The position numbers were made by a program, and so were the translations under genes. Positions 1 through 57,981 of a stretch of DNA of 57,981 bases are shown in pieces. The stretch comes from Selenomonadales bacterium. GTDB lineage: Bacteria; Bacillota; UBA994. The stretch covers positions 1 through 57,981 of the forward strand of contig JAGXRZ010000063.1 of NCBI GenBank assembly GCA_018335585.1. Reading direction: 5' to 3'. Numbering within the stretch: the stretch's first letter is position 1; every line of letters starts with the position of its first letter. A model generated the notes under the pieces. It made no database searches. It was given only the letters and a program-made list of their open reading frames with translations, and was not told where the DNA came from.

Positions 1-243
1 TTCACGATGTACATGCTCATAGTCTGGGCGTCTGCGTAACGGTGGCCCCACAGAAGAACCAAAAAGGAGCTCATGAAGTTCCCCATTGGCGAAGTCCCCT
101 TTGAGAGGCCAACTTACGCCGACCTCCTTGGCCCGGCTGAGGACCTTAGCTACTGTGTTGCGTGAGCAGTTGCAGGACGCAGCGATTCCTCGCCGACTCA
201 GTCCCTGCATGCTCAGTCGCAAGATTTCCCGGTAGTCTGTCAT
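1..243 (-). CDS. istA: IS21-family transposase IstA, N-terminal part (cut by window edge)
   Basis: Read on the minus strand from the ATG at 243, the frame gives MTDYREILRLSMQGLSRRGI and then a helix-turn-helix with CSRNTVAKVLSRA, the typical start of IS21 IstA transposases, which use an N-terminal HTH to bind the element ends before the DDE catalytic core. A strong AAGGGGGAAGGG ribosome binding site sits just upstream (revcomp of 244-256). The gene runs off the left edge, so the catalytic domain and any istB helper ATPase are outside the window. It points away from the ardC remnant and its terminal repeats lie between the two genes. Confidence 0.8.
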   Translation of the reverse strand, partial: MTDYREILRLSMQGLSRRGIAASCNCSRNTVAKVLSRAKEVGVSWPLKGDFANGELHELLFGSSVGPPLRRRPDYEHVHRE

Positions 244-313
244 ATCCCTTCCCCCTTAGAATTCGTTTCACTGCTGCACAGTGAACAAGTCCATTCTAAC
301 GGGAAGGCTGCCC

Positions 314-376
314 TGTGGCTCTCAACTACCGAGACGGTGGCTCAAAACTTCCGTGGAGGTGGCTCAAACTGACCGT
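314..376. mobile_element. IS21 end with multiple terminal repeats
   Basis: Three spaced copies of a GTGGCTCAAA-type motif lie at 314-326 (TGTGGCTCTCAAC), 336-348 (GGTGGCTCAAAAC) and 358-370 (GGTGGCTCAAACT), with a 22-nt pitch. Multiple short repeats inside each terminus are a hallmark of IS21-family elements, bound by IstA. The outer boundary probably lies around 371-378. The adjoining ardC frame is broken immediately to the right, consistent with insertion into that gene. Confidence 0.6.
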
Positions 377-401
377 ATCGCTAGCCCAATTTGGGGCGTA
401 A

Positions 402-1019
402 TACTCACGCACGCGTGCCCGGTTTGATCACGACCCGGTGGTCGAGGCTGAGGCTATCTTGGCTAGGTACGTTGACAAGCCGCCGGTCCGATTCGGGAGA
501 GGTCGAGCTTTCTATTCGCCGAGCGAAGACTATATCAGCTTGCCGCCTATAGGCGACTTCCCGGTGGTGGCCGAATACTACGCCACTCTCTTCCACGAGC
601 TAGCGCACAGCACGGGTCATGGTTCGCGGCTGAATCGTCCGAGTGTTGCCGAGCCGGGGAAGGCGGCTTTCGGGTCGGAGCTCTATGGCAAGGAGGAGTT
701 GGTGGCGGAGCTGGCGGCGGCCTTCCTAATGGCGGATGCGGGGATGGATCGGGAGATAAAAAATAGGGCTTCGTATATTGGCGGCTGGCTTGGCGCAATA
801 AAGCAGGACGTTCGCCTGATAGTGTCTGCAGCAGCTCTGGCGACGAAAGCCACAGAGTATATTCAAGGGCAACGGAATCCTGAACGAGATGCGGACAGGG
901 ACGGGGAAGGGTTTGAGCCGCCGGAGGCAGTCGTACATGTGGCTGAGGAGTGCGGGACGCAGACTTCTACGGTAGCTCTGCCGGCAAAGAAGAGGGGCCG
1001 GAGCTCGGTAGACCGATAA
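402..1019 (+). pseudogene. ArdC-type antirestriction protein, C-terminal zinc-metallopeptidase part, 5' truncated
   Basis: The open frame (usable GTG at 438; a stop at 399) encodes the C-terminal domain of ArdC-like proteins: a DYISLPP strand, then HELAHSTGH, the HExxH-type zinc motif, followed by KEELVAELAAAFL and YIGGWL. ArdC proteins of plasmids and conjugative elements protect incoming DNA from restriction, and normally have an N-terminal ssDNA-binding domain to reach about 300 residues. That domain is missing here, with the IS21 end only about 25 bp upstream, so I infer the insertion removed the 5' half. Whether a truncated peptidase is still made from GTG 438 is unclear. Confidence 0.72.
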
Positions 1020-1058
1020 TTGTGCCCTATATAAACTTTAGAACGGGGGGCAAACGAA

Positions 1059-1604
1059 ATGGAACGCTATGGCAATGGACTCGTGCTGTATACCCACGAC
1101 TGCAAGACTTCAGCAAAATACCACCTCAATAAATACAAGCATTGGGCCAAGCAGGTGCACGCAGTCGACATCACAAAGACCGATGGATATGCCTTTCAAG
1201 GCGAATTCTTAAGTGTTGCCCGAGAGCACAAGCTTCCTGTGGGCAGCTTTGTGGTTGAAGTCTGCGACGCGACTATCACGGCCTACAGGCTGGACGCCGA
1301 CGGCAAAGAACGCCTCGCCAGCAGGAGCACACGGTCTATGTCGTCTTTAATTCAGATCGTCGCTGCGGCTCTGGAAGAAAACAGACCCAAAGAAGTGCAG
1401 CAGGGTATCGGAACTGAAGCGCTACTGCGGAGACGCGAAGAACTGCTTAAGGAACTGGAGTCTATCGAAGCTGAGATCGCGAGAGCCACGGGCAGGTTGG
1501 AGAAAGAGCACGCACCTTTAGAGGGCGGGGAGCGGCACACGAAAGAGGACAATGCAGACTGGCAGCCGCAAAGGAAGAGGGATTTGGGCGCTGTTGATCG
1601 ATAG
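1059..1604 (+). CDS. Hypothetical protein, 181 aa, ardC neighbour
   Basis: I do not recognise a family. The ATG at 1059 follows a purine-rich GGGGGG (1047-1052) at good spacing and lies 39 bp after the ardC remnant, on the same strand. The N-terminal ~100 residues are predicted mixed alpha/beta with segments such as DGYAFQGEFLSVAREHKLPVG and VVEVCDATITAYRL; residues ~120-150 form a charged coiled coil (RRREELLKELESIEAEIARA); the tail is hydrophilic. Similar small proteins commonly travel with ardC on mobile elements, so a role in element maintenance is possible, but this is context only. Confidence 0.6.
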   Translation: MERYGNGLVLYTHDCKTSAKYHLNKYKHWAKQVHAVDITKTDGYAFQGEFLSVAREHKLPVGSFVVEVCDATITAYRLDADGKERLASRSTRSMSSLIQIVAAALEENRPKEVQQGIGTEALLRRREELLKELESIEAEIARATGRLEKEHAPLEGGERHTKEDNADWQPQRKRDLGAVDR

Positions 1605-1612
1605 TCTAAAAA

Positions 1613-1643
1613 GAGGGGTAGGATTACCCCTCGGAGCGTTTTT
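1613..1643 (+). terminator. Rho-independent terminator after the 181-aa gene
   Basis: GAGGGGTA (1613-1620), loop GGAT, TACCCCTC (1625-1632) is a perfect 8-bp hairpin, with a T-run at 1639-1643 after a 6-nt spacer. It sits 9 bp downstream of the stop codon. Confidence 0.5.
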
Positions 1644-1916
1644 CGAGGGCTGTAATGGGCGTATATCGCGTCGATTTTTTGGGTTGGATTGGGAGAGACA
1701 ATTGGCACACCCAATCCTCCGCAGGCTACGGATACGGTGTGCCTAGGGGAGACACCATGCCCTCTCTGCTCGGACCCTCTGGCCTGCTCCCTTCGTCCGC
1801 TACGGCCTCTGGCCTGCGTCGGCTCGGGCATCGTGTCCGGGGGAACGGCAAAGGTGGTTTATAGTCCTCGCCTGCGGCTGCGGGGAACGAGAGAACGGTC
1901 GCTCCGCGCTCACTCG

Positions 1917-1972
1917 AACCCTGCGGCTGTATTGTTCAGGGTGTCTGTTTCGCGGGTCTCAGCCGCAGGGTT
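1917..1972. repeat. 13-bp perfect inverted repeat
   Basis: AACCCTGCGGCTG (1917-1929) and CAGCCGCAGGGTT (1960-1972) are exact reverse complements separated by 30 nt. Confidence 0.8.
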
Positions 1973-1993
1973 GCGGGTATTATAGCGCCGTTT

Positions 1994-2070
1994 GCCTGTC
2001 AATGGGTGAGCATATCCTCGCCGGTTGCCAAGTGCCGGCTGCGGTATCCCTCCCTAGTCCATTGACAGGC
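1994..2070. repeat. 12-bp perfect inverted repeat
   Basis: GCCTGTCAATGG (1994-2005) and CCATTGACAGGC (2059-2070) are exact reverse complements separated by 53 nt. Confidence 0.8.
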
Positions 2071-2153
2071 GGGAGGAGGGGGGCTGACGGCCGGTGGGAG
2101 CTGGCGGCGCGGGTGTCGCTGGGTGCCGCGGGCAGGGTGATGGCAAACAAAAA

Positions 2154-2179
2154 AGGCCCTATCGCATCGGATGGGGCCT
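2154..2179. terminator. Terminator-like hairpin before the AcrVA2 block
   Basis: AGGCCC (2154-2159) pairs with GGGCCT (2174-2179); A-rich flank on the left (AACAAAAA) and CCTATTT on the right, so it could stop transcription in either direction, insulating the downstream block. Confidence 0.4.
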
Positions 2180-2358
2180 CCTATTTACCTGCCGGACATT
2201 TGTTAGTCGCGTACCGACAAGCGACGATATTTACTGTGATGTCCTAATTCTCGGCTATGTTCTGGCCCCTGTCAAGGGGGGCAACCTAGGGCTTAAATTG
2301 AAATGGCGGGAAGAGGGCGGTATACTTTAGGAAGAGCCTCAGAGTAAAGGGTGATCGT

Positions 2359-2886
2359 GTGCACAGGTTAGAAGTTGGTGGCTTATTCTTCCCTACTCAA
2401 ACCAAAATGCAGGAGGGGGCATACCTCGAATACACCGAATCGGGGCCGATGCTGTTGTTGGCGGTTGGCAACCCGTCTGCTAAGGAAGTTGAAGCCGCAA
2501 GACAGGGCCCTCTTCGCTTTGCGCTTTATGAGACGGATGTGCTGCTGTGGTTCTTGTATCACATTGAAGGTTTTGGTTCGTGGTCGGACTGCCCCTTCTC
2601 GATTCGCTTGTATGACGGTCAGGGTAAGCGCTTTGACTGGTCGGAGGAAGTAGTCGAGGGGACAGGCCTTGCGCTTAGCATAGTATTGGTGGACGCTCAG
2701 ACTGGGATTGTCAGGGCACTGCGCCTAGTCGCTCTGCCCACGGTCTTTTCTCGCGAGTTCAGGGCCGCGATTCTTCGTCAACTGGAGCGACCGTTTTCGG
2801 CGGAGGCTTACTACAGGCATATTGATCAGACCTATCGTATGTATAGCACAGATGCCTTGGTGCAGCGAGCGCAGTTCAGATCATAG
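2359..2886 (+). CDS. Hypothetical protein, 175 aa, upstream partner of AcrVA2-like gene
   Basis: No family is recognised. The GTG at 2359 has AAAGG (2346-2350) eight bases upstream. The protein is soluble, mixed alpha/beta, with hydrophobic strands (GPMLLLAVGNPS, DVLLWFLYHI, LALSIVLVDAQTG) and a helical C-terminus ending AYYRHIDQTYRMYSTDALVQ. It ends 43 bp before the AcrVA2-like gene on the same strand, so they are probably co-transcribed. A fold resembling phage or plasmid regulatory or inhibitor proteins is possible but I see no motif for it. No helix-turn-helix of an Aca-type regulator is obvious. Confidence 0.65.
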   Translation: MHRLEVGGLFFPTQTKMQEGAYLEYTESGPMLLLAVGNPSAKEVEAARQGPLRFALYETDVLLWFLYHIEGFGSWSDCPFSIRLYDGQGKRFDWSEEVVEGTGLALSIVLVDAQTGIVRALRLVALPTVFSREFRAAILRQLERPFSAEAYYRHIDQTYRMYSTDALVQRAQFRS

Positions 2887-2929
2887 AAATTTGGGAGCTA
2901 TGGAGATTCGTTAATGGAGGGGTCGCTTG

Positions 2930-3943
2930 GTGGCCGAAAGAACGTCAGCCCTTAAACCGAAACTGCTCCTCGCTGAGATGTCTCGCAGGATGCCTACTGT
3001 CTGGGAGCAGATCAAGTACTTCCGCAAAGGAAAAGGGAAAGAACTTCCCGACTGGCCAGAGTGGTGCTACTTGCCCGTCGCTGGCGGGTATGCTATTGCC
3101 ACTGCCGGGGGGCCGCCTAATGCCAATCTATTCGACCCACTGTTAAGCCCCGCATCTATCACGGCGCTTGCCGCATGGCGTGTTTCGCAGGGCGTATACC
3201 GCTTCGATGCTGACTTGTTCAACTCATTGGTTGCTCAGCCCCTTGAAAGCCGACTGCCCTGTGAGGCGTTTAAGCGATTACCGGAGTGGTGTGTGTACAT
3301 CGAAACATATGGCCTGCCTTTCTTGGATGTGCGCACAGAGGGCTTTTTCGCTCACCTTGAATGGGATGCTAACGACGGCAGGATTGAGCTCCGCCTGCTT
3401 ATAGTGCCTGAGGAGCGACCAAATATCGCTCTCGCGCTGCATCTAGGCGACTGGACGCTCGAAGAGGGCATGCGGAGGATGCGGGTTGAGGCAGAGAAAC
3501 ATGCTGGCGCCTTCCCGCAGTTCGAGAAGACGCATGCAGATGCGATAGTCCCATTGTTGCAGCTGCTACTGTACCTCTGCGCCGACAACGCCGATATGCC
3601 AGTCAGACCCGAGCACCCATCCACCCGTACCCGGATGAGCGGTCAGGTTGATGTGCCGAGGGATGTGCGTCTCTGGACGGTTGGCGAGCGTATCGGAGCT
3701 GGCATCCGCAGGTACCGCAACGAGCATGCACAACAGCAGGATGACGGCGCTGAGTCTGCTATGCGAAAGGACGGCTTCCGCCACGGGCCGCGGCCTCATG
3801 TCAGGCGGGCGCACTGGCACCATTTCTGGACGGGGCCAAAAACAGGCGAGCGTAAGCTAGTGCTACGTTGGCTGCCGCCGATCCCCGTTAAATATAATGA
3901 GGTCGACGGCCCGGTGGTTATCCATAAGGTTCAGCGGGATTAA
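2930..3943 (+). CDS. AcrVA2-family anti-CRISPR-like protein
   Basis: The 337-residue product matches my recollection of AcrVA2 of Moraxella bovoculi (about 322 aa) at many positions: WRVSQGVYRFD (83-93), LPEWCVYIE (117-125), the helix PLLQLLLYLC (208-217), VGERIGAGIRRYR (251-263) and the C-terminal block RPHVRRAHWHHFWTG (288-302) followed by RKLVLRWLPPIPV (308-320). AcrVA2 blocks type V-A CRISPR immunity by recognising nascent Cas12a and causing loss of its mRNA. Start: GTG 2930 with GGAGGGG at 2916-2922; a TTG at 2927 is equally possible. No cas gene is in the window, so the target is unknown. The gene sits between two unknown genes in a likely operon. Broader AcrVA2-like proteins exist on plasmids and may have other targets. 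Confidence 0.78.
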   Translation: MAERTSALKPKLLLAEMSRRMPTVWEQIKYFRKGKGKELPDWPEWCYLPVAGGYAIATAGGPPNANLFDPLLSPASITALAAWRVSQGVYRFDADLFNSLVAQPLESRLPCEAFKRLPEWCVYIETYGLPFLDVRTEGFFAHLEWDANDGRIELRLLIVPEERPNIALALHLGDWTLEEGMRRMRVEAEKHAGAFPQFEKTHADAIVPLLQLLLYLCADNADMPVRPEHPSTRTRMSGQVDVPRDVRLWTVGERIGAGIRRYRNEHAQQQDDGAESAMRKDGFRHGPRPHVRRAHWHHFWTGPKTGERKLVLRWLPPIPVKYNEVDGPVVIHKVQRD

Positions 3944-3973
3944 TGCAACGGTGCTATTAAAAGGGGTGGGTGT

Positions 3974-5515
3974 GTGATAGAAAACGGAACAGCAGATTCA
4001 CGGAGAGAGCTAGTTCGGGTGGATGTCGACCTCACACCGTTCTTGGCGGAGGCCCTAGCAACCAACAAGAGGGTTCGTAAAGAGATAGATGCTCTTTACC
4101 AGCAGGATAGGTTGCGTTACTTTGAACTCGCAAAGAATAGCCCATGGTACACTCACGTGATAGTAACATCGGCCAGCCTAACGACCGAAATGTACGCTAG
4201 GCGGGCATTAGGACTTCTCGCGGGGATGGATGCTCCGCAGTTAACCGCGTTATTTCGCAAGGGGTGGCCGCGGGTCGCTAAGGCTGTATTTCGTGCGCCA
4301 GTCGTTAGTGCTACGATCGTCTCAGATGCGATTCCTGCTGCGGAGCGAGAACTGTTGAATGACGATGAATTTAACGGCTGTGCTGTCGTTGTGTTGGCGC
4401 TCGGTCAGCTGCTGGGCAAGCCTATGGCCACCGACTCCATAACCTCAGGTCTCATTCAAATACTACACGGGCGCCTTAAGCATGCGGCGGGCGAACGACG
4501 TTTTGACTACGGTCAGCTTAGCGGTAAAGAGCGACAGGCGGCGAAGCGCGTTGCTAAAGACGTGCGGCGAAAAGCGGGGATCTCGCCTCGGCTGGGGGCC
4601 CGCATTCTATACGAGATGGATGATCGTCTAGCCGTGACATGGAGAGACGCCTTCGAGTTCCTTTTCGATGGCGAGGGCGTGGCGGAGGCTATTCTGGATG
4701 ATGCTTTATTAGACGAGGACGGCCTAGACGAAATAGCGGCCATCTATAACATGTGTTTCACCGCGGATTCTTTAGGGTTGGCGGCTTCGGGTGAGAATGC
4801 TCGTCTTGTGGAGTTTACGGTGGCCGCGATCTACATAAAGCGGTTGGTGATGGCCTATAAGCAAGTGAAGCAGACGTTTTGGGCTAATACCGCAGAAGTG
4901 CTCTACCCTGAACTGAACAGCCTCACTCAAGATGTCTCAATGCTGAGGGAAGAACATGCGCGATTGGTACAGGAAAACGTCGCCCTACGGGAGCAAAACG
5001 TGCATCTGCAGAAACTCGCGTACTCTGAGTATGACCGTGCTCGGGCTGAGAGCAGAGACGCTATTTATCAACTGGGTGCGGAAATGGGCCAGTTAAAGGC
5101 GCAGGTTGAGGCCGATCGGCGGGAAATGGCTGCCTTGCGCGAGCTGTTCTTTGATCTCTCCACAGAGACCAATGTCGTAGCCATGTCTCCCGAAACAGAC
5201 CCGGCGCCCTATCTGGCTAAGTTGCGAGGGGTGAGGGGCCTTATTGCCGGCGGCCACGAACGGTGGCAACAGCGGATTAAGACGCTTCTGCCGCACTTCA
5301 CGTTCATACATACTGATGTCCTGAACTTCGACCCGCAGCTCTTCGCGGGGGCAGACGTTGTGTTTGTCCACTCCGGCTATGTCTCGCACGGGTTCTACTA
5401 TAAAGTGATGAGTGCGTTGCGTTCTTTCCCCGATGTTGCTTTGCACTATCTTCACGGTACTAACTCTCTGCGCACCTTGAAGGAGATGAGTGCGGCGGTT
5501 GGTGAGTTGCCATAA
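3974..5515 (+). CDS. Coiled-coil protein with C-terminal DUF2325 domain, 513 aa
   Basis: GTG start at 3974 after AAAGGGGTGGG (3959-3969). Residues 1-300 are mostly helical and unrecognised; 315-395 form a coiled coil (LTQDVSMLREEHARLVQENV and on); about 410-510 is DUF2325: LRGVRGLIAGGHERW, TDVLNFDPQLFAGADVV, VHSGYVSHGFYYKV and ALHYLHGTNSLRTL, a Rossmann-like fold recurrent in poorly studied Bacillota proteins. Function is unknown. It lies 30 bp after the AcrVA2-like gene and 26 bp before an AbiEi-like antitoxin. Degenerate copies of its 3' end occur near 12.2 and 17.9 kb, so it belongs to a repeatedly duplicated module. Confidence 0.7.
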   Translation: MIENGTADSRRELVRVDVDLTPFLAEALATNKRVRKEIDALYQQDRLRYFELAKNSPWYTHVIVTSASLTTEMYARRALGLLAGMDAPQLTALFRKGWPRVAKAVFRAPVVSATIVSDAIPAAERELLNDDEFNGCAVVVLALGQLLGKPMATDSITSGLIQILHGRLKHAAGERRFDYGQLSGKERQAAKRVAKDVRRKAGISPRLGARILYEMDDRLAVTWRDAFEFLFDGEGVAEAILDDALLDEDGLDEIAAIYNMCFTADSLGLAASGENARLVEFTVAAIYIKRLVMAYKQVKQTFWANTAEVLYPELNSLTQDVSMLREEHARLVQENVALREQNVHLQKLAYSEYDRARAESRDAIYQLGAEMGQLKAQVEADRREMAALRELFFDLSTETNVVAMSPETDPAPYLAKLRGVRGLIAGGHERWQQRIKTLLPHFTFIHTDVLNFDPQLFAGADVVFVHSGYVSHGFYYKVMSALRSFPDVALHYLHGTNSLRTLKEMSAAVGELP

Positions 5516-5541
5516 AATGAAGGACGAGGGGGCGGGGTTCT

Positions 5542-5979
5542 GTGGAAACCGTCGGCAGTGGAAATTACCTGTCAAACAGAGAGTGGTTTAGAGATGCGTT
5601 AAGGGGACAAAACGTTATCCTATGTTACACATCTGCCCTAGAGTGCCACCAGCTCTTTCTTGGCTACCTAAACGAAAGTCAGATTGATGTTTATGCCTTG
5701 GACAAGGGAGAGTACTCAAACATCAATTACCATGTTGTTGAGAGTTTTGAGGGGATAGAGACCGTTCGCTTTGACGACTTGGTTTGCACCTCAGTAAACC
5801 AGACGGTCAATGACATGCTTGCCGACTTCGATAACATTGATGAACAATCGCTTATAGAGGCGTTGTGGTACTACTATGTAACGCATAACAAGAGCTTCGA
5901 CGGGCTAGATATTTCCCCACAGAATATGGCGCGCTTCGGCTCTATAAAGGACTGGGCTGTTGGGTACAAGGAGGAGTGA
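5542..5979 (+). CDS. AbiEi-like antitoxin (type IV toxin-antitoxin), 145 aa
   Basis: GTG start at 5542 with GAGGGGGCGGGG upstream. The protein contains LCYTSALECHQLFLGYLNE, a hydrophobic strand and an INQT/VNQTVNDML segment, reminiscent of AbiEi-type antitoxins, but it is shorter than classical AbiEi (about 200+ aa) and lacks an obvious winged helix. The assignment rests mainly on its overlap (TGATG) with the AbiEii nucleotidyltransferase gene, the typical antitoxin-toxin order. A paralogue at 19699 shares roughly 60 percent of residues by eye. It would neutralise the downstream toxin and possibly autorepress the pair. Confidence 0.6.
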   Translation: METVGSGNYLSNREWFRDALRGQNVILCYTSALECHQLFLGYLNESQIDVYALDKGEYSNINYHVVESFEGIETVRFDDLVCTSVNQTVNDMLADFDNIDEQSLIEALWYYYVTHNKSFDGLDISPQNMARFGSIKDWAVGYKEE

Positions 5980-6758
5980 TGATGACGGAGCGCGAAGCAG
6001 TGCTGTACCAGATGATGGGGGCATTCTATAAGGCGGGTCTTCCGTTAGTGTTTAAGGGCGCTTTGGTTGTTAAGGCAATTATGAGTGAACGCGGCTTTAA
6101 TTTACTTGAGAGAGAAACGCATGACATTGATGCTAACTGGGTCAGCAACCCGCCTGCAATGGATACGTTGGTTTCAGCGATCAATCAAGTGCTGCATGAC
6201 GAGATGAGTAGTTTTAAGGTCGCTTCCATCCAGGACTATACAGAAATGCAATCCGCGTGCTTAGGGGTGACTGATACAGAGACCAACGTCCGTTATGCCA
6301 CCATAGACATTAAGGTCAAACCCGGCACCAAGCACGCTGTTTACTGTGTTAATGACGTTAAGTTTGAGGGAGTCATGGTTAACGAAATCTTAGCTGACAA
6401 AATTTCGGTGCTTTCAGGCAACAAGATCTTTAGGCGTGCAAAGGATTTTATAGACGTCTATGCCTTGTCTCATTGTGTTGAAATAAAGGTGTCAGACATT
6501 ATCGATACTTGTGGAAAGGAAGGACGCACTTTATCGCCCTTTAGCGAGTTTTTAAACCGCAAGACAGAGCTTGAACATGCCTATAACAGGTTGCAGCGCA
6601 TAAGGGGTAAGCCCACTTTTGAGGAAATCTACTCATACATGGCAAGTTTTCTGCGGGCATTTATAGAACGATCCTCAGAGGACTTAGTGTGGAATAGCCG
6701 GGATCATGCTTGGGCCAAAGGCGATAGACATCCAAAGAAGCGAGCGGCAGATCGCTAG
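5979..6758 (+). CDS. abiEii: AbiEii/AbiGii-family nucleotidyltransferase toxin
   Basis: The product carries the DNA polymerase beta-like nucleotidyltransferase signature of AbiEii toxins: LVFKGALVVKAIM (KGxxx motif near residue 25), RETHDIDANW (the metal-binding DxD, near 48) and RRAKDFIDVYALS (near 153). AbiEii toxins transfer nucleotides to tRNA acceptor ends and arrest growth, and AbiE systems abort phage infection. Start choice: ATG 5979 overlaps the antitoxin stop, ATG 5982 has better spacing from AAGGAGG (5968-5974), and GTG 5976 is too close. Length of about 259 aa is slightly short for the family but all core motifs are present. It is followed by the remains of a fic gene. Confidence 0.72.
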   Translation: MMTEREAVLYQMMGAFYKAGLPLVFKGALVVKAIMSERGFNLLERETHDIDANWVSNPPAMDTLVSAINQVLHDEMSSFKVASIQDYTEMQSACLGVTDTETNVRYATIDIKVKPGTKHAVYCVNDVKFEGVMVNEILADKISVLSGNKIFRRAKDFIDVYALSHCVEIKVSDIIDTCGKEGRTLSPFSEFLNRKTELEHAYNRLQRIRGKPTFEEIYSYMASFLRAFIERSSEDLVWNSRDHAWAKGDRHPKKRAADR

Positions 6759-6860
6759 CGGCGAGAACAAACGGGGGCGGCCTCCTGGCGCTCTCCCGGC
6801 GAAGAGCGGACTGGTGCGGGCAACGAGGCAGCTGTTGCCCTGGGCAACTTTTGGAAGGGT

Positions 6861-7099
6861 GTGAGATGCGGCGATAGAGCACCGAGGCCTTAAGTTGCTC
6901 TATGTGAAGGCCGACCGCTACAAAGACAAGATTGCAGCAGCATGTCCGTTAAGCGCACGCGAGGCCAAGAACCTTGACGAGTATTTCAAGATAGGGCTTA
7001 CCTTCTCTAGCAATGCTCTGGAGGGCAACACGCTGACCATCACCGAAACTAAGGTGCTGCTTGAAGACGGGCTGACGGTAGGGGGGCAAGCCTATACGA
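6861..7099 (+). pseudogene. fic remnant (5' third only)
   Basis: From TTG 6895 the frame reads LLYVKADRYKDKIAAACPLS and then the conserved FSSNALEGN inhibitory motif, nearly identical to the intact fic genes at 20236 and 31832. It breaks near 7081-7099: one extra G in the GGGGGG run shifts the frame and homology stops at CCTATACGA, before the catalytic HPFVDGNGR motif. Upstream the start region also carries a stop (CCT TAA). The gene is therefore inactive; the apparent reading frame continuing to 7266 is fortuitous. Confidence 0.8.
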
Positions 7100-7490
7100 A
7101 GAACACAAGAAATACCCCATCTCTTAAGATGGGGTATTCCATTTATGGGGCCGTGCGATTAGCCTGTCCCAAACCGACGGCGCCATTCGCGGTCAATGGG
7201 GGTAAGGAGAAATGTTCTGCGCTGCAACTTGGCCAAGCTTGCTTTTCGGTTAACACAACCTTATAATCTGTCTAGAATGAATTAGCTGAATCTTGACCCA
7301 AACATTTTTGCGGGGTCACCCTTTACTGAAAGTCTTTGAGGAAGTAACGGTGCTTGGTAGCGCCTAAGTAACTGGTAGTTGCTACAGAGTAGCCTTCTGA
7401 AAATCATCTAACGGAAAGGTGGTGATTGTTTTCCTAGTGCTCAGGAAGATCACAAAGACGTAATACGTGATTACAAGGAGGAACAAGCTA
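7100..7490. other. Gene-free stretch between fic remnant and S8 protease
   Basis: Holds a perfect hairpin at 7111-7138 directly after the point where fic homology ends, and then the leader of the protease gene with AAGGAGG at 7475-7481. Nothing else coding is convincing. Confidence 0.5.
7111..7138. repeat. Perfect 12-bp stem-loop at the fic breakpoint
   Basis: AATACCCCATCT (7111-7122), loop CTTA, AGATGGGGTATT (7127-7138). Such hairpins resemble the sub-terminal hairpins of IS200/IS605-type elements or MITEs and also can terminate transcription. Its position 12 bp after the fic truncation suggests an insertion or deletion scar. Confidence 0.6.
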
Positions 7491-8684
7491 ATGATTACGA
7501 AATTGCAGGTCAAGGCTATCGCGGTGTCTATGGTGCTAGTGTTAGTTCTAGGTCTCATTGGATCCGCAGGGGTCTCGCCACAAGTGGAAGCATTATCGAC
7601 GACGGACTTTGCCCTAGGCCAAATTCTCGTCGGGTTCCGTCCAGGGACTCCCGCACTTGATGTTGCCTCGGTACATGCGTCCAACAACGGACAAGTGCGC
7701 GAGGTTATTGACAGGATCGGTGTCCAAGTGGTGCGTGTGCCCGCAGGAGACGAACTCCGCGCGGTGGCCAGATATAGGTCTAACCCCAATGTGCTTTTCG
7801 CGGAAGTGGACGGCATTGTACATGCTCTAGGTTTTACGCCTAACGATCCGATGTTGCCTAATCAATGGGGTCTTTCTAGGGTGGAAGCTACATTGGCCTG
7901 GGGTGTAACCCGCAGTAATTCCACGATACGGATAGCTATTCTCGACACGGGGATTGACGCAAATCACGGCGATATCAGCCCTAAGGTGGTTGCCGCGCGG
8001 AATTTCTCCACCAGTAACACGGTAAACGACCGGAATGGTCACGGCACCCACGTAGCTGGCATTGCTGCTGCTGTCACGAACAACCTCAGGGGCATCGCAG
8101 GGCTAGGATTCGACTCGGTGCTGATGAACGGCAAAGTGCTTGGGGATAACGGCAGCGGAACGTGGTCATCTGTCGCCAATGGCATCATCTGGGCAGCAGA
8201 TAACGGCGCGCGCGTCATCAATCTGAGTCTTGGCGGCACAAGTCACTCTACTACGCTCGAAAATGCAGTAAATCATGCGTGGGGGCGGGGAGCAGTCATA
8301 GTGGCTGCCGCAGGCAATAGCAATACCAGCACCCTTACATATCCGGCTGCCTATGCCAACGTTATTGCCGTAGGCGCTACAGACCAGAATGATGCCCGTG
8401 CATCCTTCTCTAACTTTGGCACTTGGGTCGATGTAGCAGCCCCCGGCGTAGATATCCTGTCCACAACTCCTCGCGTCGGAAGAACTGACCAGTATGCCAC
8501 AAAAAGCGGTACTTCAATGGCTGCACCTTTTGTCGCTGGATTAGCAGGACTGGTTTGGACTACCGGATGGGGCACGAGTAACACTGCGGTGCGCGACCGA
8601 ATCCAAGCGACGGTTGATCCGATTGTTACCGACCAGCCTATTGGCGGTCGTATCAATGCAGCTCGTGCGGTGGGAGCAAGGTAG
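7491..8684 (+). CDS. Secreted subtilisin-like S8 serine protease (thermitase type)
   Basis: ATG 7491 has AAGGAGG at 7475-7481. A signal peptide covers residues 1-35 (hydrophobic [19 protein letters not shown]). An I9/fervidolysin-like propeptide follows ([15 protein letters not shown]... VQVVRVPAG). The catalytic triad is visible: Asp in [11 protein letters not shown], His in [13 protein letters not shown] and Ser in [13 protein letters not shown], with oxyanion Asn in VAAAGNSN. At 397 residues there is no C-terminal extension. It is an exported protease probably used for extracellular protein breakdown or maturation. It is followed one base later by a small gene. Confidence 0.9.
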
Positions 8685-8685
8685 C

Positions 8686-9015
8686 GTGTCTAACGACTCT
8701 GGTAGCGTAGTGGACGGCGCGCTCGGCGATCTCAAGCCGCGCGAGCGTACTGTAGCTGTCCAAGCGGCCCGTCGGGCAGGGGCGCATCTGGCAAACCGCC
8801 TAAAAGTTAATCCAAGTGAAATCACCCTGCAGAGGGTGATCCCAGGCACGTGGCCCGATACCAGTCTCGGTTGTCCAGAGCCCGGCTGCCTATACGCCCA
8901 AGTGCTCACAGCAGGCTACGTGGTAATTTTGGTCCACGGAAAGGATACGTACGAGTATCGGACAGATGGGAAGCAAAGCCTAGTTTGTGTCGGACTCAAA
9001 GATGGTAATCCATGA
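8686..9015 (+). CDS. Small conserved hypothetical protein, 109 aa
   Basis: GTG 8686 lies one base after the protease stop with GGGAG (8672-8676) upstream, so the two genes are likely translationally linked. An N-terminal helix (RERTVAVQAARRAGAHLANRL) precedes a beta-rich domain with the motif PGTWPDTSLGCPEPGCLYAQ and then GYVVILVHGKDTYEYRTDGK, a pattern I have seen in uncharacterised Chloroflexota and Bacillota secreted or membrane proteins. There is no signal peptide. Function unknown; a protease-associated role is only inferred from position. Confidence 0.65.
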   Translation: MSNDSGSVVDGALGDLKPRERTVAVQAARRAGAHLANRLKVNPSEITLQRVIPGTWPDTSLGCPEPGCLYAQVLTAGYVVILVHGKDTYEYRTDGKQSLVCVGLKDGNP

Positions 9016-9175
9016 GCCTAGGCATAGTGGGCAGGGCTACGGGCGACACTGAGCAACCTAGTTGGTCCGCCTAAAGGGGGTGAGCATCTTCTGTACAAAA
9101 TCTGGCTAACTCGTCTGTCTAATAAACTGTCGACAAATGCTAGGCAATTGAAAGTAAGCAGAAGGAGTTGTGATC

Positions 9176-10825
9176 ATGTCACGTAAATTATTGGCTATCT
9201 TATTAACCGTAGTTTGCATTTTTTCGTTGGTAGTCACATCAGGCGCCAAAGTTCACATCGTTGAAGAGGATGTCCCCTTCTACGGCGATCTCGATGGCAA
9301 CAAACTTTCAGACGATCTTGATGACGCACTTGCTAAGACAAAGCCTGGGGAAAAAATATCCGTTATTGTTGTTCTCGACAGAGCCCCTCAGGACGAAGTA
9401 TTGCACGACCTCTCGCTCGGTGCTGCTGAACTGAAGGGTCGCTGGGAACATGCCATTCAAGGCTTTGCGGTGGAAATGACACCGGGGCGCATTAGAGCCA
9501 TGGCCAGACATCCTTTTATTCAAAGAATTGACTTGGAGCGCACATACCATGCTCTCGGCTTGGGATCTGCCACAACGTGGACCGGTGTTCAAGCTGCACG
9601 TAGTACATATGCTGTGTGCGGCGATCGCGATGGCAATCGGCTTACCTATTCCAGAAATGATGTCGTGATTGCCATTCTTGATACCGGTATCCATGCGGGT
9701 CATGTTGACCTAGACGGTGGCAAGGTCATCGGCTGGTTCGATGCCATCAATGGCCGGACAACGGCTTACGATGATCAAGGCCATGGAACGCATGTGGCCG
9801 GAATTGCCGCCGGCACGGGAGAGGGCAACAACGTTGACATAGGTGTCGCGCCTGGTGCCGCGCTGGTCGGAATTAAGGTGCTTAATCAGCATGGGTCTGG
9901 TACCACAACGCAGATTATTAACGGCGTCAATTGGATGATTAACAACAGAACCACTTTTAATATTCGTATCGGCAACATGAGCCTAGGTTCTTCTGGTTCG
10001 TCAGACGGAACCGACAGCTTATCTCAAGCCGTAAACAATGCGGTCAACAACGGCATTACCATGGTTGTCGCGGCAGGCAATTCAGGTCCTGCAGTTCGCA
10101 CAATAGGTTCCCCGGCTGCAGCCGCTAATGCGATTACAGTGGGTGCTCTCCATGCCCCGGGCGACAGAGGGTGGGCACTGGCAGCCTTCTCTAGCAGAGG
10201 ACCCACAGCAGACAATCGTATTAAGCCAAACATCACCGCACCTGGCGCTAACATCAATGCTCCCTCTCACACAAGCTCGACAGGGTATGTTAGCCAGAGT
10301 GGCACTTCCATGGCCGCTCCCTTTATCGCGGGAGTCATAGGGCTCATGCTTGACGCCAACAACTCTTTGACTGACAGCGGTATAAAAAATATTCTCTACG
10401 CACCCGGCAACCTGAGAGACTTCGGACCGTCTGGTATGGATAACGACTTTGGCTCGGGTACCACCCTTCCCTTTAACGCTATCCGACAAGCGGGAGGATT
10501 TACCTCAGGGAGCTTTTCCGATAATCTGTCTATTGGTTTCGGATCCGGTACACTCTCTGGCACTGGCGCAACGCAAAACCATACCTTTAGCGTGACAGCC
10601 ACAACTGCGCCGATTGCTATCACGTTTATCCACTCAAATTGGTCTACCTCCGTCGACTTTGATATACGCTTGCTCAATCCAAGCGGGACGGTGGTGGCCT
10701 CCTCTACCGGTACCAATCGTCAAGAAACCATTCGGTTTCAGCCTAGTGTAACCGGTACCTATACCCTGAGAGTAAACTCGCATGCAGGGTCTGGCGGGTA
10801 TTGGTTTAATGTGAGTCGGCGGTAG
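9176..10825 (+). CDS. Secreted S8 serine protease with C-terminal PPC-like domain
   Basis: ATG 9176 with GAAGGAG at 9161-9167 (the GTG at 9170 is too close). Residues 1-24 form a signal peptide; an I9-like propeptide occupies about 45-120 (ISVIVVLDRAP... IQGFAVEMTPGRIRAMARHP). The catalytic domain shows Asp ([11 protein letters not shown]), His ([13 protein letters not shown]), Asn (VVAAGNSG) and Ser ([13 protein letters not shown]). The last ~110 residues form a beta-sandwich resembling bacterial pre-peptidase C-terminal domains (VDFDIRLLNPSGTVVAS, GTYTLRVNS). The 549-aa protein is distinct from its neighbour at 7491, so this is a second, independent secreted protease. Confidence 0.88.
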   Translation: MSRKLLAILLTVVCIFSLVVTSGAKVHIVEEDVPFYGDLDGNKLSDDLDDALAKTKPGEKISVIVVLDRAPQDEVLHDLSLGAAELKGRWEHAIQGFAVEMTPGRIRAMARHPFIQRIDLERTYHALGLGSATTWTGVQAARSTYAVCGDRDGNRLTYSRNDVVIAILDTGIHAGHVDLDGGKVIGWFDAINGRTTAYDDQGHGTHVAGIAAGTGEGNNVDIGVAPGAALVGIKVLNQHGSGTTTQIINGVNWMINNRTTFNIRIGNMSLGSSGSSDGTDSLSQAVNNAVNNGITMVVAAGNSGPAVRTIGSPAAAANAITVGALHAPGDRGWALAAFSSRGPTADNRIKPNITAPGANINAPSHTSSTGYVSQSGTSMAAPFIAGVIGLMLDANNSLTDSGIKNILYAPGNLRDFGPSGMDNDFGSGTTLPFNAIRQAGGFTSGSFSDNLSIGFGSGTLSGTGATQNHTFSVTATTAPIAITFIHSNWSTSVDFDIRLLNPSGTVVASSTGTNRQETIRFQPSVTGTYTLRVNSHAGSGGYWFNVSRR

Positions 10826-10909
10826 ACCAAATTACATATCAGGCTCTCCGTGAATAGTTGGAGGAGCCCGCGATTTTCAATTCTCGCTCTGGGAAAGTAA
10901 ACCTGCCTT

Positions 10910-10949
10910 CATCGCCACGCCCCATAAAAGTGGAGTGGCGATGTTTCTT
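10910..10949 (+). terminator. Terminator after second S8 protease
   Basis: CATCGCCAC (10910-10918) pairs with GTGGCGATG (10935-10943), followed by TTTCTT. Confidence 0.5.
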
Positions 10950-11120
10950 GAGGTGATTACTGCGCTCAGCAAAGGTTGACGCATAGTCTCGCAACCCTCT
11001 CAAACCCTTTGCCGAGCAATAGTTTTACACCACCAAAACTTTGATTTAATTGTATCGTAGTGAAGCCTCCAATATAATACCTCTGGGTCATGGAAAACAT
11101 AGGACAAAGGAGGTAGTTTT

Positions 11121-11972
11121 GTGCGGAAACCAGTCATCGCGATTCTCGCCTTTATCGTGTCCCTGAGTCTATTGTATCCTGCTCTGGTGCCAATGTCTCG
11201 CGCTTTTGCTACTGCGCCAAGCACCGTCTCTGCCCAGGTAATCAGTGTATTTGACGGTGACACCATCCGGGTGCGTCTTTCTACCGGCGTCGAAGAGACC
11301 GTACGTATGATAGGTATTGATACCCCCGAAGTAGCTAGGGATGGAAATCCAGCGGAACCCTTTAGTGCAGAGGCGACAGCGCTCGCCCAAACGCGCCTAG
11401 GTGGAAGAACCGTTTTCCTCGAAATCGGCGCCAGGTCACGTGATGCTTTTGACCGTTTGCTGGCATATGTTTGGGTCGAACAACCACTAAACACGACTGA
11501 AGCAGAGATTAGGGCCAAAATGTTCCAAGCGGAGATACTGCTGCGGGGATATGCGGAGATACTAGCCATAGAGCCTAACATCAAGTACATCGGCCCGTTT
11601 GTTAACAGCTTTGAGCGAGAGGCGCGCACCCTAAGGAGAGGAATTTGGTCACTCGTTGCACCGACCGGAATGGTGGTTGCCTCGCTGGATTTAATTGCTG
11701 AGGTGGTAACCGTTACAAACCAAGGCTCGACGAGCAGGGATATTTCTCGCTGGGTGCTGTTTAGTGATATCGGCGATCAAACATATACTTTCCCCCGCGG
11801 AACTGTTGTTCCGGCGGGAGGAAGCATTAGGGTCGTCAGCGGATCTAGGGCTACTGCAGGCCCAGGGCAGCTGGTCTGGACTAGATCTTATATGTGGAGC
11901 AACAGCGGGGATCTTGCAGTCCTACGGAATAATGCCGGAAATGTGATTTGTCGACTTTGGAGGGCTCCTTAA
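11121..11972 (+). CDS. Secreted thermonuclease (SNase) with C-terminal lamin-tail domain
   Basis: GTG 11121 preceded by AAAGGAGG (11106-11113). A signal peptide (residues 1-30) is followed by a staphylococcal nuclease-like domain: VFDGDTIRVRL (metal Asp), VRMIGIDTPE (catalytic Arg), FSAEAT (catalytic Glu) and FDRLLAYVWV (second Arg). The final ~90 residues form a lamin-tail (LTD) beta domain: DISRWVLFSDIGDQTYTFP and PAGGSIRVVSG. LTD domains often attach to secreted nucleases and probably bind surfaces or substrate. The same architecture recurs at 27993-29174 (minus strand), and the LTD and tail (WTRSHIWNN / WTRSYMWSN) are clearly related. Likely scavenges extracellular DNA. Confidence 0.88.
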   Translation: MRKPVIAILAFIVSLSLLYPALVPMSRAFATAPSTVSAQVISVFDGDTIRVRLSTGVEETVRMIGIDTPEVARDGNPAEPFSAEATALAQTRLGGRTVFLEIGARSRDAFDRLLAYVWVEQPLNTTEAEIRAKMFQAEILLRGYAEILAIEPNIKYIGPFVNSFEREARTLRRGIWSLVAPTGMVVASLDLIAEVVTVTNQGSTSRDISRWVLFSDIGDQTYTFPRGTVVPAGGSIRVVSGSRATAGPGQLVWTRSYMWSNSGDLAVLRNNAGNVICRLWRAP

Positions 11973-12039
11973 AGATTTGGCAAACCACACGCCTTGTGGA
12001 GCATCTTTCCATGATTCCATTAACAGCAACATAACACGG

Positions 12040-12066
12040 ACAGCTATCCCGTTGCGGGATAGCTGT
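12040..12066 (+). terminator. Perfect 12-bp hairpin downstream of thermonuclease
   Basis: ACAGCTATCCCG (12040-12051), loop TTG, CGGGATAGCTGT (12055-12066). The T-tract is weak (ATTGCT), so termination is probable but not certain. Confidence 0.5.
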
Positions 12067-12163
12067 ATTGCTACTGGGATCAACATATATACCCCTTTAG
12101 ATTGCTGCCTGCCTGCATAATGTCAGAGGTGAGCCTTAGGAGTTTTAGAGTGGCAATTAGGTA

Positions 12164-12285
12164 CTGCTTCTACTACTAAGTGATGAACGCATTGCGTTCG
12201 CCCCCGCCGTTGCTCTAAACCATCTCCACGACACAAATCGTTTACGCATCTTGAAGGAGATTAGCACTGCTGTTGACGAATTGTA
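12164..12285 (+). pseudogene. Relic of DUF2325 gene 3' end
   Basis: The stretch parallels the end of the gene at 3974-5515: TTCTACTACTAAGTGATGAA, then GCATTGCGTTCG, then CATCTCCACGACACAAAT, TTGAAGGAGATTAGCACTGC and a stop TAG at 12283. In translation it reads VMNALRS... NHLHDTNRLRILKEISTAVDEL against VMSALRS... LHYLHGTNSLRTLKEMSAAVGEL. Frameshifts and an internal stop show it is dead. Confidence 0.75.
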
Positions 12286-12607
12286 GAACGCCACCAATGC
12301 TACTCGTATGGCCATGCTTGGCTACTGCAATTACAGCGTCAGCCGCGGCGCACGAAGGGAAGCGCGGGACGCAGACCTTACAGGGTATCCAGGGCCATAA
12401 CAGATGCCACTTGATTTAAAATTGGCTCTAGTGGTGGAGCGAACGAAGACTTTGCGGCTACTTTCTTCATCAATGCAACCTTTTAGTCGGGTAGGCATTA
12501 TAGTAGTGACAATGTAACTGTGCAGAGATGGGCGTAGCTTACAGGGTCAGGTTGCAGGGCATACAGACATAGTTACTAAGGAATTATGAAGGAGGTAATG
12601 GAAACTT

Positions 12608-13741
12608 ATGAAAAGAAATTTAGTGTTGGTGGTTGCTGTTGTGGCGCTGGTTGCCGTTGTGGTATTTGCCGCGATGTCTTTTCTCCGCCCTGAGACTAAG
12701 GCTTACGCCACTCTGCAGGTTAATCCGCAGTTTGAGTTTGCCGTTGATCGTGACAACCAGGTTATAAATGTGGTGGCATTGAGCGAGGATGCAAAACAGG
12801 TAATGAGTGACCTTAGGCTCGCAGGTCGTGACCTCACCGAGGCATTGAAACTGGTAACAGAAAAGACCATAGCGCTTGGGTTAGTTGCACCTAATATGGA
12901 GTTTGTGTTCTTGTTGCGCCCTGCGACTGTCGGAGTGGATGTGCAAATGCTAAAAGAGCTGGCCACAAGAGCTAAAGAGTCGATCAGCGCAAGTTTACTA
13001 GCTGCTAATCTCAACACAGAAGTCAAGGCTGCGGTCATCTCCAAGGAGATGTTTGAGTTATGGAAGGGCAACAGGTACCTGCTTGAGGCTTATGCAGACT
13101 TGGCGGAGATGAATGTCTCCGAAGCAGTAATCCGCGAAATTCTCACGCTAGCGGAGCAGGGACTAGTCGACAAAACCAAGTTTGAGGAAGAGCTACACAC
13201 CGTTGTCGCTGCCATGACCGATATGATCGAGGCAGGTCTAAACGAAGAGCACGCCCTAGCCTTCTTGCGTAGAGCACTGGCTTTAGACAGCGAACTCGAC
13301 GAGTTGTCTACAATTGCCGCCGCACTCATAGACGTGCACGAAGCTGGCGGCAATCCGGAGCATCTCTTAAAATTCATGGAAGAGGCGCTCAGGAACGGCG
13401 TTACACAGGAGACCATGCTGGCTGAGCTGACCACGGTAGCGGCAGCATACATTGACATGGTCGAAGCAGGCTTGACCCCCGACGTAGCCAAGAGCCTACT
13501 TGCCGAGGCTATGAAGGCGGATCCCGCGCTTCTGGAAGTGACCACCGTTGTTGCAGCCGCAATTGACATGGTAGAGGCAGGCCAGACAGAAGCCGAGGCT
13601 ATAGCCAAAATCCAAGCAGCTATAAAAGCGGATCCTTCGCTAGATACCTTAGGGGAGCGCCTTGGCGTTAGTGATAAAGACGCTGATAAAGCAAAGGATC
13701 AAGCGGACTCCGCAGAGGATACAGAAGGAGGTGGCGAATAG
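12608..13741 (+). CDS. RsgI-like membrane protein with C-terminal helical repeats
   Basis: ATG 12608 lies 12 nt after AAGGAGG (12589-12595). One N-terminal transmembrane helix (residues 5-26) is followed by a domain like the extracytoplasmic middle domain of RsgI anti-sigma factors: ATLQVNPQFEFAVDRDNQVI and then LAGRDLTEALKLVTEKTIALG. The cytoplasmic RsgI_N sigma-binding segment is absent. Residues ~198-348 hold four related helical repeats of 37-41 residues with the core T-VAA--IDM-EAG------A---L--A. The tail is acidic. No sigma factor gene is adjacent. I infer an extracytoplasmic sensor or scaffold; partners are unknown. Confidence 0.65.
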   Translation: MKRNLVLVVAVVALVAVVVFAAMSFLRPETKAYATLQVNPQFEFAVDRDNQVINVVALSEDAKQVMSDLRLAGRDLTEALKLVTEKTIALGLVAPNMEFVFLLRPATVGVDVQMLKELATRAKESISASLLAANLNTEVKAAVISKEMFELWKGNRYLLEAYADLAEMNVSEAVIREILTLAEQGLVDKTKFEEELHTVVAAMTDMIEAGLNEEHALAFLRRALALDSELDELSTIAAALIDVHEAGGNPEHLLKFMEEALRNGVTQETMLAELTTVAAAYIDMVEAGLTPDVAKSLLAEAMKADPALLEVTTVVAAAIDMVEAGQTEAEAIAKIQAAIKADPSLDTLGERLGVSDKDADKAKDQADSAEDTEGGGE

Positions 13742-13829
13742 AAGCCAGAGAACTGATCCCCCTCGATGAAACTACATGGGTGAGTGCGGAACGTTGACTT
13801 AGTAGTCCGACTTTGCAGGATCGTCAAGA

Positions 13830-13862
13830 GTGCGGGAGAAGCATTTGGCTTCTCCCACTTTT
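13830..13862 (+). terminator. Rho-independent terminator after RsgI-like gene
   Basis: GTGCGGGAGAAGC (13830-13842) pairs with GCTTCTCCCAC (13848-13858) around loop ATTTG, followed by TTTTAT. Confidence 0.8.
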
Positions 13863-14030
13863 ATGGCTTACAATCTGGGTGCGACTTTACGTAACCTTGT
13901 TCGTTCAATGGAGTCATAGGCGCTCGTCAAAATCAGTAATATCGCTATGTTCCTCCTGAGACCCGACAGTAGCAGGCAATACCCCCACTATGTCGGATGA
14001 CAATCGGTCGATCTAGGGGTAATGGCCACA

Positions 14031-14060
14031 TTGACACCACTAAGTAATTTGGAATATTCT
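14031..14060 (+). promoter_or_regulatory. Sigma-A promoter of the sensor kinase operon
   Basis: TTGACA at 14031-14036 and TATTCT about 18 bp downstream. This places transcription start near 14067 and favours the ATG at 14088, with GGTGG at 14075-14079, over the earlier ATG 14022. Confidence 0.6.
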
Positions 14061-14087
14061 ATTACAAAACGAACGGTGGTGAATACC

Positions 14088-14813
14088 ATGCCAGCAAGAC
14101 AAGATGTCACACGACTTAGGCCAATTCTATTTGGCATACTTGCGCCTAGCTTCCTAGTTGGCGCATTGGCGCTGTTGTTTGTGTTGACCTTTACCGACAA
14201 CGTTGGCGGGTTGTTGCGGAGCAAAGTAGAGATGACGGTGATAAACGTCGAGGAGCGGGTAGAGTCTGCCTTAGCGCGCGACTTAGCTATTGGCGAAATG
14301 TTTGCCGCGCGACCACACCTTTTGTCTATGTTGAAGCAAGGAAATATGACCACTGTGCAAAGCCACTTAGAGTTTTTTGTAGAGCACCTCGCGCAAATAG
14401 AGCGCGTAACCATCGTTAACACGCGTGGCATCCAGGTCGCCAACTATCCCTTAACACCCGAGACCCTTGGTATGGACTTCTCCCACCGCGACTACTTTGT
14501 GAAGGTAAGCCAGACTTGGGAGCCGCATGTGTCTGAGTTCTTTATGCGCGTCTCGCCGCCGCAGCGCTACGTTTTTACCATTTCGGTGCCGCTAATTTAT
14601 GAGGGCACGCCTCTCGGCGTCCTAAACATCCAACCTCACGCCAACTACTTCGGTAATCGTCATGCCAGAGGGGGACATCACCGTCGTCGACAGCCGAGGG
14701 CGGTTGGTGTATTCGTCTGTCGCAAACATTTTGGCCGGCCCGCTAGATATCTCTACCTTGCCTGTGGTGCAGCGCCTGATGCAAAGGGAGAGCGGTTTTA
14801 TGGAGACTGTTGA
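14088..14813 (+). CDS. Sensor histidine kinase, N-terminal sensory half (frameshifted)
   Basis: The frame starts with one transmembrane helix (FGILAPSFLVGALALLFVLTF) followed by an extracytoplasmic dCache-like sensor: FFVEHLAQIERVTIVNTRGI, MDFSHRDYFVKV, PQRYVFTISVPLI, GTPLGVLNIQPHANYF. Homology stops near 14650; what follows in this frame (GNRHARGGHHRRR...) is spurious. The continuation IVMPEGDITVVDSRGRLVYSS lies in another frame and belongs to the entry starting at 14662. One or two bases lost or gained near 14650-14655 separate them. Read together, 14088-15837 would make one kinase of about 580 residues. The break is either a recent mutation or a sequencing error. Confidence 0.7.
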   Translation: MPARQDVTRLRPILFGILAPSFLVGALALLFVLTFTDNVGGLLRSKVEMTVINVEERVESALARDLAIGEMFAARPHLLSMLKQGNMTTVQSHLEFFVEHLAQIERVTIVNTRGIQVANYPLTPETLGMDFSHRDYFVKVSQTWEPHVSEFFMRVSPPQRYVFTISVPLIYEGTPLGVLNIQPHANYFGNRHARGGHHRRRQPRAVGVFVCRKHFGRPARYLYLACGAAPDAKGERFYGDC

Positions 14814-15837
14814 CCCTGAAACTAAGCAGCCCACCTACACCGGCTATCGGGCCATCGGTGCCCATGGCTGGGGCATACTGGTTGACATCCCTCTGCGGGT
14901 ACTGACGGCGCCACTTCGGGAAACGCTTGGCTGGCTGCTGCCGATTACTTTGTTGGCCGTGATGCTCGGCGGGTATGGCGGTTACCGTTGGGCACTACAA
15001 CTAGAGGCAGAGAAAGTCATCTCCCTGCAATTGCGAGCACACACACGCGACCTTGCGGCATTGAACGAGGACATGACGATTCTCAACCAGCAACTAGCCG
15101 TAGCCTCAGACGCTAAGTCAGACTTTCTTGCCAGCATGTCGCACGAGCTAAGGACTCCGCTTAATTCTATCATTGGCTTCTCGCAAATCTTAGAGGATGG
15201 CCTGACCGGTGAGCTCAACGACAAGCAAAAAGAGTACATCGGGTATGTACTAGCTAGCGGGAACCACCTCTTGGCCCTCATTAACGACATCTTAGATGTG
15301 GCTAAAATAGAGGCAGGCAAGGCAGAACTGGAGGTGTCGCCTTTCCCGCTCCGCTCTGCACTAGAAGGTGCGGTAGCCAGTCTAACCGATAAAGCAGAAG
15401 CGCGCCGCCTCAGCCTGACGCTTGTTGTTACTCCAGACGCCGACATTGACATTCTTGCTGACGAGCGTAGGTTTCGGCAAATCGCGCTCAATCTCTTGAG
15501 CAACGCCGTGAAGTTCACTCCGGAAGGAGGGGCTGTGACTGTCAAAGCGCAGCGCTTCGCTGGCAGCGAGTTAGCCGAGCTCGCCGCGGGCGATTACGTT
15601 GAAATCGCGGTAACTGACACGGGGATAGGCATTAGCGCGGCAGATCAGGCGAAGCTTTTCCAGCCGTTTTCACAACTTAAATCCGGCCTGAGTAAGAATG
15701 TATCGGGGACGGGTCTTGGGCTCGCACTTACCAAGAAACTTGTGGAGATGCATGGCGGGGCCATTTGGCTGCAAAGCGAGCCGGGCAGGGGCAGCACATT
15801 TACTTTTGTCCTGCCCGTTAAGTCGCTTACGCAATAA
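14662..15837 (+). CDS. Sensor histidine kinase, C-terminal half (HisKA-HATPase)
   Basis: Starts (nominal ATG 14662) inside the dCache domain interrupted upstream: ITVVDSRGRLVYSS ... GYRAIGAHGWGILVDIPL, then a second transmembrane helix (LLPITLLAVMLGGYGGYRW, residues 92-110) and a short coiled coil. The HisKA domain has the phosphorylated His161 in SMSHELRTPLNSIIGF; the HATPase has NLLSNAVKFTPEGG (N box), DTGIGI (G1) and GTGLGLALTKKLVEMHGG (G2). All catalytic motifs are intact. It is followed 11-17 bp downstream by a CheY-like regulator and then an HD-GYP regulator, its probable targets. Confidence 0.85.
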   Translation: MPEGDITVVDSRGRLVYSSVANILAGPLDISTLPVVQRLMQRESGFMETVDPETKQPTYTGYRAIGAHGWGILVDIPLRVLTAPLRETLGWLLPITLLAVMLGGYGGYRWALQLEAEKVISLQLRAHTRDLAALNEDMTILNQQLAVASDAKSDFLASMSHELRTPLNSIIGFSQILEDGLTGELNDKQKEYIGYVLASGNHLLALINDILDVAKIEAGKAELEVSPFPLRSALEGAVASLTDKAEARRLSLTLVVTPDADIDILADERRFRQIALNLLSNAVKFTPEGGAVTVKAQRFAGSELAELAAGDYVEIAVTDTGIGISAADQAKLFQPFSQLKSGLSKNVSGTGLGLALTKKLVEMHGGAIWLQSEPGRGSTFTFVLPVKSLTQ

Positions 15838-15854
15838 GTGAGGAGACGATGCTT

Positions 15855-16214
15855 ATGAAGGTGTTAATTGTCGACGACAACGAGAACAACATGACATTGC
15901 TCCGCGATCTCTTGCGCTTTCACGGCTTCGATACCATAGAGGCGAAGGACGGAGCCGAGGGCATTGCCATGGCCAAGGCGCACCGTCCCGATCTAATCTT
16001 ACTAGACATTCAAATGCCGGGTATGGACGGCGTGACTGCGCTAAGAACCCTTAAAGCAGCAGTGGAGACAGCAAGAATCAAGATTGTGGCGCTTACTTCG
16101 TCAGCAATGAGGGGTGACAAGGAAAAGTTCCTAGCGGAAGGCGCTGACTACTACATCTCTAAACCGATTGACACACGGGAGCTACCGCAGTTGCTTAAAC
16201 AACTTATGGGCTGA
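15855..16214 (+). CDS. CheY/DivK-like single-domain response regulator
   Basis: Start at ATG 15855 (MKVLIVDDNE), nine bases after AGGAG; ATG 15849 is possible but too near. The receiver domain is complete: acidic pocket D7-D8, phosphoacceptor Asp51 in LILLDIQMPGMDG, Thr81 in ALTSSA and Lys103 in ISKPID. There is no output domain, so it acts through protein contact, relaying phosphate between the upstream kinase and another protein. It sits between the kinase and the HD-GYP regulator in one transcription unit. Confidence 0.88.
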   Translation: MKVLIVDDNENNMTLLRDLLRFHGFDTIEAKDGAEGIAMAKAHRPDLILLDIQMPGMDGVTALRTLKAAVETARIKIVALTSSAMRGDKEKFLAEGADYYISKPIDTRELPQLLKQLMG

Positions 16215-16226
16215 GGAGGGATTTGC

Positions 16227-17741
16227 TTGTGGGTTAAGCCCGTTGTATTGTGCGTTGACGATGAGCCGCAGAACTTAAAACTCTTAGAATTTACACTTAG
16301 TTCCGCAGGGTATGAGGTGCTGCTAGTATCTAGCGGGTCTGCGGCTTTAGACAAAGTTGCTCGCGTGCGGATTGACCTTATCCTACTAGACGTGATGATG
16401 CCGGGAATGAACGGCTACGAAGTCTGCACGTTACTTAAGCAAAATGAGGTCTTCCGCCATATCCCTATTATCCTCCTCACTGCTTTAACAGCGCGTGACG
16501 CAAGGATTAAGGGCATAGAGGCTGGAGCGGACGACTTCATCTCCAAACCCTTCGATTACGCAGAGGTGTTAGCGCGAGTTAAGGTGTTGCTCCGGGTAAA
16601 GGCGCTAAACGACCAGTTGGTTCATGCCTACGAGAGTGTTAACTCACTAACTTTGTTAGGAGAGAATGTAGTACGGTCTTTAAACCCACTGTCTTTTGAT
16701 TATCTAACTGCCATTGATAAGCTAGTGAGCCAGTTAATTAGGCGTAGCCCTGGTGACTTATATAGTCCCACCGTCATGCTTCTATGCCTCGGCGAGGGTA
16801 GTGGGGAGCGCCGTTGGTTTAGTTACCATGCTGTTAACGGCAGCGTAAGCCGCACAGAGCTTCATCTAGGCTCGTCGGGCGACCCCTTCTTGGATGAGCA
16901 TACGGGACAAGCCGGGTACAGTAATTCACCCCCTGTAACACTGCAGGACTCGCCCTTGTGTGCACAGCTAAAAGATAACGGTGTGGCCTGCGACAATTAT
17001 GTCTACCATATCGACCGCGAGTTAGCAGTGTTTGCGCTAGGTTACGGGCGTGAGACAACCCCTCATGACGTCATTGTGCTAGAAAACGCCGTGCGACAGA
17101 TAGTGTTCATCTCTTCACTCTCTCGGCAGTTGCAGGACACCGAGAATGCGTTCGTTTACACGGTGCATGCACTGGCACGCGCAGCCGAAGCGAACGACGA
17201 CGATACAGGAGAACACATCCTGCGGCTCGGTAGTTACTGCGCTCTCTTGGCGGAAGAACTCGGTGCTCCTGCTAGTTTCGTAACCGACATAAGGTTACAA
17301 GCCCCGCTACACGACGTAGGCAAAATTCACGTCCACCCTGACATTCTGCGTAAGCCTGGGCCGTTAAATGATGCTGAGCGCGCCGAGATGCGCCAGCATA
17401 CCTTGTACGGCGCGAAAATTGTGGGAGATCACTCTCGGCTAGCGATGGCGGCGTCTTTGGCCCTCACCCACCACGAGCGGTGGGATGGGAGTGGGTACCC
17501 TAATGGTCTTAGGGGCGAAGAAATTCCCTTTGAGGGGCGAATCTTAGCCATAGCGGACCAGTATGACGCCTTGCGCAGCAAGCGCCCTTATAAGAAACCC
17601 CTTTCACACGACGATGCGGTTCGCATCATAACTAAAGGTGACGGCAGAACAAGCCCCGAGCATTTTGACCCACGCGTGTTAGCAGCTTTTGCAGCCCTTG
17701 CCCCGCGATTTGCCGCAATCTACAGCGAGCTTACTGTTTAA
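16227..17741 (+). CDS. Response regulator with HD-GYP (c-di-GMP phosphodiesterase) output
   Basis: TTG start at 16227 with GAGGAGGG at 16212-16219; no other start gives the full receiver. Residues 1-125 are a receiver domain ([32 protein letters not shown]). A GAF-like or unrecognised middle region spans about 135-290. The HD-GYP domain at about 305-480 has [33 protein letters not shown] and [20 protein letters not shown] domains hydrolyse cyclic di-GMP, so phosphorylation would likely tune c-di-GMP levels and thereby motility or biofilm formation. Confidence 0.9.
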
Positions 17742-17784
17742 GCCGGTCGACACGTGCAGGATGCACAAGGAGTGAGTACATGAT

Positions 17785-17950
17785 GTATGCCGATGTGACG
17801 ACTTTGACCACAGTTTTTTGAGCGTAGACATACCAAGCACAGCGATGAGCGCATTACGTTTAGACCCCGACGCTACCTTTCACTATCTCGGCGACACACC
17901 CCATTCTACACATTTTCACGGCAGATAGTGTTGTGGCCGACAAATTGTAG
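17785..17950 (+). pseudogene. Second relic of DUF2325 gene 3' end
   Basis: Segments match the tail of the 3974-5515 gene: GATGTGACGACTTTGACCA (parent ..DVLNFDPQ), then GATGAGCGCATTACGTTTAG, CTTTCACTATCTCGGCGACA (parent MSALRSFPDVALHYLHGT) and GACAAATTGTAG at the end. The final bases resemble the relic at 12285 more than the intact gene. Deletions and stops make it non-coding. It lies in the 334-bp gap before the chemoreceptor gene. Confidence 0.7.
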
Positions 17951-18075
17951 AGCACCGCCCTAAAATAACACCATTGCGGTTGCCGATCAAGGGGCAGCTC
18001 CACTTGGAACCCGTGCCCTGTCCGCTGTTTCAACTCAGTCTACGCTGATGTTACCCACGATGGGAGGAGAACGAC

Positions 18076-19647
18076 ATGAGGAACTCAATTGTCACAACCC
18101 TTGCTCTGATTGCGCTTGTTATAACAGCTATGGTTGCCACGGTTGCCTATTATCGCGTAACAGTCATTGGTGGGGAGGACGCCGCGTCTCGGCTGACAAT
18201 AGCTAGGAACTTATCAGAACTGCGGGCTTTACAGAATGCGAGCATGGTCTTTAAACAGATAAAGGTCGATATGCGCGACTCAATATTAGACCCGCAAAGA
18301 TATACTTTCTACGAAAAGCGGATTGCAGAACTCACTAGACAGCTGGAGAGCCATGTGCAGGCTCTTGAGGAGAACGCTTCCACACCTGCGCTTGCAGGTA
18401 TCGTCAGTAGCTTAAGGGCAGAACTCGAAGCGTTTTATGAAGTTGGTGGCCGCATCCTAAATCACAGCCGTGCCCGTAACTCGCGTGCGGCCACCGCGCT
18501 GTTGCTTGCTGAGTATATTCCTCTTGGAGAGAGAATAGTTGAGAGGATGCATCTCATTAATACCGAACTAAAAGGTGCCTCCGACCAAGCTTTAGCTAGC
18601 TTGCTGGCCTCGGCAACTGCCGCTAACCGTGCGACGATTTTTAACGTGTTTCTTAGCATTCTTATGCTGGCAGCAGTTATTGCGTATGTGTACTTTGGGA
18701 TAGTTAAACCAATGATCCGAATCAAGAGCGAGGTCGGGAAGCTCGCCAACGGGGATCTTTCTTCAAGTTATGAGCCGCTGCGCGACAAGAGTGAGATTGG
18801 GGATCTGTCTCGGGCGCTTTGTTCTACTATCGCTAATCTGCGCGGGCTGGTGGCCGCAGTGCAAAAAGCGAGTACGGCAGTGGCCACTGAAGCGCAAGGC
18901 CTCAACGGCTCTATCAAGGAAGTAGCCGTGGGGAACAACAGCCAAGTCGGAATCAGCAAGGAGATTTCGCAGACACTAGAGCATCTCGCGGGCGCGACGC
19001 AGGAGATTGCGGCTAATGCTCAGAGCGCCGCTTCGTCAGGAATCACGGCAAGGGATGCGGCACAGGACGGAACAGTGAAGATTACCAAGGCAATTGACAC
19101 TCTAAAGACCGTACAGGAGAGCGTGCTTAGCCTTTCGACAGTTTCGACTCAGATCGGGGGCATGGCAGCTGTAATCAACGACATTGCCGACCAGACAAAT
19201 CTGTTGGCGCTTAACGCGGCGATTGAAGCCGCGAGAGCTGGCGAGCACGGGCGGGGCTTCGCGGTTGTCGCCGATGCCGTGCGCAACTTAGCTGAACAAA
19301 GCCGCCAGTCAACTCGCGAGATTAGAGATCTAACGGGCACTGTATTAAAGAAGATCGACAGTGCAATTGCGCTAAGCACCGAAGGTGCAGAGGGGGCCAA
19401 AGGGGCGCAGGAGGCCTTGGCTAATATAACCTCAAGGATTAACGATATCGCCATGACAATCGAAGGTATATCGGCTGCTAGCGAAGAGCAGGCTGCTGCG
19501 GCCAACGAGGTAGCTTCTTCCATGGACAACTTTGGCGGGATTACGCATCAGGTTGCGGCGTCTTCCCAAGAAAGCGCAACGACGGCTCAACAGCTTAGCG
19601 AGTTAGCTGCCGAACTCCAGCGCGCCTCTGACAAATTCAGAATGTAG
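18076..19647 (+). CDS. Methyl-accepting chemotaxis protein, 523 aa
   Basis: ATG 18076 with GGGAGGAG upstream. Transmembrane helices at about 5-27 and 193-215 flank a four-helix-bundle ligand-binding domain. A HAMP domain follows ([20 protein letters not shown]) and then the cytoplasmic signalling coiled coil with the hairpin tip [20 protein letters not shown] and [17 protein letters not shown], which contacts CheA and CheW. No che or flagellar genes are in the window. It lies in the same orientation as the preceding two-component block. The end lacks a CheR-binding pentapeptide. Confidence 0.92.
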
Positions 19648-19698
19648 AGCATATCGCACGATGCCGCATGGCGATTCAAAGAAAGGGCGTGCACTCCC

Positions 19699-20205
19699 GT
19701 GCTTAAGGTTCTTGGCGAGCACTCGCCCTCGCAGCTAAGCGAAGGAGCAAGTAGAGGTAGGCAGGTAGCCACGGCTTGCAGTGGCAATTACGCAACGCAT
19801 AGAGCATGGCTGCTAGATGTGTTGCGGGGTGAAAACGTTGTTTTGTGCCGCACTTCTGCTTTGGAGTGTCATGGGTTATTCCCTGGCTACCTTAACGAAA
19901 AACAAATTGATGTGTATTCCTTGGATCGAGGGAAGTACGAGAACATCAACTACTTTGTCGTCGATACGTTCGATGGGATTGAGGTTGTCCACTTTGGCGG
20001 CATAGCCTGCACGTCAATCAATCAAACGATTAATGACATGCTGGCTGATTATGACAACATTGATGAGCAATCGTTTATTGAGGGGCTAGGCTCTTACTAC
20101 TTTATGAACGGTGAAAGTTTTGAGGGGCTGGACATTGAGCCACGGAACATGGAGCGATTCAACGCCGTCAAGGATTGGGCTATTGGCTACTGGGATGAAG
20201 ATTGA
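19699..20205 (+). CDS. Paralogue of the AbiEi-like antitoxin
   Basis: Residues from about 28 on (SGNYATHRAWLLDVLRGENV, RTSALECHGLFPGYLNEKQI) align over the full length with the protein at 5542 (SGNYLSNREWFRDALRGQNV, YTSALECHQLFLGYLNESQI). The position matching the 5542 GTG start is GTA (about 19762), so the start here must be elsewhere; GTG 19699 is possible, giving 27 extra residues. Its AbiEii partner is missing: the next gene, 30 bp on, is fic. Either the antitoxin has a new partner or it is an orphan left by rearrangement. Confidence 0.62.
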   Translation: MLKVLGEHSPSQLSEGASRGRQVATACSGNYATHRAWLLDVLRGENVVLCRTSALECHGLFPGYLNEKQIDVYSLDRGKYENINYFVVDTFDGIEVVHFGGIACTSINQTINDMLADYDNIDEQSFIEGLGSYYFMNGESFEGLDIEPRNMERFNAVKDWAIGYWDED

Positions 20206-20235
20206 ACGGTAGATCACGAAAGGGTGTGTTTGCGG

Positions 20236-21045
20236 GTGACATATGACCGAGGCATTGCGTTGCTTTATGAGAAAGCCAACCGCTATAGAGATAAGATTGC
20301 AGCTGCACGTCCGTCAAGTGCACGCGAGGCCAAGAACCTCGACGAGTATTTCAAGATAGGGCTTACCTTCTCTAGCAATGCTCTGGAGGGTAACACGCTG
20401 ACCATCACCGAAACGAAGGTGCTGCTTGAAGATGGACTGACGGTAGGGGGCAAGCCTATAAGAGACTACTATGAGGCGACCGGCCACGCAAAGGCCTACG
20501 ACTTCATGCTGACCTTAGCAAGAGACCGCAACACTCCGCTTTCAGAGGAGCAGATATTAAAACTCCACAGGCTCTTCTATGCTCTCCTTGACGAAGACAA
20601 CGCCGGGGTCTACCGTCAGGTCAGCGTCTTTATCTCGGGAACCGACTATGTGCCGCCGGGACCGGATGTGGTGCCTGCCGCGATGCAGGTTTTTGTGGGG
20701 GAAATGAATGCACTGAGGAGATCAGTTCATCCTATCGAGTATGCGGCACGCCTTCACAAGGGCTTGGTCGACATTCATCCGTTTGTCGACGGTAATGGCC
20801 GCACGGCGCGCTTGCTCATGAACTTAGCGCTGGTCCAAGATGGCTTTGGTATTGCCATCATCCCGCCAGTGCTCCGCGGGGAGTATATCGATGCTCTGCG
20901 TGCGGCGCAACGGGCCAAAAATCCGGATGATACGCCATTTTTGAGGCTCATCGCTGAATGCGTGATTGAAACTCAGAAGGACTATTGCCGGTTGCTCCAG
21001 TTGCCGACGAGGGACGAAATCGGGGAAGGCTTGTTGCGCACCTGA
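20236..21045 (+). CDS. fic: Fic/DOC family adenylyltransferase (class II, N-terminal inhibitory motif)
   Basis: The start is taken as GTG 20236, matching the copy at 31832 (both 269 aa); TTG 20230 has better spacing to AAAGGG. The catalytic motif HPFVDGNGRTAR is complete at 181-192. The inhibitory motif (S/T)xxxE(G/N) appears as S47-NAL-E51-G52, so this is an autoinhibited class II Fic enzyme, which transfers AMP from ATP to target proteins when the inhibitory helix is released. A beta-flap segment (SVFISGTDYVPPGPDVVPA) precedes the active site. It follows the antitoxin-like gene and precedes an array of hairpin repeats and a serine recombinase. A near-identical copy lies at 31832 and a truncated one at 6861. 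Confidence 0.92.
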   Translation: MTYDRGIALLYEKANRYRDKIAAARPSSAREAKNLDEYFKIGLTFSSNALEGNTLTITETKVLLEDGLTVGGKPIRDYYEATGHAKAYDFMLTLARDRNTPLSEEQILKLHRLFYALLDEDNAGVYRQVSVFISGTDYVPPGPDVVPAAMQVFVGEMNALRRSVHPIEYAARLHKGLVDIHPFVDGNGRTARLLMNLALVQDGFGIAIIPPVLRGEYIDALRAAQRAKNPDDTPFLRLIAECVIETQKDYCRLLQLPTRDEIGEGLLRT

Positions 21046-21130
21046 CACCACCCCGGCCTGCCCGGCAGGCGGGTGCTTGACGCAGAACGAGGGCACGGAT
21101 ACTATTAGGTGGACAATCGGTTTAATCCAC

Positions 21131-21240
21131 GGTGTTTCGCCACCTATAAGAGCGAGTCGTGTATCCGGGTGTTTCGCCACCGACAAGGGCGAGTGGTCTA
21201 TTCGGGCGTTTCGCCGCCGTTAAGGGCGAGTTGTAATGCA
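21131..21240 (+). repeat. Three tandem 37-bp hairpin repeats
   Basis: Units start at 21131, 21168 and 21205 with consensus GGTGTTTCGCCACC-nn-AAG-RGCGAGT followed by about 11 less conserved bases. Each unit can fold as TCGCC...GGCGA. The array is directly followed by a terminator at 21239. A two-unit version lies at the same position in the 31.8-33 kb module. Possible roles are resolvase binding sites (res-like) or a repeat RNA. Confidence 0.75.
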
Positions 21241-21271
21241 ACAGGCACGGGCCAGCCGTGCCTGTTGTTTT
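21239..21271 (+). terminator. Strong terminator after the hairpin array
   Basis: CAACAGGCACGG (21239-21250), loop GCCAG, CCGTGCCTGTTG (21256-21267), then TTTTCG. Shared with the copy at 32800. Confidence 0.8.
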
Positions 21272-21281
21272 CGACGCAAGG

Positions 21282-21305
21282 CCCATTAGGGTATCCCCTA
21301 GTGGG
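21282..21305. repeat. Palindrome upstream of serine recombinase
   Basis: CCCATTAGGG (21282-21291), TATC, CCCTAGTGGG (21296-21305); one mismatch. It may be a recombinase crossover or binding site. Also present in the third module (about 32841-32865). Confidence 0.55.
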
Positions 21306-21416
21306 ACTGTTTGGCGTTGTCCCGTAGAGATTGAGCCGTATTAAGTGGGATATCCCAAATCATTTTGTGAATTCTTTGGTACAGTGCAGGGATACAGGAG
21401 AGGTGGAGAGAACTAT

Positions 21417-21983
21417 ATGCTAGTTGGATACATACGCGTTAGCACTGCTGAACAAAACACGGCTCGACAAGAGTCTTTAATGCGCGACCTTGGCGTCGAG
21501 AAGGTGTTTGTTGACCATGCCAGCGGGAAGGATTCTGCTAGGCCGGAACTCAAAAAGCTCCTCGACTTTGTGCGGGAAGGCGATTCGGTGGTCGTGGAGA
21601 GCGTGAGTCGGTTTGCGAGAAATACGCGCGAACTGTTGCATCTAGTGGCACTGCTGCATGAGAAGCGAGTGGAGTTTATCAGCCGAAAGGAAAACATCGA
21701 CACGAATTCTCCCGCCGGCAAGTTTATGCTGACTGTTTTCGGGGCTATGGCCGAGCTTGAACGGGATTATATACTCCAACGGCAAGCCGAAGGCGTAGCG
21801 ATCGCCAAGAGGCTGGGAAAGTATAAGGGCCGGAAGAAAATCGAGGTCGAAAAAGCTAAATTCCGCAGCGTTTATGAGGACTGGAAGACAGGGAAGACAA
21901 CGGCGGTCAAGGCGATGGCCCGACTTAACCTTACGCGAAGTACATTCTACCGACGAGTTCGGGAGTATGAGGCGGGCCAATGA
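21417..21983 (+). CDS. Serine recombinase (resolvase/invertase family)
   Basis: ATG 21417 after GGAGAGGTGGAGAG. The 188-aa protein has the resolvase catalytic domain with nucleophile Ser in YIRVSTAEQNTARQ, the SRFARNTREL segment and GKFMLTVFGAMAELERDYI (E helix), then a C-terminal HTH (GKTTAVKAMARLNLTRSTFYRRV). This is the Tn3-resolvase/Hin-invertase size class, which cuts and rejoins DNA at short inverted crossover sites. It lies downstream of the hairpin array and palindrome, its likely substrates. It may have shuffled the repeated fic modules. A truncated copy is at 32898. Confidence 0.92.
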   Translation: MLVGYIRVSTAEQNTARQESLMRDLGVEKVFVDHASGKDSARPELKKLLDFVREGDSVVVESVSRFARNTRELLHLVALLHEKRVEFISRKENIDTNSPAGKFMLTVFGAMAELERDYILQRQAEGVAIAKRLGKYKGRKKIEVEKAKFRSVYEDWKTGKTTAVKAMARLNLTRSTFYRRVREYEAGQ

Positions 21984-22052
21984 TGCGCCCTGGTTCGGTT
22001 GTTCGATTAGCAATGTCGGAGCGTCGCATCAATGTGACAAGGAGGTAGCTTT

Positions 22053-23024
22053 ATGACGCGCGATGATGGTAACTTGCCATCGTTTTCAGTAGTATCATAC
22101 TTCTGCGGCTGTGGCGGTTTGGATTTGGGCTTCCGCGGGGATTTTCAGTATCGGGGAGAGGCTTACCCAAAATTACCTTTTGAGATAAAGGCGGCATTCG
22201 ATAACAATGCTGCATGCATCGAAACCTACAATCGTTTTTTTGGCGAACACGCACAAATGGTAGACTTATCTGCTGCTGACGCTAGAACAATTGTAACCTC
22301 CGATTTGTTGATAGGGGGATTCCCTTGTCAAGAGTTCTCCTCGTGTGGGCCTCTTGGTGGGCTTGACTCTGAACGAGGGCAACTTTATAAAGCGCTCATC
22401 AGGTATATGGAGGTGCACCAGCCAAAATTAGTAGTCGGAGAAAACGTCATCAACCTAGAGCGAATGGAAAAGGGTAAGGTCAAGGAGGCTATTGTCAACG
22501 AGCTCCAAGGGGCCGGGTATAAAGTCGAGGTGTGGAAGCTTTACGCTCCCGACTATGGTATTCCTCAGAGACGAACCCGGTTGTTCTTTATTTGCGTGCG
22601 TGCCGACCTCGATGGGTTTCCGGCGCAACCAAGGGCTGATTTCATACACGAACAGCGGAGTATTGAATGGGCTATCGGCGACCTGGTGGAGGTGACGGAT
22701 GAGAGTGTTCCTAACCAGAGTCAGTATTTCGGGGCGTCGAGGGCGAAAAGGGGGAATGGGCAGGGTGATGAAAGCAGCAAAAGGGACAAGCCTGCATATA
22801 CAATACGGGCCAACCCTAAGTCGCGAGTTCAGTTTCATTACTCGCTTGACCGTCGTCTAACAGTCAGAGAGTGTGCGAGGATTCAGACGTTCCCAGATGA
22901 CTTCGTTTTCACTCATGCTGCCACTTCAAGCATATCGCAAATAGGCAATGCGGTGCCACCAGTGCTGGCTTATCGCGTGGCATCCTCCATAGCTGAATAC
23001 ATGAAAAGATTAAGAGAGGTGTAA
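22053..23024 (+). CDS. DNA (cytosine-5) methyltransferase
   Basis: ATG 22053 with AAGGAGG at about 22040. All main C5-MTase motifs are present: motif I FCGCGGLDLGF (17-27), motif IV GGFPCQEFS with catalytic Cys92, motif VI GENVINLE (129-136), motif VIII PQRRTRLFF (171-179) and motif X QIGNAVPPVLAYRVA near 300. The target-recognition region is short (about 190-260), giving 323 aa. It is the first gene of a tight four-gene unit with a GHKL ATPase and a nuclease-helicase, so it probably marks host DNA to protect it. Confidence 0.92.
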   Translation: MTRDDGNLPSFSVVSYFCGCGGLDLGFRGDFQYRGEAYPKLPFEIKAAFDNNAACIETYNRFFGEHAQMVDLSAADARTIVTSDLLIGGFPCQEFSSCGPLGGLDSERGQLYKALIRYMEVHQPKLVVGENVINLERMEKGKVKEAIVNELQGAGYKVEVWKLYAPDYGIPQRRTRLFFICVRADLDGFPAQPRADFIHEQRSIEWAIGDLVEVTDESVPNQSQYFGASRAKRGNGQGDESSKRDKPAYTIRANPKSRVQFHYSLDRRLTVRECARIQTFPDDFVFTHAATSSISQIGNAVPPVLAYRVASSIAEYMKRLREV

Positions 23025-23027
23025 AAA

Positions 23028-25412
23028 ATGGGGGGGCATGCTTCGGTTGATATTACCCCAAAACCGCGAATTCTGAGGACGCTAGGAGATATTCCGTTTC
23101 AGCCGTGGCAATGCCTAGCGGAGTTGATTGATAACTCGATCGACGCATTTCTCGCGAGCGAGGCAAGTGGGGAAAATGGCAAAGAGCAGAGAATTGTGGT
23201 CAACTGGTCGAATGACTCTGTCGGAACGGGTGACCGCACGGTGGAGGTTTCGGACAATGCGTGCGGGATGACCCTAGAACAACTACAGAACGCAGTGACT
23301 GCGGGATATACCAGTAATGACCCCATAAACCATTTGGGGCTCTTCGGCATGGGCTTCAACATAGCGACCGCGCGCCTCGGCGAGGTGACTACTATAAGGT
23401 CGACCTGCGCCGGTGATACCCAGTGGGTCGAGCTGACTATTGACTTTGGTGAGTTGATCAAGGCAAGGCGCTTTCTCGCTCCTGTTAGGATGCTGCCAAA
23501 AGACAATCCACTTGAGTCAGGGACAAAGATAATCATCTCCCAGCTGAAAGCCGGTATCTCTGATACCATGATTGCTAAGGAGAGCGATATCAGAAGGCAA
23601 TTGGAGTCAATCTATACCCCATTACTCACGACGAAGGATATAATGGTGCTAGTTAAGGGGCGGCAGCTGTCGCCCCGGAACCATTGCGTCTGGTCGGATG
23701 CCCGCTATGTGGTTCACAATCAAGCGAATGTCCCAGCAAGGGTGGACATTGACCGTGATCTAGGACACTCCCTATTCGATACCGAGAAGAATTGCTATCT
23801 CACAGAGGATGAGGCTGAGCCGTATTACACTGCTCAGTCGACCGGCGAGACCCTCCCCGGGAACATTGTGGAGCGAAACAAGCGCCTTACCGGTTGGCTG
23901 GGCATTCAACGTTACGCCGATCCGAACGATTACGGCATCGATTTTGTCCGTAACGGGCGCAAAATAAGGATTGCAGACAAGTCCCTCTTCTTCTACGACA
24001 ATCCCTTTACTGGAGCGAAAGAACTTCAATACCCTGTTGAGCTCGGATCAACTATCGGTGGCCGTATCGTGGGTGAGCTGCATGTGGATTACTTACTGCC
24101 GGTCTATCAAAAGAACGACTTTAACAAAGAGGATACTTCATGGGCTCAGACGGTCGAGGCGATTTGTGGGGTGGGTCCGTTCCTGCCTCAAAGGCGTAAA
24201 GCATTGGGTTTTCCTCCGGAGGTTACTTCACCGTTGGGAGTGCTGGCAAATGCCTATCGCCGTGTCGACTCTGGAACGAAGTGTTTATTTGCGCCGAATG
24301 ACAAGGCGAAAGAATACGCTGGATATTTTCGGAGCGGACGACGTGAGTATATTGATGATAGCCTTTGGTGGAAAGCCGCCCAAGAGGAAGACCAGAAACG
24401 TAGTACCGGGGGAACGAGGTTGACAACAGCGGTGAATCCAGGCGACGCGCCCTCCGACGATCCTAGTTCATACCTTCGGGGGAGTATGGGTTCAACTATC
24501 GGAAGCGGCAGCACACCTTCGATACCTACGGTGCCAAGTCCTCCTCTAGTGCCAGTGGTGACATCGCCTGCAATGGCGACATCTAAGCTTGATGAGCTTA
24601 TTCGTAACTCTGCCCAAGTTGGGCAGCTAACTGGGAAATATAGCTTCGGCAGAGCAGCCCCACTAAATGTTCGGGCTTATGAGCTGAAGATCGGCACAGA
24701 AATTCTCGCAAACGGTGAGCGCAAGCCCTGCTTCTTTTCATCAAGCGGCATTGACTGCACTTTTGTTTACGACCCGGCGCATCCCGTCTTAGCACAGTTC
24801 CCAATCAGCCCAAAGGAGCTGCTGCTCCAATATCTAGCCGAGAAGCTAAAGGCCCGAGACAACCTTGCTGATGTGGTTGAGGTGTTCTCTACCCTCGTTC
24901 AGAACACAATGCCAGAGGCGAAGATTGACCGACAGTCATTACAGGATCGGGCGGCGAAGGCCTTTGCCACGTTGCGGGAAAAGATGGTCGATGCACTGAG
25001 ACCGCAGGCTATTAGCGTACTGCAGTGTATACATGAGTCCACTGGCGACGTGGAGGACACCGTAAATCGGATGCTCTTCAACCCAGCGCTGATTCAACGC
25101 TTCCAGACATGTCAGGAGAGCGGATATGATGCGTTGGAGTACGTGCCGGAAAAAGCCCTCTTGCGCCTCGTTGACAGGTTCCCCGAACGGGTTTTCGATG
25201 GCAAGGTGGTCACTGCTCCATACACAAGTATTAGTTTCTCGGATGAGAAAGCTACGGAGCGGAGCCGTAATGAGTCAAAAGAGCGTGTTATGTCGTTCTT
25301 AAAGGACGCACTTCGGGTGATGGCAAATACAGGTTTTGGGCAGCGTGACTTGAAGAACGAGCTGTCTCGCGCCTCGCTGAGCATCGACTTTCTGTTGGGG
25401 GAGTTGGTGTGA
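23028..25412 (+). CDS. MORC-like GHKL (HSP90-type) ATPase, 794 aa
   Basis: Begins 3 bp after the methyltransferase stop, with AGAGAGGTG upstream. The Bergerat ATP-binding fold is clear: N box ELIDNSIDAF (32-41), G1 DNACGM (76-81) and G2 GLFGMGFN (104-111), then an S5-like domain with the conserved Lys region (LLPVYQKNDFNKEDTSW). A Pro/Ser/Thr-rich linker (about 480-530) separates a helical C-terminal domain. MORC-type ATPases in bacteria occur in restriction-modification-like operons and are thought to clamp or loop DNA. It overlaps the next gene by one base. Confidence 0.85.
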   Translation: MGGHASVDITPKPRILRTLGDIPFQPWQCLAELIDNSIDAFLASEASGENGKEQRIVVNWSNDSVGTGDRTVEVSDNACGMTLEQLQNAVTAGYTSNDPINHLGLFGMGFNIATARLGEVTTIRSTCAGDTQWVELTIDFGELIKARRFLAPVRMLPKDNPLESGTKIIISQLKAGISDTMIAKESDIRRQLESIYTPLLTTKDIMVLVKGRQLSPRNHCVWSDARYVVHNQANVPARVDIDRDLGHSLFDTEKNCYLTEDEAEPYYTAQSTGETLPGNIVERNKRLTGWLGIQRYADPNDYGIDFVRNGRKIRIADKSLFFYDNPFTGAKELQYPVELGSTIGGRIVGELHVDYLLPVYQKNDFNKEDTSWAQTVEAICGVGPFLPQRRKALGFPPEVTSPLGVLANAYRRVDSGTKCLFAPNDKAKEYAGYFRSGRREYIDDSLWWKAAQEEDQKRSTGGTRLTTAVNPGDAPSDDPSSYLRGSMGSTIGSGSTPSIPTVPSPPLVPVVTSPAMATSKLDELIRNSAQVGQLTGKYSFGRAAPLNVRAYELKIGTEILANGERKPCFFSSSGIDCTFVYDPAHPVLAQFPISPKELLLQYLAEKLKARDNLADVVEVFSTLVQNTMPEAKIDRQSLQDRAAKAFATLREKMVDALRPQAISVLQCIHESTGDVEDTVNRMLFNPALIQRFQTCQESGYDALEYVPEKALLRLVDRFPERVFDGKVVTAPYTSISFSDEKATERSRNESKERVMSFLKDALRVMANTGFGQRDLKNELSRASLSIDFLLGELV

Positions 25413-27070
25413 TGAACTTCTATACGCAAGACATTTCCGAAGGGAACAACTGGAAAGGCCTTGTACGTGCGGTAGCGAGAATGATGGCACATATCGGATG
25501 GAAAGACACTGCCGTTATTGACGGCTCTGGAGATATGGGGGCAGACTTATTGGCGATGCGCGACGAGGGGGGAAAGGTTCTTTCCTGGGTCGTTCAGTCA
25601 AAAGCGGTGGCGGGAGACAGATACATTGGGCCAAGTGCAATGCAGGAGGCGGTGACCGCCTTGTCCTTTTATGGGGCAGAAATAGCGGCCGTCGCTACTA
25701 ATGGCGAATTCACGCACACTGCCAAGGTTCGGCAAAAACAACTGGAGACGCATGGCTATAGGCTGAAGCTTTGGAATGGGGCATTTATCAAGAATGTGAT
25801 TGACCAAATGCCAAACGAAAGTGCAGCCCTCAGAGAGCTTCGACCCTATCAAGAAGGAATCGTCAACAAAGTAATAAAGGCTTTTGACGAAGGCGGTAAG
25901 AAGGCGTTTTATATTGTCGCTACTGGCCTAGGCAAAACAGTGATTGCAGCGACCATCACGCAGCAATTGTGGGAGCGCGGGTGTCGTCGCATTCTGGTGC
26001 TTTGCCATCAGACAGACTTGGCGCAACAACTTGAACAGGGCTTCTGGCCGCAGCTTACGAAAGAGGTTCCCACATCCGTCTTCTTTGACGGGATACCTCC
26101 TAAGAATACAGAGGGAGTTGCTTTCGGTCTATATCAAAGCCTGTACGGCTACCTACCGGGCATCGAAGAAAGCCGATTTGATGCTGTAATAGTTGACGAG
26201 GCACACCACGCGATGGCGTATGGGTTTAGGGCCTGCCTTGACCATTTGAAGCCGAGGTTTCTTATTGGAATGACTGCTACGCCCTGGCGGGGAGACGGGC
26301 AGAACCTCAACACTGTCTTTGGCGAACCGCTAGCCAAGGTCTCCTTAGTTGACGGCATGGCGATGGGGTATTTGTCAAAAGTGGACTACCGTATCCTCTG
26401 CGATAATGTGGACTGGGACGGCATGCTAAGTATCAGCAAACAGAAGCTCTCCATTAAGGACTTAAATAAGCGCCTCTTTCTCCCTCAGCGCGACGAAGCC
26501 GTTATCGCTGAAATTCAAAACATCGTCAATACGGTGCCGACCCCACGAATTGCAGTATTCTCTCCTTCGATTGAACACAGCAACCGTTTCGCAGCGATGC
26601 TATCAGCCGCCGGAGTCCCGACCGCCGCCTTGTCTATCACGGACAAAGCGGAGCGGCGCAAACGGCTCCTCGGTTTTTCGGCTGGAAATTATAGTGCGGT
26701 CACGGCAGTCGATGTGATGAACGAAGGCATTGACATACCGGATGTGAATATCCTCGTGTTCCTGAGGGCTACGCATTCAAGGCGCATATTTGTACAGCAG
26801 CTTGGGCGTGGGCTACGGCTTTCGGAGGGGAAGGACAAGGTTATCGTTTTGGACTTCGTCTCCGATATCCGAAGGATGGCGGAAATGGTCGGGATGAATA
26901 ACGAGGGCAAAGAAAAAGGGCGAGAAAAAGAGATTTTGTTCTTAGAGCAAGGTTTTGTTTCCTTCTCCGATGCTAGGGTGGAGCGCTTTGTGAATATATG
27001 GATTGAGGACATGGCTGATCTCAGTGGTTCTGATGACGAGGTCAAGCTTACGTTCCCGGAGGGGTTCTAA
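25412..27070 (+). CDS. Mrr-like restriction endonuclease fused to SF2 helicase
   Basis: ATG 25412 overlaps the ATPase stop (TGATG), with GGGGGAG upstream. Residues 10-135 form an Mrr-type PD-(D/E)xK nuclease: GDMGADLLA (Asp45) and WVVQSKAV (Q62-S-K64), where Gln replaces the acidic residue as is common in Mrr enzymes. Residues 140-490 are an SF2 helicase: Walker A ATGLGKT (170-176), VIVDEAHHAM (DEAH 262-265), GMTATPWRGDG and QQLGRGLRLSEGK (motif VI). A single chain therefore can translocate on and cut DNA, probably guided by the methylation state. Confidence 0.88.
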   Translation: MNFYTQDISEGNNWKGLVRAVARMMAHIGWKDTAVIDGSGDMGADLLAMRDEGGKVLSWVVQSKAVAGDRYIGPSAMQEAVTALSFYGAEIAAVATNGEFTHTAKVRQKQLETHGYRLKLWNGAFIKNVIDQMPNESAALRELRPYQEGIVNKVIKAFDEGGKKAFYIVATGLGKTVIAATITQQLWERGCRRILVLCHQTDLAQQLEQGFWPQLTKEVPTSVFFDGIPPKNTEGVAFGLYQSLYGYLPGIEESRFDAVIVDEAHHAMAYGFRACLDHLKPRFLIGMTATPWRGDGQNLNTVFGEPLAKVSLVDGMAMGYLSKVDYRILCDNVDWDGMLSISKQKLSIKDLNKRLFLPQRDEAVIAEIQNIVNTVPTPRIAVFSPSIEHSNRFAAMLSAAGVPTAALSITDKAERRKRLLGFSAGNYSAVTAVDVMNEGIDIPDVNILVFLRATHSRRIFVQQLGRGLRLSEGKDKVIVLDFVSDIRRMAEMVGMNNEGKEKGREKEILFLEQGFVSFSDARVERFVNIWIEDMADLSGSDDEVKLTFPEGF

Positions 27071-27642
27071 TGCCGAAAGCGTTGCCGACAGGTGTTGCGG
27101 CCCAGCTTAAACGAGCAGTATTCAAAAAGGCCGACCTACACGGATATGCCTTAAAAGGGCGCGTAGAGAACGGACGTTTTATGGACGACCTTGTTAACGA
27201 TCCGGAGATTGGCGGCATAATTGGGGAGTATGTTGCAGCAGACAAGGTGAGGGTGTATATCAAGGACGGCATTCTCAACGCCTATACGAAGAGGAAGGCG
27301 GAACAAGTTCTTCGGGGGCACGACCCAGTCCAAGTTATCCGTAGTACATTCGGTGCGGGTGAGGTTGCCATTGTGGAGAATAAAGGAGAAATTGTCGTGG
27401 GCCGTTCCTCAGACGGACGATTCTTCATCGTTGGCAGGGGCACAGTGCTGAAATGGGAAAGTGCGCTTCGGAAAGTTCTTGAGTATATCGCCCGTCTCAA
27501 GAGGAATCACGTTGACGAGAATTACCCTTCCATATGTCTTCAACTGGCGGTCATTAACTATGGCATCACCGAGGGCGACAAGAACCAGATTACCAGAGCA
27601 CTAATGGCCGTTGGCGTTAAGGTGTACTTCTGCTCGTCGTAA
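27070..27642 (+). CDS. Unknown fourth protein of the MORC-type cassette, 190 aa
   Basis: ATG 27070 overlaps the helicase stop by one base (TAATG) and has GGAGGGG just before. No family recognised. The protein is mixed alpha/beta with segments FKKADLHGYALKGRVENGRF, GAGEVAIVENKGEIVVGRSSDGRFFIVGRG and LQLAVINYGITEGDKNQI; no transmembrane helix or catalytic motif stands out. Translational coupling indicates it is part of the system, perhaps as specificity factor or regulator. The FKKADLHGY... start followed by a beta-rich middle could be a small DNA-binding or scaffold fold; this is a guess. Confidence 0.72.
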   Translation: MPKALPTGVAAQLKRAVFKKADLHGYALKGRVENGRFMDDLVNDPEIGGIIGEYVAADKVRVYIKDGILNAYTKRKAEQVLRGHDPVQVIRSTFGAGEVAIVENKGEIVVGRSSDGRFFIVGRGTVLKWESALRKVLEYIARLKRNHVDENYPSICLQLAVINYGITEGDKNQITRALMAVGVKVYFCSS

Positions 27643-27992
27643 TGTCGGGATGCGCCTTCAAACCACGATCAATCGAACAGGCATGTGTCGGCATCCTGCA
27701 ACTGTCTGAGATGGAACAAGAGATAGATCCAGCCCCACCGCTTGACTGGAGGGATCGTCCGGTAAAGCATCGCCGTTGAAACCCACACACTCCCTTGCAG
27801 AGAGAGAGCCCGCAGTATGCCCACCGCCTGGGATCGGATTAAGCATTTGCACAACGGAAAGAGGCAGAAACCTACAGGCCAGCCGGGCTGGTGCTACATG
27901 GGGTGCCTCCTAACATCCCTTCTGGGTGACTGGACTCACCCAGAAGGGCTGCACGAACGCAGGTTGAGCGAGAAAAGCATGCCTGTGCCGTC
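27643..27992. other. Gene-free stretch; possible degenerate coding relic and hairpin
   Basis: Minus-strand frames between 27658 and 27854 stay open for about 60 codons in two frames but lack ribosome binding sites and recognisable similarity; they may be a relic. The strong hairpin at 27917-27948 is the only clear element. Confidence 0.4.
27917..27948 (-). terminator. Perfect 13-bp stem-loop, likely end of nuclease transcript
   Basis: CCCTTCTGGGTGA (27917-27929), loop CTGGAC, TCACCCAGAAGGG (27936-27948). It lies 45 bp beyond the stop of the minus-strand nuclease gene; no U-tract is obvious on either side. Confidence 0.5.
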
Positions 27993-29174
27993 CTAGCGGC
28001 GACTCACTTCTCGCCCTGTGTTGTCAAGCAGCACCGCCGGGTCACCCTCGTTGTTCCAAATGTGCGATCTCGTCCACACTAGCCGCCCTGGCCCCGCTGT
28101 TGCATTGGGGCCGCTGACAACCATGATGCTGGATCCCATAGCAATTACCGTGCCCGCGGGGAAGGTAAACCTTTGATTGCCGTTCTCGCTTACCAAAACC
28201 CAACCAGATATATCTACACTGGTTTGGCCGCGATTAGCAATAACCACTCGTTCTCCTGCTAAGTCCACTTCAGTGATGGCTACTGTTGTAGTTGCTGGCG
28301 GGGCAGTGGCCGCCCACAGGCCTTTGTTAGCATTGCGTGCTTCTCGCTCCAATGTCACAAACATCTCGGAGTACTTAACGTTCGGAGCAATTGTCATGAT
28401 CCTTGCGAAGCCCTCTAGCAAGAGACGAGCATTGAACATCTTCGCCCTGACTTCTGCCACGGTGTCACTGGTCGGCTGTTCAAGCCAAATGTACGCCAAT
28501 AGACGACCGAATCGGTCCCGTTCAGACACGTCCAGTTCTAGATGAACGGTTTTACCCTCTAGCTGTTGCCTGGTGAACGCCGCGGCTTCTTTGCCGAAGG
28601 GTTCGATCTCGGTGGTGCTCTCCGGAGTATCCACGCCGATCAGGCGCACCCTCTCCTCTTGCCCAGAACTGAGACGCACACGTATCGTATCGCCGTCGGT
28701 TATACTTGTCACTTGTACAGCTGAGGTGCGAATAGCCGTCGTGGCGGAGTCTACGGTGACGGTGCGAGTCTGTTCATTCCAGCCAACACGGGCACCCAAG
28801 CTCTCAGCAATGAACCTAGCCGGAACTAACGTGCGTCCGCCGACAATAGTCGGCGGCACATCCAGCGTGACTCTAGCGGTGTTGACGGTTGCAGACGGGT
28901 TGTCGATTTGCAGAGTGATGGTCGTTTCAGCCCTTCTCCCCGTAATAGTCCGTGTGGCATCATTCCACTCCACGGATGCTCCTAAGGCCTCGAAGATCGC
29001 GCGTAGTGGGACTAAGGTGCGGCCACTTCTGATGACTGGCGGCACATCCATTACCAGCGCTCTTCCGTTTACAACTACGCTAATGGGCTGCTCCGCTAAC
29101 CCAAGTGAAGTAGTGAAGACTAGGAGCATCGCCACGGTAACCGCAGACAGTCTTCTAGCACCGTCTCTTAACAA
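27993..29174 (-). CDS. Secreted thermonuclease with copper-amine-oxidase-N-like repeats and lamin-tail domain
   Basis: The start is TTG at 29174, seven bases after GGAGGAGG, giving a clean signal peptide (MLRDGARRLSAVTVAMLLVF); longer frames begin in non-signal sequence. After cleavage come two tandem stalk-type repeats (VNGRALVMDVPPVIRSGRTL / LVPLRAIFEALGASVEWND and ...VPARFIAESLGARVGWNE), an SNase domain (ITDGDTIRVRL, VRLIGVDTPE, FGKEAAAF, FGRLLAYIWL) and a lamin-tail domain (SVDISGWVLVSENG). It is a 393-aa paralogue of 11121-11972 with added N-terminal wall-associating repeats. Likely surface-held nuclease. Confidence 0.88.
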   Translation of the reverse strand: MLRDGARRLSAVTVAMLLVFTTSLGLAEQPISVVVNGRALVMDVPPVIRSGRTLVPLRAIFEALGASVEWNDATRTITGRRAETTITLQIDNPSATVNTARVTLDVPPTIVGGRTLVPARFIAESLGARVGWNEQTRTVTVDSATTAIRTSAVQVTSITDGDTIRVRLSSGQEERVRLIGVDTPESTTEIEPFGKEAAAFTRQQLEGKTVHLELDVSERDRFGRLLAYIWLEQPTSDTVAEVRAKMFNARLLLEGFARIMTIAPNVKYSEMFVTLEREARNANKGLWAATAPPATTTVAITEVDLAGERVVIANRGQTSVDISGWVLVSENGNQRFTFPAGTVIAMGSSIMVVSGPNATAGPGRLVWTRSHIWNNEGDPAVLLDNTGREVSRR

Positions 29175-29424
29175 TGGATTTCCTCCTCCCGATTTGCGAA
29201 CATGGCTCAACCTACCGAGCGGACGTTTCGCTAGGATTATCCCTTGGGCAACCGTGCTGGACATCAGCCCCATTATATCAAACGGGCGTTGCGTTTCAAT
29301 CACGCAAGGTGGCAATCCAAGACATGTGCAGCACATTTAGAGCCGAGGAGGCTCCGATCTGGGATCTCGGGGAGATGGGCAGGACAGCAGGCTAGGTGAT
29401 TGCAGGGAAGGAGGTTGCTAAAAG

Positions 29425-29748
29425 GTGTTTCAAGAAGGGATAGCGTTTCTTTTTAACTTCCTACTTGGCGCGGCGGTGGGGGCCACCCTACTAAGATTGT
29501 TAAGACGGAACGCCCCTAATTTCCTTTATCCTAGCGCAACAAGCACACTGGGGTACCGGGTGATAACTGGTGTGCTCACCCTAGGCGGAGGGATTCTAGG
29601 GGTAAAGTCTAACATCTCTAGCGCGCCCGCCGCATTGTTGGATATGGCCCACACAGGGAATCTGTTCGCTATAGTAGCCGTTGGTTTAATCATGGTGCTT
29701 TGCATGGTATTGATTACGAGGCTTATTGCTGGAGAACGGCACTCATGA
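29425..29748 (+). CDS. Small membrane protein, 107 aa, unknown
   Basis: GTG 29425 with GGAAGGAGG upstream. Two or three hydrophobic segments: FLFNFLLGAAVGATLLRLL (8-26), VLTLGGGILGVKS and the C-terminal FAIVAVGLIMVLCMVLITRL (80-99). No family recognised. It is transcribed divergently from the secreted nuclease with a 250-bp shared upstream region. Confidence 0.55.
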   Translation: MFQEGIAFLFNFLLGAAVGATLLRLLRRNAPNFLYPSATSTLGYRVITGVLTLGGGILGVKSNISSAPAALLDMAHTGNLFAIVAVGLIMVLCMVLITRLIAGERHS

Positions 29749-29967
29749 TTCACTTGACTCGTTAAAACAGGCATTAGAGATTTTTGTCCGCCGCTTGTTT
29801 TGTTGGCGTTTCCCATACCATGGGCGTTCGGCTCCTTCGCGAACCAACAGAGCGAGGAGGAGAACGGAGGTTGCGGCCGCAATCAGAGACAGTAGGCATC
29901 CTAATTTGACAGCAGTTTTGACAGCAACGCCGACGCAACATACTGCAATGCCCTGCTCCCTGCGCAT
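29743..29967 (-). CDS. Possible small membrane peptide, 74 aa
   Basis: Minus-strand ATG at 29967 with GAGGA seven bases upstream; it overlaps the end of the previous gene by 6 bp. One hydrophobic helix (KLGCLLSLIAAATSVLLLALLV, about 22-43) precedes a basic tail (GKRQQNKRRTK). It may be real, but the support is only the RBS and the helix. Confidence 0.3.
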   Translation of the reverse strand: MRREQGIAVCCVGVAVKTAVKLGCLLSLIAAATSVLLLALLVREGAERPWYGKRQQNKRRTKISNACFNESSES

Positions 29968-30230
29968 CGGTCGATCCTCGGAAACCCTTGCTATAGCTGG
30001 ACTTTGGAAGCGAACAGCTACACACTAGTACGTGTTGCAACCCCAAGCACCTAACTCTTAATCAGTGGGTCGCGCTGCCGGGTCAGTCAGCAAAAGTTCT
30101 ACCAAAAGTTCTACCGTAAGCCAGCCAAGAGGGGCATAGACGAGCAGAACATGTGTTCGCCGAAGGGGCCAAAAAGCATTGCTATTGCTGACTCCAGCCG
30201 AGCCGACCGAAGGAGGGCAAAGAGCGCTCC
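29968..30230. other. Gene-free stretch left of the tRNA fragment
   Basis: No gene seen. Contains a direct repeat AAAAGTTCTACC (about 30092 and 30104). If the tRNA fragment marks an integration site, this should be the right end of the element, where recombinase arm sites would lie. Confidence 0.4.
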
Positions 30231-30280
30231 CTACCTTGACACGGTAGAGGTCACAGGTTCGAACCCTGTTGCTCCCACCA
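30231..30280 (+). other. 3' half of a tRNA-Val(GAC) gene: probable attachment site
   Basis: CTACC-TTGACAC-GGTAG is a complete anticodon arm with anticodon GAC, followed by AGGTC, T-arm ACAGG-TTCGAAC-CCTGT, and TGCTCCC-A-CCA with encoded CCA. The 5' acceptor strand (GGGAGCA expected) and D arm are missing; upstream bases (GAGGGCAAAGAGCGCTC) do not fold as a D arm. A terminator follows. This is the usual footprint left when an integrative element restores its target tRNA at one end and leaves the displaced 3' half at the other. Confidence 0.75.
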
Positions 30281-30293
30281 TAAGAACTAGGAA

Positions 30294-30322
30294 CGCCAAG
30301 GGTTTTAAGCCCTTGGCGGTTT
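30294..30322 (+). terminator. Terminator after tRNA-Val fragment
   Basis: CGCCAAGGG (30294-30302), loop TTTTAAG, CCCTTGGCG (30310-30318), then GTTT. Probably the original terminator of the tRNA transcript. Confidence 0.6.
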
Positions 30323-30361
30323 GATGCTATATTGCAACCATTACGTAGGCTTTGAAATAGT

Positions 30362-30994
30362 CTAGCGCTTGCGGTACTGATAACTTATGACGGCAGTAGG
30401 ACATGCCGCAATGCAGTCAGCACATTGGTGGCAAAGCGTCGCATCTATTTCTGCAACCTCGGTCAGAGGGGTAACCGTGACGGCATTGGCAGGGCAAACC
30501 TCTTCACATTTTTGACAGCGGACGCAGCCTGTTGCCTTTACTGATACCGCGAATCTTGCATACTTTCCAGTGAGTCTGAGTAATGCTCCATACGGACAGA
30601 CGAGATTGTGGAACACCCACGGTTTTAGTCGAAGCGTCATTATGAACGAAAGAACCAATAGTATCAGGAGGAATGGGAACTCGCGCTGAAGGATTTGTCT
30701 GAAAACAATCACCGTACTAATCATGAGTGCCAACACAAACCACGGCATATTAGGATTCCGGAGCCATGTAGGTATCGTGTCCCTTTGCCAATTCATTCGT
30801 TTAGCTACCTTTTCGGAGACTCGCATTAGTGTGTTCATTGGACATATATATCCGCAAAAATATCTGCCAAATAGCGCCGCAGTTAATAACCCAACCACGA
30901 AAACGGCTAGCCAAATCACCATATTGCCAGTGACAACTAATAGAGCAAACACTATAAAAAGAACTACTTCAACGGATGTTCTCGCTTTGGCCAT
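30362..30994 (-). CDS. NapH/CcoG-like polyferredoxin membrane protein
   Basis: The 210-aa minus-strand product has hydrophobic helices (VEVVLFIVFALLVV, VIWLAVFVVGLLTAALF, WFVLALMISTVIVF, FLLILLVLSFIMTL), the CGYICPMN and NLVCPYGALL cysteine motifs of the NapH/FixG family, and two [4Fe-4S] sites (CVRCQKCEEVCP; CHQCADCIAACP) at the C-terminus. Such proteins pass electrons from the quinone pool to soluble redox partners. It diverges from a Crp/Fnr gene across a palindromic operator, suggesting regulation by redox or nitrogen-oxide stress. It is shorter than typical NapH (about 270 aa), perhaps with fewer helices. The ATG at 30994 has AAGGGTGG upstream (minus strand). Confidence 0.8.
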   Translation of the reverse strand: MAKARTSVEVVLFIVFALLVVTGNMVIWLAVFVVGLLTAALFGRYFCGYICPMNTLMRVSEKVAKRMNWQRDTIPTWLRNPNMPWFVLALMISTVIVFRQILQREFPFLLILLVLSFIMTLRLKPWVFHNLVCPYGALLRLTGKYARFAVSVKATGCVRCQKCEEVCPANAVTVTPLTEVAEIDATLCHQCADCIAACPTAVISYQYRKR

Positions 30995-31054
30995 AGTTCA
31001 ACCACCCTTTCACTTCATTGAAAAGAGTATATACTAAGAGGGACTAAGAAAGTG

Positions 31055-31068
31055 TTACGGATGTAACG
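31055..31068. promoter_or_regulatory. Palindromic operator between napH-like and crp/fnr genes
   Basis: GTTAC-GGAT-GTAAC (31055-31068) is a perfect dyad placed 25 bp before the regulator's start codon and between divergent genes. It resembles sites of HcpR/Dnr-type Crp/Fnr regulators, so autoregulation plus control of the iron-sulfur protein is likely. Confidence 0.55.
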
Positions 31069-31092
31069 CTGCATAAACAATGGAGGCGACCC

Positions 31093-31749
31093 ATGTTGCA
31101 GTTGCGTGAGGTCTCGATAATCAAAGCGCTCCCTGCTGATGTACTAGATGCTTGTCTACAAGATGGTAGCATAAGGAGCGTGTGCTATGAAAAAGACGCA
31201 GTGATTCACTTTGAAGGCGATCGATGTGACAGCCTTGAGGTTGTCGTCAAAGGGAGCGTAATGATTGAACGCATCGATGAGGAAGGCAATCTACTCACTA
31301 TTGCAGAGTTTTCGTCAGGGGACATAATCGGCGGCAACTTGATGTTCTCTAAGGATCCTCATTATCCGTTCGCCGTCAGCGCAAAAACCGTAGTGGAGCT
31401 TGTGCGCTTTTCTAAAGAGCGTACTTTTGTTCTCTGTAGTCAATCCCCATATTTTCTGGAATGTTACTTGGAGTGCGTTTCGAGCCATGCCCTTACATTA
31501 GGCGATAAGATTAAGCACCACGTTAGAAGAACAATTCGCGAGAGGATCACTGCTTATCTCGCTAATGAGGTCAAGAGACAAGGTAGCTGCCATATCAAAT
31601 TGTCGCTTACCAAGAAAGCCCTCGCAGAGAGAATTGGCGCCCAAAGGACATCGCTATCCCGAGAGCTACAAAGAATGAAATTAGACGGCCTGATTGATTA
31701 TAATGCCACCCATGTTGTCTGTCAGAAGATATGGAGAGAGACACCCTAA
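31093..31749 (+). CDS. Crp/Fnr-family transcription regulator (HcpR-like by context)
   Basis: ATG 31093 with GGAGG (31083-31087). Residues 25-115 form the cyclic-nucleotide-binding-like beta roll (SVCYEKDAVIHFEGDRCDSL, GSVMIERIDEEGNLLTIAEF, GDIIGGNLMF); 150-210 form the winged helix (LSLTKKALAERIGAQRTSLS as recognition region, RELQRMKLDGLID). No Fnr-type cysteine cluster is seen at the N-terminus. A role in nitrosative or redox stress is inferred from the adjoining NapH-like gene and the Crp-type site before hcp at 38878. At the 3' end it runs almost directly into the third fic module. Confidence 0.85.
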   Translation: MLQLREVSIIKALPADVLDACLQDGSIRSVCYEKDAVIHFEGDRCDSLEVVVKGSVMIERIDEEGNLLTIAEFSSGDIIGGNLMFSKDPHYPFAVSAKTVVELVRFSKERTFVLCSQSPYFLECYLECVSSHALTLGDKIKHHVRRTIRERITAYLANEVKRQGSCHIKLSLTKKALAERIGAQRTSLSRELQRMKLDGLIDYNATHVVCQKIWRETP

Positions 31750-31831
31750 TGTGAAGCGGCAGGAGATGCGAGGCCGCTGGAATGTCTGTGGCAGGATGAT
31801 TGAACGATACACCGTGGAAGGATGTGTTTGG

Positions 31832-32641
31832 GTGATATGCGATCGGAGCCTTAAGTTGCTCTATGAGAAAGCCAACCGCTATAAAGATCAGATTGCAGCA
31901 GCACGTCCGTTAAGCACACGCGAGGCCAAGAACCTCGACGAGTATTTCAAGATAGGGCTTACCTTCTCTAGCAACGCTCTGGAGGGCAACACGCTGACCA
32001 TTACCGAAACGAAGGTGCTGCTTGAAGACGGGCTGACGGTAGGAGGCAAGCCTATACGAGACTATTATGAGGCGGCCGGCCACGCCAAGGCCTACGACTT
32101 TATGCTGACCTTAGCAAGAGACGGCAACACTCCGCTTTCAGAGGAGCAGATATTAAAACTCCATAAACTCTTCTATGCTCTCCTCGACGAAGACAACGCC
32201 GGAGTCTACCGTCAGGTCAGCGTCTTTATCTCGGGAACCGACTATGTGCCGCCGGGACCGGATGTGGTGCCTGCCGCGATGCAGGTTTTTGTGGCGGAAA
32301 TGAATGCGCTGAGGGGCTCAGTTCATCCTGTCGAGTATGCGGCACGCCTTCACAAGGGCTTGGTCGACATTCATCCGTTTGTCGATGGTAATGGCCGCAC
32401 GGCGCGCTTGCTCATGAATTTAGCGCTGGTCCAGGATGGCTTTGGTATTGCCATCATCCCGCCGGTGCTCCGCGGGGAGTATATCGATGCTCTGCGTGCG
32501 GCGCAACGGGCCAAAAACCCGGATGACACACCATTTTTCAGGCTCATCGCTGAATGTGTGATTGAAACTCAGAAGGACTATTGTCGGTTGCTCCAATTGC
32601 CGACGAAGGACGAAATCAGGGGAGGCTTGTTGCGCACCTGA
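31832..32641 (+). CDS. fic: Fic family adenylyltransferase, second intact copy
   Basis: GTG 31832 starts a 269-aa protein about 95 percent identical by eye to the one at 20236, with the same inhibitory SNALEG (47-52) and catalytic HPFVDGNGRTAR (181-192). The 30 bases upstream (GATTGAACGATACACCGTGG) also match the antitoxin-fic junction at about 20203, so the duplicated block begins at the end of the antitoxin gene, which itself is absent here. The antitoxin was lost or never copied. It is followed by two hairpin repeats, a terminator and a truncated recombinase. Confidence 0.9.
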   Translation: MICDRSLKLLYEKANRYKDQIAAARPLSTREAKNLDEYFKIGLTFSSNALEGNTLTITETKVLLEDGLTVGGKPIRDYYEAAGHAKAYDFMLTLARDGNTPLSEEQILKLHKLFYALLDEDNAGVYRQVSVFISGTDYVPPGPDVVPAAMQVFVAEMNALRGSVHPVEYAARLHKGLVDIHPFVDGNGRTARLLMNLALVQDGFGIAIIPPVLRGEYIDALRAAQRAKNPDDTPFFRLIAECVIETQKDYCRLLQLPTKDEIRGGLLRT

Positions 32642-32728
32642 CAGCAGACCGTCTAGGGTCCGGCAGGCGCGGGCTTGACGCAGAACGATGGCATATGTAC
32701 TACTGGGTGGGGAGCTGGTTTAATCCAA

Positions 32729-32799
32729 GGTGTTTCGCCACCGCTAAGAGCGAGTCGTGTATCCGGGCGTTTCGCCGCCGTTAAGGGCGAATTGTAATG
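32729..32799 (+). repeat. Two tandem 37-bp hairpin repeats (copy of the 21131 array)
   Basis: Units start at 32729 and 32766; both closely match the first and last units of the three-unit array at 21131. The middle unit is missing, consistent with unequal crossover between units. Confidence 0.7.
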
Positions 32800-32832
32800 C
32801 AACAGGCACGGGCCAGCCGTGCCTGTCGTTTT
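32800..32832 (+). terminator. Terminator after second hairpin array
   Basis: AACAGGCACGG and CCGTGCCTGTC pair around GCCAG, followed by GTTTTCG. Copy of the terminator at 21239. Confidence 0.75.
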
Positions 32833-32897
32833 CGATGCAAGTCCCATTAGGGTATCCTCTAGTGGGTTTGTATGGCGTTGTCCCATACGAGTGGCGT

Positions 32898-33010
32898 CTC
32901 TTTTTCGGATATGTGCGCGTTAGCACTACTGAACAGAACACGGCTCGCCAAGAGTCTTTGATGCGTGACCTTGGCGTGGAGAAGGTGTTTGTTGACTACG
33001 CGAGCGGTAG
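32898..33010 (+). pseudogene. Serine recombinase remnant (first ~37 codons)
   Basis: LFFGYVRVSTTEQNTARQES followed by LMRDLGVEKVFVDYASGR matches the intact recombinase at 21417 up to residue ~37, then ends. The start codon and the ~60-bp leader are deleted (compare 21320-21416), and what follows is unrelated, so it is dead. Confidence 0.85.
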
Positions 33011-33106
33011 GCACGAGCACCTCCACACTCAACAAACTCATCCTACCCAAAGAATAGCTCTGGTGGCAACACTGTCGCGGGCCAATGATAGTGTCGCGTG
33101 ACGCTA

Positions 33107-33134
33107 ATAGGCCCCTCCTTAAGAAGGGGCCTAT
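33107..33134. terminator. Bidirectional-type hairpin
   Basis: ATAGGCCCCT (33107-33116), loop CCTTAAGA, AGGGGCCTAT (33125-33134): perfect 10-bp stem. No strong T-run. Confidence 0.5.
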
Positions 33135-33157
33135 ACGGCGATGTCCACCTACTGCTC

Positions 33158-33254
33158 CTTTCGTCAAGAATAGTTGCCAAGTTCATAACATAATGTGCCC
33201 AGTATGTGGCACAGGGACAATAGTGTGACGTGACAACATAATAGGATAGTGATG
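33158..33254 (+). repeat. 97-bp direct repeat, left copy
   Basis: About 80 percent identical to 33849-33945: both begin CTTTCGTCAAGA and include CAGTATGTGGCAC and ACAATA, ending ATAGGA-nnGTGATG. The pair brackets the minus-strand gene at 33311-33832. Confidence 0.7.
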
Positions 33255-33272
33255 TCAGGGAGCCATAAGGCT

Positions 33273-33298
33273 GAAGGGAGCGGCGCCCGCTCCCCTTC
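33273..33298 (-). terminator. Terminator-like hairpin for the 173-aa gene
   Basis: GAAGGGAGCGG (33273-33283) pairs with CCGCTCCCCTTC (33287-33298) with one bulge, 13 bp beyond the stop of the minus-strand gene. Confidence 0.45.
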
Positions 33299-33310
33299 AC
33301 TCAGCAAACA

Positions 33311-33832
33311 CTACCTTGGCGGTAGTAGCTCCAATCCGTCGATGGCGCTTTGGATTTTGGCTCTGTCCCCAGTAGTCCACAACTCCCAGTTCAGAGCTTC
33401 ATTGAGCCTGCGGACATTTTCGGAAATAATCCCGATTCTTCGATCTAACTCGGGGTCAACTCCCGGCCCTTTATAGGCCACGATAGCCTCTCCATTGACA
33501 GCACTAAAGTAGTGGGCATACCCGGCAACAGCAAACATGTCTTGTCTCTGCAATTCATCAGCTAGCCAGCGGCCGGCTGCTCTGGCTGCCATAATATGCC
33601 CTCCCGCGATCCGGATATGCTTGTTGTGTTCCTCAGGACTAGACGAGGCCGCAAGTAAGAAATAGGCATGGGCGTGGTACACAGACGCTGCAAAATTTTG
33701 CCCAATTCTGATCAATCGCTCACGGTCAACTGCCTTCCGCTCCTCGGCGCGGAAATACATGATGCCGCCGATTGCGACTAGCAACAGAACAACTACTACT
33801 GCACGCTTTGCCCAAACCATTTTCGCTTCCAT
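33311..33832 (-). CDS. Membrane-anchored hypothetical protein, 173 aa
   Basis: Minus-strand ATG at 33832 with GGGGAG eight bases upstream. One N-terminal transmembrane helix (AVVVVLLLVAIGGIMYF, about 9-25) precedes a helical extracytoplasmic domain (RLIRIGQNFAASVYHAHAYF, IAGGHIMAARAAGRWLADEL, ISENVRRLNEALNWELW). No family recognised. It lies between two 97-bp direct repeats and is opposite in direction to its neighbours, suggesting an inserted cargo gene. Confidence 0.6.
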   Translation of the reverse strand: MEAKMVWAKRAVVVVLLLVAIGGIMYFRAEERKAVDRERLIRIGQNFAASVYHAHAYFLLAASSSPEEHNKHIRIAGGHIMAARAAGRWLADELQRQDMFAVAGYAHYFSAVNGEAIVAYKGPGVDPELDRRIGIISENVRRLNEALNWELWTTGDRAKIQSAIDGLELLPPR

Positions 33833-33848
33833 CTTTGCACTCCCCGTT

Positions 33849-33945
33849 CTTTCGTCAAGATTAGCTGCCAAATACATGATATAATCTGCACAGTATGTGG
33901 CACAAGGACAATATTGTGACGCGATGACACAATAGGAGGGTGATG
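33849..33945 (+). repeat. 97-bp direct repeat, right copy
   Basis: Right partner of 33158-33254. It contains a TATAAT box (GATATAATC at about 33878) and ends in GGAGGGTGATG, so it may carry a promoter and ribosome binding site. Confidence 0.7.
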
Positions 33946-34026
33946 CTACTTGAGCACGGCGACTCGGCCACAGCATATATGTTACTGAAGGAAGCCTGCG
34001 AACTAAACAGACTGGCTAGGCGCTGA
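33943..34026 (+). CDS. Possible 27-aa leader peptide or gene remnant
   Basis: ATG 33943 follows GGAGGG; the frame reads MLLEHGDSATAYMLLKEACE and ends with a stop at 34024-34026. It may be a truncated gene start created by the repeat duplication, or a leader for ytxC. Evidence is thin. Confidence 0.25.
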   Translation: MLLEHGDSATAYMLLKEACELNRLARR

Positions 34027-34110
34027 AAAGGTGGCGACATAAACTGGAACCTCCCTTCCGTATGAACGATTTTGCCTGCACATATACTACTTCTGAACGA
34101 AGGGAGTGTG

Positions 34111-35013
34111 ATGTGGATGGAAGTCGTATCTATCGGAACCACTGCTCCCACCTACCTGCTGCGCGAGAGGCTGGCGCAGAAGCTGCAGTGTCTCGTGGAC
34201 GAAGGCGTCACCGTAGAGGTGCTCGAAACTAGGGGCCGCTCGGTGAATAGCATCAGCGTTATGGTCGACGTTGCTCCGGAGAGCAGCTTCTCGTTCTCTG
34301 AGCTAAACCATTTGGGGCGACAGTGCACATCAGCAGCACTTGCCGACTTTTTGATTGAGGATTGGTGTCAGCGCAAGCTAGCGGAGATAATTCAGCGCGA
34401 CTTCGGCTACTTTAGTGCCGAGGAGCGCCACAAGATTGAGCTCGTAACGGAACGCCTCCTGCAAACAGGGGGTCTAAGGTGGACAAAGCTCAGGGATACG
34501 ATTGAGGAGTTTCTTGCCCACAACCGGCACATTAACGCGGATGGATTTCTCAGGTTTCGTATGCGGCATCTTCTGCCTGAACTTGGCGAAACAGTGAGTG
34601 AGGCGGTTGACGAGTTTCTCGTAGCCAAGGAGTACACCGAGTTCATACGTCTCTTGCGCTACTTTGTGGATATTCAGCAGCCGAAGTTGCCTTTGGTACA
34701 TCTTGTGCTTACCGCCGAGGGCCGCTGCAACATTTTCGGCGTGGATGGTGAGCCTGTGCGGCACCAATATCTTGACGGCTTCAGCGGTGATGGGGATTGT
34801 GAATCTGACGTAAGTTATGAAGACTTGTTGATCAGTGCCTTGATTACGTTAGCACCCGCTCGGCTTATCCTGCATGGTAAGAACATACAAAGGGGGAACG
34901 AGCTCGGGGACACCATACGCAATATTTTCGATGGCCGTCTGACCGAATGCGACGTGTGCGAACTGTGTCGCCGAACGCGTTCAAGTGCGACACAGGAGGC
35001 GGCAAAGCCATAG
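34111..35013 (+). CDS. ytxC: Sporulation protein YtxC family
   Basis: ATG 34111 after AAGGGAG. The C-terminal half shows the YtxC pattern: INADGFLRFRMRHLLPELGE, AVDEFLVAKEYTEFIRLLRY, FVDIQQPKLPLVHLV and DLLISALITLAPARLILHG. In Bacillus subtilis ytxC lies just upstream of thrS, as here (with an MFS gene between). YtxC is a cytoplasmic protein conserved in endospore formers and of unknown biochemical role. The ~300-aa length fits the family. Its presence indicates a spore-forming lineage. Confidence 0.8.
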   Translation: MWMEVVSIGTTAPTYLLRERLAQKLQCLVDEGVTVEVLETRGRSVNSISVMVDVAPESSFSFSELNHLGRQCTSAALADFLIEDWCQRKLAEIIQRDFGYFSAEERHKIELVTERLLQTGGLRWTKLRDTIEEFLAHNRHINADGFLRFRMRHLLPELGETVSEAVDEFLVAKEYTEFIRLLRYFVDIQQPKLPLVHLVLTAEGRCNIFGVDGEPVRHQYLDGFSGDGDCESDVSYEDLLISALITLAPARLILHGKNIQRGNELGDTIRNIFDGRLTECDVCELCRRTRSSATQEAAKP

Positions 35014-35033
35014 TGCATATTAGGTAACGGTAG

Positions 35034-35064
35034 CCCCCCGAGGTCGGGGGGTTGTAAGTTTTTT
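35034..35064 (+). terminator. Rho-independent terminator after ytxC
   Basis: CCCCCCG (35034-35040), loop AGGT, CGGGGGG (35045-35051), with TTTTTT at 35059-35064. Confidence 0.75.
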
Positions 35065-35104
35065 GGCCTTGTGATAGCTTAGAACAGCAGAACGGAGGCC
35101 GCCT

Positions 35105-36286
35105 ATGTTTCGCAAATTACCCAGAGATCTATTAATCATCTACTTTTCGCTGTTGTTCTTTGCCGTAGGCACGGGCCTTTATAGCGTTATTATGCCCGCA
35201 TATATTCGCGAGCTTGGCGCAAGCGCGGTGGAGTTGGGGCTACTTAGTGCTATTGCCATGGCGATTGGCGCAGTGGCCGCGCTGCCGGGCGGAATATGGA
35301 CGGATCGCTATGAGCGCAGGAGCCTAATGCTTATTGGTTGGGCAATGTGTGTTCCCGCACCTTTAATTTTCGCGTATGCGCCACACTGGATGTGGCTGAT
35401 TCCCGGCTACTTTCTTATCAATTTCTCTATGTTTAGCACGAATGCTATGCAGGCCTACATGACCTCGCGGAGTTCACCTAGCGAGCGAAGCTTTGTCTTT
35501 GCTACCGTCCACTCTGCCTTTTCTGTCGGGATGATTTTTGCTCCGACGTTAGGTGGTTTTCTGGCCGAGCAGTGGTCCATGCGCGTGACGTTTGCGGCGA
35601 GTCTGCTCTTTTATGCTCTATCTGCCAGTATCCTGCTTAAGCTTGCGCCTAACCCGCCTACCGCCTGCCTAGCGAAGGCCCCGCTACGCCTTGACCCTCG
35701 CTTGTATCCGAAGCGGTTTTGGCTCCTGGTCGTAGTCTTTGTCGGGGTCTGGTACGTGATGTTCCTGCCGTTTAACTTTAACACGCCTTACTTGCAGGAC
35801 GTAGCTAGGCTAAGCTTGCTGCGCATCGGTCTGCTCGGCTCGGTTGCAGCGGTTGGCGGCGCACTCTTGGCCCCTGTCCTCGGGCGCCTCGCCGACAGAG
35901 TCGGCACGTGGCGGGTGCTGGGCGGCTGCTTACTGGTTTTTGCTGTGTCTTATATTCTGCAGCTCCTTTATCCGTCGCCCATTGTGCTCGCCATTGTATT
36001 CTTTGTGCGTGGCGGCACCAATGCGATGATGTCGCTGATGACGGCTTTAGTAAGCGGCGTTGTAGAGGAGAAGACTCTCGGGATGAGCTTTGCCATGTAC
36101 AATTTGGCTACCGGCTTCGCTACTGCCGTCGCCCCCTACACTGCGGGCTGGATGTACGCCGAGTCCGCGCAGGCACCGTTTATTGTGGCCGCAATTCTGG
36201 CACTGGTGTTTGGCGCAACCTTCTTGCTGGCCCCAAGCCGTTTGGCACATCGCTTCGCAAAACCTGCCGTTGACGAAGCGGTTTAG
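35105..36286 (+). CDS. MFS transporter, 393 aa
   Basis: ATG 35105 with GGAGG upstream. Twelve hydrophobic segments can be traced, with the MFS loop 2-3 motif GGIWTDRYERRSLMLIGW (near residue 59) and the equivalent GRLADRVGTWRVLGG in the second half. The N-terminal cytoplasmic stretch is short. Substrate cannot be predicted; the family includes drug and metabolite exporters. The gene is monocistronic, between the ytxC terminator and the thrS leader, whose promoter lies in its last codons. Confidence 0.85.
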   Translation: MFRKLPRDLLIIYFSLLFFAVGTGLYSVIMPAYIRELGASAVELGLLSAIAMAIGAVAALPGGIWTDRYERRSLMLIGWAMCVPAPLIFAYAPHWMWLIPGYFLINFSMFSTNAMQAYMTSRSSPSERSFVFATVHSAFSVGMIFAPTLGGFLAEQWSMRVTFAASLLFYALSASILLKLAPNPPTACLAKAPLRLDPRLYPKRFWLLVVVFVGVWYVMFLPFNFNTPYLQDVARLSLLRIGLLGSVAAVGGALLAPVLGRLADRVGTWRVLGGCLLVFAVSYILQLLYPSPIVLAIVFFVRGGTNAMMSLMTALVSGVVEEKTLGMSFAMYNLATGFATAVAPYTAGWMYAESAQAPFIVAAILALVFGATFLLAPSRLAHRFAKPAVDEAV

Positions 36287-36298
36287 ATGAGATATAGT
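36270..36298 (+). promoter_or_regulatory. Sigma-A promoter for thrS T-box leader
   Basis: TTGACG (36270-36275), 17-bp spacer, TATAGT (36293-36298), at the end of the MFS gene and just before the T-box leader. Confidence 0.65.
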
Positions 36299-36304
36299 AT
36301 TTAA

Positions 36305-36605
36305 AAGCTTTGACGGAGGAAGGCTCGCACAGACGCCTCACCAGAGAAAAGGGCCATGTGAATTTAGCGGCTAGCGAAGTTCACAGGCTGAAAGCCCTTT
36401 AGGTGTATGCAGAGTCTACCACCTCCTGAGCTGCGGCCGAGCGCATTTCGTGTCAACGAAGGCGCGAAGGTTTGCCGTACACGTGCGTTAAGCGTTTAAG
36501 ATGGGCCGTGAGTTTATATCGTGAAACTCACTCGGCCAACAAGGGTGGAACCGCGGGAATTACTCCTCGTCCCTGCTAAGGCAGTGGCACGGGGAGTTTT
36601 TGCTT
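36305..36605 (+). ncRNA. Threonine T-box riboswitch
   Basis: The T-box sequence AAGGGTGGAACCGCGGG is at 36541-36557. Upstream lies a long stem I region with a candidate specifier ACC within CTACCACC (about 36417-36423), matching threonine, and a stem III hairpin (GGCCGTGAGTTT with AAACTCACTCGGCC). Downstream, ACTCC at 36562 pairs with GGGGAGT before a T-run (36597-36601) as the terminator. Uncharged tRNA-Thr would stabilise the antiterminator and switch on thrS. Confidence 0.9.
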
Positions 36606-36634
36606 TATCTAAATTTAACTTAGGAGGAAACAAA

Positions 36635-38545
36635 ATGAAGAACATCAGTGTGTATCTAAGTGACGGCGCTAAGCGCGAACTGCCGCAGGGAGCAACCGCC
36701 CGCGACCTAGCCGAAGCCATCAGCCCACGCCTCGCCAAAGACGCCGTAGCCGCCAAAGTAAACAACCAAGTGGTCGACCTCGCGCGCCCCTTGCCGGATG
36801 AGGCACAAGTGCAAATCCTTACCTCCGACTCACTCGACGCGCTTGAAGTCCTGCGGCACACCGCGGCACATGTGATGGCACAAGCAGTCATTCGCTTGTT
36901 CCCAGGGGTTAAACTAGGCATCGGCCCAAGCATTAAGGACGGCTTCTACTACGACTTCGCCGTGTCCGAAACCTTCAAGCCCGAAGACCTAGAGCGCATA
37001 GAGGCCGAGATGCGCAAAATCGTGGCCCAAAAGAGCCCGCTTAAGCGCCACGCCATCAACCGGACCGAGGCCATCGAGATGTTTCGCAGTCAGAACGAAG
37101 TCTTTAAGGTTGAGCTTATCGAAGACCTGCCGGTTGACGCCGAACTCACCTACTACAAGCACGACGATTTTCTCGACCTTTGCGCGGGGCCGCATCTTCC
37201 CGACACGGGCTTTGTTAAAGCATTTAAGCTGCTCTCTATTGCCGGTGCTTACTGGCGTGGCGATGAAAAACGTCCCATGCTGCAGCGCATTTACGGTACG
37301 GCCTTCTTTAAGCAAGCCGCGCTTGACGAGTATCTGCACAGGCTTGAGGAAGCCAAAAAGCGCGACCATCGCAAGCTAGGCAAAGAGCTTGACTTGTTCA
37401 GTATCCAAGAAGAAGGGCCCGGCTTCCCGTTTTATCATCCCAAGGGCATGATTATTCGCAATGAACTGGAAGATTTCTGGCGCAAAGAGCACAGGAAGGC
37501 CGGCTACCAAGAGATTCGCACGCCGATTATCCTAAACCGCGTCTTGTGGGAGCGCTCCGGCCACTGGGCACATTACCGTGAAAACATGTACTTCACCAAA
37601 ATCGACGACCTCGATTACGCGGTTAAGCCCATGAACTGCCCAGGCTCCATGCTCGTTTACCGCAATGGCTTCCACAGCTATAAGGACTTGCCCCTGCGGT
37701 ACTGCGAACTCGGGCTCGTGCACCGCCATGAGCTATCGGGAGCGCTACACGGCATGGCGCGGGTGCGCGCCTTTACGCAAGATGACTCCCACATCTTTAT
37801 GACTCCGTCCCAAATCGAAGCAGAAGTGGCGAGAGTTATCGCCTTAGTTCACAAGTTCTACACCATCTTTGACTTAAAGTACAGGGTAGAGCTCTCCACG
37901 CGCCCCGAAAAGGCGATGGGGGACATTGCGGTGTGGAACATCGCCGAAGCGGCGCTGGAGACTGTGCTTAAGGACAAAGGCATTAACTACAAGCTTAACC
38001 CTGGCGACGGCGCGTTTTACGGCCCAAAGATTGACTTTCACATCGAGGACAGCATCGGCCGCAGTTGGCAGTGTGCGACTATTCAGCTAGATTTTCAGAT
38101 GCCGGAGAAGTTTGACCTTACCTACATCGGCGAAGACGGCGAAAAGCATCGGCCGGTAGTAATCCACCGCGTTCTCTACGGCGCCATCGAGCGGTTTATC
38201 GCTATGCTTATCGAGCATTTCGCGGGTGCTTTCCCACTGTGGTTATCGCCTGTGCAGGCTGCTGTGCTCCCCATAACGGACCGCGCGCGCGAGTACGCCG
38301 AGAAGGTAGTAGCAGAGCTAGAGGAAGCCGGTATCCGCGCGGAGCTAGACGCCCGCAACGAGAAAATTGGCTTTAAGATTCGCGAGGCGCAAATGCAGAA
38401 AGTGCCGTACATGCTGGTTATCGGCGACAAAGAAGTACAAGAGGGCACGGTAGCTGTGCGTACGCGCGAAGGTGGGGACCGCGGAGCTGCGCCGTTAGCC
38501 GAAGTTATCGCGAATCTCACCCAACAGATCAAGGACAAAAAATAG
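36635..38545 (+). CDS. thrS: Threonyl-tRNA synthetase
   Basis: ATG 36635, preceded by TTAGGAGGAAACAAA, gives 636 aa, the usual length. Domains in order: TGS (1-62), editing domain with RHTAAHVMAQAV (near 74) and DLCAGPHLPDTG, class II core with GPGFPFYHPKGM, MNCPGSMLVY (zinc-binding Cys), RVRAFTQDDSHIF and YGAIERFIAMLIEHFAG, then the anticodon-binding domain (IREAQMQKVPYMLVIGDKE). It charges tRNA-Thr with threonine. Controlled by the T-box leader immediately upstream. Confidence 0.98.
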   Translation: MKNISVYLSDGAKRELPQGATARDLAEAISPRLAKDAVAAKVNNQVVDLARPLPDEAQVQILTSDSLDALEVLRHTAAHVMAQAVIRLFPGVKLGIGPSIKDGFYYDFAVSETFKPEDLERIEAEMRKIVAQKSPLKRHAINRTEAIEMFRSQNEVFKVELIEDLPVDAELTYYKHDDFLDLCAGPHLPDTGFVKAFKLLSIAGAYWRGDEKRPMLQRIYGTAFFKQAALDEYLHRLEEAKKRDHRKLGKELDLFSIQEEGPGFPFYHPKGMIIRNELEDFWRKEHRKAGYQEIRTPIILNRVLWERSGHWAHYRENMYFTKIDDLDYAVKPMNCPGSMLVYRNGFHSYKDLPLRYCELGLVHRHELSGALHGMARVRAFTQDDSHIFMTPSQIEAEVARVIALVHKFYTIFDLKYRVELSTRPEKAMGDIAVWNIAEAALETVLKDKGINYKLNPGDGAFYGPKIDFHIEDSIGRSWQCATIQLDFQMPEKFDLTYIGEDGEKHRPVVIHRVLYGAIERFIAMLIEHFAGAFPLWLSPVQAAVLPITDRAREYAEKVVAELEEAGIRAELDARNEKIGFKIREAQMQKVPYMLVIGDKEVQEGTVAVRTREGGDRGAAPLAEVIANLTQQIKDKK

Positions 38546-38564
38546 GAGTAAAGGAGGCAATGTT

Positions 38565-38864
38565 ATGGCTATAGTGCACGTCTCTATTACGCCTATTGGC
38601 ACAGGTAGCACTAGTATTAGCCCCTACGTCGCGGCGTGCCACGCGGTGCTACGCGCTAAGCCTAACCTTAAGTGGCAGCTTACCCCGATGGGGACAATCA
38701 TTGAGGGTGAACTCAGTGAAATTCTAGCTGTCATTCAGGAAATGCACGAAGTGCCCTTTACCAAAGGTGCCCTCCGCGTCTCCACCCAAATAAAAATCGA
38801 CGACCGCCGCGATAAAGAAGCCACCATGACTGCGAAAGTCGAGTCGGTCGAGGAGAAGCTTTAG
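38565..38864 (+). CDS. MTH1187-family thiamine-binding protein
   Basis: ATG 38565 with AAAGGAGG upstream, 19 bp after thrS. The 99-aa product follows the MTH1187/YqgV pattern: VHVSITPIGTGSTSISPYVA, LKWQLTPMGTIIEGEL and KGALRVSTQIKIDDRRD. These small ferredoxin-fold proteins bind thiamine or related compounds; the physiological role is unsettled. Probably co-transcribed with thrS. Confidence 0.88.
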   Translation: MAIVHVSITPIGTGSTSISPYVAACHAVLRAKPNLKWQLTPMGTIIEGELSEILAVIQEMHEVPFTKGALRVSTQIKIDDRRDKEATMTAKVESVEEKL

Positions 38865-38877
38865 GCCCGGCAGATTT

Positions 38878-38891
38878 GTGATATTTGTCAC
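38878..38891 (+). promoter_or_regulatory. Crp/Fnr-type operator upstream of hcp
   Basis: GTGA-TATTTG-TCAC (38878-38891) is a perfect dyad with the 6-bp spacing of Crp/Fnr sites, 70 bp before the hcp start codon. HcpR-type regulators activate hcp from such sites. Confidence 0.6.
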
Positions 38892-38960
38892 TGAAAAAGT
38901 GAAGTAAATCATCTAGACTGTTGTTGAACCAAGTTAAGTATTTGGAAGGAGCTACGGTCT

Positions 38961-40250
38961 ATGATGTTTTGCTATCAGTGTGAACAGACCCCCAAGGGCG
39001 GCTGCACCAAGGTCGGCGTGTGCGGCAAGAACGAGGACATCGCGAGCCTTCAGGACACCACGATCTTTGGCTTGAAGGGCATTGCTGCCTATGCCACGCA
39101 TGCGCGGCAGCTCGGCTACACCGACCCCGAGGTGGATGGTGTTACGCACGAGGCGCTGTATATGACGCTGACTAATTCTAACTTCAACCTAGAAGAGCAC
39201 CTAGGCATGGCCATGAAGGTAGGCAAAGCAGCAGTTAAGGTGATGGACTTACTTGACCGCGCGCATCTTGACCGCCTCGGCGTACCACAACCTGTGGTCG
39301 TTTCGCAGGACAAGGTCGAGGGGCATTCTATCCTAGTCACCGGGCACAACTTGCTGGCGCTAGAGGAGCTGCTGAAGCAGAGCGAGGGCAAGGGGATTAA
39401 CATCTACACCCACTCGGAGATGCTGCCCGCACACGGCTACCCGCACCTAAAGAAATACGCTCACCTCAAGGGCAATGTAGGTAAGGCTTGGTACGACCAA
39501 CGCAAAGTATTCGAGGAGTTCCCCGGTGCAATTCTCGGCACGACCAACTGCCTGATGCCGATTAAAGGGACGTACTTCGACCGTTTCTTTTCCTGTGACG
39601 TAGCCGGACTTGAAGGCGTACAGAAGATTGTTGGCGACGACTTCTCGCCGCTGATCGAACGCGCCCTTGCCTTACCTGCCGCAAACGTAGACTCCGCCAA
39701 GACGCTGACTACAGGCTTCCATCACCAGACGGTGCTTGGTATTGCGCCTGAGATTGTCGCGGCAGTGAAGTCAGGTAAGATTCGGAGGTTCTTCGTCATT
39801 GCCGGGTGCGATGCGCCGGGGAAGGGTGGAGAGTACTACAGGACGCTCGCCACAAGTTTGCCACAGGACTGTGTTATCTTGACTACTAGTTGCGGCAAGT
39901 TCCGCTTTAATGATGTCGACTTCGGTGTCGTGCCCGGCACAAGCATTCCGCGCTACATCGACCTCGGGCAGTGCAACAACAGCGGTTCGGCGGTTAAGAT
40001 TGCCGTCGCTTTAGCGGAGGCATTCGGCTGCGGCGTAAACGATCTGCCGCTTAGCATCGTGTTGTCGTGGTTTGAGCAAAAGGCGGTAGCTATTTTACTG
40101 GGGCTCTTTAGCCTAGGCGTGCAGAATATCTACATCGGGCCAAAGCCGCCGGAGTTTATTACGCCGGGAGTGCTCTCTGCTCTGCAGACACACTTTAACC
40201 TGAAGCTTATCGGCAACGCCGCTGACGACTTGGCTGCGATGCTCGGCTAG
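38961..40250 (+). CDS. hcp: Hydroxylamine reductase / hybrid-cluster protein, short form
   Basis: ATG 38961 with GGAAGGAG (38944-38951). The N-terminal cluster motif is CYQCEQTPKGGCTKVGVC. Hybrid-cluster ligands are recognisable: His and Glu in THSEMLPAHGYPH, Cys in GTTNCLMP, Cys in IAGCDAPG, Cys in TTSCGKFRF, Cys in GQCNNSGSA and Glu in SWFEQKAVA. At 429 aa it lacks about 100 residues of the N-terminal helical part found in class I/II enzymes and so resembles the short class III. Hcp reduces hydroxylamine and acts as an NO reductase in nitrosative stress. Confidence 0.95.
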   Translation: MMFCYQCEQTPKGGCTKVGVCGKNEDIASLQDTTIFGLKGIAAYATHARQLGYTDPEVDGVTHEALYMTLTNSNFNLEEHLGMAMKVGKAAVKVMDLLDRAHLDRLGVPQPVVVSQDKVEGHSILVTGHNLLALEELLKQSEGKGINIYTHSEMLPAHGYPHLKKYAHLKGNVGKAWYDQRKVFEEFPGAILGTTNCLMPIKGTYFDRFFSCDVAGLEGVQKIVGDDFSPLIERALALPAANVDSAKTLTTGFHHQTVLGIAPEIVAAVKSGKIRRFFVIAGCDAPGKGGEYYRTLATSLPQDCVILTTSCGKFRFNDVDFGVVPGTSIPRYIDLGQCNNSGSAVKIAVALAEAFGCGVNDLPLSIVLSWFEQKAVAILLGLFSLGVQNIYIGPKPPEFITPGVLSALQTHFNLKLIGNAADDLAAMLG

Positions 40251-40280
40251 GGTGTGCAGAGTGAAAAGCCTGCCTCGGGT

Positions 40281-40332
40281 GTAGGGACGTGCCTGTGGCA
40301 CGTCCGCGGACGTGCGAAACGCACGTCCCTAC
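40281..40332. repeat. Nested palindromic repeat element
   Basis: GTAGGGACGTGC (40281-40292) pairs with GCACGTCCCTAC (40321-40332), enclosing GCACGTCC-GC-GGACGTGC (40298-40315). The element lies directly after hcp and looks like a REP- or MITE-type intergenic repeat. Confidence 0.75.
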
Positions 40333-40361
40333 AAGGTCCTCCAGGCGACGACATCTAGGGC

Positions 40362-40391
40362 TTGACAGCCCTGCTCAGTTCGGAATATAAT
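40362..40391 (+). promoter_or_regulatory. Sigma-A promoter of infC-rpmI-rplT
   Basis: TTGACA (40362-40367), 18-bp spacer, TATAAT (40386-40391): both hexamers match consensus. Confidence 0.8.
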
Positions 40392-40397
40392 CGACGA

Positions 40398-40510
40398 GAA
40401 CAAAGCAGGAGCCATCCGCTTCTCACCTCGTCGACGTATCGGCAGGTAAATAGTGCGCAGTTTTGCTGTGTTGCTTAGAGCGGGTGAATCAACCCGCTCC
40501 TTAAATTTGT
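40398..40510 (+). ncRNA. Probable L20-type autoregulatory leader with attenuator
   Basis: A ~140-nt leader precedes infC. It ends in a terminator-like hairpin GAGCGGGT (40478-40485), 6-nt loop, ACCCGCTC (40492-40499) followed by CTTAAATTT. Bacillota infC operons are known to be controlled by L20 binding the leader mRNA and causing premature termination. Identification rests on position and the hairpin, not on a covariance match. Confidence 0.6.
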
Positions 40511-40540
40511 ACAAACTTAATTCCAGGAGGTGGATACCCC

Positions 40541-41074
40541 ATTAACAAAGACGCAAAGACCGTTGAGCCGCAAGTAAACGAGGAAATCCGAGCCCGCGAA
40601 GTGCGCCTAATCGATGAAAATGGCGAACAGCTAGGTATTAAGCTGTTTCGCGAGGCCTTGCGCATTGCGCAAGAGAGAGGCCTAGACCTTGTTAACGTGG
40701 CCCCAACGGCCAAACCCATAGTCTGTAGAATTATGGACTACGGTAGGTTTAAGTACGAACAGAGCAAAAAGGAGCGCGAAGCGCGCAAGAAGCAACACAT
40801 CATTAACGTCAAGGAGCTTACTTTTAGCCCTAACATTGACGATCACGACCTAGAAACTAAGGCGCGTGCCGCCACGCAGTTCCTTAAGGACGGCGACCGC
40901 GTTAAGGTCACGGTGCGCTTTCGCGGGCGCGAAGTTTCGCATGCTGAGCGCGGCAAGCAGGTGCTCGAGGCCTTCTATAGGTTAGTACAGGACTTATCTA
41001 CCATTGACCGCGAGCCGAGGCTTGAGGGGCGGAACATGAGCATGTTCCTAAACGCCAAGAAACAACAGAGTTAA
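40541..41074 (+). CDS. infC: Translation initiation factor IF-3 (ATT start)
   Basis: The first ATG (40601) falls inside the conserved N domain; extending upstream gives NKDAKTVEPQVNEEIRAREV, so the true start is the rare ATT at 40541, nine bases after AGGAGGTG. An AUU start is the known autoregulatory device of infC in other bacteria. The 177-aa product shows the IF3 N domain (VNEEIRAREVRLIDENGEQL), linker (DYGRFKYEQSKKEREARKKQ) and C domain (KVTVRFRGREVSHAERG). It keeps 30S subunits free and checks start codons. Confidence 0.95.
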   Translation: MNKDAKTVEPQVNEEIRAREVRLIDENGEQLGIKLFREALRIAQERGLDLVNVAPTAKPIVCRIMDYGRFKYEQSKKEREARKKQHIINVKELTFSPNIDDHDLETKARAATQFLKDGDRVKVTVRFRGREVSHAERGKQVLEAFYRLVQDLSTIDREPRLEGRNMSMFLNAKKQQS

Positions 41075-41088
41075 TAGGAGGTCACACC

Positions 41089-41289
41089 ATGCCAAAGGTT
41101 AAGACACACCGCGGCGCCGCCAAAAGGTTTAAGATTACCGGCACAGGCAAGGCCCTAAGGCGCAGCAACATGAAGAACCACCTAAACGAAGCGAAGACTT
41201 CCAAGCGTCTGCGCAACCTGCGCAAAACGCATCTTGTACACGCGACCGACATGGGTCGCCTCAAGGCGCTTATCCCCTACAAATTTTAG
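41089..41289 (+). CDS. rpmI: Large ribosomal subunit protein L35
   Basis: The 66-aa basic protein begins MPKVKTHRGAAKRFKITGTG and contains RSNMKNHLNEAKTSKRLRNL, typical of bL35. It lies 14 bp after infC with AGGAGG upstream, second gene of the infC-rpmI-rplT operon. Confidence 0.97.
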   Translation: MPKVKTHRGAAKRFKITGTGKALRRSNMKNHLNEAKTSKRLRNLRKTHLVHATDMGRLKALIPYKF

Positions 41290-41317
41290 TGGCACAAAAC
41301 ACTGAGGAGGAACCACC

Positions 41318-41677
41318 ATGGCACGTGTAAAGAAGGGCGTCACCGCTCGGGCTCGTCATAAGAAGATTCTCAAACTAGCCAAAGGTTACTGGGGCGCCAA
41401 GAGCAAGCGATTCAAGGTAGCCAATGAGCAAGTTATGAAAGCACTCTACTACGCCTTCCGCGACCGCAGGCGCAAAAAGCGTGATTTCCGCAGACTCTGG
41501 ATTACCCGTATCAATGCTGCCGCACGCATTAACGGCATGTCTTACAGTAGACTTATGAATGGTCTCAAGAAAGCGGGCATCGTTATGAACCGTAAGGTGC
41601 TCTCAGACCTTGCAGTGCGTGAACCGGCTTCATTTGGTCAACTAGTCACCCTAGCTAAGCAGCAGTTCCAGCCGTAA
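41318..41677 (+). CDS. rplT: Large ribosomal subunit protein L20
   Basis: 119 aa beginning [20 protein letters not shown], with [19 protein letters not shown] and [19 protein letters not shown], diagnostic for bL20. AGGAGG precedes the ATG. Besides its ribosomal role in 50S assembly it is expected to repress its own operon through the leader RNA. Confidence 0.97.
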
Positions 41678-41729
41678 AGATGGGCAGCCGACAGTGTAGA
41701 ATAGCCCGGTTGCCATGTGAGGGCGTTAT

Positions 41730-43061
41730 ATGAAAATCGCGTTCTCCCGCATGAGTCCCGCGCAAATTCTCGCGTCAACCTTTCTCGGTCTCATTCTGAC
41801 AGGGACAGCTCTACTAATGTTACCTTGGGCCTCTACGGGGGCCCCGGTTGGCTTTGTTGACGCGTTGTTTACGGCGACATCGGCGGTCTGTGTCACCGGC
41901 TTGACGGTCGTCGACACAGGCACTCGCTATACTTTCTTTGGACAGTTCGTGATAATGCTCCTAATCCAGTTCGGAGGTTTAGGCCTGATGACCATGGCTA
42001 CGATGGTAGCCATGGTTCTTGGTAAGCAAGTCACTTTTCGCGAGCGCCTAATCATCCAAGAAGCCTTTAACCAGTTTTCTTTAGAGGGCATGGTGAAGTT
42101 GGCCCGCTATGTCGTCTTGGCTACGCTTACCATTCAGTCTCTTGCGGCCGCAGTATTATTTATCCGCTTTCAGTCGCAGTTTGGCACGGCGCGCGGTCTG
42201 TGGTTTGCGGTGTTTCACAGCGTGTCGGCGTTCTGCAATGCGGGTTTTGACTTGTTTGGGAACTTTCGCAGTTTAGAGATGTTTGCCTCCGACGTTACAG
42301 TAAATGTAGTAATGCTGACTTTGATCGTCTTTGGCGGCATCGGCTTTAGCGTGCTGGCTGACCTTTATTCTAAGCGTAGCCTTAAGGGACTGGCGCTGCA
42401 CAGTGAGCTAGTCCTTAAGATAACCGCAGTGCTAATCGTGGCTTCGGCCGTCTTGATAGGTCTCTTAGAATGGAACGGCGCACTCGCTAACTACGACCTA
42501 ACCGGTCGCGTACTTGGCTCTTTGTTCACGGCGGTCACGCCGCGCACAGCCGGCTTTAACACCGTACCTACCGGAGCGCTTAGCGAGGCCACGGCCTTAA
42601 TCATCATCATGCTGATGTTTATTGGGGCGTCGCCTGCTTCGACCGGTGGCGGCATAAAGACGACGACCTTTGCCATGGTAGTCCTTACGGTCGTGGCCGC
42701 AGTGCGTGGGCAGGGAGACGTGGTTATTCGCGGTCGCCGTATTGCCCAGTCTGTAACTATTAAATGTTTGTCGATCGCGGCTATCTCGCTTGCCCTAGTG
42801 CTAACCACAACCTTCGTGCTTTTGTTGACAGACGACGCCTCGTTCTTAGATACTCTCTTTGAGACAGTCTCCGCATTTGGCACGGTGGGCCTAAGTCGCG
42901 GCATTACGCCTACTCTCAGCACCATCGGCCGCTTGGCCCTCATAGTAACTATGTTCGCCGGACGCGTAGGTCCCTTGACGCTAGTGCTAGCGATTATCGC
43001 TAAGCCCGACCCCTGCGCGGCGTCTGTTCGCTATCCCGAGGGCAAAATAATCGTGGGTTAG
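41730..43061 (+). CDS. ktrB: Ktr/Trk potassium channel subunit KtrB
   Basis: 443 aa with repeated membrane-pore-membrane units. Selectivity-filter regions are visible: ATSAVCVTGLTVVDTGTRY, SVSAFCNAGFD, TAVTPRTAGFN and SAFGTVGLSRG. The length matches KtrB rather than the longer TrkH. It pairs with the RCK-domain protein encoded next, which gates it. The complex imports potassium, supported by Na+ or membrane potential. The start is ATG 41730. Confidence 0.92.
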   Translation: MKIAFSRMSPAQILASTFLGLILTGTALLMLPWASTGAPVGFVDALFTATSAVCVTGLTVVDTGTRYTFFGQFVIMLLIQFGGLGLMTMATMVAMVLGKQVTFRERLIIQEAFNQFSLEGMVKLARYVVLATLTIQSLAAAVLFIRFQSQFGTARGLWFAVFHSVSAFCNAGFDLFGNFRSLEMFASDVTVNVVMLTLIVFGGIGFSVLADLYSKRSLKGLALHSELVLKITAVLIVASAVLIGLLEWNGALANYDLTGRVLGSLFTAVTPRTAGFNTVPTGALSEATALIIIMLMFIGASPASTGGGIKTTTFAMVVLTVVAAVRGQGDVVIRGRRIAQSVTIKCLSIAAISLALVLTTTFVLLLTDDASFLDTLFETVSAFGTVGLSRGITPTLSTIGRLALIVTMFAGRVGPLTLVLAIIAKPDPCAASVRYPEGKIIVG

Positions 43062-43076
43062 GTGGGTCAGTTAATT

Positions 43077-43724
43077 ATGAAGCAGTTCGCCGTAATTGGG
43101 TTAGGTAGGTTTGGCTCGAGTGTAGCCAGAACCTTGCACGCAGCCGGCCATCAAGTCCTCGGCATCGACGAATCAGAAGAGCGCGTACGCCATAACCTAG
43201 ACAACTGCACGCGCGCGGTCGAGGCTGACGCAACCGATGAACAGGCCCTGCGGGCCATCGGCATCCGCAACTTCGACACAGTCGTTGTCGGGGTAGGCGG
43301 CGACATTCAGGCAAGTATCCTGGTCACGCTTATGCTTAAGGAGCTAGGCGTAAAACACGTGCTGGCCAAAGCACAGAGCGAGCTACACGGGCGCGTACTC
43401 TACAAAATTGGGGCAGACCGCGTTGTTTTCCCCGAGCGAGATATGGGGAGCCGCGTCGCCAAGAGCTTAATCGCCTCGAATATCTTAGAGTACATTGAAC
43501 TCGCTCCGGATATTAGCATTCTTGAGTTTATGGTAGGTCCCGCGATGGTCGGGCACAGCCTGCGCCAGCTGGATTTTCGCAACAAGTATCAGGCGAACAT
43601 CATTGCCGTTAAGCGCGGCGATGAGTTTAGCTTAGCACTGCGAGCGGACGAGCGTATCGAAGAGGGCGACGTGCTCGTAGTCGTGGGTAAGAACGACGAC
43701 CTCAGGCGCCTTGAGCGCTATTGA
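43077..43724 (+). CDS. ktrA: Potassium uptake regulatory subunit KtrA (TrkA family)
   Basis: ATG 43077 is preferred (MKQFAVIGLGRFGSSVARTL); GTG 43062 abuts the ktrB stop and would add five residues. RCK_N nucleotide-binding motif GLGRFGSS with Asp/Glu at strand 2 (GIDESEER), then RCK_C (IIAVKRGDEFSLALRADERI). It forms the cytosolic octameric ring that binds ATP/ADP and cyclic dinucleotides and opens KtrB. About 15 bp separate the two genes. Confidence 0.92.
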   Translation: MKQFAVIGLGRFGSSVARTLHAAGHQVLGIDESEERVRHNLDNCTRAVEADATDEQALRAIGIRNFDTVVVGVGGDIQASILVTLMLKELGVKHVLAKAQSELHGRVLYKIGADRVVFPERDMGSRVAKSLIASNILEYIELAPDISILEFMVGPAMVGHSLRQLDFRNKYQANIIAVKRGDEFSLALRADERIEEGDVLVVVGKNDDLRRLERY

Positions 43725-44544
43725 GTTGGAACCGCTAGTTGTCACATCGCCTGACAACCGTTGGGTTCGCTTAGTCCGCAAACTGGCGACAGCACAGGGG
43801 CGAGACAAGCAGCAAGCCTTTGTGGTCGAAGGCTTAAGGGCTGTGCGTGAAGTAGCATTGTCCGGCGCGACGCTCGCCATCCTAGTCGACACAGCCGTTT
43901 GGCACGACGCAGACATTGCCGAGCTGGTGCAACTGGCGCGTCCCGCTCCGGTCATCTCGGTGGCCACCGAAGTTCTCCTGCCGCTGTGCGACACGAAAAC
44001 ACCGCAAGGTGTGTTGGCGGTGGCCAGAAATGTTGACGTTTCACTTGACGCGGCTCTGTCTGCCACCCCGCCGCTGGTGGTGGTGTCGGCAGGGCTACAA
44101 GACCCAGGCAACATGGGAACGCTTATTCGTTTGGCGGACGCGGTCGGCGCGGGAGCATTTGTCGCTACGCGCGGTAGCTGCGACCTATACAATCCCAAGG
44201 TGGTACGCTCTACCATGGGTTCGCTCCTGCACCTGCCGCTTTGCCGTGACGTAGATGACAGCCTGCTGGTCTCTCGGCTATCTTTGGCTGGCTACAGCAT
44301 TGTCGCCGCCGACACGCAGGGTGAAGCTACATACTGGGAAAGAGAGTATAAGCGCCCCTTAGCTGTGGTATTTGGCAATGAAGGTAGCGGCCTAGCGGAG
44401 CTATGGCGGGAGAGGGCAGAACTTGTACGTATCCCCATGCCAGGCAGGGCAGAATCCCTTAACGTTAGCGTAGCAGCAGGAGTGTTGCTCTACGAAATTC
44501 TCAGACAATGGCGCGCGACTTTGCCCTCACCTCCTTGTAGCTGA
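43711..44544 (+). CDS. SpoU/TrmH-family RNA methyltransferase
   Basis: TTG 43711 overlaps ktrA by 14 bp; TTG 43726 is an alternative. N-terminal RNA-binding domain (NRWVRLVRKLATAQGRDKQQ AFVVEG) precedes the SPOUT domain: motif 1 SAGLQDPGNMGTLIRLADAV, motif 2 FGNEGSGL, motif 3 IPMPGRAESLNVSVAAGVLL, the trefoil-knot AdoMet site. It methylates the 2'-O of an rRNA or tRNA nucleotide. Position directly before pheS matches Bacillus ysgA. Confidence 0.92.
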   Translation: MSAIELEPLVVTSPDNRWVRLVRKLATAQGRDKQQAFVVEGLRAVREVALSGATLAILVDTAVWHDADIAELVQLARPAPVISVATEVLLPLCDTKTPQGVLAVARNVDVSLDAALSATPPLVVVSAGLQDPGNMGTLIRLADAVGAGAFVATRGSCDLYNPKVVRSTMGSLLHLPLCRDVDDSLLVSRLSLAGYSIVAADTQGEATYWEREYKRPLAVVFGNEGSGLAELWRERAELVRIPMPGRAESLNVSVAAGVLLYEILRQWRATLPSPPCS

Positions 44545-44563
44545 CAGTCTTCCATGCTATACT
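44535..44563 (+). promoter_or_regulatory. Promoter of pheST
   Basis: TTGTAG (44535-44540), 17-bp spacer, TATACT (44558-44563). Confidence 0.6.
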
Positions 44564-44569
44564 CCCTCT

Positions 44570-44800
44570 AGGAGATAGGAGAGGGTGTGTCCGCGTGAGA
44601 GTGTTGACCGCCGCTTTTTACTGGAGGGTGTTTGAGAGTACCGGGTCGATTTTTGCGTATCTTATGTACAGGAAGCTTGTATTTAATTAACTCAAAGCTT
44701 AGATGAAGCTTAACTCGCTTCGGAGCTGCGCTCTGCCGTGTGGCGACGTTACCCGCGGCCTCGTCCCTACAGGGATGGGGTCACTTTTGCTTAAAGGAGG
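44570..44800 (+). ncRNA. Possible (degenerate) T-box leader of pheS
   Basis: A 230-nt leader between promoter and pheS ends in ACCCGCGG-CCTCGTCCC-TACA-GGGATGGGG-TCACTTTT (44752-44787), resembling a T-box core (consensus ACCGCGG) overlapping a terminator. The rest of the canonical T-box sequence is poorly conserved and I cannot place a phenylalanine specifier (UUC) securely. Confidence 0.45.
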
Positions 44801-44808
44801 AAAGTATC

Positions 44809-45837
44809 ATGGAACTTATCGATAGACTGGAAAAGGTCGCCGCAGTCGCCTTGGACGCAATAGCCAAGAGTGACACTGTAGCCGTTCTGCAGGAACACCG
44901 CGTCAGGCTCTTAGGGAAAAAGGGGGAACTCACGGCTATTCTGCGCGCCATGAGCGAACTCGCACCCGAGGATCGTCCGCGTGTCGGACAGCTAGCCAAT
45001 GCGCTACGTGACCAGATTGAGGACGCACTGCTAGCTAGGCTAGGGGAACTCACTGCGCTGGAGTTAGAGGCCAAACTACAGGAGGAGCGCGTCGACGTGA
45101 CTCTCCCTGGGCGGCAGCCCTACTTCGCCCATGCCCACCCGCTTAGCCGCATCATCGAAGAAGTGACCGACATATTTCTGGGGCTCGGTTTTAGCGTCGC
45201 CGAAGGCCCGGAGATTGAGAGCGAGTACTACAACTTTGAAGCCCTTAACGTACCGCCTCTGCATCCGGCGCGCGATATGCAAGATACTTTTTACTTGCGT
45301 GACGGGCGCGTGTTACGCACGCAGACTTCTCCCGTACAGGTGCGCACCATGCAGGCAGTGAGCCCGCATTACCCCATTCGCATTATTAGCCCCGGCAAAG
45401 TATACCGACGTGACGACGACGCTACGCATTCGCCTATGTTTCACCAAATAGAGGGCCTGGTCGTCGACAAAGGAGTTAGCCTCGCCCACCTAAAATCGGT
45501 ACTACTGATGTTCGCGCGGCAAATGTTTGGAGCTGAGCGCGAGATTCGGCTACGTCCGAGCTATTTCCCCTTTACGGAGCCGAGTGCCGAAGTTGACGTT
45601 TCATGTGGCACGTGTGGGGGGCTTGGCTGCAGGGTCTGCAAGGGTACAGGCTGGGTAGAGATTCTTGGCTGCGGCATGGTGCACCCAAACGTGCTTGCTA
45701 TGTCGGGTTATGACCCGGAGTCAGTCAGCGGCTTTGCTTTTGGCATGGGGGTTGAACGCATTGCCATGCTTAAGTACAACGTGGAAGACCTGCGCCATTT
45801 CTTTGTTAATGACGCGCGATTCATCCGGCAGTTCTAG
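44809..45837 (+). CDS. pheS: Phenylalanyl-tRNA synthetase alpha subunit
   Basis: ATG 44809 with AAAGGAGG upstream; longer frames begin inside the leader. 342 aa: N-terminal coiled coil (LGKKGELTAILRAM), class II core LGLGFSVAEGPEIESEYYNFE, DTFYLRDGRVLRTQTSPVQV, YRRDDDATHSPMFHQIEG, FPFTEPSAEVDVSC and motif 3 GFAFGMGVERIAMLKYNVED. It contains the aminoacylation site and works as a heterotetramer with PheT. Confidence 0.98.
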   Translation: MELIDRLEKVAAVALDAIAKSDTVAVLQEHRVRLLGKKGELTAILRAMSELAPEDRPRVGQLANALRDQIEDALLARLGELTALELEAKLQEERVDVTLPGRQPYFAHAHPLSRIIEEVTDIFLGLGFSVAEGPEIESEYYNFEALNVPPLHPARDMQDTFYLRDGRVLRTQTSPVQVRTMQAVSPHYPIRIISPGKVYRRDDDATHSPMFHQIEGLVVDKGVSLAHLKSVLLMFARQMFGAEREIRLRPSYFPFTEPSAEVDVSCGTCGGLGCRVCKGTGWVEILGCGMVHPNVLAMSGYDPESVSGFAFGMGVERIAMLKYNVEDLRHFFVNDARFIRQF

Positions 45838-45848
45838 GAGGTGAGGGA

Positions 45849-47903
45849 ATGAAAGTCTCTTTGGCTTGGTTAAAGGAATGCGTAGCGGTAGAACAGACCG
45901 CCGTGGAACTAAGTGATATGCTCACCCATGCGGGTATCGCCGTGGATGCGGTAACAAAGGTAAGCCTGCCCTCCGCACAAGCGGGCGCTGAGTTTACCGA
46001 TGAAGTGCTAGAGCTTGACCTAACCCCTAATCGCTCCGACTGCCAGAGCATCCTCGGAGTAGCCTACGAAGTGGCGGCGCTTACCGGCAAAGCCATTGCC
46101 GAGCCTGCGAGTGTGAGCATCGGCCAAGCTGTACCGAGTAGTCCTTACCTGAGGGTAGACATAGAGGCCCCAAGTCTCTGCCCCGGCTATCTGGCGTTAG
46201 TCCTAGACGTCGTGGTAGGTGAGTCGCCGCTCTGGCTTAAGCAGAGGCTAGAGAGTGTGGGCCTTAGACCTATAAACAACGTGGTGGATATCACCAATTT
46301 CGTGATGTGGGAGCTAGGTCAGCCTTTACATGCCTTTGACTACGACCGTATTACCGGACAGCGCCTGCTGATTCGACAAAGCCAGCCCGAAGAAAGCCTA
46401 AAGCTCATTGACGGGTCATCCCAGCTACTGCCCGCAGGCACGCTGGTCATTGCCGACGCCGCACGCGCTTTGGCGATAGCCGGGGTCATGGGCGGTATGG
46501 ACAGCGAGGTTTCGCTTGGGACGCGGCGCATTGTGCTTGAATCGGCGCTGTTTGAGCTCACCGGTATTAGACGCACTACGCGCGCTTTGGGGCTACGCAC
46601 CGAAGCTTCCGCACGCTTTGACAAGGGAGTAGACCCAAGCGGTATAGTGCGCGCCTTGCAGCGCGCCGCCTACCTGTTTGAGTTGTGCGGTGTAGGCCAA
46701 GTGGTAGGCGAGTGCGTAGGCCGGGAACCGGTGTATCTGCCCTATTGGCAAATACAATTGCGCCCCGAGCGTGTAAACTCCTTGCTTGGAATCGACCTCT
46801 CGTTAACGGCTATGCAGTCGATTTTGCTGCGCCTCGGTATGCCGGCGGAAATCCGTGACGATACTTTAGTCGTATCCGTCCCCGTGCGGCGGGGCGATGT
46901 GCGGCAGGAAATAGATTTGGTCGAAGAAATCGGGCGCATCCACGGGTTTGGCAACATACCCACACGCGCTCTGCAGGGAGAGGTAACCCAAGGGCGTTTG
47001 AGCGAAAGCCAGCGCTTGTCTCGCGCCCTGCGCCGCACGCTGCTTGCTCTAGGCCTCGATGAGGTCATCACCTTAAGCTTTTATGATGCTGCTCACAGCG
47101 AAAAATACATGCTCCCCGCGGAGCACCCCTTCCGCCGTCTCGTGGCGTTAGCCAACCCGCTCAGTCGAGAAAGAGGCGTGCTCCGCCCCACACTCCTGCC
47201 GAGTATGGTTGAGGTGCTAGGCTACAACCAAGCGCGCCAGATTAAAGGCATGTCCGTGTTTGAAATGTGCACTGCGTACTTGTCTCATGCGGATGAGCCC
47301 GTGGAACAGCAGGTCCTCTGCCTAGGCGCATGCGGCGAGCAAAGGGGCAATTGGACTCAGCCAAGTCAGCCGTACGATTTCTTTTATCTCAAGGGTATAG
47401 TGGAGACGCTATTGCCGGAAGCGATTTTTATCCTAGGCAAAGAGCCGTTTCTGCACCCGGGCAGGCAGGCCGAAGTGTGGCAGGAGGGGGTTAAGGTCGG
47501 CTATCTCGGCGAAATCCACCCCGCAGTCGGCTTGAAAGAGAGAACAGTAGTGGCGGAGCTAAGCCTAGCGAGTGTGCTGCGTACCCCGCTCGGGCAACCG
47601 TCTTACCGGGGCCTTAGCGTGAGCCTGCCCGTAGAGCGCGACATCGCTTTCGTGGCAGACACGAACGTCAGCGCGGGGGATATTATGGCGCGCATCCGAG
47701 AGACCGGCGGCGCCCGCCTCGTCGGGGCCACGCTGTTTGATGTCTATGTAGGCGCGAACACGCCGCCCGGCACGCGGAGCCTAGCCATTCGCCTGGAGCT
47801 AATGCCTGCGCAGGGGAGCTTTACCGAAGCCGAGCTTAGCGCCATTCTCGGCAAGCTGCGGCATGACTTGGAGCAAGCTTTCGGCGTTGTTTGGCGAGTC
47901 TAA
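45849..47903 (+). CDS. pheT: Phenylalanyl-tRNA synthetase beta subunit lacking the tRNA-binding OB domain
   Basis: ATG 45849 after AGGAGGTGAGGG, 11 bp downstream of pheS. At 684 aa it is about 110 short of the usual ~790-800. The N-terminal strand (MKVSLAWLKECVAVEQTAVE) runs through LSDMLTHAGIAVDAV almost directly to EVLELDLTPNRSDC (53-65), omitting the EMAP/tRNA-bind OB fold normally at about 40-150. The rest is present: B3/B4 editing domain (RPINNVVDITNFVMWELGQP), B5, the pseudo-catalytic core and the C-terminal FDX-ACB anticodon domain (VSLPVERDIAFVAD ... SLAIRLEL). Whether this is lineage-wide needs comparison. Confidence 0.95.
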   Translation: MKVSLAWLKECVAVEQTAVELSDMLTHAGIAVDAVTKVSLPSAQAGAEFTDEVLELDLTPNRSDCQSILGVAYEVAALTGKAIAEPASVSIGQAVPSSPYLRVDIEAPSLCPGYLALVLDVVVGESPLWLKQRLESVGLRPINNVVDITNFVMWELGQPLHAFDYDRITGQRLLIRQSQPEESLKLIDGSSQLLPAGTLVIADAARALAIAGVMGGMDSEVSLGTRRIVLESALFELTGIRRTTRALGLRTEASARFDKGVDPSGIVRALQRAAYLFELCGVGQVVGECVGREPVYLPYWQIQLRPERVNSLLGIDLSLTAMQSILLRLGMPAEIRDDTLVVSVPVRRGDVRQEIDLVEEIGRIHGFGNIPTRALQGEVTQGRLSESQRLSRALRRTLLALGLDEVITLSFYDAAHSEKYMLPAEHPFRRLVALANPLSRERGVLRPTLLPSMVEVLGYNQARQIKGMSVFEMCTAYLSHADEPVEQQVLCLGACGEQRGNWTQPSQPYDFFYLKGIVETLLPEAIFILGKEPFLHPGRQAEVWQEGVKVGYLGEIHPAVGLKERTVVAELSLASVLRTPLGQPSYRGLSVSLPVERDIAFVADTNVSAGDIMARIRETGGARLVGATLFDVYVGANTPPGTRSLAIRLELMPAQGSFTEAELSAILGKLRHDLEQAFGVVWRV

Positions 47904-47954
47904 GCAGGACTTAACAGGCTTTTGGCGTATGTAAATGAGAGGGAGGCGGCGATA

Positions 47955-48251
47955 GTGGAGACAAAGGAAACTGTGAAGCTAGACATTTACGGCCAGACAC
48001 TGCAATTGCGCTCTGCTGCGCCGGCCGAGTTGCTGCGCCTTGCGCGCATGCTCGACAAACGCATGCGCGACTTTGCCGAGCAGTATGAACGTATCAGCGT
48101 CACCCAGCTAGCGATTTTGGCCGCCCTTAGTGCTGCGCGTGAAGCGGCGGAGGCCGAGCGCGAAAAAGCGGAGTTAACACGCCGCATCAGCGTATTAGAG
48201 CAAAGAATAGCGCTCCTAGACCAAGCAGAAACTAGTCCGTCTCGGCACTAA
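47955..48251 (+). CDS. zapA: Cell division protein ZapA
   Basis: GTG 47955 with GGGAGG (47941-47946) is chosen over TTG 47922. The 98-aa product begins with the ZapA fold (VKLDIYGQTLQLRSAAPAEL LRLARMLDKRM) and ends with a long coiled coil (AEREKAELTRRISVLEQRIA). ZapA bundles FtsZ filaments. Position between pheT and cvpA matches Bacillus. Confidence 0.85.
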   Translation: METKETVKLDIYGQTLQLRSAAPAELLRLARMLDKRMRDFAEQYERISVTQLAILAALSAAREAAEAEREKAELTRRISVLEQRIALLDQAETSPSRH

Positions 48252-48263
48252 GGAGGGGTAAGC

Positions 48264-48812
48264 GTGAACCTTAACGCGCTAGACTACGGTCTCTTGCTTG
48301 TGATTGGCTTTTTTACCTTGGTGGGGGGAAGTCGCGGCCTAGTGCGCCAGCTCTTTGACTTAGCGGCCTGGGCCTTGTCCCTGTACTTAGCATTCCTTTT
48401 AGGCCCGGCGGCGGCGCGCGAACTTAACCGCATCTTTGCGCTCGAGGCCTACTTGAACCAAGCGCTTGGGCCGCTGTGGGGGGACTTCAACCTTGGAGCG
48501 TCAGCCGTAAACGCGCTTGGCTTTATCGCCGTGCTTATTGTCGTGAAGCTAGTTGTGGAACTTGTCGCCAATATGGCCGACCTCCTTGCTAAGCTGCCGA
48601 TCATCGGCACATTTAACCGAGTCGGCGGCTTGGCATTTGGCTTGGCCAAGGGGGTCGTCATAGTATTCGTTGTATCCATATTGCTTACGGCTCTGCCGAT
48701 GGGCGGGTTTGAAACGCACGTCGCGAACTCAAGGCTAGTAGACGCCGTCCTTAACCTTAGCCCCGCACTCACCGCAGAAATCCGCGGCATCATTGCCGAC
48801 GTGCGGCCTTAG
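48264..48812 (+). CDS. cvpA: CvpA family membrane protein
   Basis: GTG 48264 with AAGGAGGGG upstream. The 182-aa protein has four hydrophobic helices and the CvpA signature (LNALDYGLLLVIGFFTLVGG SRGLVRQLFDLAAWALS; GTFNRVGGLAFGLAKGVVIV). Family members relate to colicin V export, biofilm and envelope stress. Part of the zapA-cvpA-mutS2 cluster; the polX gene found between in Bacillus is absent. Confidence 0.88.
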   Translation: MNLNALDYGLLLVIGFFTLVGGSRGLVRQLFDLAAWALSLYLAFLLGPAAARELNRIFALEAYLNQALGPLWGDFNLGASAVNALGFIAVLIVVKLVVELVANMADLLAKLPIIGTFNRVGGLAFGLAKGVVIVFVVSILLTALPMGGFETHVANSRLVDAVLNLSPALTAEIRGIIADVRP

Positions 48813-48869
48813 CGAAGCAAAAGGGACGGAGCTTTTTGCTTCAGCCATCAATCAAGGGAAGTGAATCAA

Positions 48870-51245
48870 ATGAACGAACGCACCCTGCGGGTGCTTGAGT
48901 TAGATAAAGTTAAGCATATGCTTAGTCAACATGTCTCGTCCGGTTTAGGGCGCGAGTTGGCGGAAGGTCTGCTGCCCGTCACCGAACGCGAGAGAATCGA
49001 CTGCTTGCTAGACGAAACAGCCGAAGCGCGCACTATTAGCCGAACCGAGGATTTCCCGCTGCGTGGCCTCCGAGACGTGCGGGCAGCGGTGCGCCGTGCG
49101 GCTATAGGCGCCGTAGTGGGCGGCGAAGACTTGTGGCACGTAGCTACAGTGCTTGGAATTGTGCGACGCGCCCACCGCTTTTTTGCCGAACGCAACCATC
49201 ACTATCCGCTCTTGTCCGCACATGCTGCACGGCTTGTTCCCTTGCGCACGTTGGAGGAACAAATCCTCGGGGCGATAAGTGAAGAGGGCGAGGTACTAGA
49301 CCGAGCCAGTTCGGAGTTGCAGCGTTTGCGGCGCGCAATCAGCGATGCGCAGCGCGAGGTTAAGCAAAAACTCGAGGGCATGCTGCGCTCCTCTACCGTG
49401 CAGAAGTATCTGCAGGAGGTACTCGTAACGATGCGCGGCGACCGCTACGTGCTACCGGTAAAGTCTGAATACAGGGCGCAGGTTCCCGGGATTATCCACG
49501 ACCAGTCTGCCAGTGGCGCAACGCTGTTTGTTGAACCGATGGCCGTAGTAGAGCTAAACAACAAACTCCGCCAGCAGAGAGTCGCAGAAGAACAAGAGGT
49601 AGAGCGCATCTTGCGCGAGCTCTCCGCGAGTGTGGCCAGTGCGGCGACGACAGTCCTAGCAAACCTAGAAGTGCTCGCTTGGCTCGATTTCTCGCTCGCC
49701 AAAGGGCGGCTCTCCTATGATATGCGCGCCGTGCGGCCGACTTTAAGCGACGATAACGCCCTCCGGCTCATACAGGCTAGGCACCCCCTCATACCCAGCG
49801 TCGACGTGCGGCCTATCGATGTGCGCCTGGGGCAAAGCTTTTCCGTGCTCTTAATTACCGGGCCAAACACAGGTGGCAAAACCGTTACACTAAAGACCAT
49901 TGGCCTTCTCTCGCTAATGGCACAATGCGGCCTGCACATTCCCGCGGCGGAGGGTAGTCAAGTCGGGGTCTATGACAGCGTCTACGCGGATATCGGTGAT
50001 GAACAAAGCATCGAACAGAGTCTTAGCACCTTTTCGTCGCATATGACTAACATCATCCAGGTCATCGAGGCAGCGGATTGCGCTTCGCTGGTGCTACTTG
50101 ACGAGCTGGGAGCAGGTACCGACCCGACGGAGGGCGCTGCGCTAGCCATGGCAATTATCGACACCTTCCTGGCGCGGGGCACGCATGTCGTTGCCACCAC
50201 GCATTACAGTGAGCTAAAAGCCTACGCCCACACCAAGCGCGGCGTACAGAACGCCAGCATGGAGTTTGACGTGGAGACGCTTCGGCCTACGTTTGTGTTA
50301 ACGATTGGGCTGCCGGGTAAGAGCAACGCCTTTGAGATTTCGGCACGCCTGGGCCTTGACACTAGCATTATCGCAGACGCGCGCCGCTATCTTACGCACG
50401 AAGCCCTTAAGGTCGAAGACCTGATTCGCGGCCTAGAAGCTAGCCGCAAGGAGACTGACGAGGCCTTGCGAAAAGCGATTGTTAGAGAACGCCAAGCAGA
50501 AGCGCGATTACTTGAAGCAGAACAACAAGCTAAGCTGCAGCATGAAAAGACGCGCGAAGTGCAAAAGCGCGCTGCGGAGGAAGCCAAGGTTTTGGTGCGC
50601 CGCGCCAAACATGAGATTGACGCACTTCTTGAGACACTAAGGCAAGCCGAGAAGGCAGGAGCGACACAGGACCTTGCGCAGACAATCGAGCAAGTCAGGC
50701 AACGCCAGCGCGAGATTACGCGCGAAATAGACGAGCAGGTTGAGGAAGATGCGGTAGCCACGCTGACAGCCAATGCGCTCCCGGAAGAGGCGATTGCCGT
50801 CGGCGACGAAGTTCTGGTATTGCACCTTAATCAACGGGGCAGAGTGCTGCAGGTGTCAGCGGGTGGTAGCGTTACCGTGCAGTTAGGTGCGCTGCGCACT
50901 CAGGTTGAGGCTAGGCAGGTCAAGAAGGTGGCCGAAAAAAAGAAGCGTGAGACAGGTGAGCGGGCAGGCTTCCACAGTGTGGACATTACAGGACACAACA
51001 TCAAGCTTGAACTCGACCTGCGCGGCTTTACGGTAGAAGAAGGCGTGCAGGAAGCGGATAAGTACCTTGATAGCGCGCTCCTTAGGGGTCTTGGCCAAGT
51101 GCAAATTATCCACGGCAAAGGTACTGGCGCGCTGCGCGATGGCATAAGGGACTTTCTTAGGGCTCACCCGGCAGTAAAGAGCTTTCGCTTAGGGCAAGCC
51201 AACGAAGGCGGCTCAGGTGTTACGGTAGTAGAGTTAAAGCGATAA
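48870..51245 (+). CDS. mutS2: MutS2: ribosome-rescue / recombination-suppressing ATPase with Smr domain
   Basis: ATG 48870 with AAGGGAAG upstream. 791 aa: no MutS mismatch-recognition domain; core and clamp with DQSASGATLFVEP, Walker A TGPNTGGKTVTLKT, Walker B VLLDELGAGTDPTEG, then a long coiled coil, KOW-like segment (GDEVLVLHLNQRGRVLQVS) and C-terminal Smr domain (LDLRGFTVEEGVQEADKYLD, IHGKGTGALRDGI). MutS2 recognises collided ribosomes and limits homologous recombination. Its stop is one base from the convergent PBP gene. Confidence 0.96.
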   Translation: MNERTLRVLELDKVKHMLSQHVSSGLGRELAEGLLPVTERERIDCLLDETAEARTISRTEDFPLRGLRDVRAAVRRAAIGAVVGGEDLWHVATVLGIVRRAHRFFAERNHHYPLLSAHAARLVPLRTLEEQILGAISEEGEVLDRASSELQRLRRAISDAQREVKQKLEGMLRSSTVQKYLQEVLVTMRGDRYVLPVKSEYRAQVPGIIHDQSASGATLFVEPMAVVELNNKLRQQRVAEEQEVERILRELSASVASAATTVLANLEVLAWLDFSLAKGRLSYDMRAVRPTLSDDNALRLIQARHPLIPSVDVRPIDVRLGQSFSVLLITGPNTGGKTVTLKTIGLLSLMAQCGLHIPAAEGSQVGVYDSVYADIGDEQSIEQSLSTFSSHMTNIIQVIEAADCASLVLLDELGAGTDPTEGAALAMAIIDTFLARGTHVVATTHYSELKAYAHTKRGVQNASMEFDVETLRPTFVLTIGLPGKSNAFEISARLGLDTSIIADARRYLTHEALKVEDLIRGLEASRKETDEALRKAIVRERQAEARLLEAEQQAKLQHEKTREVQKRAAEEAKVLVRRAKHEIDALLETLRQAEKAGATQDLAQTIEQVRQRQREITREIDEQVEEDAVATLTANALPEEAIAVGDEVLVLHLNQRGRVLQVSAGGSVTVQLGALRTQVEARQVKKVAEKKKRETGERAGFHSVDITGHNIKLELDLRGFTVEEGVQEADKYLDSALLRGLGQVQIIHGKGTGALRDGIRDFLRAHPAVKSFRLGQANEGGSGVTVVELKR

Positions 51246-51246
51246 A

Positions 51247-53865
51247 CTAACTCCCCGGAGGCGTACTGCTGCCGCCGTTTGTAGGCGGTGCGCGGTGCAC
51301 CGGGCATTGCTCAAACGGTACTTGGCGGGCGTGGTCGACTGGATGGAGTCGGTTGCCGCCGGTGTCAAAGACTTCGGCATATGGTTCGCGACGCACCCTC
51401 AGCTGCATTGTCACCGAGGCAGGCGGGCAGTATGGGCCGGCTAAAGCGTTAGATTCATTGCAGATAGCGACCATCACGTGCATGTCGCATGGGTCTTCGG
51501 GTCGCGGCTCAGTTCCGCGAATAAACCAGTCGTGGGCAATGTCTGCAGAAGGGGTAAGTGCCGAAGGATACTTGCCTGACAAGCGTGAGAAGCGTTGTCG
51601 CACCAGCCCTAGCCTGCGTGGGGGGCCAAAAACGCCGTACTCCTCGTACCACTCTGTCTGGAAGGTGGGGAAGGCAGTCACGTTTATCGCCCTGTAGTAA
51701 TGGGACAAAGTGCGCCCAAAAATGGCTGTGGCGGTGCCGCTGCCCACGGCGTTCGCTCCCGAGCTTGGCATGCCTCCGCGAGCCCTGTTGTCGCTGACGC
51801 TTCCGGCGGTGGTGTGGATGGACCTGGTAGGATGTGGCGGTTCGTTTGGCCGCACTTGGCGTGGCGAGCCTGTGCTACTGTCGTCGTGTCCTAACCAGAC
51901 GCCGCCTGTAAACTGCGGGTTGAAGCCGACGAAAACAGCATCCAAGTTATCATTCGTGGTGCCAGTCTTGCCCGAAACTTGCCCGGCGAACCTGCCCATG
52001 GTAGCGTTACGCAAGCCGAAATGCCCAGTTCCTACGACTCCCCCTTGCGACTCAACCGTGCCGCGCATGAGGTCTGTCATAAGCCAAGCCAATTGCTCGG
52101 TCAGCACAATTCTGCGCTCCGGTGGTCTTGCCTCATAAAGGACGCTGCCGGTGCGAGAGGTGATACGCAACAACGAGTGAGGAGCTACATATACTCCACG
52201 GTTGTTAAATACGTTATAAGCCGCGACCATTTCATGCAAGGTAAACCCTTTAGTTAACCCGCCTAAGGCCACAGATAGGCTGTCGTTATCATTGCTCCGA
52301 CCGGTTCGCTCGAATCTAAGTCCTAGCATCTCCGCCCAATTCAGCGCTCTTTGCCAGCCAACGGATTGGAACAACTTCACAGCCATAACGTTGAAGGAAC
52401 GCGCCATGCCCGTTCTAAACGAGGTGTGCCCATGGAATGTATTTACATCAAAGTTGCGGGGAGAAAACTCCGGTGCCGTAGGATCTCCTGTGGGAAAGGT
52501 GACGGGCGCATCATCAACCGTGCTGGCAATGGTTCTTCCTCCAAGAGCTAGTGCTGGCCCATAGACGACCAATGGCTTAATCGCCGAACCGGGCTGGTTC
52601 TGTTCGCGTGAGACGCGGTCGATGCCGAATCGCCCTACCATGTCGCGCCCGCCTAGCCACACACGGATAGCCCCGCTGCTAGGTTCAATAAACAAAGCAG
52701 AGACTTGTGGTTGCAGACCGCTCAGCTCAAGTTCACCGCGCGGGTTGCGCGTGAAGCGCGCCCACTCAAAGTCAGGAGACTGTGCAAGGCGTCTGATTTC
52801 AAGGTTGGGGTCGGTGTCCCGGGCATGCCGACGCAGTCTTTCCAATACACCATTTGGCTGCGTAAAAATTTCCAGTGCAGCCTGCTGTGCTGCGCGCTGC
52901 ATGGTCAGGTCAAGCGTTGTGTGAATCGTTAGGCCGCCGCGAAGAATGTAGTCATCGGCCTCTTGTTCACTTATCCTTTGGGTGTTCACGATCCATTGTC
53001 GCACCTGTGCTACGACATGATCCACAAAGTAATTGGTTAGGCTTGTCTCGGGTTCATGTTGCCGCGCTCTAGCTAGGGTGATCTGTGTGTCTAACGCGGC
53101 CTGCCTCTGTGCTTCCGTAATGCGCCCGTGCCTAACTAGTTCACTGAGAACAAGCCGTTGGCGTTGCATTGCAGCCTCCATATTGCCTTCACGTGGGCGC
53201 CACGCGTTAGGAGCCGGAATAACGCCCACTAACATTGCGCTTTCAGCAAGAGTGAGGTCAGATACGTTTTTCCCAAAGTACTGCTGGGCAGCTGCCTGAA
53301 AGCCGTACGCTGACCCTCCGAGGAAGATTTCATTAAGGTATGCTTCGAGGATCTCGGCTTTGGTGTACTTTTGTTCTAGGCGAAACGCTACATAGATTTC
53401 CCGCACTTTACGTCGCACAGAAAACCTTAAGTCGTCCAAAATGCGGTTGCGTGCCACCTGCTGCGTGATAGTACTTCCCCCTTGGCGGTCCTGCCCGGTA
53501 GCTGTGAGCCAAAGTGCACGCACAAAATCACGGGGAGAAAAGCCAAAGTGCTCATAAAAGCGAATGTCTTCCATAACGACGACTGCTTCAACTAGGTGTT
53601 CCGGCATCTGTGCAAGCGGGACGCTAATACGGTGCTGTACAGCATGCAACTGCGTAATGACTTCGCCGTGCACGTCAAGTACAGTTGAACTTTCAGCGGG
53701 ACGCGCTGCAGTCAACGTGGGGCGCTCTAGGTCATACACCAGAGAATATCCATAGCCAAGCCCTGCGGTCAAAGTAACGAAGGCAATGATAACGCCCCAA
53801 TAAAGCGCCGTCAGCAGCAACCGCACATGATTGCGCCGCGGCTTCATTTTAGGTTTCGTGGCCAT
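51247..53865 (-). CDS. Class A penicillin-binding protein (PBP1A)
   Basis: Minus-strand ATG at 53865 with AAGGGGGG six bases upstream. 872 aa: basic cytoplasmic tail (TKPKMKPRRNH), one transmembrane helix (LLTALYWGVIIAFVTLTAGL), GT51 transglycosylase (VVMEDIRFYEHFGFSPRDFV, GGSTITQQVARN, YLNEIFLGGSAYGFQAAA) and transpeptidase with S-x-x-K in PGSAIKPL, S-x-N in RSFNVMAV and KTGT in SGKTGTTND. The C-terminus is a Pro/Ser-rich tail. It polymerises and cross-links peptidoglycan. Convergent with mutS2. Confidence 0.95.
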   Translation of the reverse strand: MATKPKMKPRRNHVRLLLTALYWGVIIAFVTLTAGLGYGYSLVYDLERPTLTAARPAESSTVLDVHGEVITQLHAVQHRISVPLAQMPEHLVEAVVVMEDIRFYEHFGFSPRDFVRALWLTATGQDRQGGSTITQQVARNRILDDLRFSVRRKVREIYVAFRLEQKYTKAEILEAYLNEIFLGGSAYGFQAAAQQYFGKNVSDLTLAESAMLVGVIPAPNAWRPREGNMEAAMQRQRLVLSELVRHGRITEAQRQAALDTQITLARARQHEPETSLTNYFVDHVVAQVRQWIVNTQRISEQEADDYILRGGLTIHTTLDLTMQRAAQQAALEIFTQPNGVLERLRRHARDTDPNLEIRRLAQSPDFEWARFTRNPRGELELSGLQPQVSALFIEPSSGAIRVWLGGRDMVGRFGIDRVSREQNQPGSAIKPLVVYGPALALGGRTIASTVDDAPVTFPTGDPTAPEFSPRNFDVNTFHGHTSFRTGMARSFNVMAVKLFQSVGWQRALNWAEMLGLRFERTGRSNDNDSLSVALGGLTKGFTLHEMVAAYNVFNNRGVYVAPHSLLRITSRTGSVLYEARPPERRIVLTEQLAWLMTDLMRGTVESQGGVVGTGHFGLRNATMGRFAGQVSGKTGTTNDNLDAVFVGFNPQFTGGVWLGHDDSSTGSPRQVRPNEPPHPTRSIHTTAGSVSDNRARGGMPSSGANAVGSGTATAIFGRTLSHYYRAINVTAFPTFQTEWYEEYGVFGPPRRLGLVRQRFSRLSGKYPSALTPSADIAHDWFIRGTEPRPEDPCDMHVMVAICNESNALAGPYCPPASVTMQLRVRREPYAEVFDTGGNRLHPVDHARQVPFEQCPVHRAPPTNGGSSTPPGS

Positions 53866-54002
53866 TTGTTGCCCCCCTTTGACTTTCATTATACCATCAC
53901 TTCACATGAAGGAGTATCATACCGAACCAAACCCACCTCAATGACGTGACGTTGTCACGTACAGATGCGCTATGACATAAAATAGCGAGTGGGGGTGAGG
54001 AA

Positions 54003-54701
54003 GTGGTTCTTCTTACGAAAATGCCGCGTAAATCTCGCAATCGAGGCAGATTCTATTTCTTCCTAATACTTCTGCTTGGCGCATCGCTTATCACTTTTAT
54101 TGACAGCCAGCTTAGACCTGCCCTCATTGCAATCGCTGAAGTGCGAGCTCACCTTTTGGCCACCCAGGCACTAGCGGAAGCTGTGCACGAGGCTACCGGC
54201 GAAAGTCTTGCCTACGACCGCTTCATCACAGTCCATACTGATCAAGCTGGCAGACCGACTTGGGCGAGGCTAAACACGGTGGAGGTGAACCGCCTAGTTA
54301 CCCGCACGACGCGGCATGTCCTGGCGACCCTAGAAGCATTGCGCGAGGAAGACATAGCCATTCCGCTGGGGCAAGCGTTTGGTAGCGCTCTCTTTGCTCA
54401 TGTCGGCCCGGCGGTGAACTTTCGCATAATGCCTGTCGGCACGGTTAGCATAGAGGTAACAGACGCGTTTGAATCGGCAGGAATCAACCAGACGCGCCAC
54501 AAAATCTACTTAGAGATTTTTGCTGACCTTAGAATCGTGGTGCCTCTGCTGCAGCGAACCGTAAGCGTGCACTTAGAGGTGCCTGTGGCTGACGTAATTT
54601 ACCTTGGCATTGTGCCGGAAACAGTCGTCAATCTGCCATTTCCCTTGGGGGCGGGCTTTGTTGTTCCCCCCGCAGGCGAGCGACCGCCCCTGCGGCCTTA
54701 G
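54003..54701 (+). CDS. yunB: Sporulation protein YunB
   Basis: GTG 54003 (or ATG 54021) after GGGGGTGAGG. 232 aa: one N-terminal transmembrane helix (RFYFFLILLLGASLITFI) then the YunB domain (LRPALIAIAEVRAHLLATQA, VNRLVTRTTRHVLATLE, IPLGQAFGSALFAHVGP). YunB is made under the mother-cell sigma-E regulon in Bacillus; function unresolved. The end of the protein is Pro/Arg-rich. It diverges from the PBP gene and precedes dinG. Confidence 0.85.
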   Translation: MVLLTKMPRKSRNRGRFYFFLILLLGASLITFIDSQLRPALIAIAEVRAHLLATQALAEAVHEATGESLAYDRFITVHTDQAGRPTWARLNTVEVNRLVTRTTRHVLATLEALREEDIAIPLGQAFGSALFAHVGPAVNFRIMPVGTVSIEVTDAFESAGINQTRHKIYLEIFADLRIVVPLLQRTVSVHLEVPVADVIYLGIVPETVVNLPFPLGAGFVVPPAGERPPLRP

Positions 54702-54789
54702 CAGGAAACAGCGCTCGGATGTCGAATCATATATTAGGTGCCAGAACCCAAGGCCTGCCTTGGGTTCTGTGCTTGGGAGGAGACACACG

Positions 54790-56820
54790 TTGCGGATTGA
54801 GGACATTTTCGCTGCAGGCGGGCCTATCGCGAAACATCACCCAGCTTATGAAGCAAGGCGGCAGCAAGTGAATATGGCCAGTGCTGTGGCCACTGCACTA
54901 TCCCTAAAGCGCCATCTGGTGGTGCAGGCAGGCACCGGCTTAGGCAAGACCTTCGGCTACTTAATACCCGCCATCATCCATGCACGCACAGCTAAGAAGC
55001 GCATCGTCGTGTCGACTAAGACGCTTAATTTGCAGGACCAGATTTTCAAGAAAGACATCCCCTTCCTGCAACAGGTGTTCAGTGCGAGCCTGCCTTTTGT
55101 CGCAGTCCTCGCTAAAGGACGGAGCAATTATATCTGTCGCCGCAAGATGGAGCATATAAGAACGTTTGATAGGGGCTTATTAACGCAGGAGAGCCAAGTC
55201 AAGGAACTTAGGGAACTGCAGCAATTACAGAACACTAAGGAGTTTAACGGTGATCGTGAGTCCTTGCCCTTCCATCCCGCCGCAGATTTATGGCAACATG
55301 TGTGCGGCGAGGGAGAGAATTGTCTGCGGCGCGCCTGCACTTACTTTGCAGACTGTTTTTACTATATTGCGCGGCGCTCACAGGCGCAAGCAGATATTGT
55401 GGTTGCCAACCACGCCTTGTTTTTTGCCGACCTAGCCGTGCGCAAAGACGCAGGGTTCCTGCAAGAGCAGGCCGTGTTAGAAGACTATGAAGCCGTGGTC
55501 TTTGACGAGGCCCACAATCTTGAAGACGTAGCGACAGATTTTTTCAGCCGACGCGTTTCGCCGGGTGATATTCGCCGCGCCGCAGCCGCCATTAACGCAG
55601 GGCTGCGCGGAGCTATGTTGTCTGACAATGCGCAAATGGGTCGCATAGTAGAAGCTATCTGCCAGAAATTAGTGCGCGAGGGCGATTTCTTCTTCGCGCA
55701 GTTTGAGAAGCCCGTGCGCCTTTTGGCTACCGACAAGTACCCTCATGTCCTAAAGATTCACCTCGTCGAGCTAATTCAAGCACTTGCAGAGCTAACGGCA
55801 GGGGGAAGCGAGCAGCAAACTGCTTTGGCGACGCAGCTGTGTCAGCGCCTTATGCGAATTGACGACAACCTGGAGTTTATTCTGGAACGACGGGGTGGCG
55901 ACGAGGAGTTTGCCTATTGGGTGGAGGTAAGCGAAGAAGGAGTGGCGTTAGTCGCCGCACCTGTCTCCATGGAAGAAGACCTGCGCGAGCACATTTTTAC
56001 GCGCATCCCCGCAGTTGTGCTTACTTCGGCGACGTTGTCCTCGATTCTGCTCCGGCGCGTGGGGCTTGGCAAGTGTGACCTCTTGCGCCTTGACTCGCCG
56101 TTTGACTACGCTAAGAACGCCTTGCTTTACCTGCCAAAGGACGCTTCGGACCCGCGTGAAGAGACTTTCGATGCCTATGCCGCCATGAAGATTCAAGAAA
56201 TTGTGCGCGTGACGCGTGGGCGAGCGCTAGTGCTTTTTACCTCTTTCCGCTCCATGCAGGCCGCATATGAACGCCTTGCCTCAATGGAAAGCGACGGATT
56301 CACCCTGCTTATGCAGGGAAGCGCCTCTCGCAGTACTTTGATGCACCGCTTCACGACGTCACCGCAAGCCGTGCTGTTGGCTGTAGCTAGCTATTGGGAA
56401 GGAGTTGATGTGCCCGGCGAGGCCTTAAGTTGCGTTATTCTAGTAAGACTGCCTTTCGGTGTCCCAACAGAACCAATAACGCAAGCACGTATTGAGCATA
56501 TGCAGCGCAAGGGCGAGGATGCGTTTAGTGCTTATAGTCTCCCGCAGGCTACACTTAAACTTAAACAGGGCTTTGGCAGACTGATTCGCACCGCCGAAGA
56601 CAAAGGTGTGGTGGCCATACTCGACGGGCGCGTGCAAAACAAAAGTTATGGTCGAGCGTTTTTGAAGGAATTGCCGCCTGCCCGCATAACGCATGCACTA
56701 GACGACGTAAAAGAGCTGCTGTTTAGTTACGCCGCTATTCATAGAGAAAGGTCGGTTGGGAATAATGAAGACGAGACATCTTGCTGTAGCCATGTTGATG
56801 GCCTTAGTGTACCTCGGTAG
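54790..56820 (+). CDS. dinG: DinG-family ATP-dependent DNA helicase
   Basis: TTG 54790 is preferred because GGGAGGAG precedes it and earlier codons lie in the yunB region. 676 aa: Walker A VQAGTGLGKTFGYLIPA, an XPD-like iron-sulfur cluster region with four Cys (NYICRRK; CGEGENCLRRACTYFADC), VVFDEAHNLEDV and motif VI QGFGRLIRTAEDKGV. No N-terminal DnaQ-type exonuclease domain. It unwinds D-loops and R-loops. The last 56 bases overlap the next gene. Confidence 0.93.
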   Translation: MRIEDIFAAGGPIAKHHPAYEARRQQVNMASAVATALSLKRHLVVQAGTGLGKTFGYLIPAIIHARTAKKRIVVSTKTLNLQDQIFKKDIPFLQQVFSASLPFVAVLAKGRSNYICRRKMEHIRTFDRGLLTQESQVKELRELQQLQNTKEFNGDRESLPFHPAADLWQHVCGEGENCLRRACTYFADCFYYIARRSQAQADIVVANHALFFADLAVRKDAGFLQEQAVLEDYEAVVFDEAHNLEDVATDFFSRRVSPGDIRRAAAAINAGLRGAMLSDNAQMGRIVEAICQKLVREGDFFFAQFEKPVRLLATDKYPHVLKIHLVELIQALAELTAGGSEQQTALATQLCQRLMRIDDNLEFILERRGGDEEFAYWVEVSEEGVALVAAPVSMEEDLREHIFTRIPAVVLTSATLSSILLRRVGLGKCDLLRLDSPFDYAKNALLYLPKDASDPREETFDAYAAMKIQEIVRVTRGRALVLFTSFRSMQAAYERLASMESDGFTLLMQGSASRSTLMHRFTTSPQAVLLAVASYWEGVDVPGEALSCVILVRLPFGVPTEPITQARIEHMQRKGEDAFSAYSLPQATLKLKQGFGRLIRTAEDKGVVAILDGRVQNKSYGRAFLKELPPARITHALDDVKELLFSYAAIHRERSVGNNEDETSCCSHVDGLSVPR

Positions 56821-57265
56821 TTTTGGTTCAGCGCGAGCGTTCACACCACAACCCGGCACTGCCGACGACCCGCTGATAACCGTCAGCTTTTTCAACCAAG
56901 CTATCCAACCTTTTGTAGCGCGGCTGGCCGTGGTAGAAACGTTGACTTCACATGTCGCCGGCTTAGAGCAGCGCATCGCGCGCCTAGAGGCGCAGGTTTT
57001 GGCGCTGGAGGCGAGACTGGCGCAACAGCCGCCCGTTACGCCGCCCGTTACTCCGCCACCTGTTCAACCGATAATTGTGCATGGGTTTATTAACGGCTCG
57101 GTGGTCAACATCCGCAGTGGCCCGGGGACAACTTTTAGTATTGTTACGACTTTGCCGCTTAACACCCGCGTAGAAGTCCTGGAACGCGGGAAGGACTGGC
57201 ATAGAGTGCGCTTGCAGGATGGTCGGACAGGCTTTGTAAGTGCCCCTTTGCTCCGGATACCTTAA
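56765..57265 (+). CDS. Secreted SH3b-domain protein
   Basis: ATG 56765 overlaps the end of dinG. 166 aa: signal peptide (RHLAVAMLMALVYLGSFGSA), a conserved TADDPLITVSFFNQAI segment, coiled coil (LEQRIARLEAQVLALEARLA), Pro/Thr-rich linker and an SH3b domain (GSVVNIRSGPGTTFSIVTTL, GKDWHRVRLQDGRTGFV). SH3b domains bind cell-wall peptides. The layout suits a wall-associated scaffold or sensor. Confidence 0.82.
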   Translation: MKTRHLAVAMLMALVYLGSFGSARAFTPQPGTADDPLITVSFFNQAIQPFVARLAVVETLTSHVAGLEQRIARLEAQVLALEARLAQQPPVTPPVTPPPVQPIIVHGFINGSVVNIRSGPGTTFSIVTTLPLNTRVEVLERGKDWHRVRLQDGRTGFVSAPLLRIP

Positions 57266-57365
57266 TTTGTGGTGTTCTTTTTTGTGTTCATTCTGTTAAG
57301 CTTGATGTAGACTTGGATTTGTTAATGGGAAGTTAATGTTGCGCAAAAAAAGTTTCTGCGATGCG

Positions 57366-57395
57366 TTGACAGCTGTCGAGGCTATGTGCTAGTAT
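57366..57395 (+). promoter_or_regulatory. rRNA operon promoter
   Basis: TTGACA (57366-57371), 18-bp spacer, TAGTAT (57390-57395), about 360 bp before 16S. A leader antitermination-like TCCTTGAAAACTGAAC is at 57475-57490. Confidence 0.65.
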
Positions 57396-57417
57396 AAAAA
57401 CCGTCGCCGCGAGCAGA

Positions 57418-57750
57418 ACTAGTGCCTATGCCTAGTGCCTAGTGCCTAGTGCCTAGTGCTCAGTGCGACATTGATCCTTGAAAACTGAACAATGCAGGCG
57501 CAATTGGGAGATGAGAGCTGTGAGCTTTGAGCTGTGAGCTGGGATGCCCGGATTGCGCGTAAGGATGAAATTAAACAGACCCGTTTCTTTGGGCTTTTTC
57601 TACAAGCGACAAGCGAGTAGGGACAAGCGACAAACAAACAAGTAATTAAAGCGAGCCAAATCGCTTTTCGATGATTTGCCGCCGGGCGCCAGCCGCCAGG
57701 CGCCAGCCCTTGGTGTAAGCCGGAGGCTGGTAGCTGGTAGCTGGAGGCAG
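57418..57750 (+). repeat. Short tandem repeats in the pre-16S leader
   Basis: Several unrelated micro-repeats follow each other: TGCCTAG x4 (about 57427-57460), GAGCTGTGAGCTTT (57515-57540), ACAAGCG (57602-57632), CGCCAGC (57687-57708) and GGTAGCT (57729-57742). The region lies between promoter and 16S and is not coding. Confidence 0.7.
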
Positions 57751-57757
57751 CGCAATC

Positions 57758-57981
57758 TTTTTCGGAGAGTTTGATCCTGGCTCAGGACGAACGCTGGCGG
57801 CATGCCTAATACATGCAAGTCGAACGAACTAGAGGTTAGAGATTAGAGGTTAGAAGTTAGACGCAGGAGTTTTCCTCGTTCTAACATCTGACTTCCAACC
57901 TCTAACTTCTAGTTAGTGGCGGACGGGTGAGTAACGCGTGGGCAACCTGCCCCAAAGCTCGGGATAACACTCCGAAAGGAG
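57758..57981 (+). rRNA. rrs: 16S ribosomal RNA, 5' part (cut by window edge)
   Basis: TTTTTCGG-AGAGTTTGATCCTGG at 57758-57780 matches the Bacillus-type mature 5' end. It continues with CTCAGGACGAACGCTGGCGG, TGCCTAATACATGCAAGTCG and, after the V1 hairpin, AGTGGCGGACGGGTGAGTAA. The helix 6/V1 segment (57824-57912) is about 89 nt against about 33 in E. coli and is made of near-repeats such as GAGGTTAGA. The gene leaves the window at 57981. Confidence 0.97.

What the first reader, a model, noticed from the sequence alone, without database searches (positions are those of the whole stretch)
2930..3943. AcrVA2-family anti-CRISPR homologue in a Bacillota mobile region
Five separated blocks match AcrVA2 as I recall it, including WCVYIE, VGERIGAGIRRYR and the C-terminal RPHVRRAHWH...RWLPPIPV. 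AcrVA2 depletes Cas12a mRNA through nascent-chain recognition. Finding it in a Clostridia-like genome beside ardC and abiE implies Cas12a-bearing hosts in its range, or another target.
Basis: partly seen in the sequence, partly recalled or inferred. Interest (0 to 1): 0.85.

Follow-up and report, generated by a model that had tools for sequence, protein, structure and literature searches.

The report
AcrVA2/FinQ-family mRNA-silencing protein
The gene is a genuine distant relative of the anti-CRISPR protein AcrVA2, but the same family also contains FinQ, a plasmid protein that shuts off a rival plasmid's transfer genes, and its bacterium and relatives show no Cas12a, so it more likely silences some other, still unknown, gene.

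Summary
The ORF at 2930-3943 (+) is homologous to AcrVA2: phmmer E 7e-18 to PDB 7ci1, phrog_6160 E 6e-59, and a predicted fold matching 7ci2 at Z 22.7 over 284 residues, with nothing else above Z 3. The step to Cas12a is not supported. There is no Cas12a in its own genome, in 14 other genomes of its class, or in 50 other genomes that carry the family; the search does find Cas12a elsewhere in the phylum. The resident CRISPR is a type I-E system with 91 repeats. The family is broad and rare, spread through phages and plasmids of many phyla. It includes FinQ of IncI plasmids, which itself matches AcrVA2 (E 3.5e-16) and switches off F transfer genes. No paper in the searched library mentions both names. 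The gene sits 43 bases after a phrog_12389 gene. That pairing recurs in Leptospira phages and Vibrio and is fused into one ORF in a Myxococcota contig, suggesting a functional partner. Most likely this is a nascent-chain-triggered mRNA silencer aimed at something other than Cas12a. Homology is shown; mechanism and target are inferred.

The parts
2930..3943 (+). AcrVA2/FinQ-family protein, 337 aa from GTG 2930 (338 aa from TTG 2927)
   Evidence: phmmer to PDB 7ci1 E 7.3e-18; phrog_6160 E 6e-59; model vs 7ci2 Z 22.7
3791..3889 (+). C-terminal signature RPHVRRAHWH...RWLPPIPV, residues 289-321 (numbered from TTG 2927); H291, R293, R294, H296, W297, H298, G303, W315 shared by AcrVA2, FinQ and this protein
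   Evidence: 109-member alignment; many members were fetched by this motif, so its frequency is inflated
2359..2886 (+). phrog_12389-family protein, 175 aa, probable functional partner; ends 43 bases before the family gene
   Evidence: phrog_12389 E 8e-36; adjacent in Leptospira phage LbrZ_5399 and Vibrio hepatarius, fused in Myxococcota locus L120
2298..2326 (+). sigma-70-like promoter TTGAAA-17-TATACT, 10 of 12 consensus positions
   Evidence: consensus match only, number of such sites close to shuffled expectation
3974..5515 (+). 513-aa protein, phrog_11092, coiled coil with a weak DUF2325-like C-terminus; same strand, 30 bases downstream
   Evidence: phrog_11092 E 2e-50; next to the AcrVA2-family gene only in this window
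5542..5979 (+). AbiEi-like antitoxin
   Evidence: PADLOC AbiEi E 1e-6
5976..6758 (+). AbiEii-like nucleotidyltransferase toxin
   Evidence: PF08843 E 6e-6; PADLOC E 1e-9
438..1019 (+). C-terminal part of an ArdC-like antirestriction protein (zincin domain); N-terminal part missing
   Evidence: PF18818 E 2e-34; matches positions 177-309 of 324 in phrog_7245

Best explanation
The gene encodes a member of a broad AcrVA2/FinQ family carried by phages and plasmids. It most likely works as AcrVA2 is reported to: it binds a specific nascent peptide on the translating ribosome and causes loss of the mRNA being translated. Members differ in the peptide they recognise: Cas12a for AcrVA2, probably an F-plasmid transfer protein for FinQ. 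This member probably silences a gene of a rival mobile element, or a host defence other than Cas12a. It is probably co-expressed with a phrog_12389 partner. Shown: homology, fold, FinQ-AcrVA2 homology, mobile distribution, absence of Cas12a where searched, and the recurrent partner. Inferred: mechanism, target and the partner's role.
For: Sequence and fold match AcrVA2 only. FinQ matches AcrVA2 independently (E 3.5e-16), and the protein in L038 is annotated with the same accession, WP_275542888.1, as FinQ of plasmid R621a. FinQ is reported to stop tra transcription at multiple sites (PMC8744291). AcrVA2 is reported to trigger cas12a mRNA loss through a nascent N-terminal peptide (PMC13131331). 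Both are gene-silencing phenotypes, which fits one shared mechanism. W84, R85, Y91, P119, W121, Y124, G139, L215, C218, G253, R261, H291, R293, R294, H296, W297 and H298 are shared by the window protein, FinQ and an AcrVA2 orthologue. The family is in 582 plasmids (534 typed conjugative) and 68 phage records. Two phages carry it between lysis genes and integrase, a usual place for cargo genes. No Cas12a in 50 family-bearing genomes.
Against: No mechanism was tested. Similarity to AcrVA2 is low (about a quarter of residues or fewer identical), so the mechanism could have changed. FinQ's effect was described as rho-independent transcription termination, not mRNA decay. No target peptide can be predicted, and the peptide-contact residues could not be examined because no coordinates were at hand.
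Confidence: 0.5

Rival explanations
1. It is a true anti-CRISPR against Cas12a, kept because its mobile element visits Cas12a-bearing Bacillota.
For: Homology and fold; full-length Cas12a is present in 2 of 398 genomes sampled from the phylum.
Against: No Cas12a in own genome or class, nor in 50 family-bearing genomes across many phyla. Not grouped with AcrVA2 in the quick tree. FinQ shows the family has other targets.
Confidence: 0.1
2. It is an anti-CRISPR against the resident type I-E system, recognising a nascent Cascade or Cas3 peptide.
For: The genome carries cas3, cse1, cse2, cas6e, cas7e, cas5e and cas1e with 91 repeats. A Shewanella phage with an AcrVA2 homologue was also discussed alongside a type I-E system in a Shewanella genome (PMC10846135).
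Against: No spacer of the array matches the window or any fetched locus, so there is no self-targeting sign. Type I-E is common, so co-occurrence is weak evidence.
Confidence: 0.12
3. It regulates its own element, for example by limiting expression of its own transfer or toxin genes, with phrog_12389 as co-factor.
For: Probable operon with phrog_12389, phrog_11092 and AbiE genes on one strand with short gaps.
Against: The one plasmid member with a reported phenotype, FinQ, acts on a different plasmid; phrog_11092 next to a family member was seen only here.
Confidence: 0.15

Closest known systems
AcrVA2 (Moraxella bovoculi; PDB 7ci1, 7ci2)
   Same: Whole-length fold (Z 22.7) and C-terminal RPHxRRxHWH...RW motif; family carried by mobile elements
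   Different: Distant in sequence (17-18% identity in the structural alignment; 23% to its Moraxella phage orthologue); not grouped with AcrVA2 in a quick tree; no Cas12a in host or class; preceded by a phrog_12389 gene
FinQ (IncI plasmid fertility inhibitor, R621a)
   Same: Homologous (27% identity, E 9e-20) with the same conserved residues
   Different: FinQ lies beside trbA in the conjugation region of IncI plasmids and silences F tra genes; here the neighbours are phrog_12389, phrog_11092, AbiE and an ArdC fragment
phrog_6160 (phage proteins of unknown function)
   Same: Full-length match, E 6e-59
   Different: No function assigned; this window gene is in a bacterial contig near a truncated ardC

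Membership tests
AcrVA2/FinQ family (by descent) | Significant sequence similarity to AcrVA2 | tested here: met
   phmmer to 7ci1, E 7.3e-18
AcrVA2/FinQ family (by descent) | Same fold over the whole chain | tested here: met
   7ci2 Z 22.7, 284 aligned, 3.6 A; next unrelated chain Z 2.9
AcrVA2/FinQ family (by descent) | C-terminal RPHxRRxHWH...RW motif | tested here: met
   Residues 289-315
AcrVA2 (functional anti-Cas12a) | Inhibits Cas12a and depletes its mRNA | not testable with these tools
   Needs an experiment
AcrVA2 (functional anti-Cas12a) | Recognises the LSKT nascent N-terminus of Cas12a | not testable with these tools
   No complex prediction or binding assay available
AcrVA2 (functional anti-Cas12a) | Host or close relatives carry type V-A | tested here: not met
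   0 of 15 genomes of the class including its own; control positive in 2 of 398 of the phylum; own genome 96% complete
AcrVA2 (functional anti-Cas12a) | Groups with AcrVA2 in a tree | tested here: inconclusive
   Groups with L001 and L002 (support 98); AcrVA2 is a long branch elsewhere, quick tree only
FinQ (fertility inhibition) | Sequence homology to FinQ | tested here: met
   tblastn 27%, E 9e-20
FinQ (fertility inhibition) | Represses transfer genes of a co-resident plasmid | not testable with these tools
   Needs mating and RNA assays
FinQ (fertility inhibition) | Lies in a conjugative plasmid transfer region | tested here: inconclusive
   No transfer gene among the seven neighbours scanned within the first 7 kb; the contig ends 2.9 kb upstream of the gene

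The most novel reading that the evidence does not exclude
AcrVA2 and FinQ are two faces of one widespread phage and plasmid family of retargetable nascent-chain-triggered mRNA silencers, most of which target something other than CRISPR; some, including this one, act with a dedicated phrog_12389 partner that is fused to them in at least one lineage.
Probability: 0.4. Interest if true: 0.8.

Novelty: new member of a known kind. Interest (0 to 1): 0.5.

Why it matters
AcrVA2 is described as the first documented prokaryotic case of translation-dependent mRNA degradation used against CRISPR (PMC13131331). If FinQ and its many relatives share the mechanism, it would be a general weapon in conflicts between mobile elements rather than a CRISPR curiosity, and it would give a directly testable new explanation for FinQ's decades-old 'termination at many sites' in the F tra operon. 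The phrog_12389 partner is a concrete lead to how such proteins act.

Tried and rejected
phrog_11092 as a conserved partner: rejected, next to a family member only in this window. Homology between the partner and the AcrVA2 family: none found by profile comparison. Known fold for the phrog_12389 protein: no useful match from a good model (pLDDT 85.5; best Z 3.2). Viral-contig searches with the two neighbours found no relatives, and the partner alignment was too diverse to search with. Self-targeting spacers as a sign of an active anti-CRISPR: none of 89 spacers matches the window or a fetched locus; the whole genome could not be tested. The first Cas12a search had no positive control, so it was repeated phylum-wide. 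The original AcrVA2 and FinQ papers are not held; their content is taken from reviews. The careful tree did not finish; only the quick tree was used.

Full report
What is there. The ORF at 2930-3943 (+) encodes a 337-residue protein with a good ribosome-binding site before the GTG at 2930. It matches the unnamed phage family phrog_6160 over its whole length at E 6e-59; Pfam, NCBIfam and PADLOC have no model for it. A model built from the protein and 23 viral-contig relatives (pLDDT 82.7) matches AcrVA2 and nothing else: Z 22.7, 284 residues, 3.6 A, the next unrelated chain at Z 2.9. Chance is excluded.

The family is much wider than AcrVA2. Relatives occur in 68 phage records (Lactobacillus, Leptospira, Erwinia jumbo phages, Pasteurella, Moraxella, Shewanella and others), in 582 plasmid records, 534 of them typed conjugative, in 31 viral contigs and in genomes of many phyla (80 loci kept of 155). 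It is rare within a lineage: 1 of 15 genomes in the window's class and 4 of 398 sampled from its phylum, as expected of mobile cargo. A tyrosine integrase lies within about 5 kb in 23 of 123 loci by a rough profile count. In phage JCL1032 and in contig L002, one of the two closest relatives, the gene sits between lysis genes and integrase. The other closest relative, L001, lies by terminase genes.

FinQ is a member. Most of the plasmid hits are enterobacterial, and nearly all those listed for Escherichia and Shigella are annotated FinQ. The FinQ protein in L038 carries the same accession, WP_275542888.1, as FinQ of R621a, the plasmid whose FinQ Getino and colleagues used as reference. FinQ itself finds AcrVA2 in the PDB at E 3.5e-16. 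A Moraxella phage protein is a close AcrVA2 orthologue (E 2.6e-128). A core of residues is common to the window protein, FinQ and the AcrVA2 orthologue, including W84, R85, Y91, P119, W121, Y124, G139, L215, C218, G253, R261 and the H291, R293, R294, H296, W297, H298 cluster. The C-terminal frequencies are inflated because many loci were fetched with that motif. No paper in the searched open library mentions both FinQ and AcrVA2, or FinQ and anti-CRISPR; subscription papers and preprints were not searched, so priority cannot be claimed.

Cas12a is probably not the target. The Cas12a model TIGR04330 finds two full-length genes among 398 genomes of the phylum, so the search works, yet none in the window's genome, in the other 14 genomes of its class, or in 50 genomes that carry the family. 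The genome is 96% complete. Its resident CRISPR is type I-E, with cas3, cse1, cse2, cas6e, cas7e, cas5e and cas1e and a 91-repeat array. None of 89 spacers matches the window or any other fetched locus. In a quick tree the protein groups with two phage-contig proteins at support 98, while AcrVA2 and FinQ are long branches elsewhere whose joining may be an artefact.

A recurrent partner. The gene 43 bases upstream is a phrog_12389 protein (E 8e-36). A relative lies directly upstream, on the same strand, of the family gene in Leptospira phage LbrZ_5399, close by in a second Leptospira phage, directly downstream in Vibrio hepatarius (L095), and within about 2 kb in L084 and L063. In Myxococcota locus L120 the two are one continuous ORF, partner first, then the AcrVA2-like domain, running off the contig end; an assembly error cannot be excluded. 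Outside these cases phrog_12389 occurs alone: 12 other phylum genomes have it with no family member within about 1.5 kb, and in the five plasmid loci examined no family member was found within about 4 kb. In 50 family-bearing genomes 7 have phrog_12389, 4 of them at the family locus. The partner is therefore optional. Its predicted fold (pLDDT 85.5) has no clear relative among solved structures, and no relation to AcrVA2 itself was found.

Local setting. A promoter-like site precedes the pair, and phrog_12389, the family gene, phrog_11092, abiEi and abiEii follow on one strand with short gaps. The ardC ORF upstream lacks its N-terminal part, and the contig begins with a reversed transposase-type helix-turn-helix protein, best match IS66 TnpA at E 4e-8, below cut-off. 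This is mobile-element debris, but no complete element could be delimited.

How it most likely works. AcrVA2 is reported to recognise the nascent N-terminus of Cas12a and trigger loss of the mRNA during translation (PMC13131331). FinQ is reported to end transcription of the F tra operon at many sites (PMC8744291). Inference: both are target-specific silencing, and mRNA lost during translation could look like termination at many places, so one mechanism with changed peptide specificity is the simplest account. On that account the window protein silences an unknown gene of a rival element or a non-Cas12a defence. Homology and distribution are shown; mechanism, target and the partner's role are inferred. 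I put 0.5 on the mechanism with a non-Cas12a target, 0.1 on true anti-Cas12a, 0.12 on anti-type I-E and 0.15 on self-regulation.

Noticed in passing
window 27796-27900 (+): Short stretch (MPTAWDRIKHLHNGKRQKPTGQPGWCYMG) resembling residues 15-49 of the AcrVA2-family protein (40% identity, E 1.9e-4): possible remnant of a second family gene, near an ORF with helicase-like motifs at 25409-27070.
   Followed up: partly
window 19765-20199 (+) and 12156-12283 (+): A second AbiEi-like ORF, 64% identical to that at 5542-5979, and a fragment of the C-terminus of the phrog_11092 protein: repeated arrival or duplication of the same cargo on this contig.
   Followed up: no
L140 (own genome, C53:10000-29900): Type I-E CRISPR-Cas operon with a 91-repeat array of about 89 spacers; repeat GAAACACCCCCACCCGCGTGGGGAAGAC.
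   Followed up: yes
L019 6004-6990 (+) and 8120-9070 (-); L075; L102: Loci with two AcrVA2-family genes close together, as might be expected if different copies carry different specificities.
   Followed up: no
window 7467-8684 and 9170-10825 (+): Two S8 (subtilisin-like) peptidase genes in a row (the first judged by sequence only); the second has weak similarity to several S8 families, including the anti-phage peptidase IteS, all below cut-off.
   Followed up: no
L095 7111-7845 (+): A NYN-domain (predicted RNase) protein with an OST-HTH/LOTUS domain lies just downstream of the family gene and its phrog_12389 partner in Vibrio hepatarius: a possible RNA-degrading neighbour.
   Followed up: no

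Follow-up and report, generated by a model that had tools for sequence, protein, structure and literature searches.

In the genome of a Selenomonadales bacterium (G000), three head-to-tail 37-nt repeats between a fic gene and a serine recombinase gene are, judged by homology, very probably an antitoxin of the ToxI type (type III), and the gene for the toxin ToxN is absent from their side. The fuller reading, a toxin-less ToxI antitoxin that has kept its function in addition to its identity, has in our estimate a little better than an even chance of being correct. The window referred to below is the whole stretch of DNA that was analysed, 57,981 nucleotides in length (assembly GCA_018335585.1, contig JAGXRZ010000063.1, forward strand).

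Results

Organization of the repeat array

The array and its surroundings comprise the following features.

20224..21045, + strand: fic gene with SNALEG and HPFVDGNGRTAR motifs
21077..21105, + strand: predicted sigma-70-like promoter of the array, TTGACG-17-TACTAT (consensus 9/12; 0.3 expected)
21131..21167, + strand: ToxI-like unit 1; pseudoknot S1 GGUG/CACC, S2 UCGC/GCGA
21168..21204, + strand: ToxI-like unit 2, without counterpart in copy 2
21205..21241, + strand: ToxI-like unit 3; compensatory change in S1, GGCG/CGCC
21239..21271, + strand: predicted intrinsic terminator, 12-bp stem then TTTT; homologue in G004
21282..21305, no strand: palindrome CCCATTAGGGTATCCCCTAGTGGG with central TA, probable res crossover site, outside the antitoxin
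21417..21983, + strand: serine recombinase, Resolvase N-terminal domain

The three head-to-tail 37-bp units described in the initial annotation were recovered at 21131, 21168 and 21205, with units 2 and 3 being 84% and 68% identical to unit 1, respectively, and with a TRF score of 139. The unit core has five matches in the window where 0.24 are expected, and at least five matches were reached in 0 of 100 shuffles. With a repeat length of 37 nt, present three times here and twice in a second copy, the units lie inside the ToxIN-family range of 34-39 nt. The strong terminator proposed at the end of the array corresponds to an inverted repeat at 21239-21267, perfect over 12 bp, with TTTT after it, and the two-unit copy noted at 32729 is real as well, spanning 32729-32802. 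Promoter-like sites were also found 23-25 nt 5' of unit 1 of the same array in the related genomes G004 (TTGACA-17-TAGGAT) and G006 (TTGACA-17-TGATAA). The predicted fold of the 166-nt array RNA is more stable than those of shuffled sequences (z -3.0), the excess being less clear for the two-unit copy (z -1.8). An Rfam search with the window array returned no ToxI-like match, and the ToxN-preceding arrays of G004, G006 and G074 (L106) were equally without a match.

The repeats match arrays that precede ToxN genes

When 100 related genomes were scanned by pattern for three units at 37-bp spacing, two further members of the family, G004 and G006, proved to carry the same array. Each time, array and terminator are located directly 5' of a ToxN gene (Pfam PF13958, E 2.8e-35 and 2e-33) that also matches PADLOC AbiQ, and the array plus terminator of G004 is 83.7% identical to window positions 21122-21272. 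A covariance model (R2) was then built from 19 two-unit stretches of such arrays and applied to 398 genomes from the phylum, matches of R1 or R2 with E > 1e-4 being left unused. At E<1e-4, R2 detected arrays in five genomes outside its training set (G277, G380, G362, G338 and G152), and in 5/5 of these the array is located about 50-80 bp upstream of a PF13958 match, directly before ToxN. Altogether, strong arrays were found with R2 in 12 genomes; ToxN adjoins the array in nine of them, and the remaining three (G000, G069 and G215) have no PF13958 match anywhere. The model also matches toxI of a Fusobacterium plasmid (L117) and of a C. difficile phage (L112).

The likeness extends to E. coli: a plasmid-borne toxI unit from this species has 21 of 30 core positions in common with the window consensus, and the full-unit comparison was matched by 0/5000 shuffles. 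In E. coli ToxI, G5, A19, A20 and G21 are structurally important (PMC8860590); these align to columns 4, 18, 19 and 20 of the window unit, which read G, A, A and G in every one of the 11 units that the window, G004 and G006 contain together. The resemblance to type III antitoxins that had been remarked on from the repeat layout is thus borne out by the ToxN genes that G004 and G006 have directly 3' of their versions of the array and by the blind R2 matches upstream of ToxN. The ToxN of G005, from the same family, was considered as a further case and set aside, the repeats upstream of it being unlike the window units. A comparison of the G004 ToxN with viral contigs gave no match.

Predicted fold of the units

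Covariation indicates that each unit is an H-type pseudoknot and not a simple hairpin. The pseudoknot combines GGYG/CRCC (S1, positions 1-4 with 11-14) and UCGC/GCGA (S2, positions 7-10 with 22-25). In alignment A5, which consists of 21 hand-trimmed and related units from nine sources, with phage units taken by a fixed pattern and without two families whose loop 2 is longer, 98.8% of the cells agree with this pairing and 5/8 pairs show changes on both sides. Neither the pairing score nor the covariation score of A5 was equalled in 500 shuffles, and the number of doubly changed pairs was equalled in one of 500. Neither search model contained S1, and the covariation of this stem is therefore no product of the search. 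Of the TCGCC/GGCGA hairpin first proposed for each unit, four pairs stand as stem S2, and the simple five-pair hairpin was rejected because 14 of the 21 related units cannot form its fifth pair.

The toxN-less junction

As stated in the initial annotation, the window has no ToxN-like gene, and a PF13958 search extended this to the whole assembled genome (69 contigs, 96% complete), which gave no match, although the missing part may still contain a toxN. A search of the window for a toxN remnant with both ToxN proteins yielded chance-level matches only. In G004 and G006, toxN directly follows the terminator, as is characteristic of the ToxIN family; in the window the order is terminator, palindrome, recombinase, with no toxN at the position that it occupies in G004 and none found elsewhere in G000. 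The resulting junction, terminator-CGACGCAAG-palindrome, is common to window copy 1 and to a second locus of G004 (L100:4824-4938), and recurs in copy 2 with one base changed. The G004 locus is a decayed relic in which a fic tail is joined to the final portion of a unit, followed by terminator and palindrome. Because the junction is common to the window copies and this relic, the loss of toxN is not fresh; as inferred from the relic junction, the toxN-less state would either be older than the duplication in the window or have moved between genera.

The two other genomes with strong arrays and no PF13958 match differ from each other. In G069, a single-contig genome, the array (L133:10113-10234, minus strand) has three units, a promoter-like site and a terminator, after which there is neither an open reading frame nor toxN; its S2 shifts from UCGC/GCGA to CCGC/GCGG between units. 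In G215 (L126 / L134), the array is followed by a toxN start that is cut after about 10 codons by unrelated sequence. The orphan array was also sought in three other genomes of the window's genus and was absent from them.

A second, partly reduced copy

Copy 2 is located in a duplication of about 1.3 kb that includes fic, array, palindrome and the recombinase start.

32675..32703, + strand: predicted promoter-like site of copy 2, TTGACG-17-TACTAC, below the scan threshold
32729..32765, + strand: copy 2 ToxI-like unit 1
32766..32802, + strand: copy 2 ToxI-like last unit
32802..32832, + strand: copy 2 predicted terminator
32843..32866, no strand: copy 2 res-like palindrome
32907..33014, + strand: copy 2 recombinase, truncated after about 36 codons

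Copy 2 has lost one unit and its -10 element is weaker than that of copy 1. The copies are identical at 71/74 positions of the units, 32/33 of the terminator and 93.5% of the fic coding sequence, as compared to 72-79% of the non-coding DNA on both sides. Counted as differences, array plus terminator has 4/104 and the non-coding flanks have 36/151 (p = 6.7e-6), which is why the orphan array looks maintained; the difference in conservation between array plus terminator and the fic coding sequence is non-significant (p = 0.39). Part of the conservation between the copies could stem from gene conversion. Simple gene conversion, though possible, is argued against because the conserved blocks flank a diverged promoter-leader stretch.

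Further observations

Beside the array, positions 22053-27642 encode a C5 cytosine methylase, a GHKL ATPase and a ResIII/Mrr restriction helicase, probably a restriction-type defence cluster. A third, truncated fic copy (6880-7095; 85% protein identity) has no array, and positions 5976-6758 encode an AbiEii-like nucleotidyltransferase (type IV toxin family). The window also contains an Rfam tRNA match at 30213-30277 that was unreported by ARAGORN, and, where a 16S rRNA match occupies the contig end, several different 7-bp tandem arrays (57419-57861) just ahead of that match and at its start.

ToxI-like units are also present on IMG/VR phage contigs of 72-173 kb (L118:615-688, L119:3951-4036, L120:2318-2342 and L173:10868-10924), with no ToxN within the stretch examined at any of these four loci. 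The two adjacent units of L118 differ in S2 (CCAC/GUGG in one, UCGC/GCGA in the other), which looks like mimicry of two antitoxin specificities.

Discussion

Two other roles, each tied to a neighbour of the array, were weighed. The initial annotation had considered an RNA that regulates Fic, and fic and array do stand together in both window copies, a fic tail adjoins the G004 relic, and fic too is conserved between the copies (27 synonymous versus 17 non-synonymous codon changes). However, the close Fic relatives in G006 (74%), G003 and G002 were checked for the array and have none, so that no fixed association links array and fic; moreover, no fic adjoins the complete toxIN loci that contain the same array, the gene order is reversed compared to type III loci, and the array has its own predicted promoter 3' of fic. 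The Fic protein also has an inhibitory motif, [ST]xxxE[GN] (SNALEG), that precedes the catalytic HPFVDGNGRTAR, and class II Fic proteins with such a built-in motif do not need a separate antitoxin. Control of Fic is therefore unsupported, and that the array has turned into a regulatory RNA antitoxin of this Fic is scarcely credible. It is also very improbable that the serine recombinase uses the repeats as accessory binding sites (res sites II/III). This would suit the distance of 176-286 bp between array and recombinase, and both close recombinase relatives in the taxonomic class, those of the window and of G004 (76% identical), adjoin an array. Nevertheless, most such arrays adjoin ToxN, the G004 toxN stands between array and recombinase, which lies 3' of it, and the units show compensatory changes of the RNA type. 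Furthermore, related recombinases in the spirochaete loci L023, L025 and L050 keep a similar dyad upstream and have no ToxI units there, on which ground we rejected the repeats as a res site. The res-site likeness noted earlier thus fails for the repeats and probably holds for the palindrome at 21282-21305, which would be the res site of the recombinase, separate from the array.

The main rival to a functional orphan is a relic, in which toxN was deleted, perhaps by res-site recombination, and the array is a functionless leftover that travels with fic and the recombinase. We consider this less likely than not, though it has several observations on its side: toxN is gone at the place equivalent to that in G004, copy 2 is short of one unit and its recombinase is truncated, the similar G004 locus has decayed to its terminator, and the G215 array precedes an interrupted toxN. 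Against this stand the better conservation of units and terminator than of the non-coding flanks, the intact promoter, pseudoknot pairs and terminator of copy 1, and the long persistence implied by the common toxN-less junction.

According to the functional-orphan reading, a type III (ToxIN-family) locus would have been reduced to its antitoxin half by the loss of toxN. The promoter at 21077 would still drive transcription of an RNA with three 37-nt H-type pseudoknots (two in copy 2) that ends at the intrinsic terminator. This RNA would bind and occlude the ToxN of incoming toxIN elements in trans, so that a toxIN locus, carried for example by conjugative elements in the family, could neither addict nor poison the cell. 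We give about an even chance to such a stand-alone antitoxin acting in trans on incoming ToxN. ToxN probably enters the family on conjugative elements, since the toxIN locus of G006 is located among the conjugation genes TraG, PrgI and TrbL. In the AbiQ and ToxIPa systems, 1.8 to 2.5 repeats are enough (PMC5086642), and the three units of the window array exceed this number.

A tentative generalization, to which we give somewhat less than an even chance, is that heritable immunity to ToxN on conjugative elements, plasmids or phages is the reason why bacteria retain stand-alone ToxI RNA genes. If true, this immunity would be the RNA counterpart of anti-addiction antitoxins, and if the orphan works, about 150 bp of non-coding DNA would disarm both the addiction and the abortive infection based on ToxIN. 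Toxin-less antitoxin arrays are missed by the usual route because type III loci are defined toxN-first, and our literature search, which was incomplete in coverage, found no description of chromosomal ToxI orphans. Covariance models found paired as well as orphan arrays, and a direct survey is therefore possible.

Among known systems, the window locus resembles toxIN/abiQ loci (E. coli ToxIN, PMC8860590; review PMC5086642) in having a predicted promoter, tandem pseudoknot units of 34-39 nt and an intrinsic terminator, and it shares with E. coli ToxI the core UCGCnACC-UUAAG-n-GCGA, including the AAG of loop 2. Unlike these loci, it continues from the terminator into a res-like palindrome and the gene of a serine recombinase, and toxN is absent there and from the assembled genome. 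The pseudo-ToxI of phage PhiTE consists of ToxI-like repeats without toxN that suppress ToxN when expanded (PMC3475682). The window repeats are likewise ToxI-like and without toxN; however, wild-type PhiTE has 1.5 repeats in a phage, whereas in the window, a bacterial contig, the units are complete, number three plus two, and are accompanied by promoter and terminator. Finally, chromosomal antitoxins such as Erwinia CcdA can counteract a toxin that an incoming element brings with it (anti-addiction; PMC7354431). In contrast to CcdA-type antitoxins, which are type II proteins, the antitoxin of the window would be an RNA, with a putative activity of this kind.

What the first reader, a model, noticed from the sequence alone, without database searches (positions are those of the whole stretch)
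22053..27642. Four-gene MORC ATPase restriction-like cassette
A C5 methyltransferase, a MORC-like GHKL ATPase, an Mrr-nuclease/SF2-helicase fusion and an unknown 190-aa protein are joined by 3-bp and 1-bp junctions. MORC-type ATPases were predicted in restriction-modification-like operons from genome mining, but this composition with a fused nuclease-helicase and the small fourth protein may be an undescribed defence type.
Basis: partly seen in the sequence, partly recalled or inferred. Interest (0 to 1): 0.85.

Follow-up and report, generated by a model that had tools for sequence, protein, structure and literature searches.

The report
MORC–Mrr-helicase restriction-modification cassette
Four linked genes in this bacterium very probably form a DNA-cutting immune system, one member of a widespread, untested family that pairs a DNA-marking enzyme with a bacterial relative of the animal and plant MORC gene-silencing ATPases; the main new part is a small fourth protein that nobody seems to have named.

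Summary
The four genes are real and exactly where reported. They form one translationally coupled operon: a C5 cytosine methyltransferase (MT), a MORC-type GHKL ATPase, an Mrr-nuclease/SF2-helicase fusion (HEL) and a 190-aa protein (P4). The layout is not unique. In 90 loci with a MORC, a HEL and enough downstream DNA, P4 follows HEL in 86 and an MT is present in 89, in four different arrangements. Catalytic residues of all three enzymes are essentially invariant.

The composition MORC + nuclease-fused SF2 helicase + cytosine methylase ± Vsr was already predicted as a restriction-modification (RM) operon by Iyer et al. 2008, so "undescribed defence type" is mostly wrong. I found no experimental work on it.

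What looks new: (1) P4 is a conserved family with no Pfam, NCBIfam, PADLOC or PHROG model and no close structural match, sometimes fused to PIN nucleases. (2) The methyltransferases use essentially two recognition-domain types, each tied to one core clade, even where the methyltransferase gene was apparently exchanged. (3) One homologue is probably M.DrdVII (reported 5mC motif YCGCGR), which makes the family testable.

Best reading: a multi-subunit RM-like system with fixed site specificity. Restriction itself is inferred, not shown.

The parts
22053..23024 (+). MT: C5 cytosine DNA methyltransferase, 323 aa; PCQ cysteine C92, ENV E130; recognition domain about residues 186-262 (22608-22838)
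   Evidence: Pfam DNA_methylase E 3.5e-61; nearest solved structure M.HaeIII; C92 conserved in 97/99 aligned MTs, the other 2 gapped; recognition domain of type 2
23028..25412 (+). MORC: GHKL ATPase + S5-type domain, 794 aa; N-box E32/N36/D39, D76xxxG80; MORC-specific motif GIDFVRNGRKI at residues 303-313 (23934-23966); disordered linker about 462-514; unknown C-terminal domain about 525-794
   Evidence: HATPase_c_3; sequence-profile top hits MORC3/MORC4/SMCHD1; AF2 pLDDT 87.7; Foldseek top hits MORC3, MORC4, MORC2, SMCHD1
25409..27070 (+). HEL: Mrr-type nuclease domain (residues 14-126, about 25448-25786; D46, Q63xK65) fused to SF2 helicase (residues 143-471, about 25835-26821; Walker A K176, DEAH 263-266, QxxGRGLR 463-470)
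   Evidence: Pfam; D46, Q63, K65, K176, D263, E264 and H266 unchanged in every ungapped homologue (95-96 of 96); nearest solved helicase 7clg, then RadD and type I R subunit
27070..27642 (+). P4: 190-aa basic protein (pI 9.5), helical N half and alpha/beta C half, invariant K65
   Evidence: no family hit; AF2 pLDDT 94, pTM 0.85; K65 in 88/88 members, D66 in 84/88; pI
22039..22052 (+). Shine-Dalgarno (AAGGAGG) and spacer of the operon's first gene
   Evidence: sequence

Best explanation
A multi-subunit restriction-modification-like defence system. MT places 5-methylcytosine at a fixed short motif in the host genome (self mark). MORC, HEL and P4 form the restriction machine: basic P4 binds DNA and/or adapts the complex to the site; MORC, an ATP-dependent dimerising clamp, engages and holds or loops incoming DNA; HEL uses its SF2 motor to move along the DNA and its Mrr (D-QxK) nuclease to cut it when the sites lack the mark. 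Shown by sequence: gene content and order, intact active sites, conserved co-occurrence, fixed methyltransferase recognition-domain type. Inferred: complex formation, the self-mark logic, what each subunit recognises, cleavage, and protection from phage.
For: Strict MORC-HEL-P4 order in 86/90 loci and an MT in 89/90, in four arrangements (52 upstream same strand, 21 downstream same, 10 upstream opposite, 6 downstream opposite), so the link is not just operon inertia. Catalytic residues of MT, MORC and HEL are essentially invariant. Core proteins co-diverge (within clade B, Spearman of MORC_N vs HEL motor 0.89, P4 halves 0.79-0.83). MTs fall into two main recognition-domain groups that match the two core clades (61 core B with type 1; 33 core A with type 2 once three truncated MORC loci are read as A). 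In clade B the MT differs while the core stays alike (55 of 244 pairs with over 70% HEL-motor identity have under 45% MT catalytic-domain identity, often with the gene on the other side), yet the type-1 signature is kept in 58/61. 5mC repair enzymes accompany the genes: Vsr or a HhH-GPD glycosylase in 89 of 107 loci. pDrdI of Deinococcus wulumuqiensis 479 holds one C5 methylase, that of the cassette, and its published 5mC methylase M.DrdVII has motif YCGCGR. The cassette is sporadic: P4 in 2 of 101 genomes searched (the window's own and one distant) and in none of the 7 others of its own genus or family; also on plasmids and in viral-contig collections. One locus adjoins genes of a CBASS type.
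Against: No wet-lab data on restriction for any member. The Mrr domain and the nearest solved motor (7clg, which I take to be SauUSI) belong to proteins that usually cut modified, not unmodified, DNA. About 17 of 61 type-1 loci also carry an Eco29kI-like REase next to the MT, so the core might not be the restriction enzyme there. M.DrdVII is matched to the locus by elimination only. Shared recognition domains may partly reflect common descent.
Confidence: 0.68

Rival explanations
1. Modification-dependent (type IV-like) restriction: HEL, with MORC and P4, attacks DNA carrying foreign modifications, and the MT is there for another reason.
For: Mrr_cat domain and a motor closest to 7clg / PADLOC mREase_IV models.
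Against: The MT is kept in 89/90 loci and its recognition domain is conserved even where the MT gene looks exchanged; a 5mC-cutting enzyme would attack its own host. Mrr-type domains also occur in modification-blocked systems (own knowledge).
Confidence: 0.12
2. The MORC-HEL-P4 core is an add-on to an ordinary type II RM pair, processing or spreading damage after a separate restriction enzyme has cut.
For: Eco29kI-like REase beside the MT in about 17 of 61 type-1 loci; Cfr10I/Bse634I-family REase in the related MT-MORC-HEL locus L115.
Against: No type II REase was recognised near the window cassette, and no Eco29kI-like one in any of the 33 type-2 loci; HEL carries its own intact nuclease.
Confidence: 0.1
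3. A dedicated repair or maintenance machine for 5mC deamination (MutL-like ATPase + helicase + Vsr), not defence.
For: Vsr or a HhH-GPD glycosylase in 89/107 loci; MORC is a MutL relative (weak MutL hits).
Against: No Vsr was found in the window genome, yet it keeps the core; sporadic, mobile distribution; an Mrr-type nuclease is not a known mismatch repair part.
Confidence: 0.05
4. Silencing without cutting: MORC compacts or clamps unmarked incoming DNA, as eukaryotic MORCs compact chromatin, and the nuclease is secondary.
For: MORC module closest to MORC3/4/2 and SMCHD1 in sequence and fold.
Against: Mrr D-QxK and the helicase motifs are essentially invariant, which argues that cutting and translocation matter.
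Confidence: 0.05

Closest known systems
Prokaryotic MORC restriction-modification operons, first set (Rad25-like SF2 helicase), Iyer et al. 2008 (PMC2292703)
   Same: MORC GHKL+S5 protein, SF2 helicase of the Rad25/XPB/RadD group fused to a restriction-endonuclease-fold nuclease, cytosine methylase, frequent Vsr, patchy laterally mobile distribution
   Different: P4 is not mentioned in the text I could read; the two fixed methyltransferase recognition types were not reported; the supplementary gene lists were not available to me
Mza (mzaABCDE) and Mza-like paraMORC systems
   Same: GHKL/MutL-like ATPase beside a cytosine methylase and a nuclease; Mza is named an anti-phage system (NCBIfam; PMC9523054)
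   Different: Mza-like operons carry a Z1-domain protein and DUF4420 nuclease (seen here in L118), no P4; the window MORC is far from MzaB (12 bits against a cutoff of 850)
VcSduA (Shedu with GHKL ATPase domain, PMC12137116)
   Same: GHKL ATPase coupled to a PD-(D/E)xK nuclease, shown to be anti-phage
   Different: single protein with DUF4263 nuclease; no helicase, no methylase
SauUSI-like type IV and CglI/NgoAVII-type ATP-dependent restriction
   Same: SF2 translocase with a nuclease; CglI/NgoAVII pair it with a DNA methylase and separate subunits (PMC4267653 abstract)
   Different: different nuclease families; no MORC, no P4; SauUSI lacks a cognate methylase (own knowledge)
Eco29kI and Cfr10I/Bse634I type II RM
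   Same: homologous REases sit next to MTs of some related loci
   Different: ordinary two-gene systems; absent near the window cassette

Membership tests
Prokaryotic MORC ATPase | GHKL ATP-binding motifs intact | tested here: met
   E32, D35, D39, D76, G80 in 102/102 and N36 in 101/102 homologues
Prokaryotic MORC ATPase | S5 domain with GhXhhpXXRhl motif | tested here: met
   GIDFVRNGRKI at 303-313 fits 10 of 11 positions (K312 where a hydrophobic residue is expected); R308, G310, R311 conserved in 101/102
Prokaryotic MORC ATPase | closer to eukaryotic MORCs than to other GHKL families | tested here: met
   profile E 3e-10 to MORC3 against 5e-3 to Hsp90 family; Foldseek top hits MORC3/MORC4, TM about 0.5 by target
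Iyer 2008 first-set MORC RM operon | Rad25-like SF2 helicase fused to RE-fold nuclease next to MORC | tested here: met
   RadD, XPB/RAD25 and type I R subunit among best solved matches; Mrr_cat at N-terminus
Iyer 2008 first-set MORC RM operon | DNA methylase, mostly cytosine, and often Vsr nearby | tested here: met
   MT in 89/90 loci; Vsr in 79/107 loci; none found in the window genome
Restriction-modification system (functional) | restriction of unmodified DNA, blocked by the cognate methylation | not testable with these tools
   needs plaque, transformation and cleavage assays
Restriction-modification system (functional) | active cognate methylase | tested here: inconclusive
   PCQ/ENV residues intact; homologue M.DrdVII reported as 5mC YCGCGR, matched by elimination; window MT untested
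Mza | Z1 protein and MzaB-type ATPase | tested here: not met
   no Z1 gene in the operon; MzaB hit E 0.04, 12 bits
PD-(D/E)xK fold for P4 | RE-like fold with catalytic D and (D/E/Q)xK | tested here: inconclusive
   weak structural hits to EndoMS, SfsA, Card1, MUS81-EME1, Rpb5-type proteins, none at E<=0.001; no catalytic triad visible in the predicted strands; P4 vs Mrr profile only 2.8% probability

The most novel reading that the evidence does not exclude
A distinct, widespread multi-subunit RM class in which a MORC clamp and an Mrr-translocase are directed by a previously unnamed adaptor family (P4) to one of only two fixed cytosine-methylation motifs; methylases can be exchanged provided they keep the motif, and P4 can alternatively direct PIN nucleases.
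Probability: 0.35. Interest if true: 0.75.

Novelty: new variant of a known kind. Interest (0 to 1): 0.55.

Why it matters
What MORC ATPases do in bacteria has been open since 2008, and eukaryotic MORCs (gene silencing, human neuropathy genes) are thought to descend from such operons. This work gives a tractable handle: a defined four-part unit, an unnamed conserved subunit to assay, and a cultured strain (Deinococcus wulumuqiensis 479) whose homologous methylase probably has a published motif. The fixed recognition type is unusual for RM systems, whose specificities normally diversify (own knowledge), and suggests that the restriction complex itself reads the site.

Tried and rejected
P4 as a known family: Pfam, NCBIfam, PADLOC and PHROGs negative; PDB profile search gave only a chance hit, a solved chain labelled adiponectin. 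P4 as an active PD-(D/E)xK nuclease: fold hits point weakly that way but no catalytic residues are conserved, so not claimed. P4 related to MORC C-terminus, Vsr, Eco29kI or the glycosylase: hhalign probabilities all below 1%. Genome scan seeded with P4 alone found nothing; seeding with the MORC alignment worked. Core component co-varying with the MT recognition domain (to find the site reader): partial correlations in clade B were -0.08 to 0.19, uninformative because the recognition domain keeps its type. PIN_8 count of 59 loci was an artefact of profile drift into P4; with the PIN half alone only 6 loci hit. Promoter/terminator scan was at chance level. Predicting the window MT's motif from genome composition was not attempted, because the genome holds four C5 methylases. 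A search with flanking DNA in relatives gave no clear empty site.

Full report
OBSERVATION. The four ORFs are present at the stated coordinates and on one strand. The operon starts with a strong ribosome site. The MT-MORC gap is 3 bp; MORC/HEL and HEL/P4 overlap as TGATG and TAATG, the usual sign of translational coupling. Pfam confirms a C5 methylase, a GHKL ATPase and an Mrr nuclease + SF2 helicase fusion; P4 matches nothing, also not in PADLOC, NCBIfam or PHROGs.

A WIDESPREAD CASSETTE. A scan of one genome per species with the MORC alignment gave 207 confirmed relatives, of which the best 80 are held; viral contigs gave 16 more and plasmids five with a strong MORC match, of which four (two Rhodobacterales, Rhodococcus, Deinococcus) carry the set. 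Hosts include Clostridia, Bacteroidales, Planctomycetes, Acidobacteria, Anaerolineae, spirochaetes, Proteobacteria and many Actinomycetes. In 90 loci with MORC, HEL and DNA beyond HEL, P4 follows HEL in 86; an MT is in the held DNA in 89. The loci are not independent (several are near-duplicates) and were found through MORC, so these are conditional frequencies. From the other side, P4 was found in 2 of 398 genomes of the window's phylum, both with MORC, and both plasmids with a P4 match have the MORC. Four further MORC-like genes in that sample lie in related operons without a recognised P4: MT-MORC-HEL with other parts (a HhH-GPD glycosylase in L115 and L116, and in L115 an unknown 272-aa protein and a Cfr10I/Bse634I REase), or Mza-like operons with a glycosylase (L117) or Z1 and DUF4420 genes (L118).

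PARTS. MT: nearest solved enzyme is M.HaeIII. MORC: the sequence profile finds MORC3, MORC4 and SMCHD1 before other GHKL proteins, the predicted model (pLDDT 87.7) matches MORC3/MORC4/MORC2/SMCHD1 best, and the motif that Iyer et al. use to define MORCs is present at 10 of 11 positions. HEL: D46, Q63xK65, Walker A lysine and DEAH are unchanged in all ungapped homologues; nearest solved motor is 7clg, then RadD and a type I R subunit. P4: basic (pI 9.5; family median 8.8, while MORC and HEL are acidic), confident model (pLDDT 94), no structural match at E<=0.001. The weak hits often are restriction-endonuclease-like folds, but no active site is conserved. Its one invariant residue is K65, with D66 in 84/88. 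P4 is fused behind a PIN_8 nuclease as a second copy in L045, L057 and L077, and a PIN_8 gene follows P4 in L003 and L004. I read this as an adaptor or DNA-binding role; that is inference.

METHYLATION SPECIFICITY. MT recognition domains form two main groups: type 1 (61 loci) and type 2 (33 loci, with the window), three others aside. Type 1 goes with core clade B and type 2 with clade A without exception once three truncated MORC loci are discounted. In clade A the recognition domain is as conserved as the catalytic part (median identity 0.71 vs 0.67). In clade B MT divergence hardly follows the core (Spearman 0.25, while MORC follows HEL at 0.89), and loci with about 75% HEL-motor identity can have MTs at about 36% identity on the other side of the core, yet the type-1 signature stays in 58/61. 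The simplest reading is that the methylase was exchanged but its target had to stay, which is what a restriction complex with its own fixed target would demand. Shared ancestry of the recognition domain is a partial alternative.

MOTIF AND REPAIR. Plasmid pDrdI of D. wulumuqiensis 479 has a single C5 methylase, the one in the cassette L006; the strain's methylome paper lists one 5mC enzyme on pDrdI, M.DrdVII, YCGCGR (PMC6430315). The match is by elimination. About 17 type-1 loci carry an Eco29kI-like REase beside the MT; Eco29kI cuts CCGCGG (own knowledge), which fits YCGCGR. Vsr or a HhH-GPD glycosylase (by context a T:G mismatch enzyme) accompanies 89 of 107 loci, as expected where 5mC is kept in the genome. 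No Vsr was found in the window genome (assembly about 96% complete).

MECHANISM. I commit to a multi-subunit RM-like system: MT marks self; MORC-HEL-P4 attacks unmarked DNA. Shown: content, order, intact catalytic residues, linkage to a methylase with fixed recognition type. Inferred: complex formation, site reading by P4 or MORC C-terminus, cleavage and protection.

NOVELTY. The composition was predicted in 2008; searches of the open literature found no later experiment or name for it, though subscription papers, REBASE and supplements were out of reach. P4 and the fixed recognition types appear new. I therefore call it a new variant of a known kind.

Noticed in passing
window 20224-21526 and 31823-33007: A Fic gene plus the start of a serine recombinase is duplicated as direct repeats (83-91% identical) about 11.5 kb apart, flanking the cassette; the second recombinase is truncated to 114 aa. 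The cassette may lie on a mobile or recombined segment.
   Followed up: partly
L115 4646-12698: Related operon MT-MORC-HEL with a 272-aa unknown protein in place of P4, a Cfr10I/Bse634I REase and a HhH-GPD glycosylase: a second subtype.
   Followed up: partly
L057 12678-14219, L077 12677-14224, L045 3503-5212: A second copy of P4 fused to the C-terminus of a PIN_8 nuclease near the cassette.
   Followed up: partly
L006 14170-18975: Nucleotidyltransferase, E2/UBC, Mov34 and SAVED genes (CBASS-like) directly after the cassette on plasmid pDrdI.
   Followed up: no
L080 12609-13955 and similar actinobacterial loci: A protein with a sigma-70 region 4 domain often lies next to the cassette (9 of 94 adjacent ORFs scanned); possible regulator.
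   Followed up: no
window 27993-29336 (-): Unusual three-domain protein: copper amine oxidase N-terminal domain, staphylococcal nuclease and lamin tail domain.
   Followed up: no
G000 contigs C46, C2, C13: Three further C5 cytosine methylases in the same genome.
   Followed up: no

Follow-up and report, generated by a model that had tools for sequence, protein, structure and literature searches.

A tRNA-Val(GAC) 3' fragment as the very probable right end of a ~70-kb integrative and conjugative element in a Selenomonadales bacterium

Islands and integrative and conjugative elements (ICEs) that target tRNA genes are already well known as a class. Islands in the Islander collection combine an intact tRNA gene, a displaced 3' fragment of that gene and an integrase gene inside, and the sites of 2083 of the 3919 islands are centred on the anticodon (PMC4383910). 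The locus described here has the same three features, whereas its repeat continues for 43 bp beyond the tRNA gene, across a terminator, and its two ends lie on separate contigs. Other close relations are the Bacillota-type ICEs, defined in NCBIfam by coupling proteins of the CD1115-type VirD4 family and by CD1110/Mbov-type VirB4 proteins, and the Tad/Flp (type IVc) pilus loci.

The window, as we call the whole 57,981-bp stretch of DNA analysed, is contig C63 of genome G000. We hold with high confidence that the tRNA-Val(GAC) fragment at position 30231 is the attR site of an ICE of about 70 kb integrated in tRNA-Val(GAC), because both ends, the duplication between them, an integrase gene, arm-type repeats, empty sites in relatives, links between contigs and conjugation genes could all be found. 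The features of the window are the following.

1–243, minus strand: start of a putative IS21-like transposase gene, truncated at the edge of the contig (helix-turn-helix match and position)
1–30230, no strand: right part of the predicted ICE, accessory cargo, bounded by the chained left part and attR; relatives G001 and G005 lack it at their empty sites
438–1019, plus strand: part of a split ardC anti-restriction gene that encodes the C-terminal zincin domain (PF18818 here, PF08401 on contig C13)
5542–6758, plus strand: AbiEi/AbiEii-like toxin-antitoxin pair, cargo (PADLOC, Pfam)
22053–27642, plus strand: consecutive genes for a C5 methylase, a HATPase protein, an Mrr-cat/ResIII helicase and a 190-aa protein (Pfam, PADLOC)
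29905–30230, plus strand: predicted element-side arm of attR, 68–81% identical to the DNA beside the tRNA 3' remnants of G004 and G003 and to a decayed copy on contig C53 of the same genome
30096–30116, plus strand: GTTCTACC twice in direct orientation, probably as arm-type sites of the integrase (P arm), with a matching pair at C46:18503-18522
30231–30280, plus strand: displaced 3' part of tRNA-Val(GAC), 50/50 identical to the gene on contig C46
30236–30242, plus strand: anticodon loop TTGACAC, probable 7-bp crossover region, putatively placed between the half-sites CTACC and GGTAG
30281–30323, plus strand: native terminator of the tRNA-Val gene, within the duplicated attachment block (43/43 identical; hairpin)
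30324–34045, no strand: further accessory insert separating attR from the conserved chromosome, absent from G001, G003 and G005
34053–57981, plus strand: chromosomal backbone (YtxC, MFS transporter, onward to 16S rRNA), collinear in G001, G003, G005 and G009 in the stretches compared

Positions 30231-30280 are exactly the 50 bases at the 3' end of a tRNA-Val(GAC) gene, comprising the anticodon stem-loop, the T arm and CCA, and match the intact tRNA-Val(GAC) gene at G000:C46:18600-18676(-) with 0 mismatches. A preliminary description of this DNA, which took the half gene for the scar of an integrated element, had therefore placed it correctly, but the repeated block is longer than those 50 bp. 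Alignment of both loci gave a shared block of 93 bp (30231-30323), likewise with 0 mismatches, that stops abruptly on both sides; on the left, the identity between C46 and the window ends exactly at 30231. In the 43-bp extension lies the terminator, a hairpin of -19.6 kcal/mol whose stem is 11 bp long. A perfect 93-bp repeat is far beyond what chance would be expected to produce. The 50-mer has two copies in the genome as a whole (2,342,732 bp on 69 contigs), namely the one in the window and the one in the intact gene. ARAGORN called no tRNA in the window, and Rfam returned a tRNA-like match at 30213-30277 of only 37.3 bits in which the D loop is deleted, compared with 65.9 bits for the intact gene on C46.

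The search suggested in the preliminary description, for an intact tRNA-Val gene with the same 3' 50 bp and an adjacent integrase to the left, found both. The tyrosine integrase gene is convergent with the intact tRNA-Val(GAC) gene and ends 92 bp from it, but it sits on C46 and not on the contig of the window. Its product has 392 aa and matches PF00589 with 99.7 bits; the reading frame is intact, and the catalytic set can be read as R in ATGMRRGE, K in TKTSSGRR, HxxR in HALRH, H in LGHSR and Y in DIYSH. The element side of the C46 tRNA gene starts beyond the 93-bp block. Behind the integrase lie genes for a restriction enzyme of the EcoO109I type and its accompanying C5 methylase, then for a helix-turn-helix protein, an S24 repressor, a TnpB-like protein, a DnaC-like ATPase and a NusG-like protein, as well as a Tad-like block. 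The interval has an intact tRNA gene at one end, a 3' fragment in the same orientation at the far end and a tyrosine integrase inside.

The element-side flanks of both ends contain two direct repeats of the GTTCTACC type. The pattern GTTCTACCAAN{2,3}TTCTACCG matches only these two ends genome-wide, and a reversed control gave no match. The longest stretch common to the two 250-bp flanks is 16 bp, compared with a maximum of 15 bp, and mostly 7 or 8 bp, in 500 random pairs of flanks. The matching arm repeats and the common stretch therefore tie both ends to one integrase, and from their position and repetition the GTTCTACC copies are probably its binding sites. Crossover most likely took place within the anticodon loop; in the attR remnants of relative G004, identity with the tRNA gene starts exactly at TTGACAC. 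The motif GGAGGGCAAAGAGCG in the left flank was considered as a decayed 5' half of the tRNA gene and rejected, since a similar motif precedes the tRNA-Ala remnants of G004; it would be better read as conserved arm DNA.

Empty sites were found in two relatives. In G001, an intact tRNA-Val gene and its terminator are followed within ~90 bp by the MFS gene that lies at 35105 in the window. In G005, the next gene after tRNA-Val is the YtxC gene that lies at 34072 in the window, and the tRNA cluster of C46 lies upstream. Other genomes carry ends of a related kind. In G003, an attR-like end made up of a tRNA-Val 3' remnant and arm-type repeats lies immediately ahead of the YtxC gene, and G006 has an attR-like tRNA-Val 3' remnant with GTTCTAAC repeats. 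In G007 the tRNA-Val gene is intact, and behind it come the homologous arm and the C-terminal part of a broken integrase gene. Contig C53 of G004 holds two tRNA-Val remnants.

These findings bear on the idea that the scar is a tRNA pseudogene left by segmental duplication, or an artefact of assembly, with no relation to site-specific integration. The assembly is a draft, and misassembly is common at tRNA regions. However, the integrase beside the intact copy, the arm-type repeats, the empty sites and the independent attR-like ends in other species make such an origin scarcely credible.

Two more ends in G004 (L108 and L119) have arm DNA 69-76% identical to that of the window, and their remnant is of tRNA-Ala(GGC). 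In our reading, the related ends may represent one element family whose site is always in the anticodon region but whose target tRNA can differ. On contig C53 of the same genome as the window (C53:13801-14153, L121), the arm and core of attR recur in decayed form, 81% identical over 354 bp and without the T arm. This copy adjoins an apparent CRISPR array and AbiEi/AbiEii-like genes, as judged from translations only.

The preliminary description had also expected the island to extend beyond the left edge of the window, and contig ends probably do connect the window, through contig C13, to the tRNA gene and integrase on C46. There is no direct end overlap between C46 and C63. The first 88 bases of C46 are the start of C13, in the right orientation; this overlap falls in a tandem repeat, within a single repetitive reading frame whose stop codon is on C13. 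C13 ends in an ArdC N-terminal domain (PF08401) followed by IS-like sequence, and the window starts with the beginning of the IS21-like transposase gene on the minus strand, followed by the ArdC C-terminal zincin domain (PF18818). The IS21 assignment is our own reading of the sequence. We infer a single ardC gene, interrupted by an IS whose middle is unassembled. A candidate 8-bp target-site duplication at this IS, CGGTTTGA, was rejected, as shared 8-mers are at chance level and the frames do not fit. The proposed order is thus C46, C13, the IS21-like gap and the window, in which three contigs are joined and no single read or contig spans the element. Its length would be 18,556 bp on C46, 21,156 bp on C13 and 30,230 bp in the window, or 69,942 bp, plus the IS middle, the size of which is presumed. 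The intact tRNA-Val gene, the integrase 92 bp away, the contig links and the uninterrupted site in relatives together support the original reading of the fragment as the scar of an integrated element.

Because the window part is somewhat unlike C46/C13 in its tetranucleotide composition, the element may be composite. The same difference would fit two elements in tandem, one with the integrase and conjugation genes of C46/C13 and the other with the cargo in the window, the attachment site between them having been lost; the two tRNA-Val remnants on one G004 contig indicate that accretion at this site does happen in the family. We nevertheless consider a tandem arrangement quite improbable: a search allowing up to 3 mismatches found no third copy of the tRNA-Val 3' end in the genome, ardC is split exactly across the gap between C13 and the window, and the arm sites at the two outermost ends match.

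Judged by its genes, C13 carries what is predicted to be the gene set of an ICE. As in ICEs of the Bacillota type, there are a MobP3 relaxase (214 bits, against a curated cut-off of 150), a VirD4-type coupling protein of the CD1115 family (372 bits, against 250), a VirB4-like ATPase and a TrbL-type protein, together with an actin-like ParM homologue. The C-terminal 586 aa of the VirB4-like protein match at 1e-95, which is below the cut-off, and its N-terminal part is a separate frame. Unlike those ICEs, this one has Tad/Flp-like pilus genes aboard and its VirB4-like gene is in two pieces (C13 9613-10218 and 10694-12454) around a gene for a Dam-type methylase. The start and stop codons of the pieces and of the Dam-type gene overlap, all by four bases. 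A second HATPase protein is encoded on C13 (L104:17043-19151).

Under the ICE-attR reading, the tyrosine integrase would have joined attP, on the circular form of the element, to attB in tRNA-Val(GAC), with the anticodon loop as the likeliest crossover site. A tRNA 3' end and terminator brought in by the element would have restored the gene at the left end on C46, and the chromosome's own 3' half with its terminator would have been displaced to the right end, where it forms the scar; that the right-hand 93-bp copy is the original one is presumed. With the VirB4 gene split and ardC interrupted, the element may be immobile. A once-mobile element that is now fixed, with attR as a relic, shares this origin and differs on present activity. 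We regard fixation as a real possibility that stays short of probable, given that the attachment blocks are identical over 93 bp and the integrase frame is intact, so that excision at least may still work.

The Tad/Flp-like block lies on C46 (L033:3253-7892) and C13 (L104:138-542) and adjoins a gene for a long, repetitive, proline-rich protein. Like known Tad/Flp loci, it encodes a TadA-like ATPase, two T2SSF proteins, SAF/CpaB-like proteins, a weakly TadE-like protein and, on C13, a prepilin peptidase. It differs from them in sitting inside an ICE and in that the domain matches, which cover TadA, TadB, TadC, CpaB and prepilin peptidase, do not reach the NCBIfam cut-offs. In the literature consulted, a search for Tad pili in ICEs found no direct report.

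The Tad-like locus in a predicted ICE and the putative change of tRNA target within one arm family are less usual, and are suggested by domain matches and a few alignments. It is conceivable, if rather unlikely, that the ICE carries its own Tad/Flp-type pilus as an aid to mating or attachment, a role like the one that type IV pili play for certain conjugative plasmids of enterobacteria, and also that the family has switched between tRNA-Val(GAC) and tRNA-Ala(GGC) with its arm DNA and anticodon-loop site unchanged. The related ends in sister species allow a test of how integrases change their tRNA targets.

Read as attR, the 50-bp scar sharply delimits a ~70-kb conjugative element in a bacterial family that has received little study, and the defence, protease and signalling genes to its left in the window can be read as mobile cargo rather than host genes. 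The genes at 22053-27642 are likely a restriction or defence module.

The earlier statement that the right side is mostly housekeeping is true from ~34,050 on, where homology with the chromosome of relatives resumes, but not for the accessory insert at 30324-34045. This 3.7-kb insert has genes for a ferredoxin-like (Fer4) protein, a Crp-like regulator and a Fic protein. No second tRNA-Val remnant was found in a search of the backbone junction at 34 kb. The ferredoxin-like gene and the divergent gene for the Crp-like regulator (30362-31728) form 1.37 kb that is 82% identical to contig C15 of the same genome. At the contig end, positions 57759-57981 contain the start of a 16S rRNA gene.
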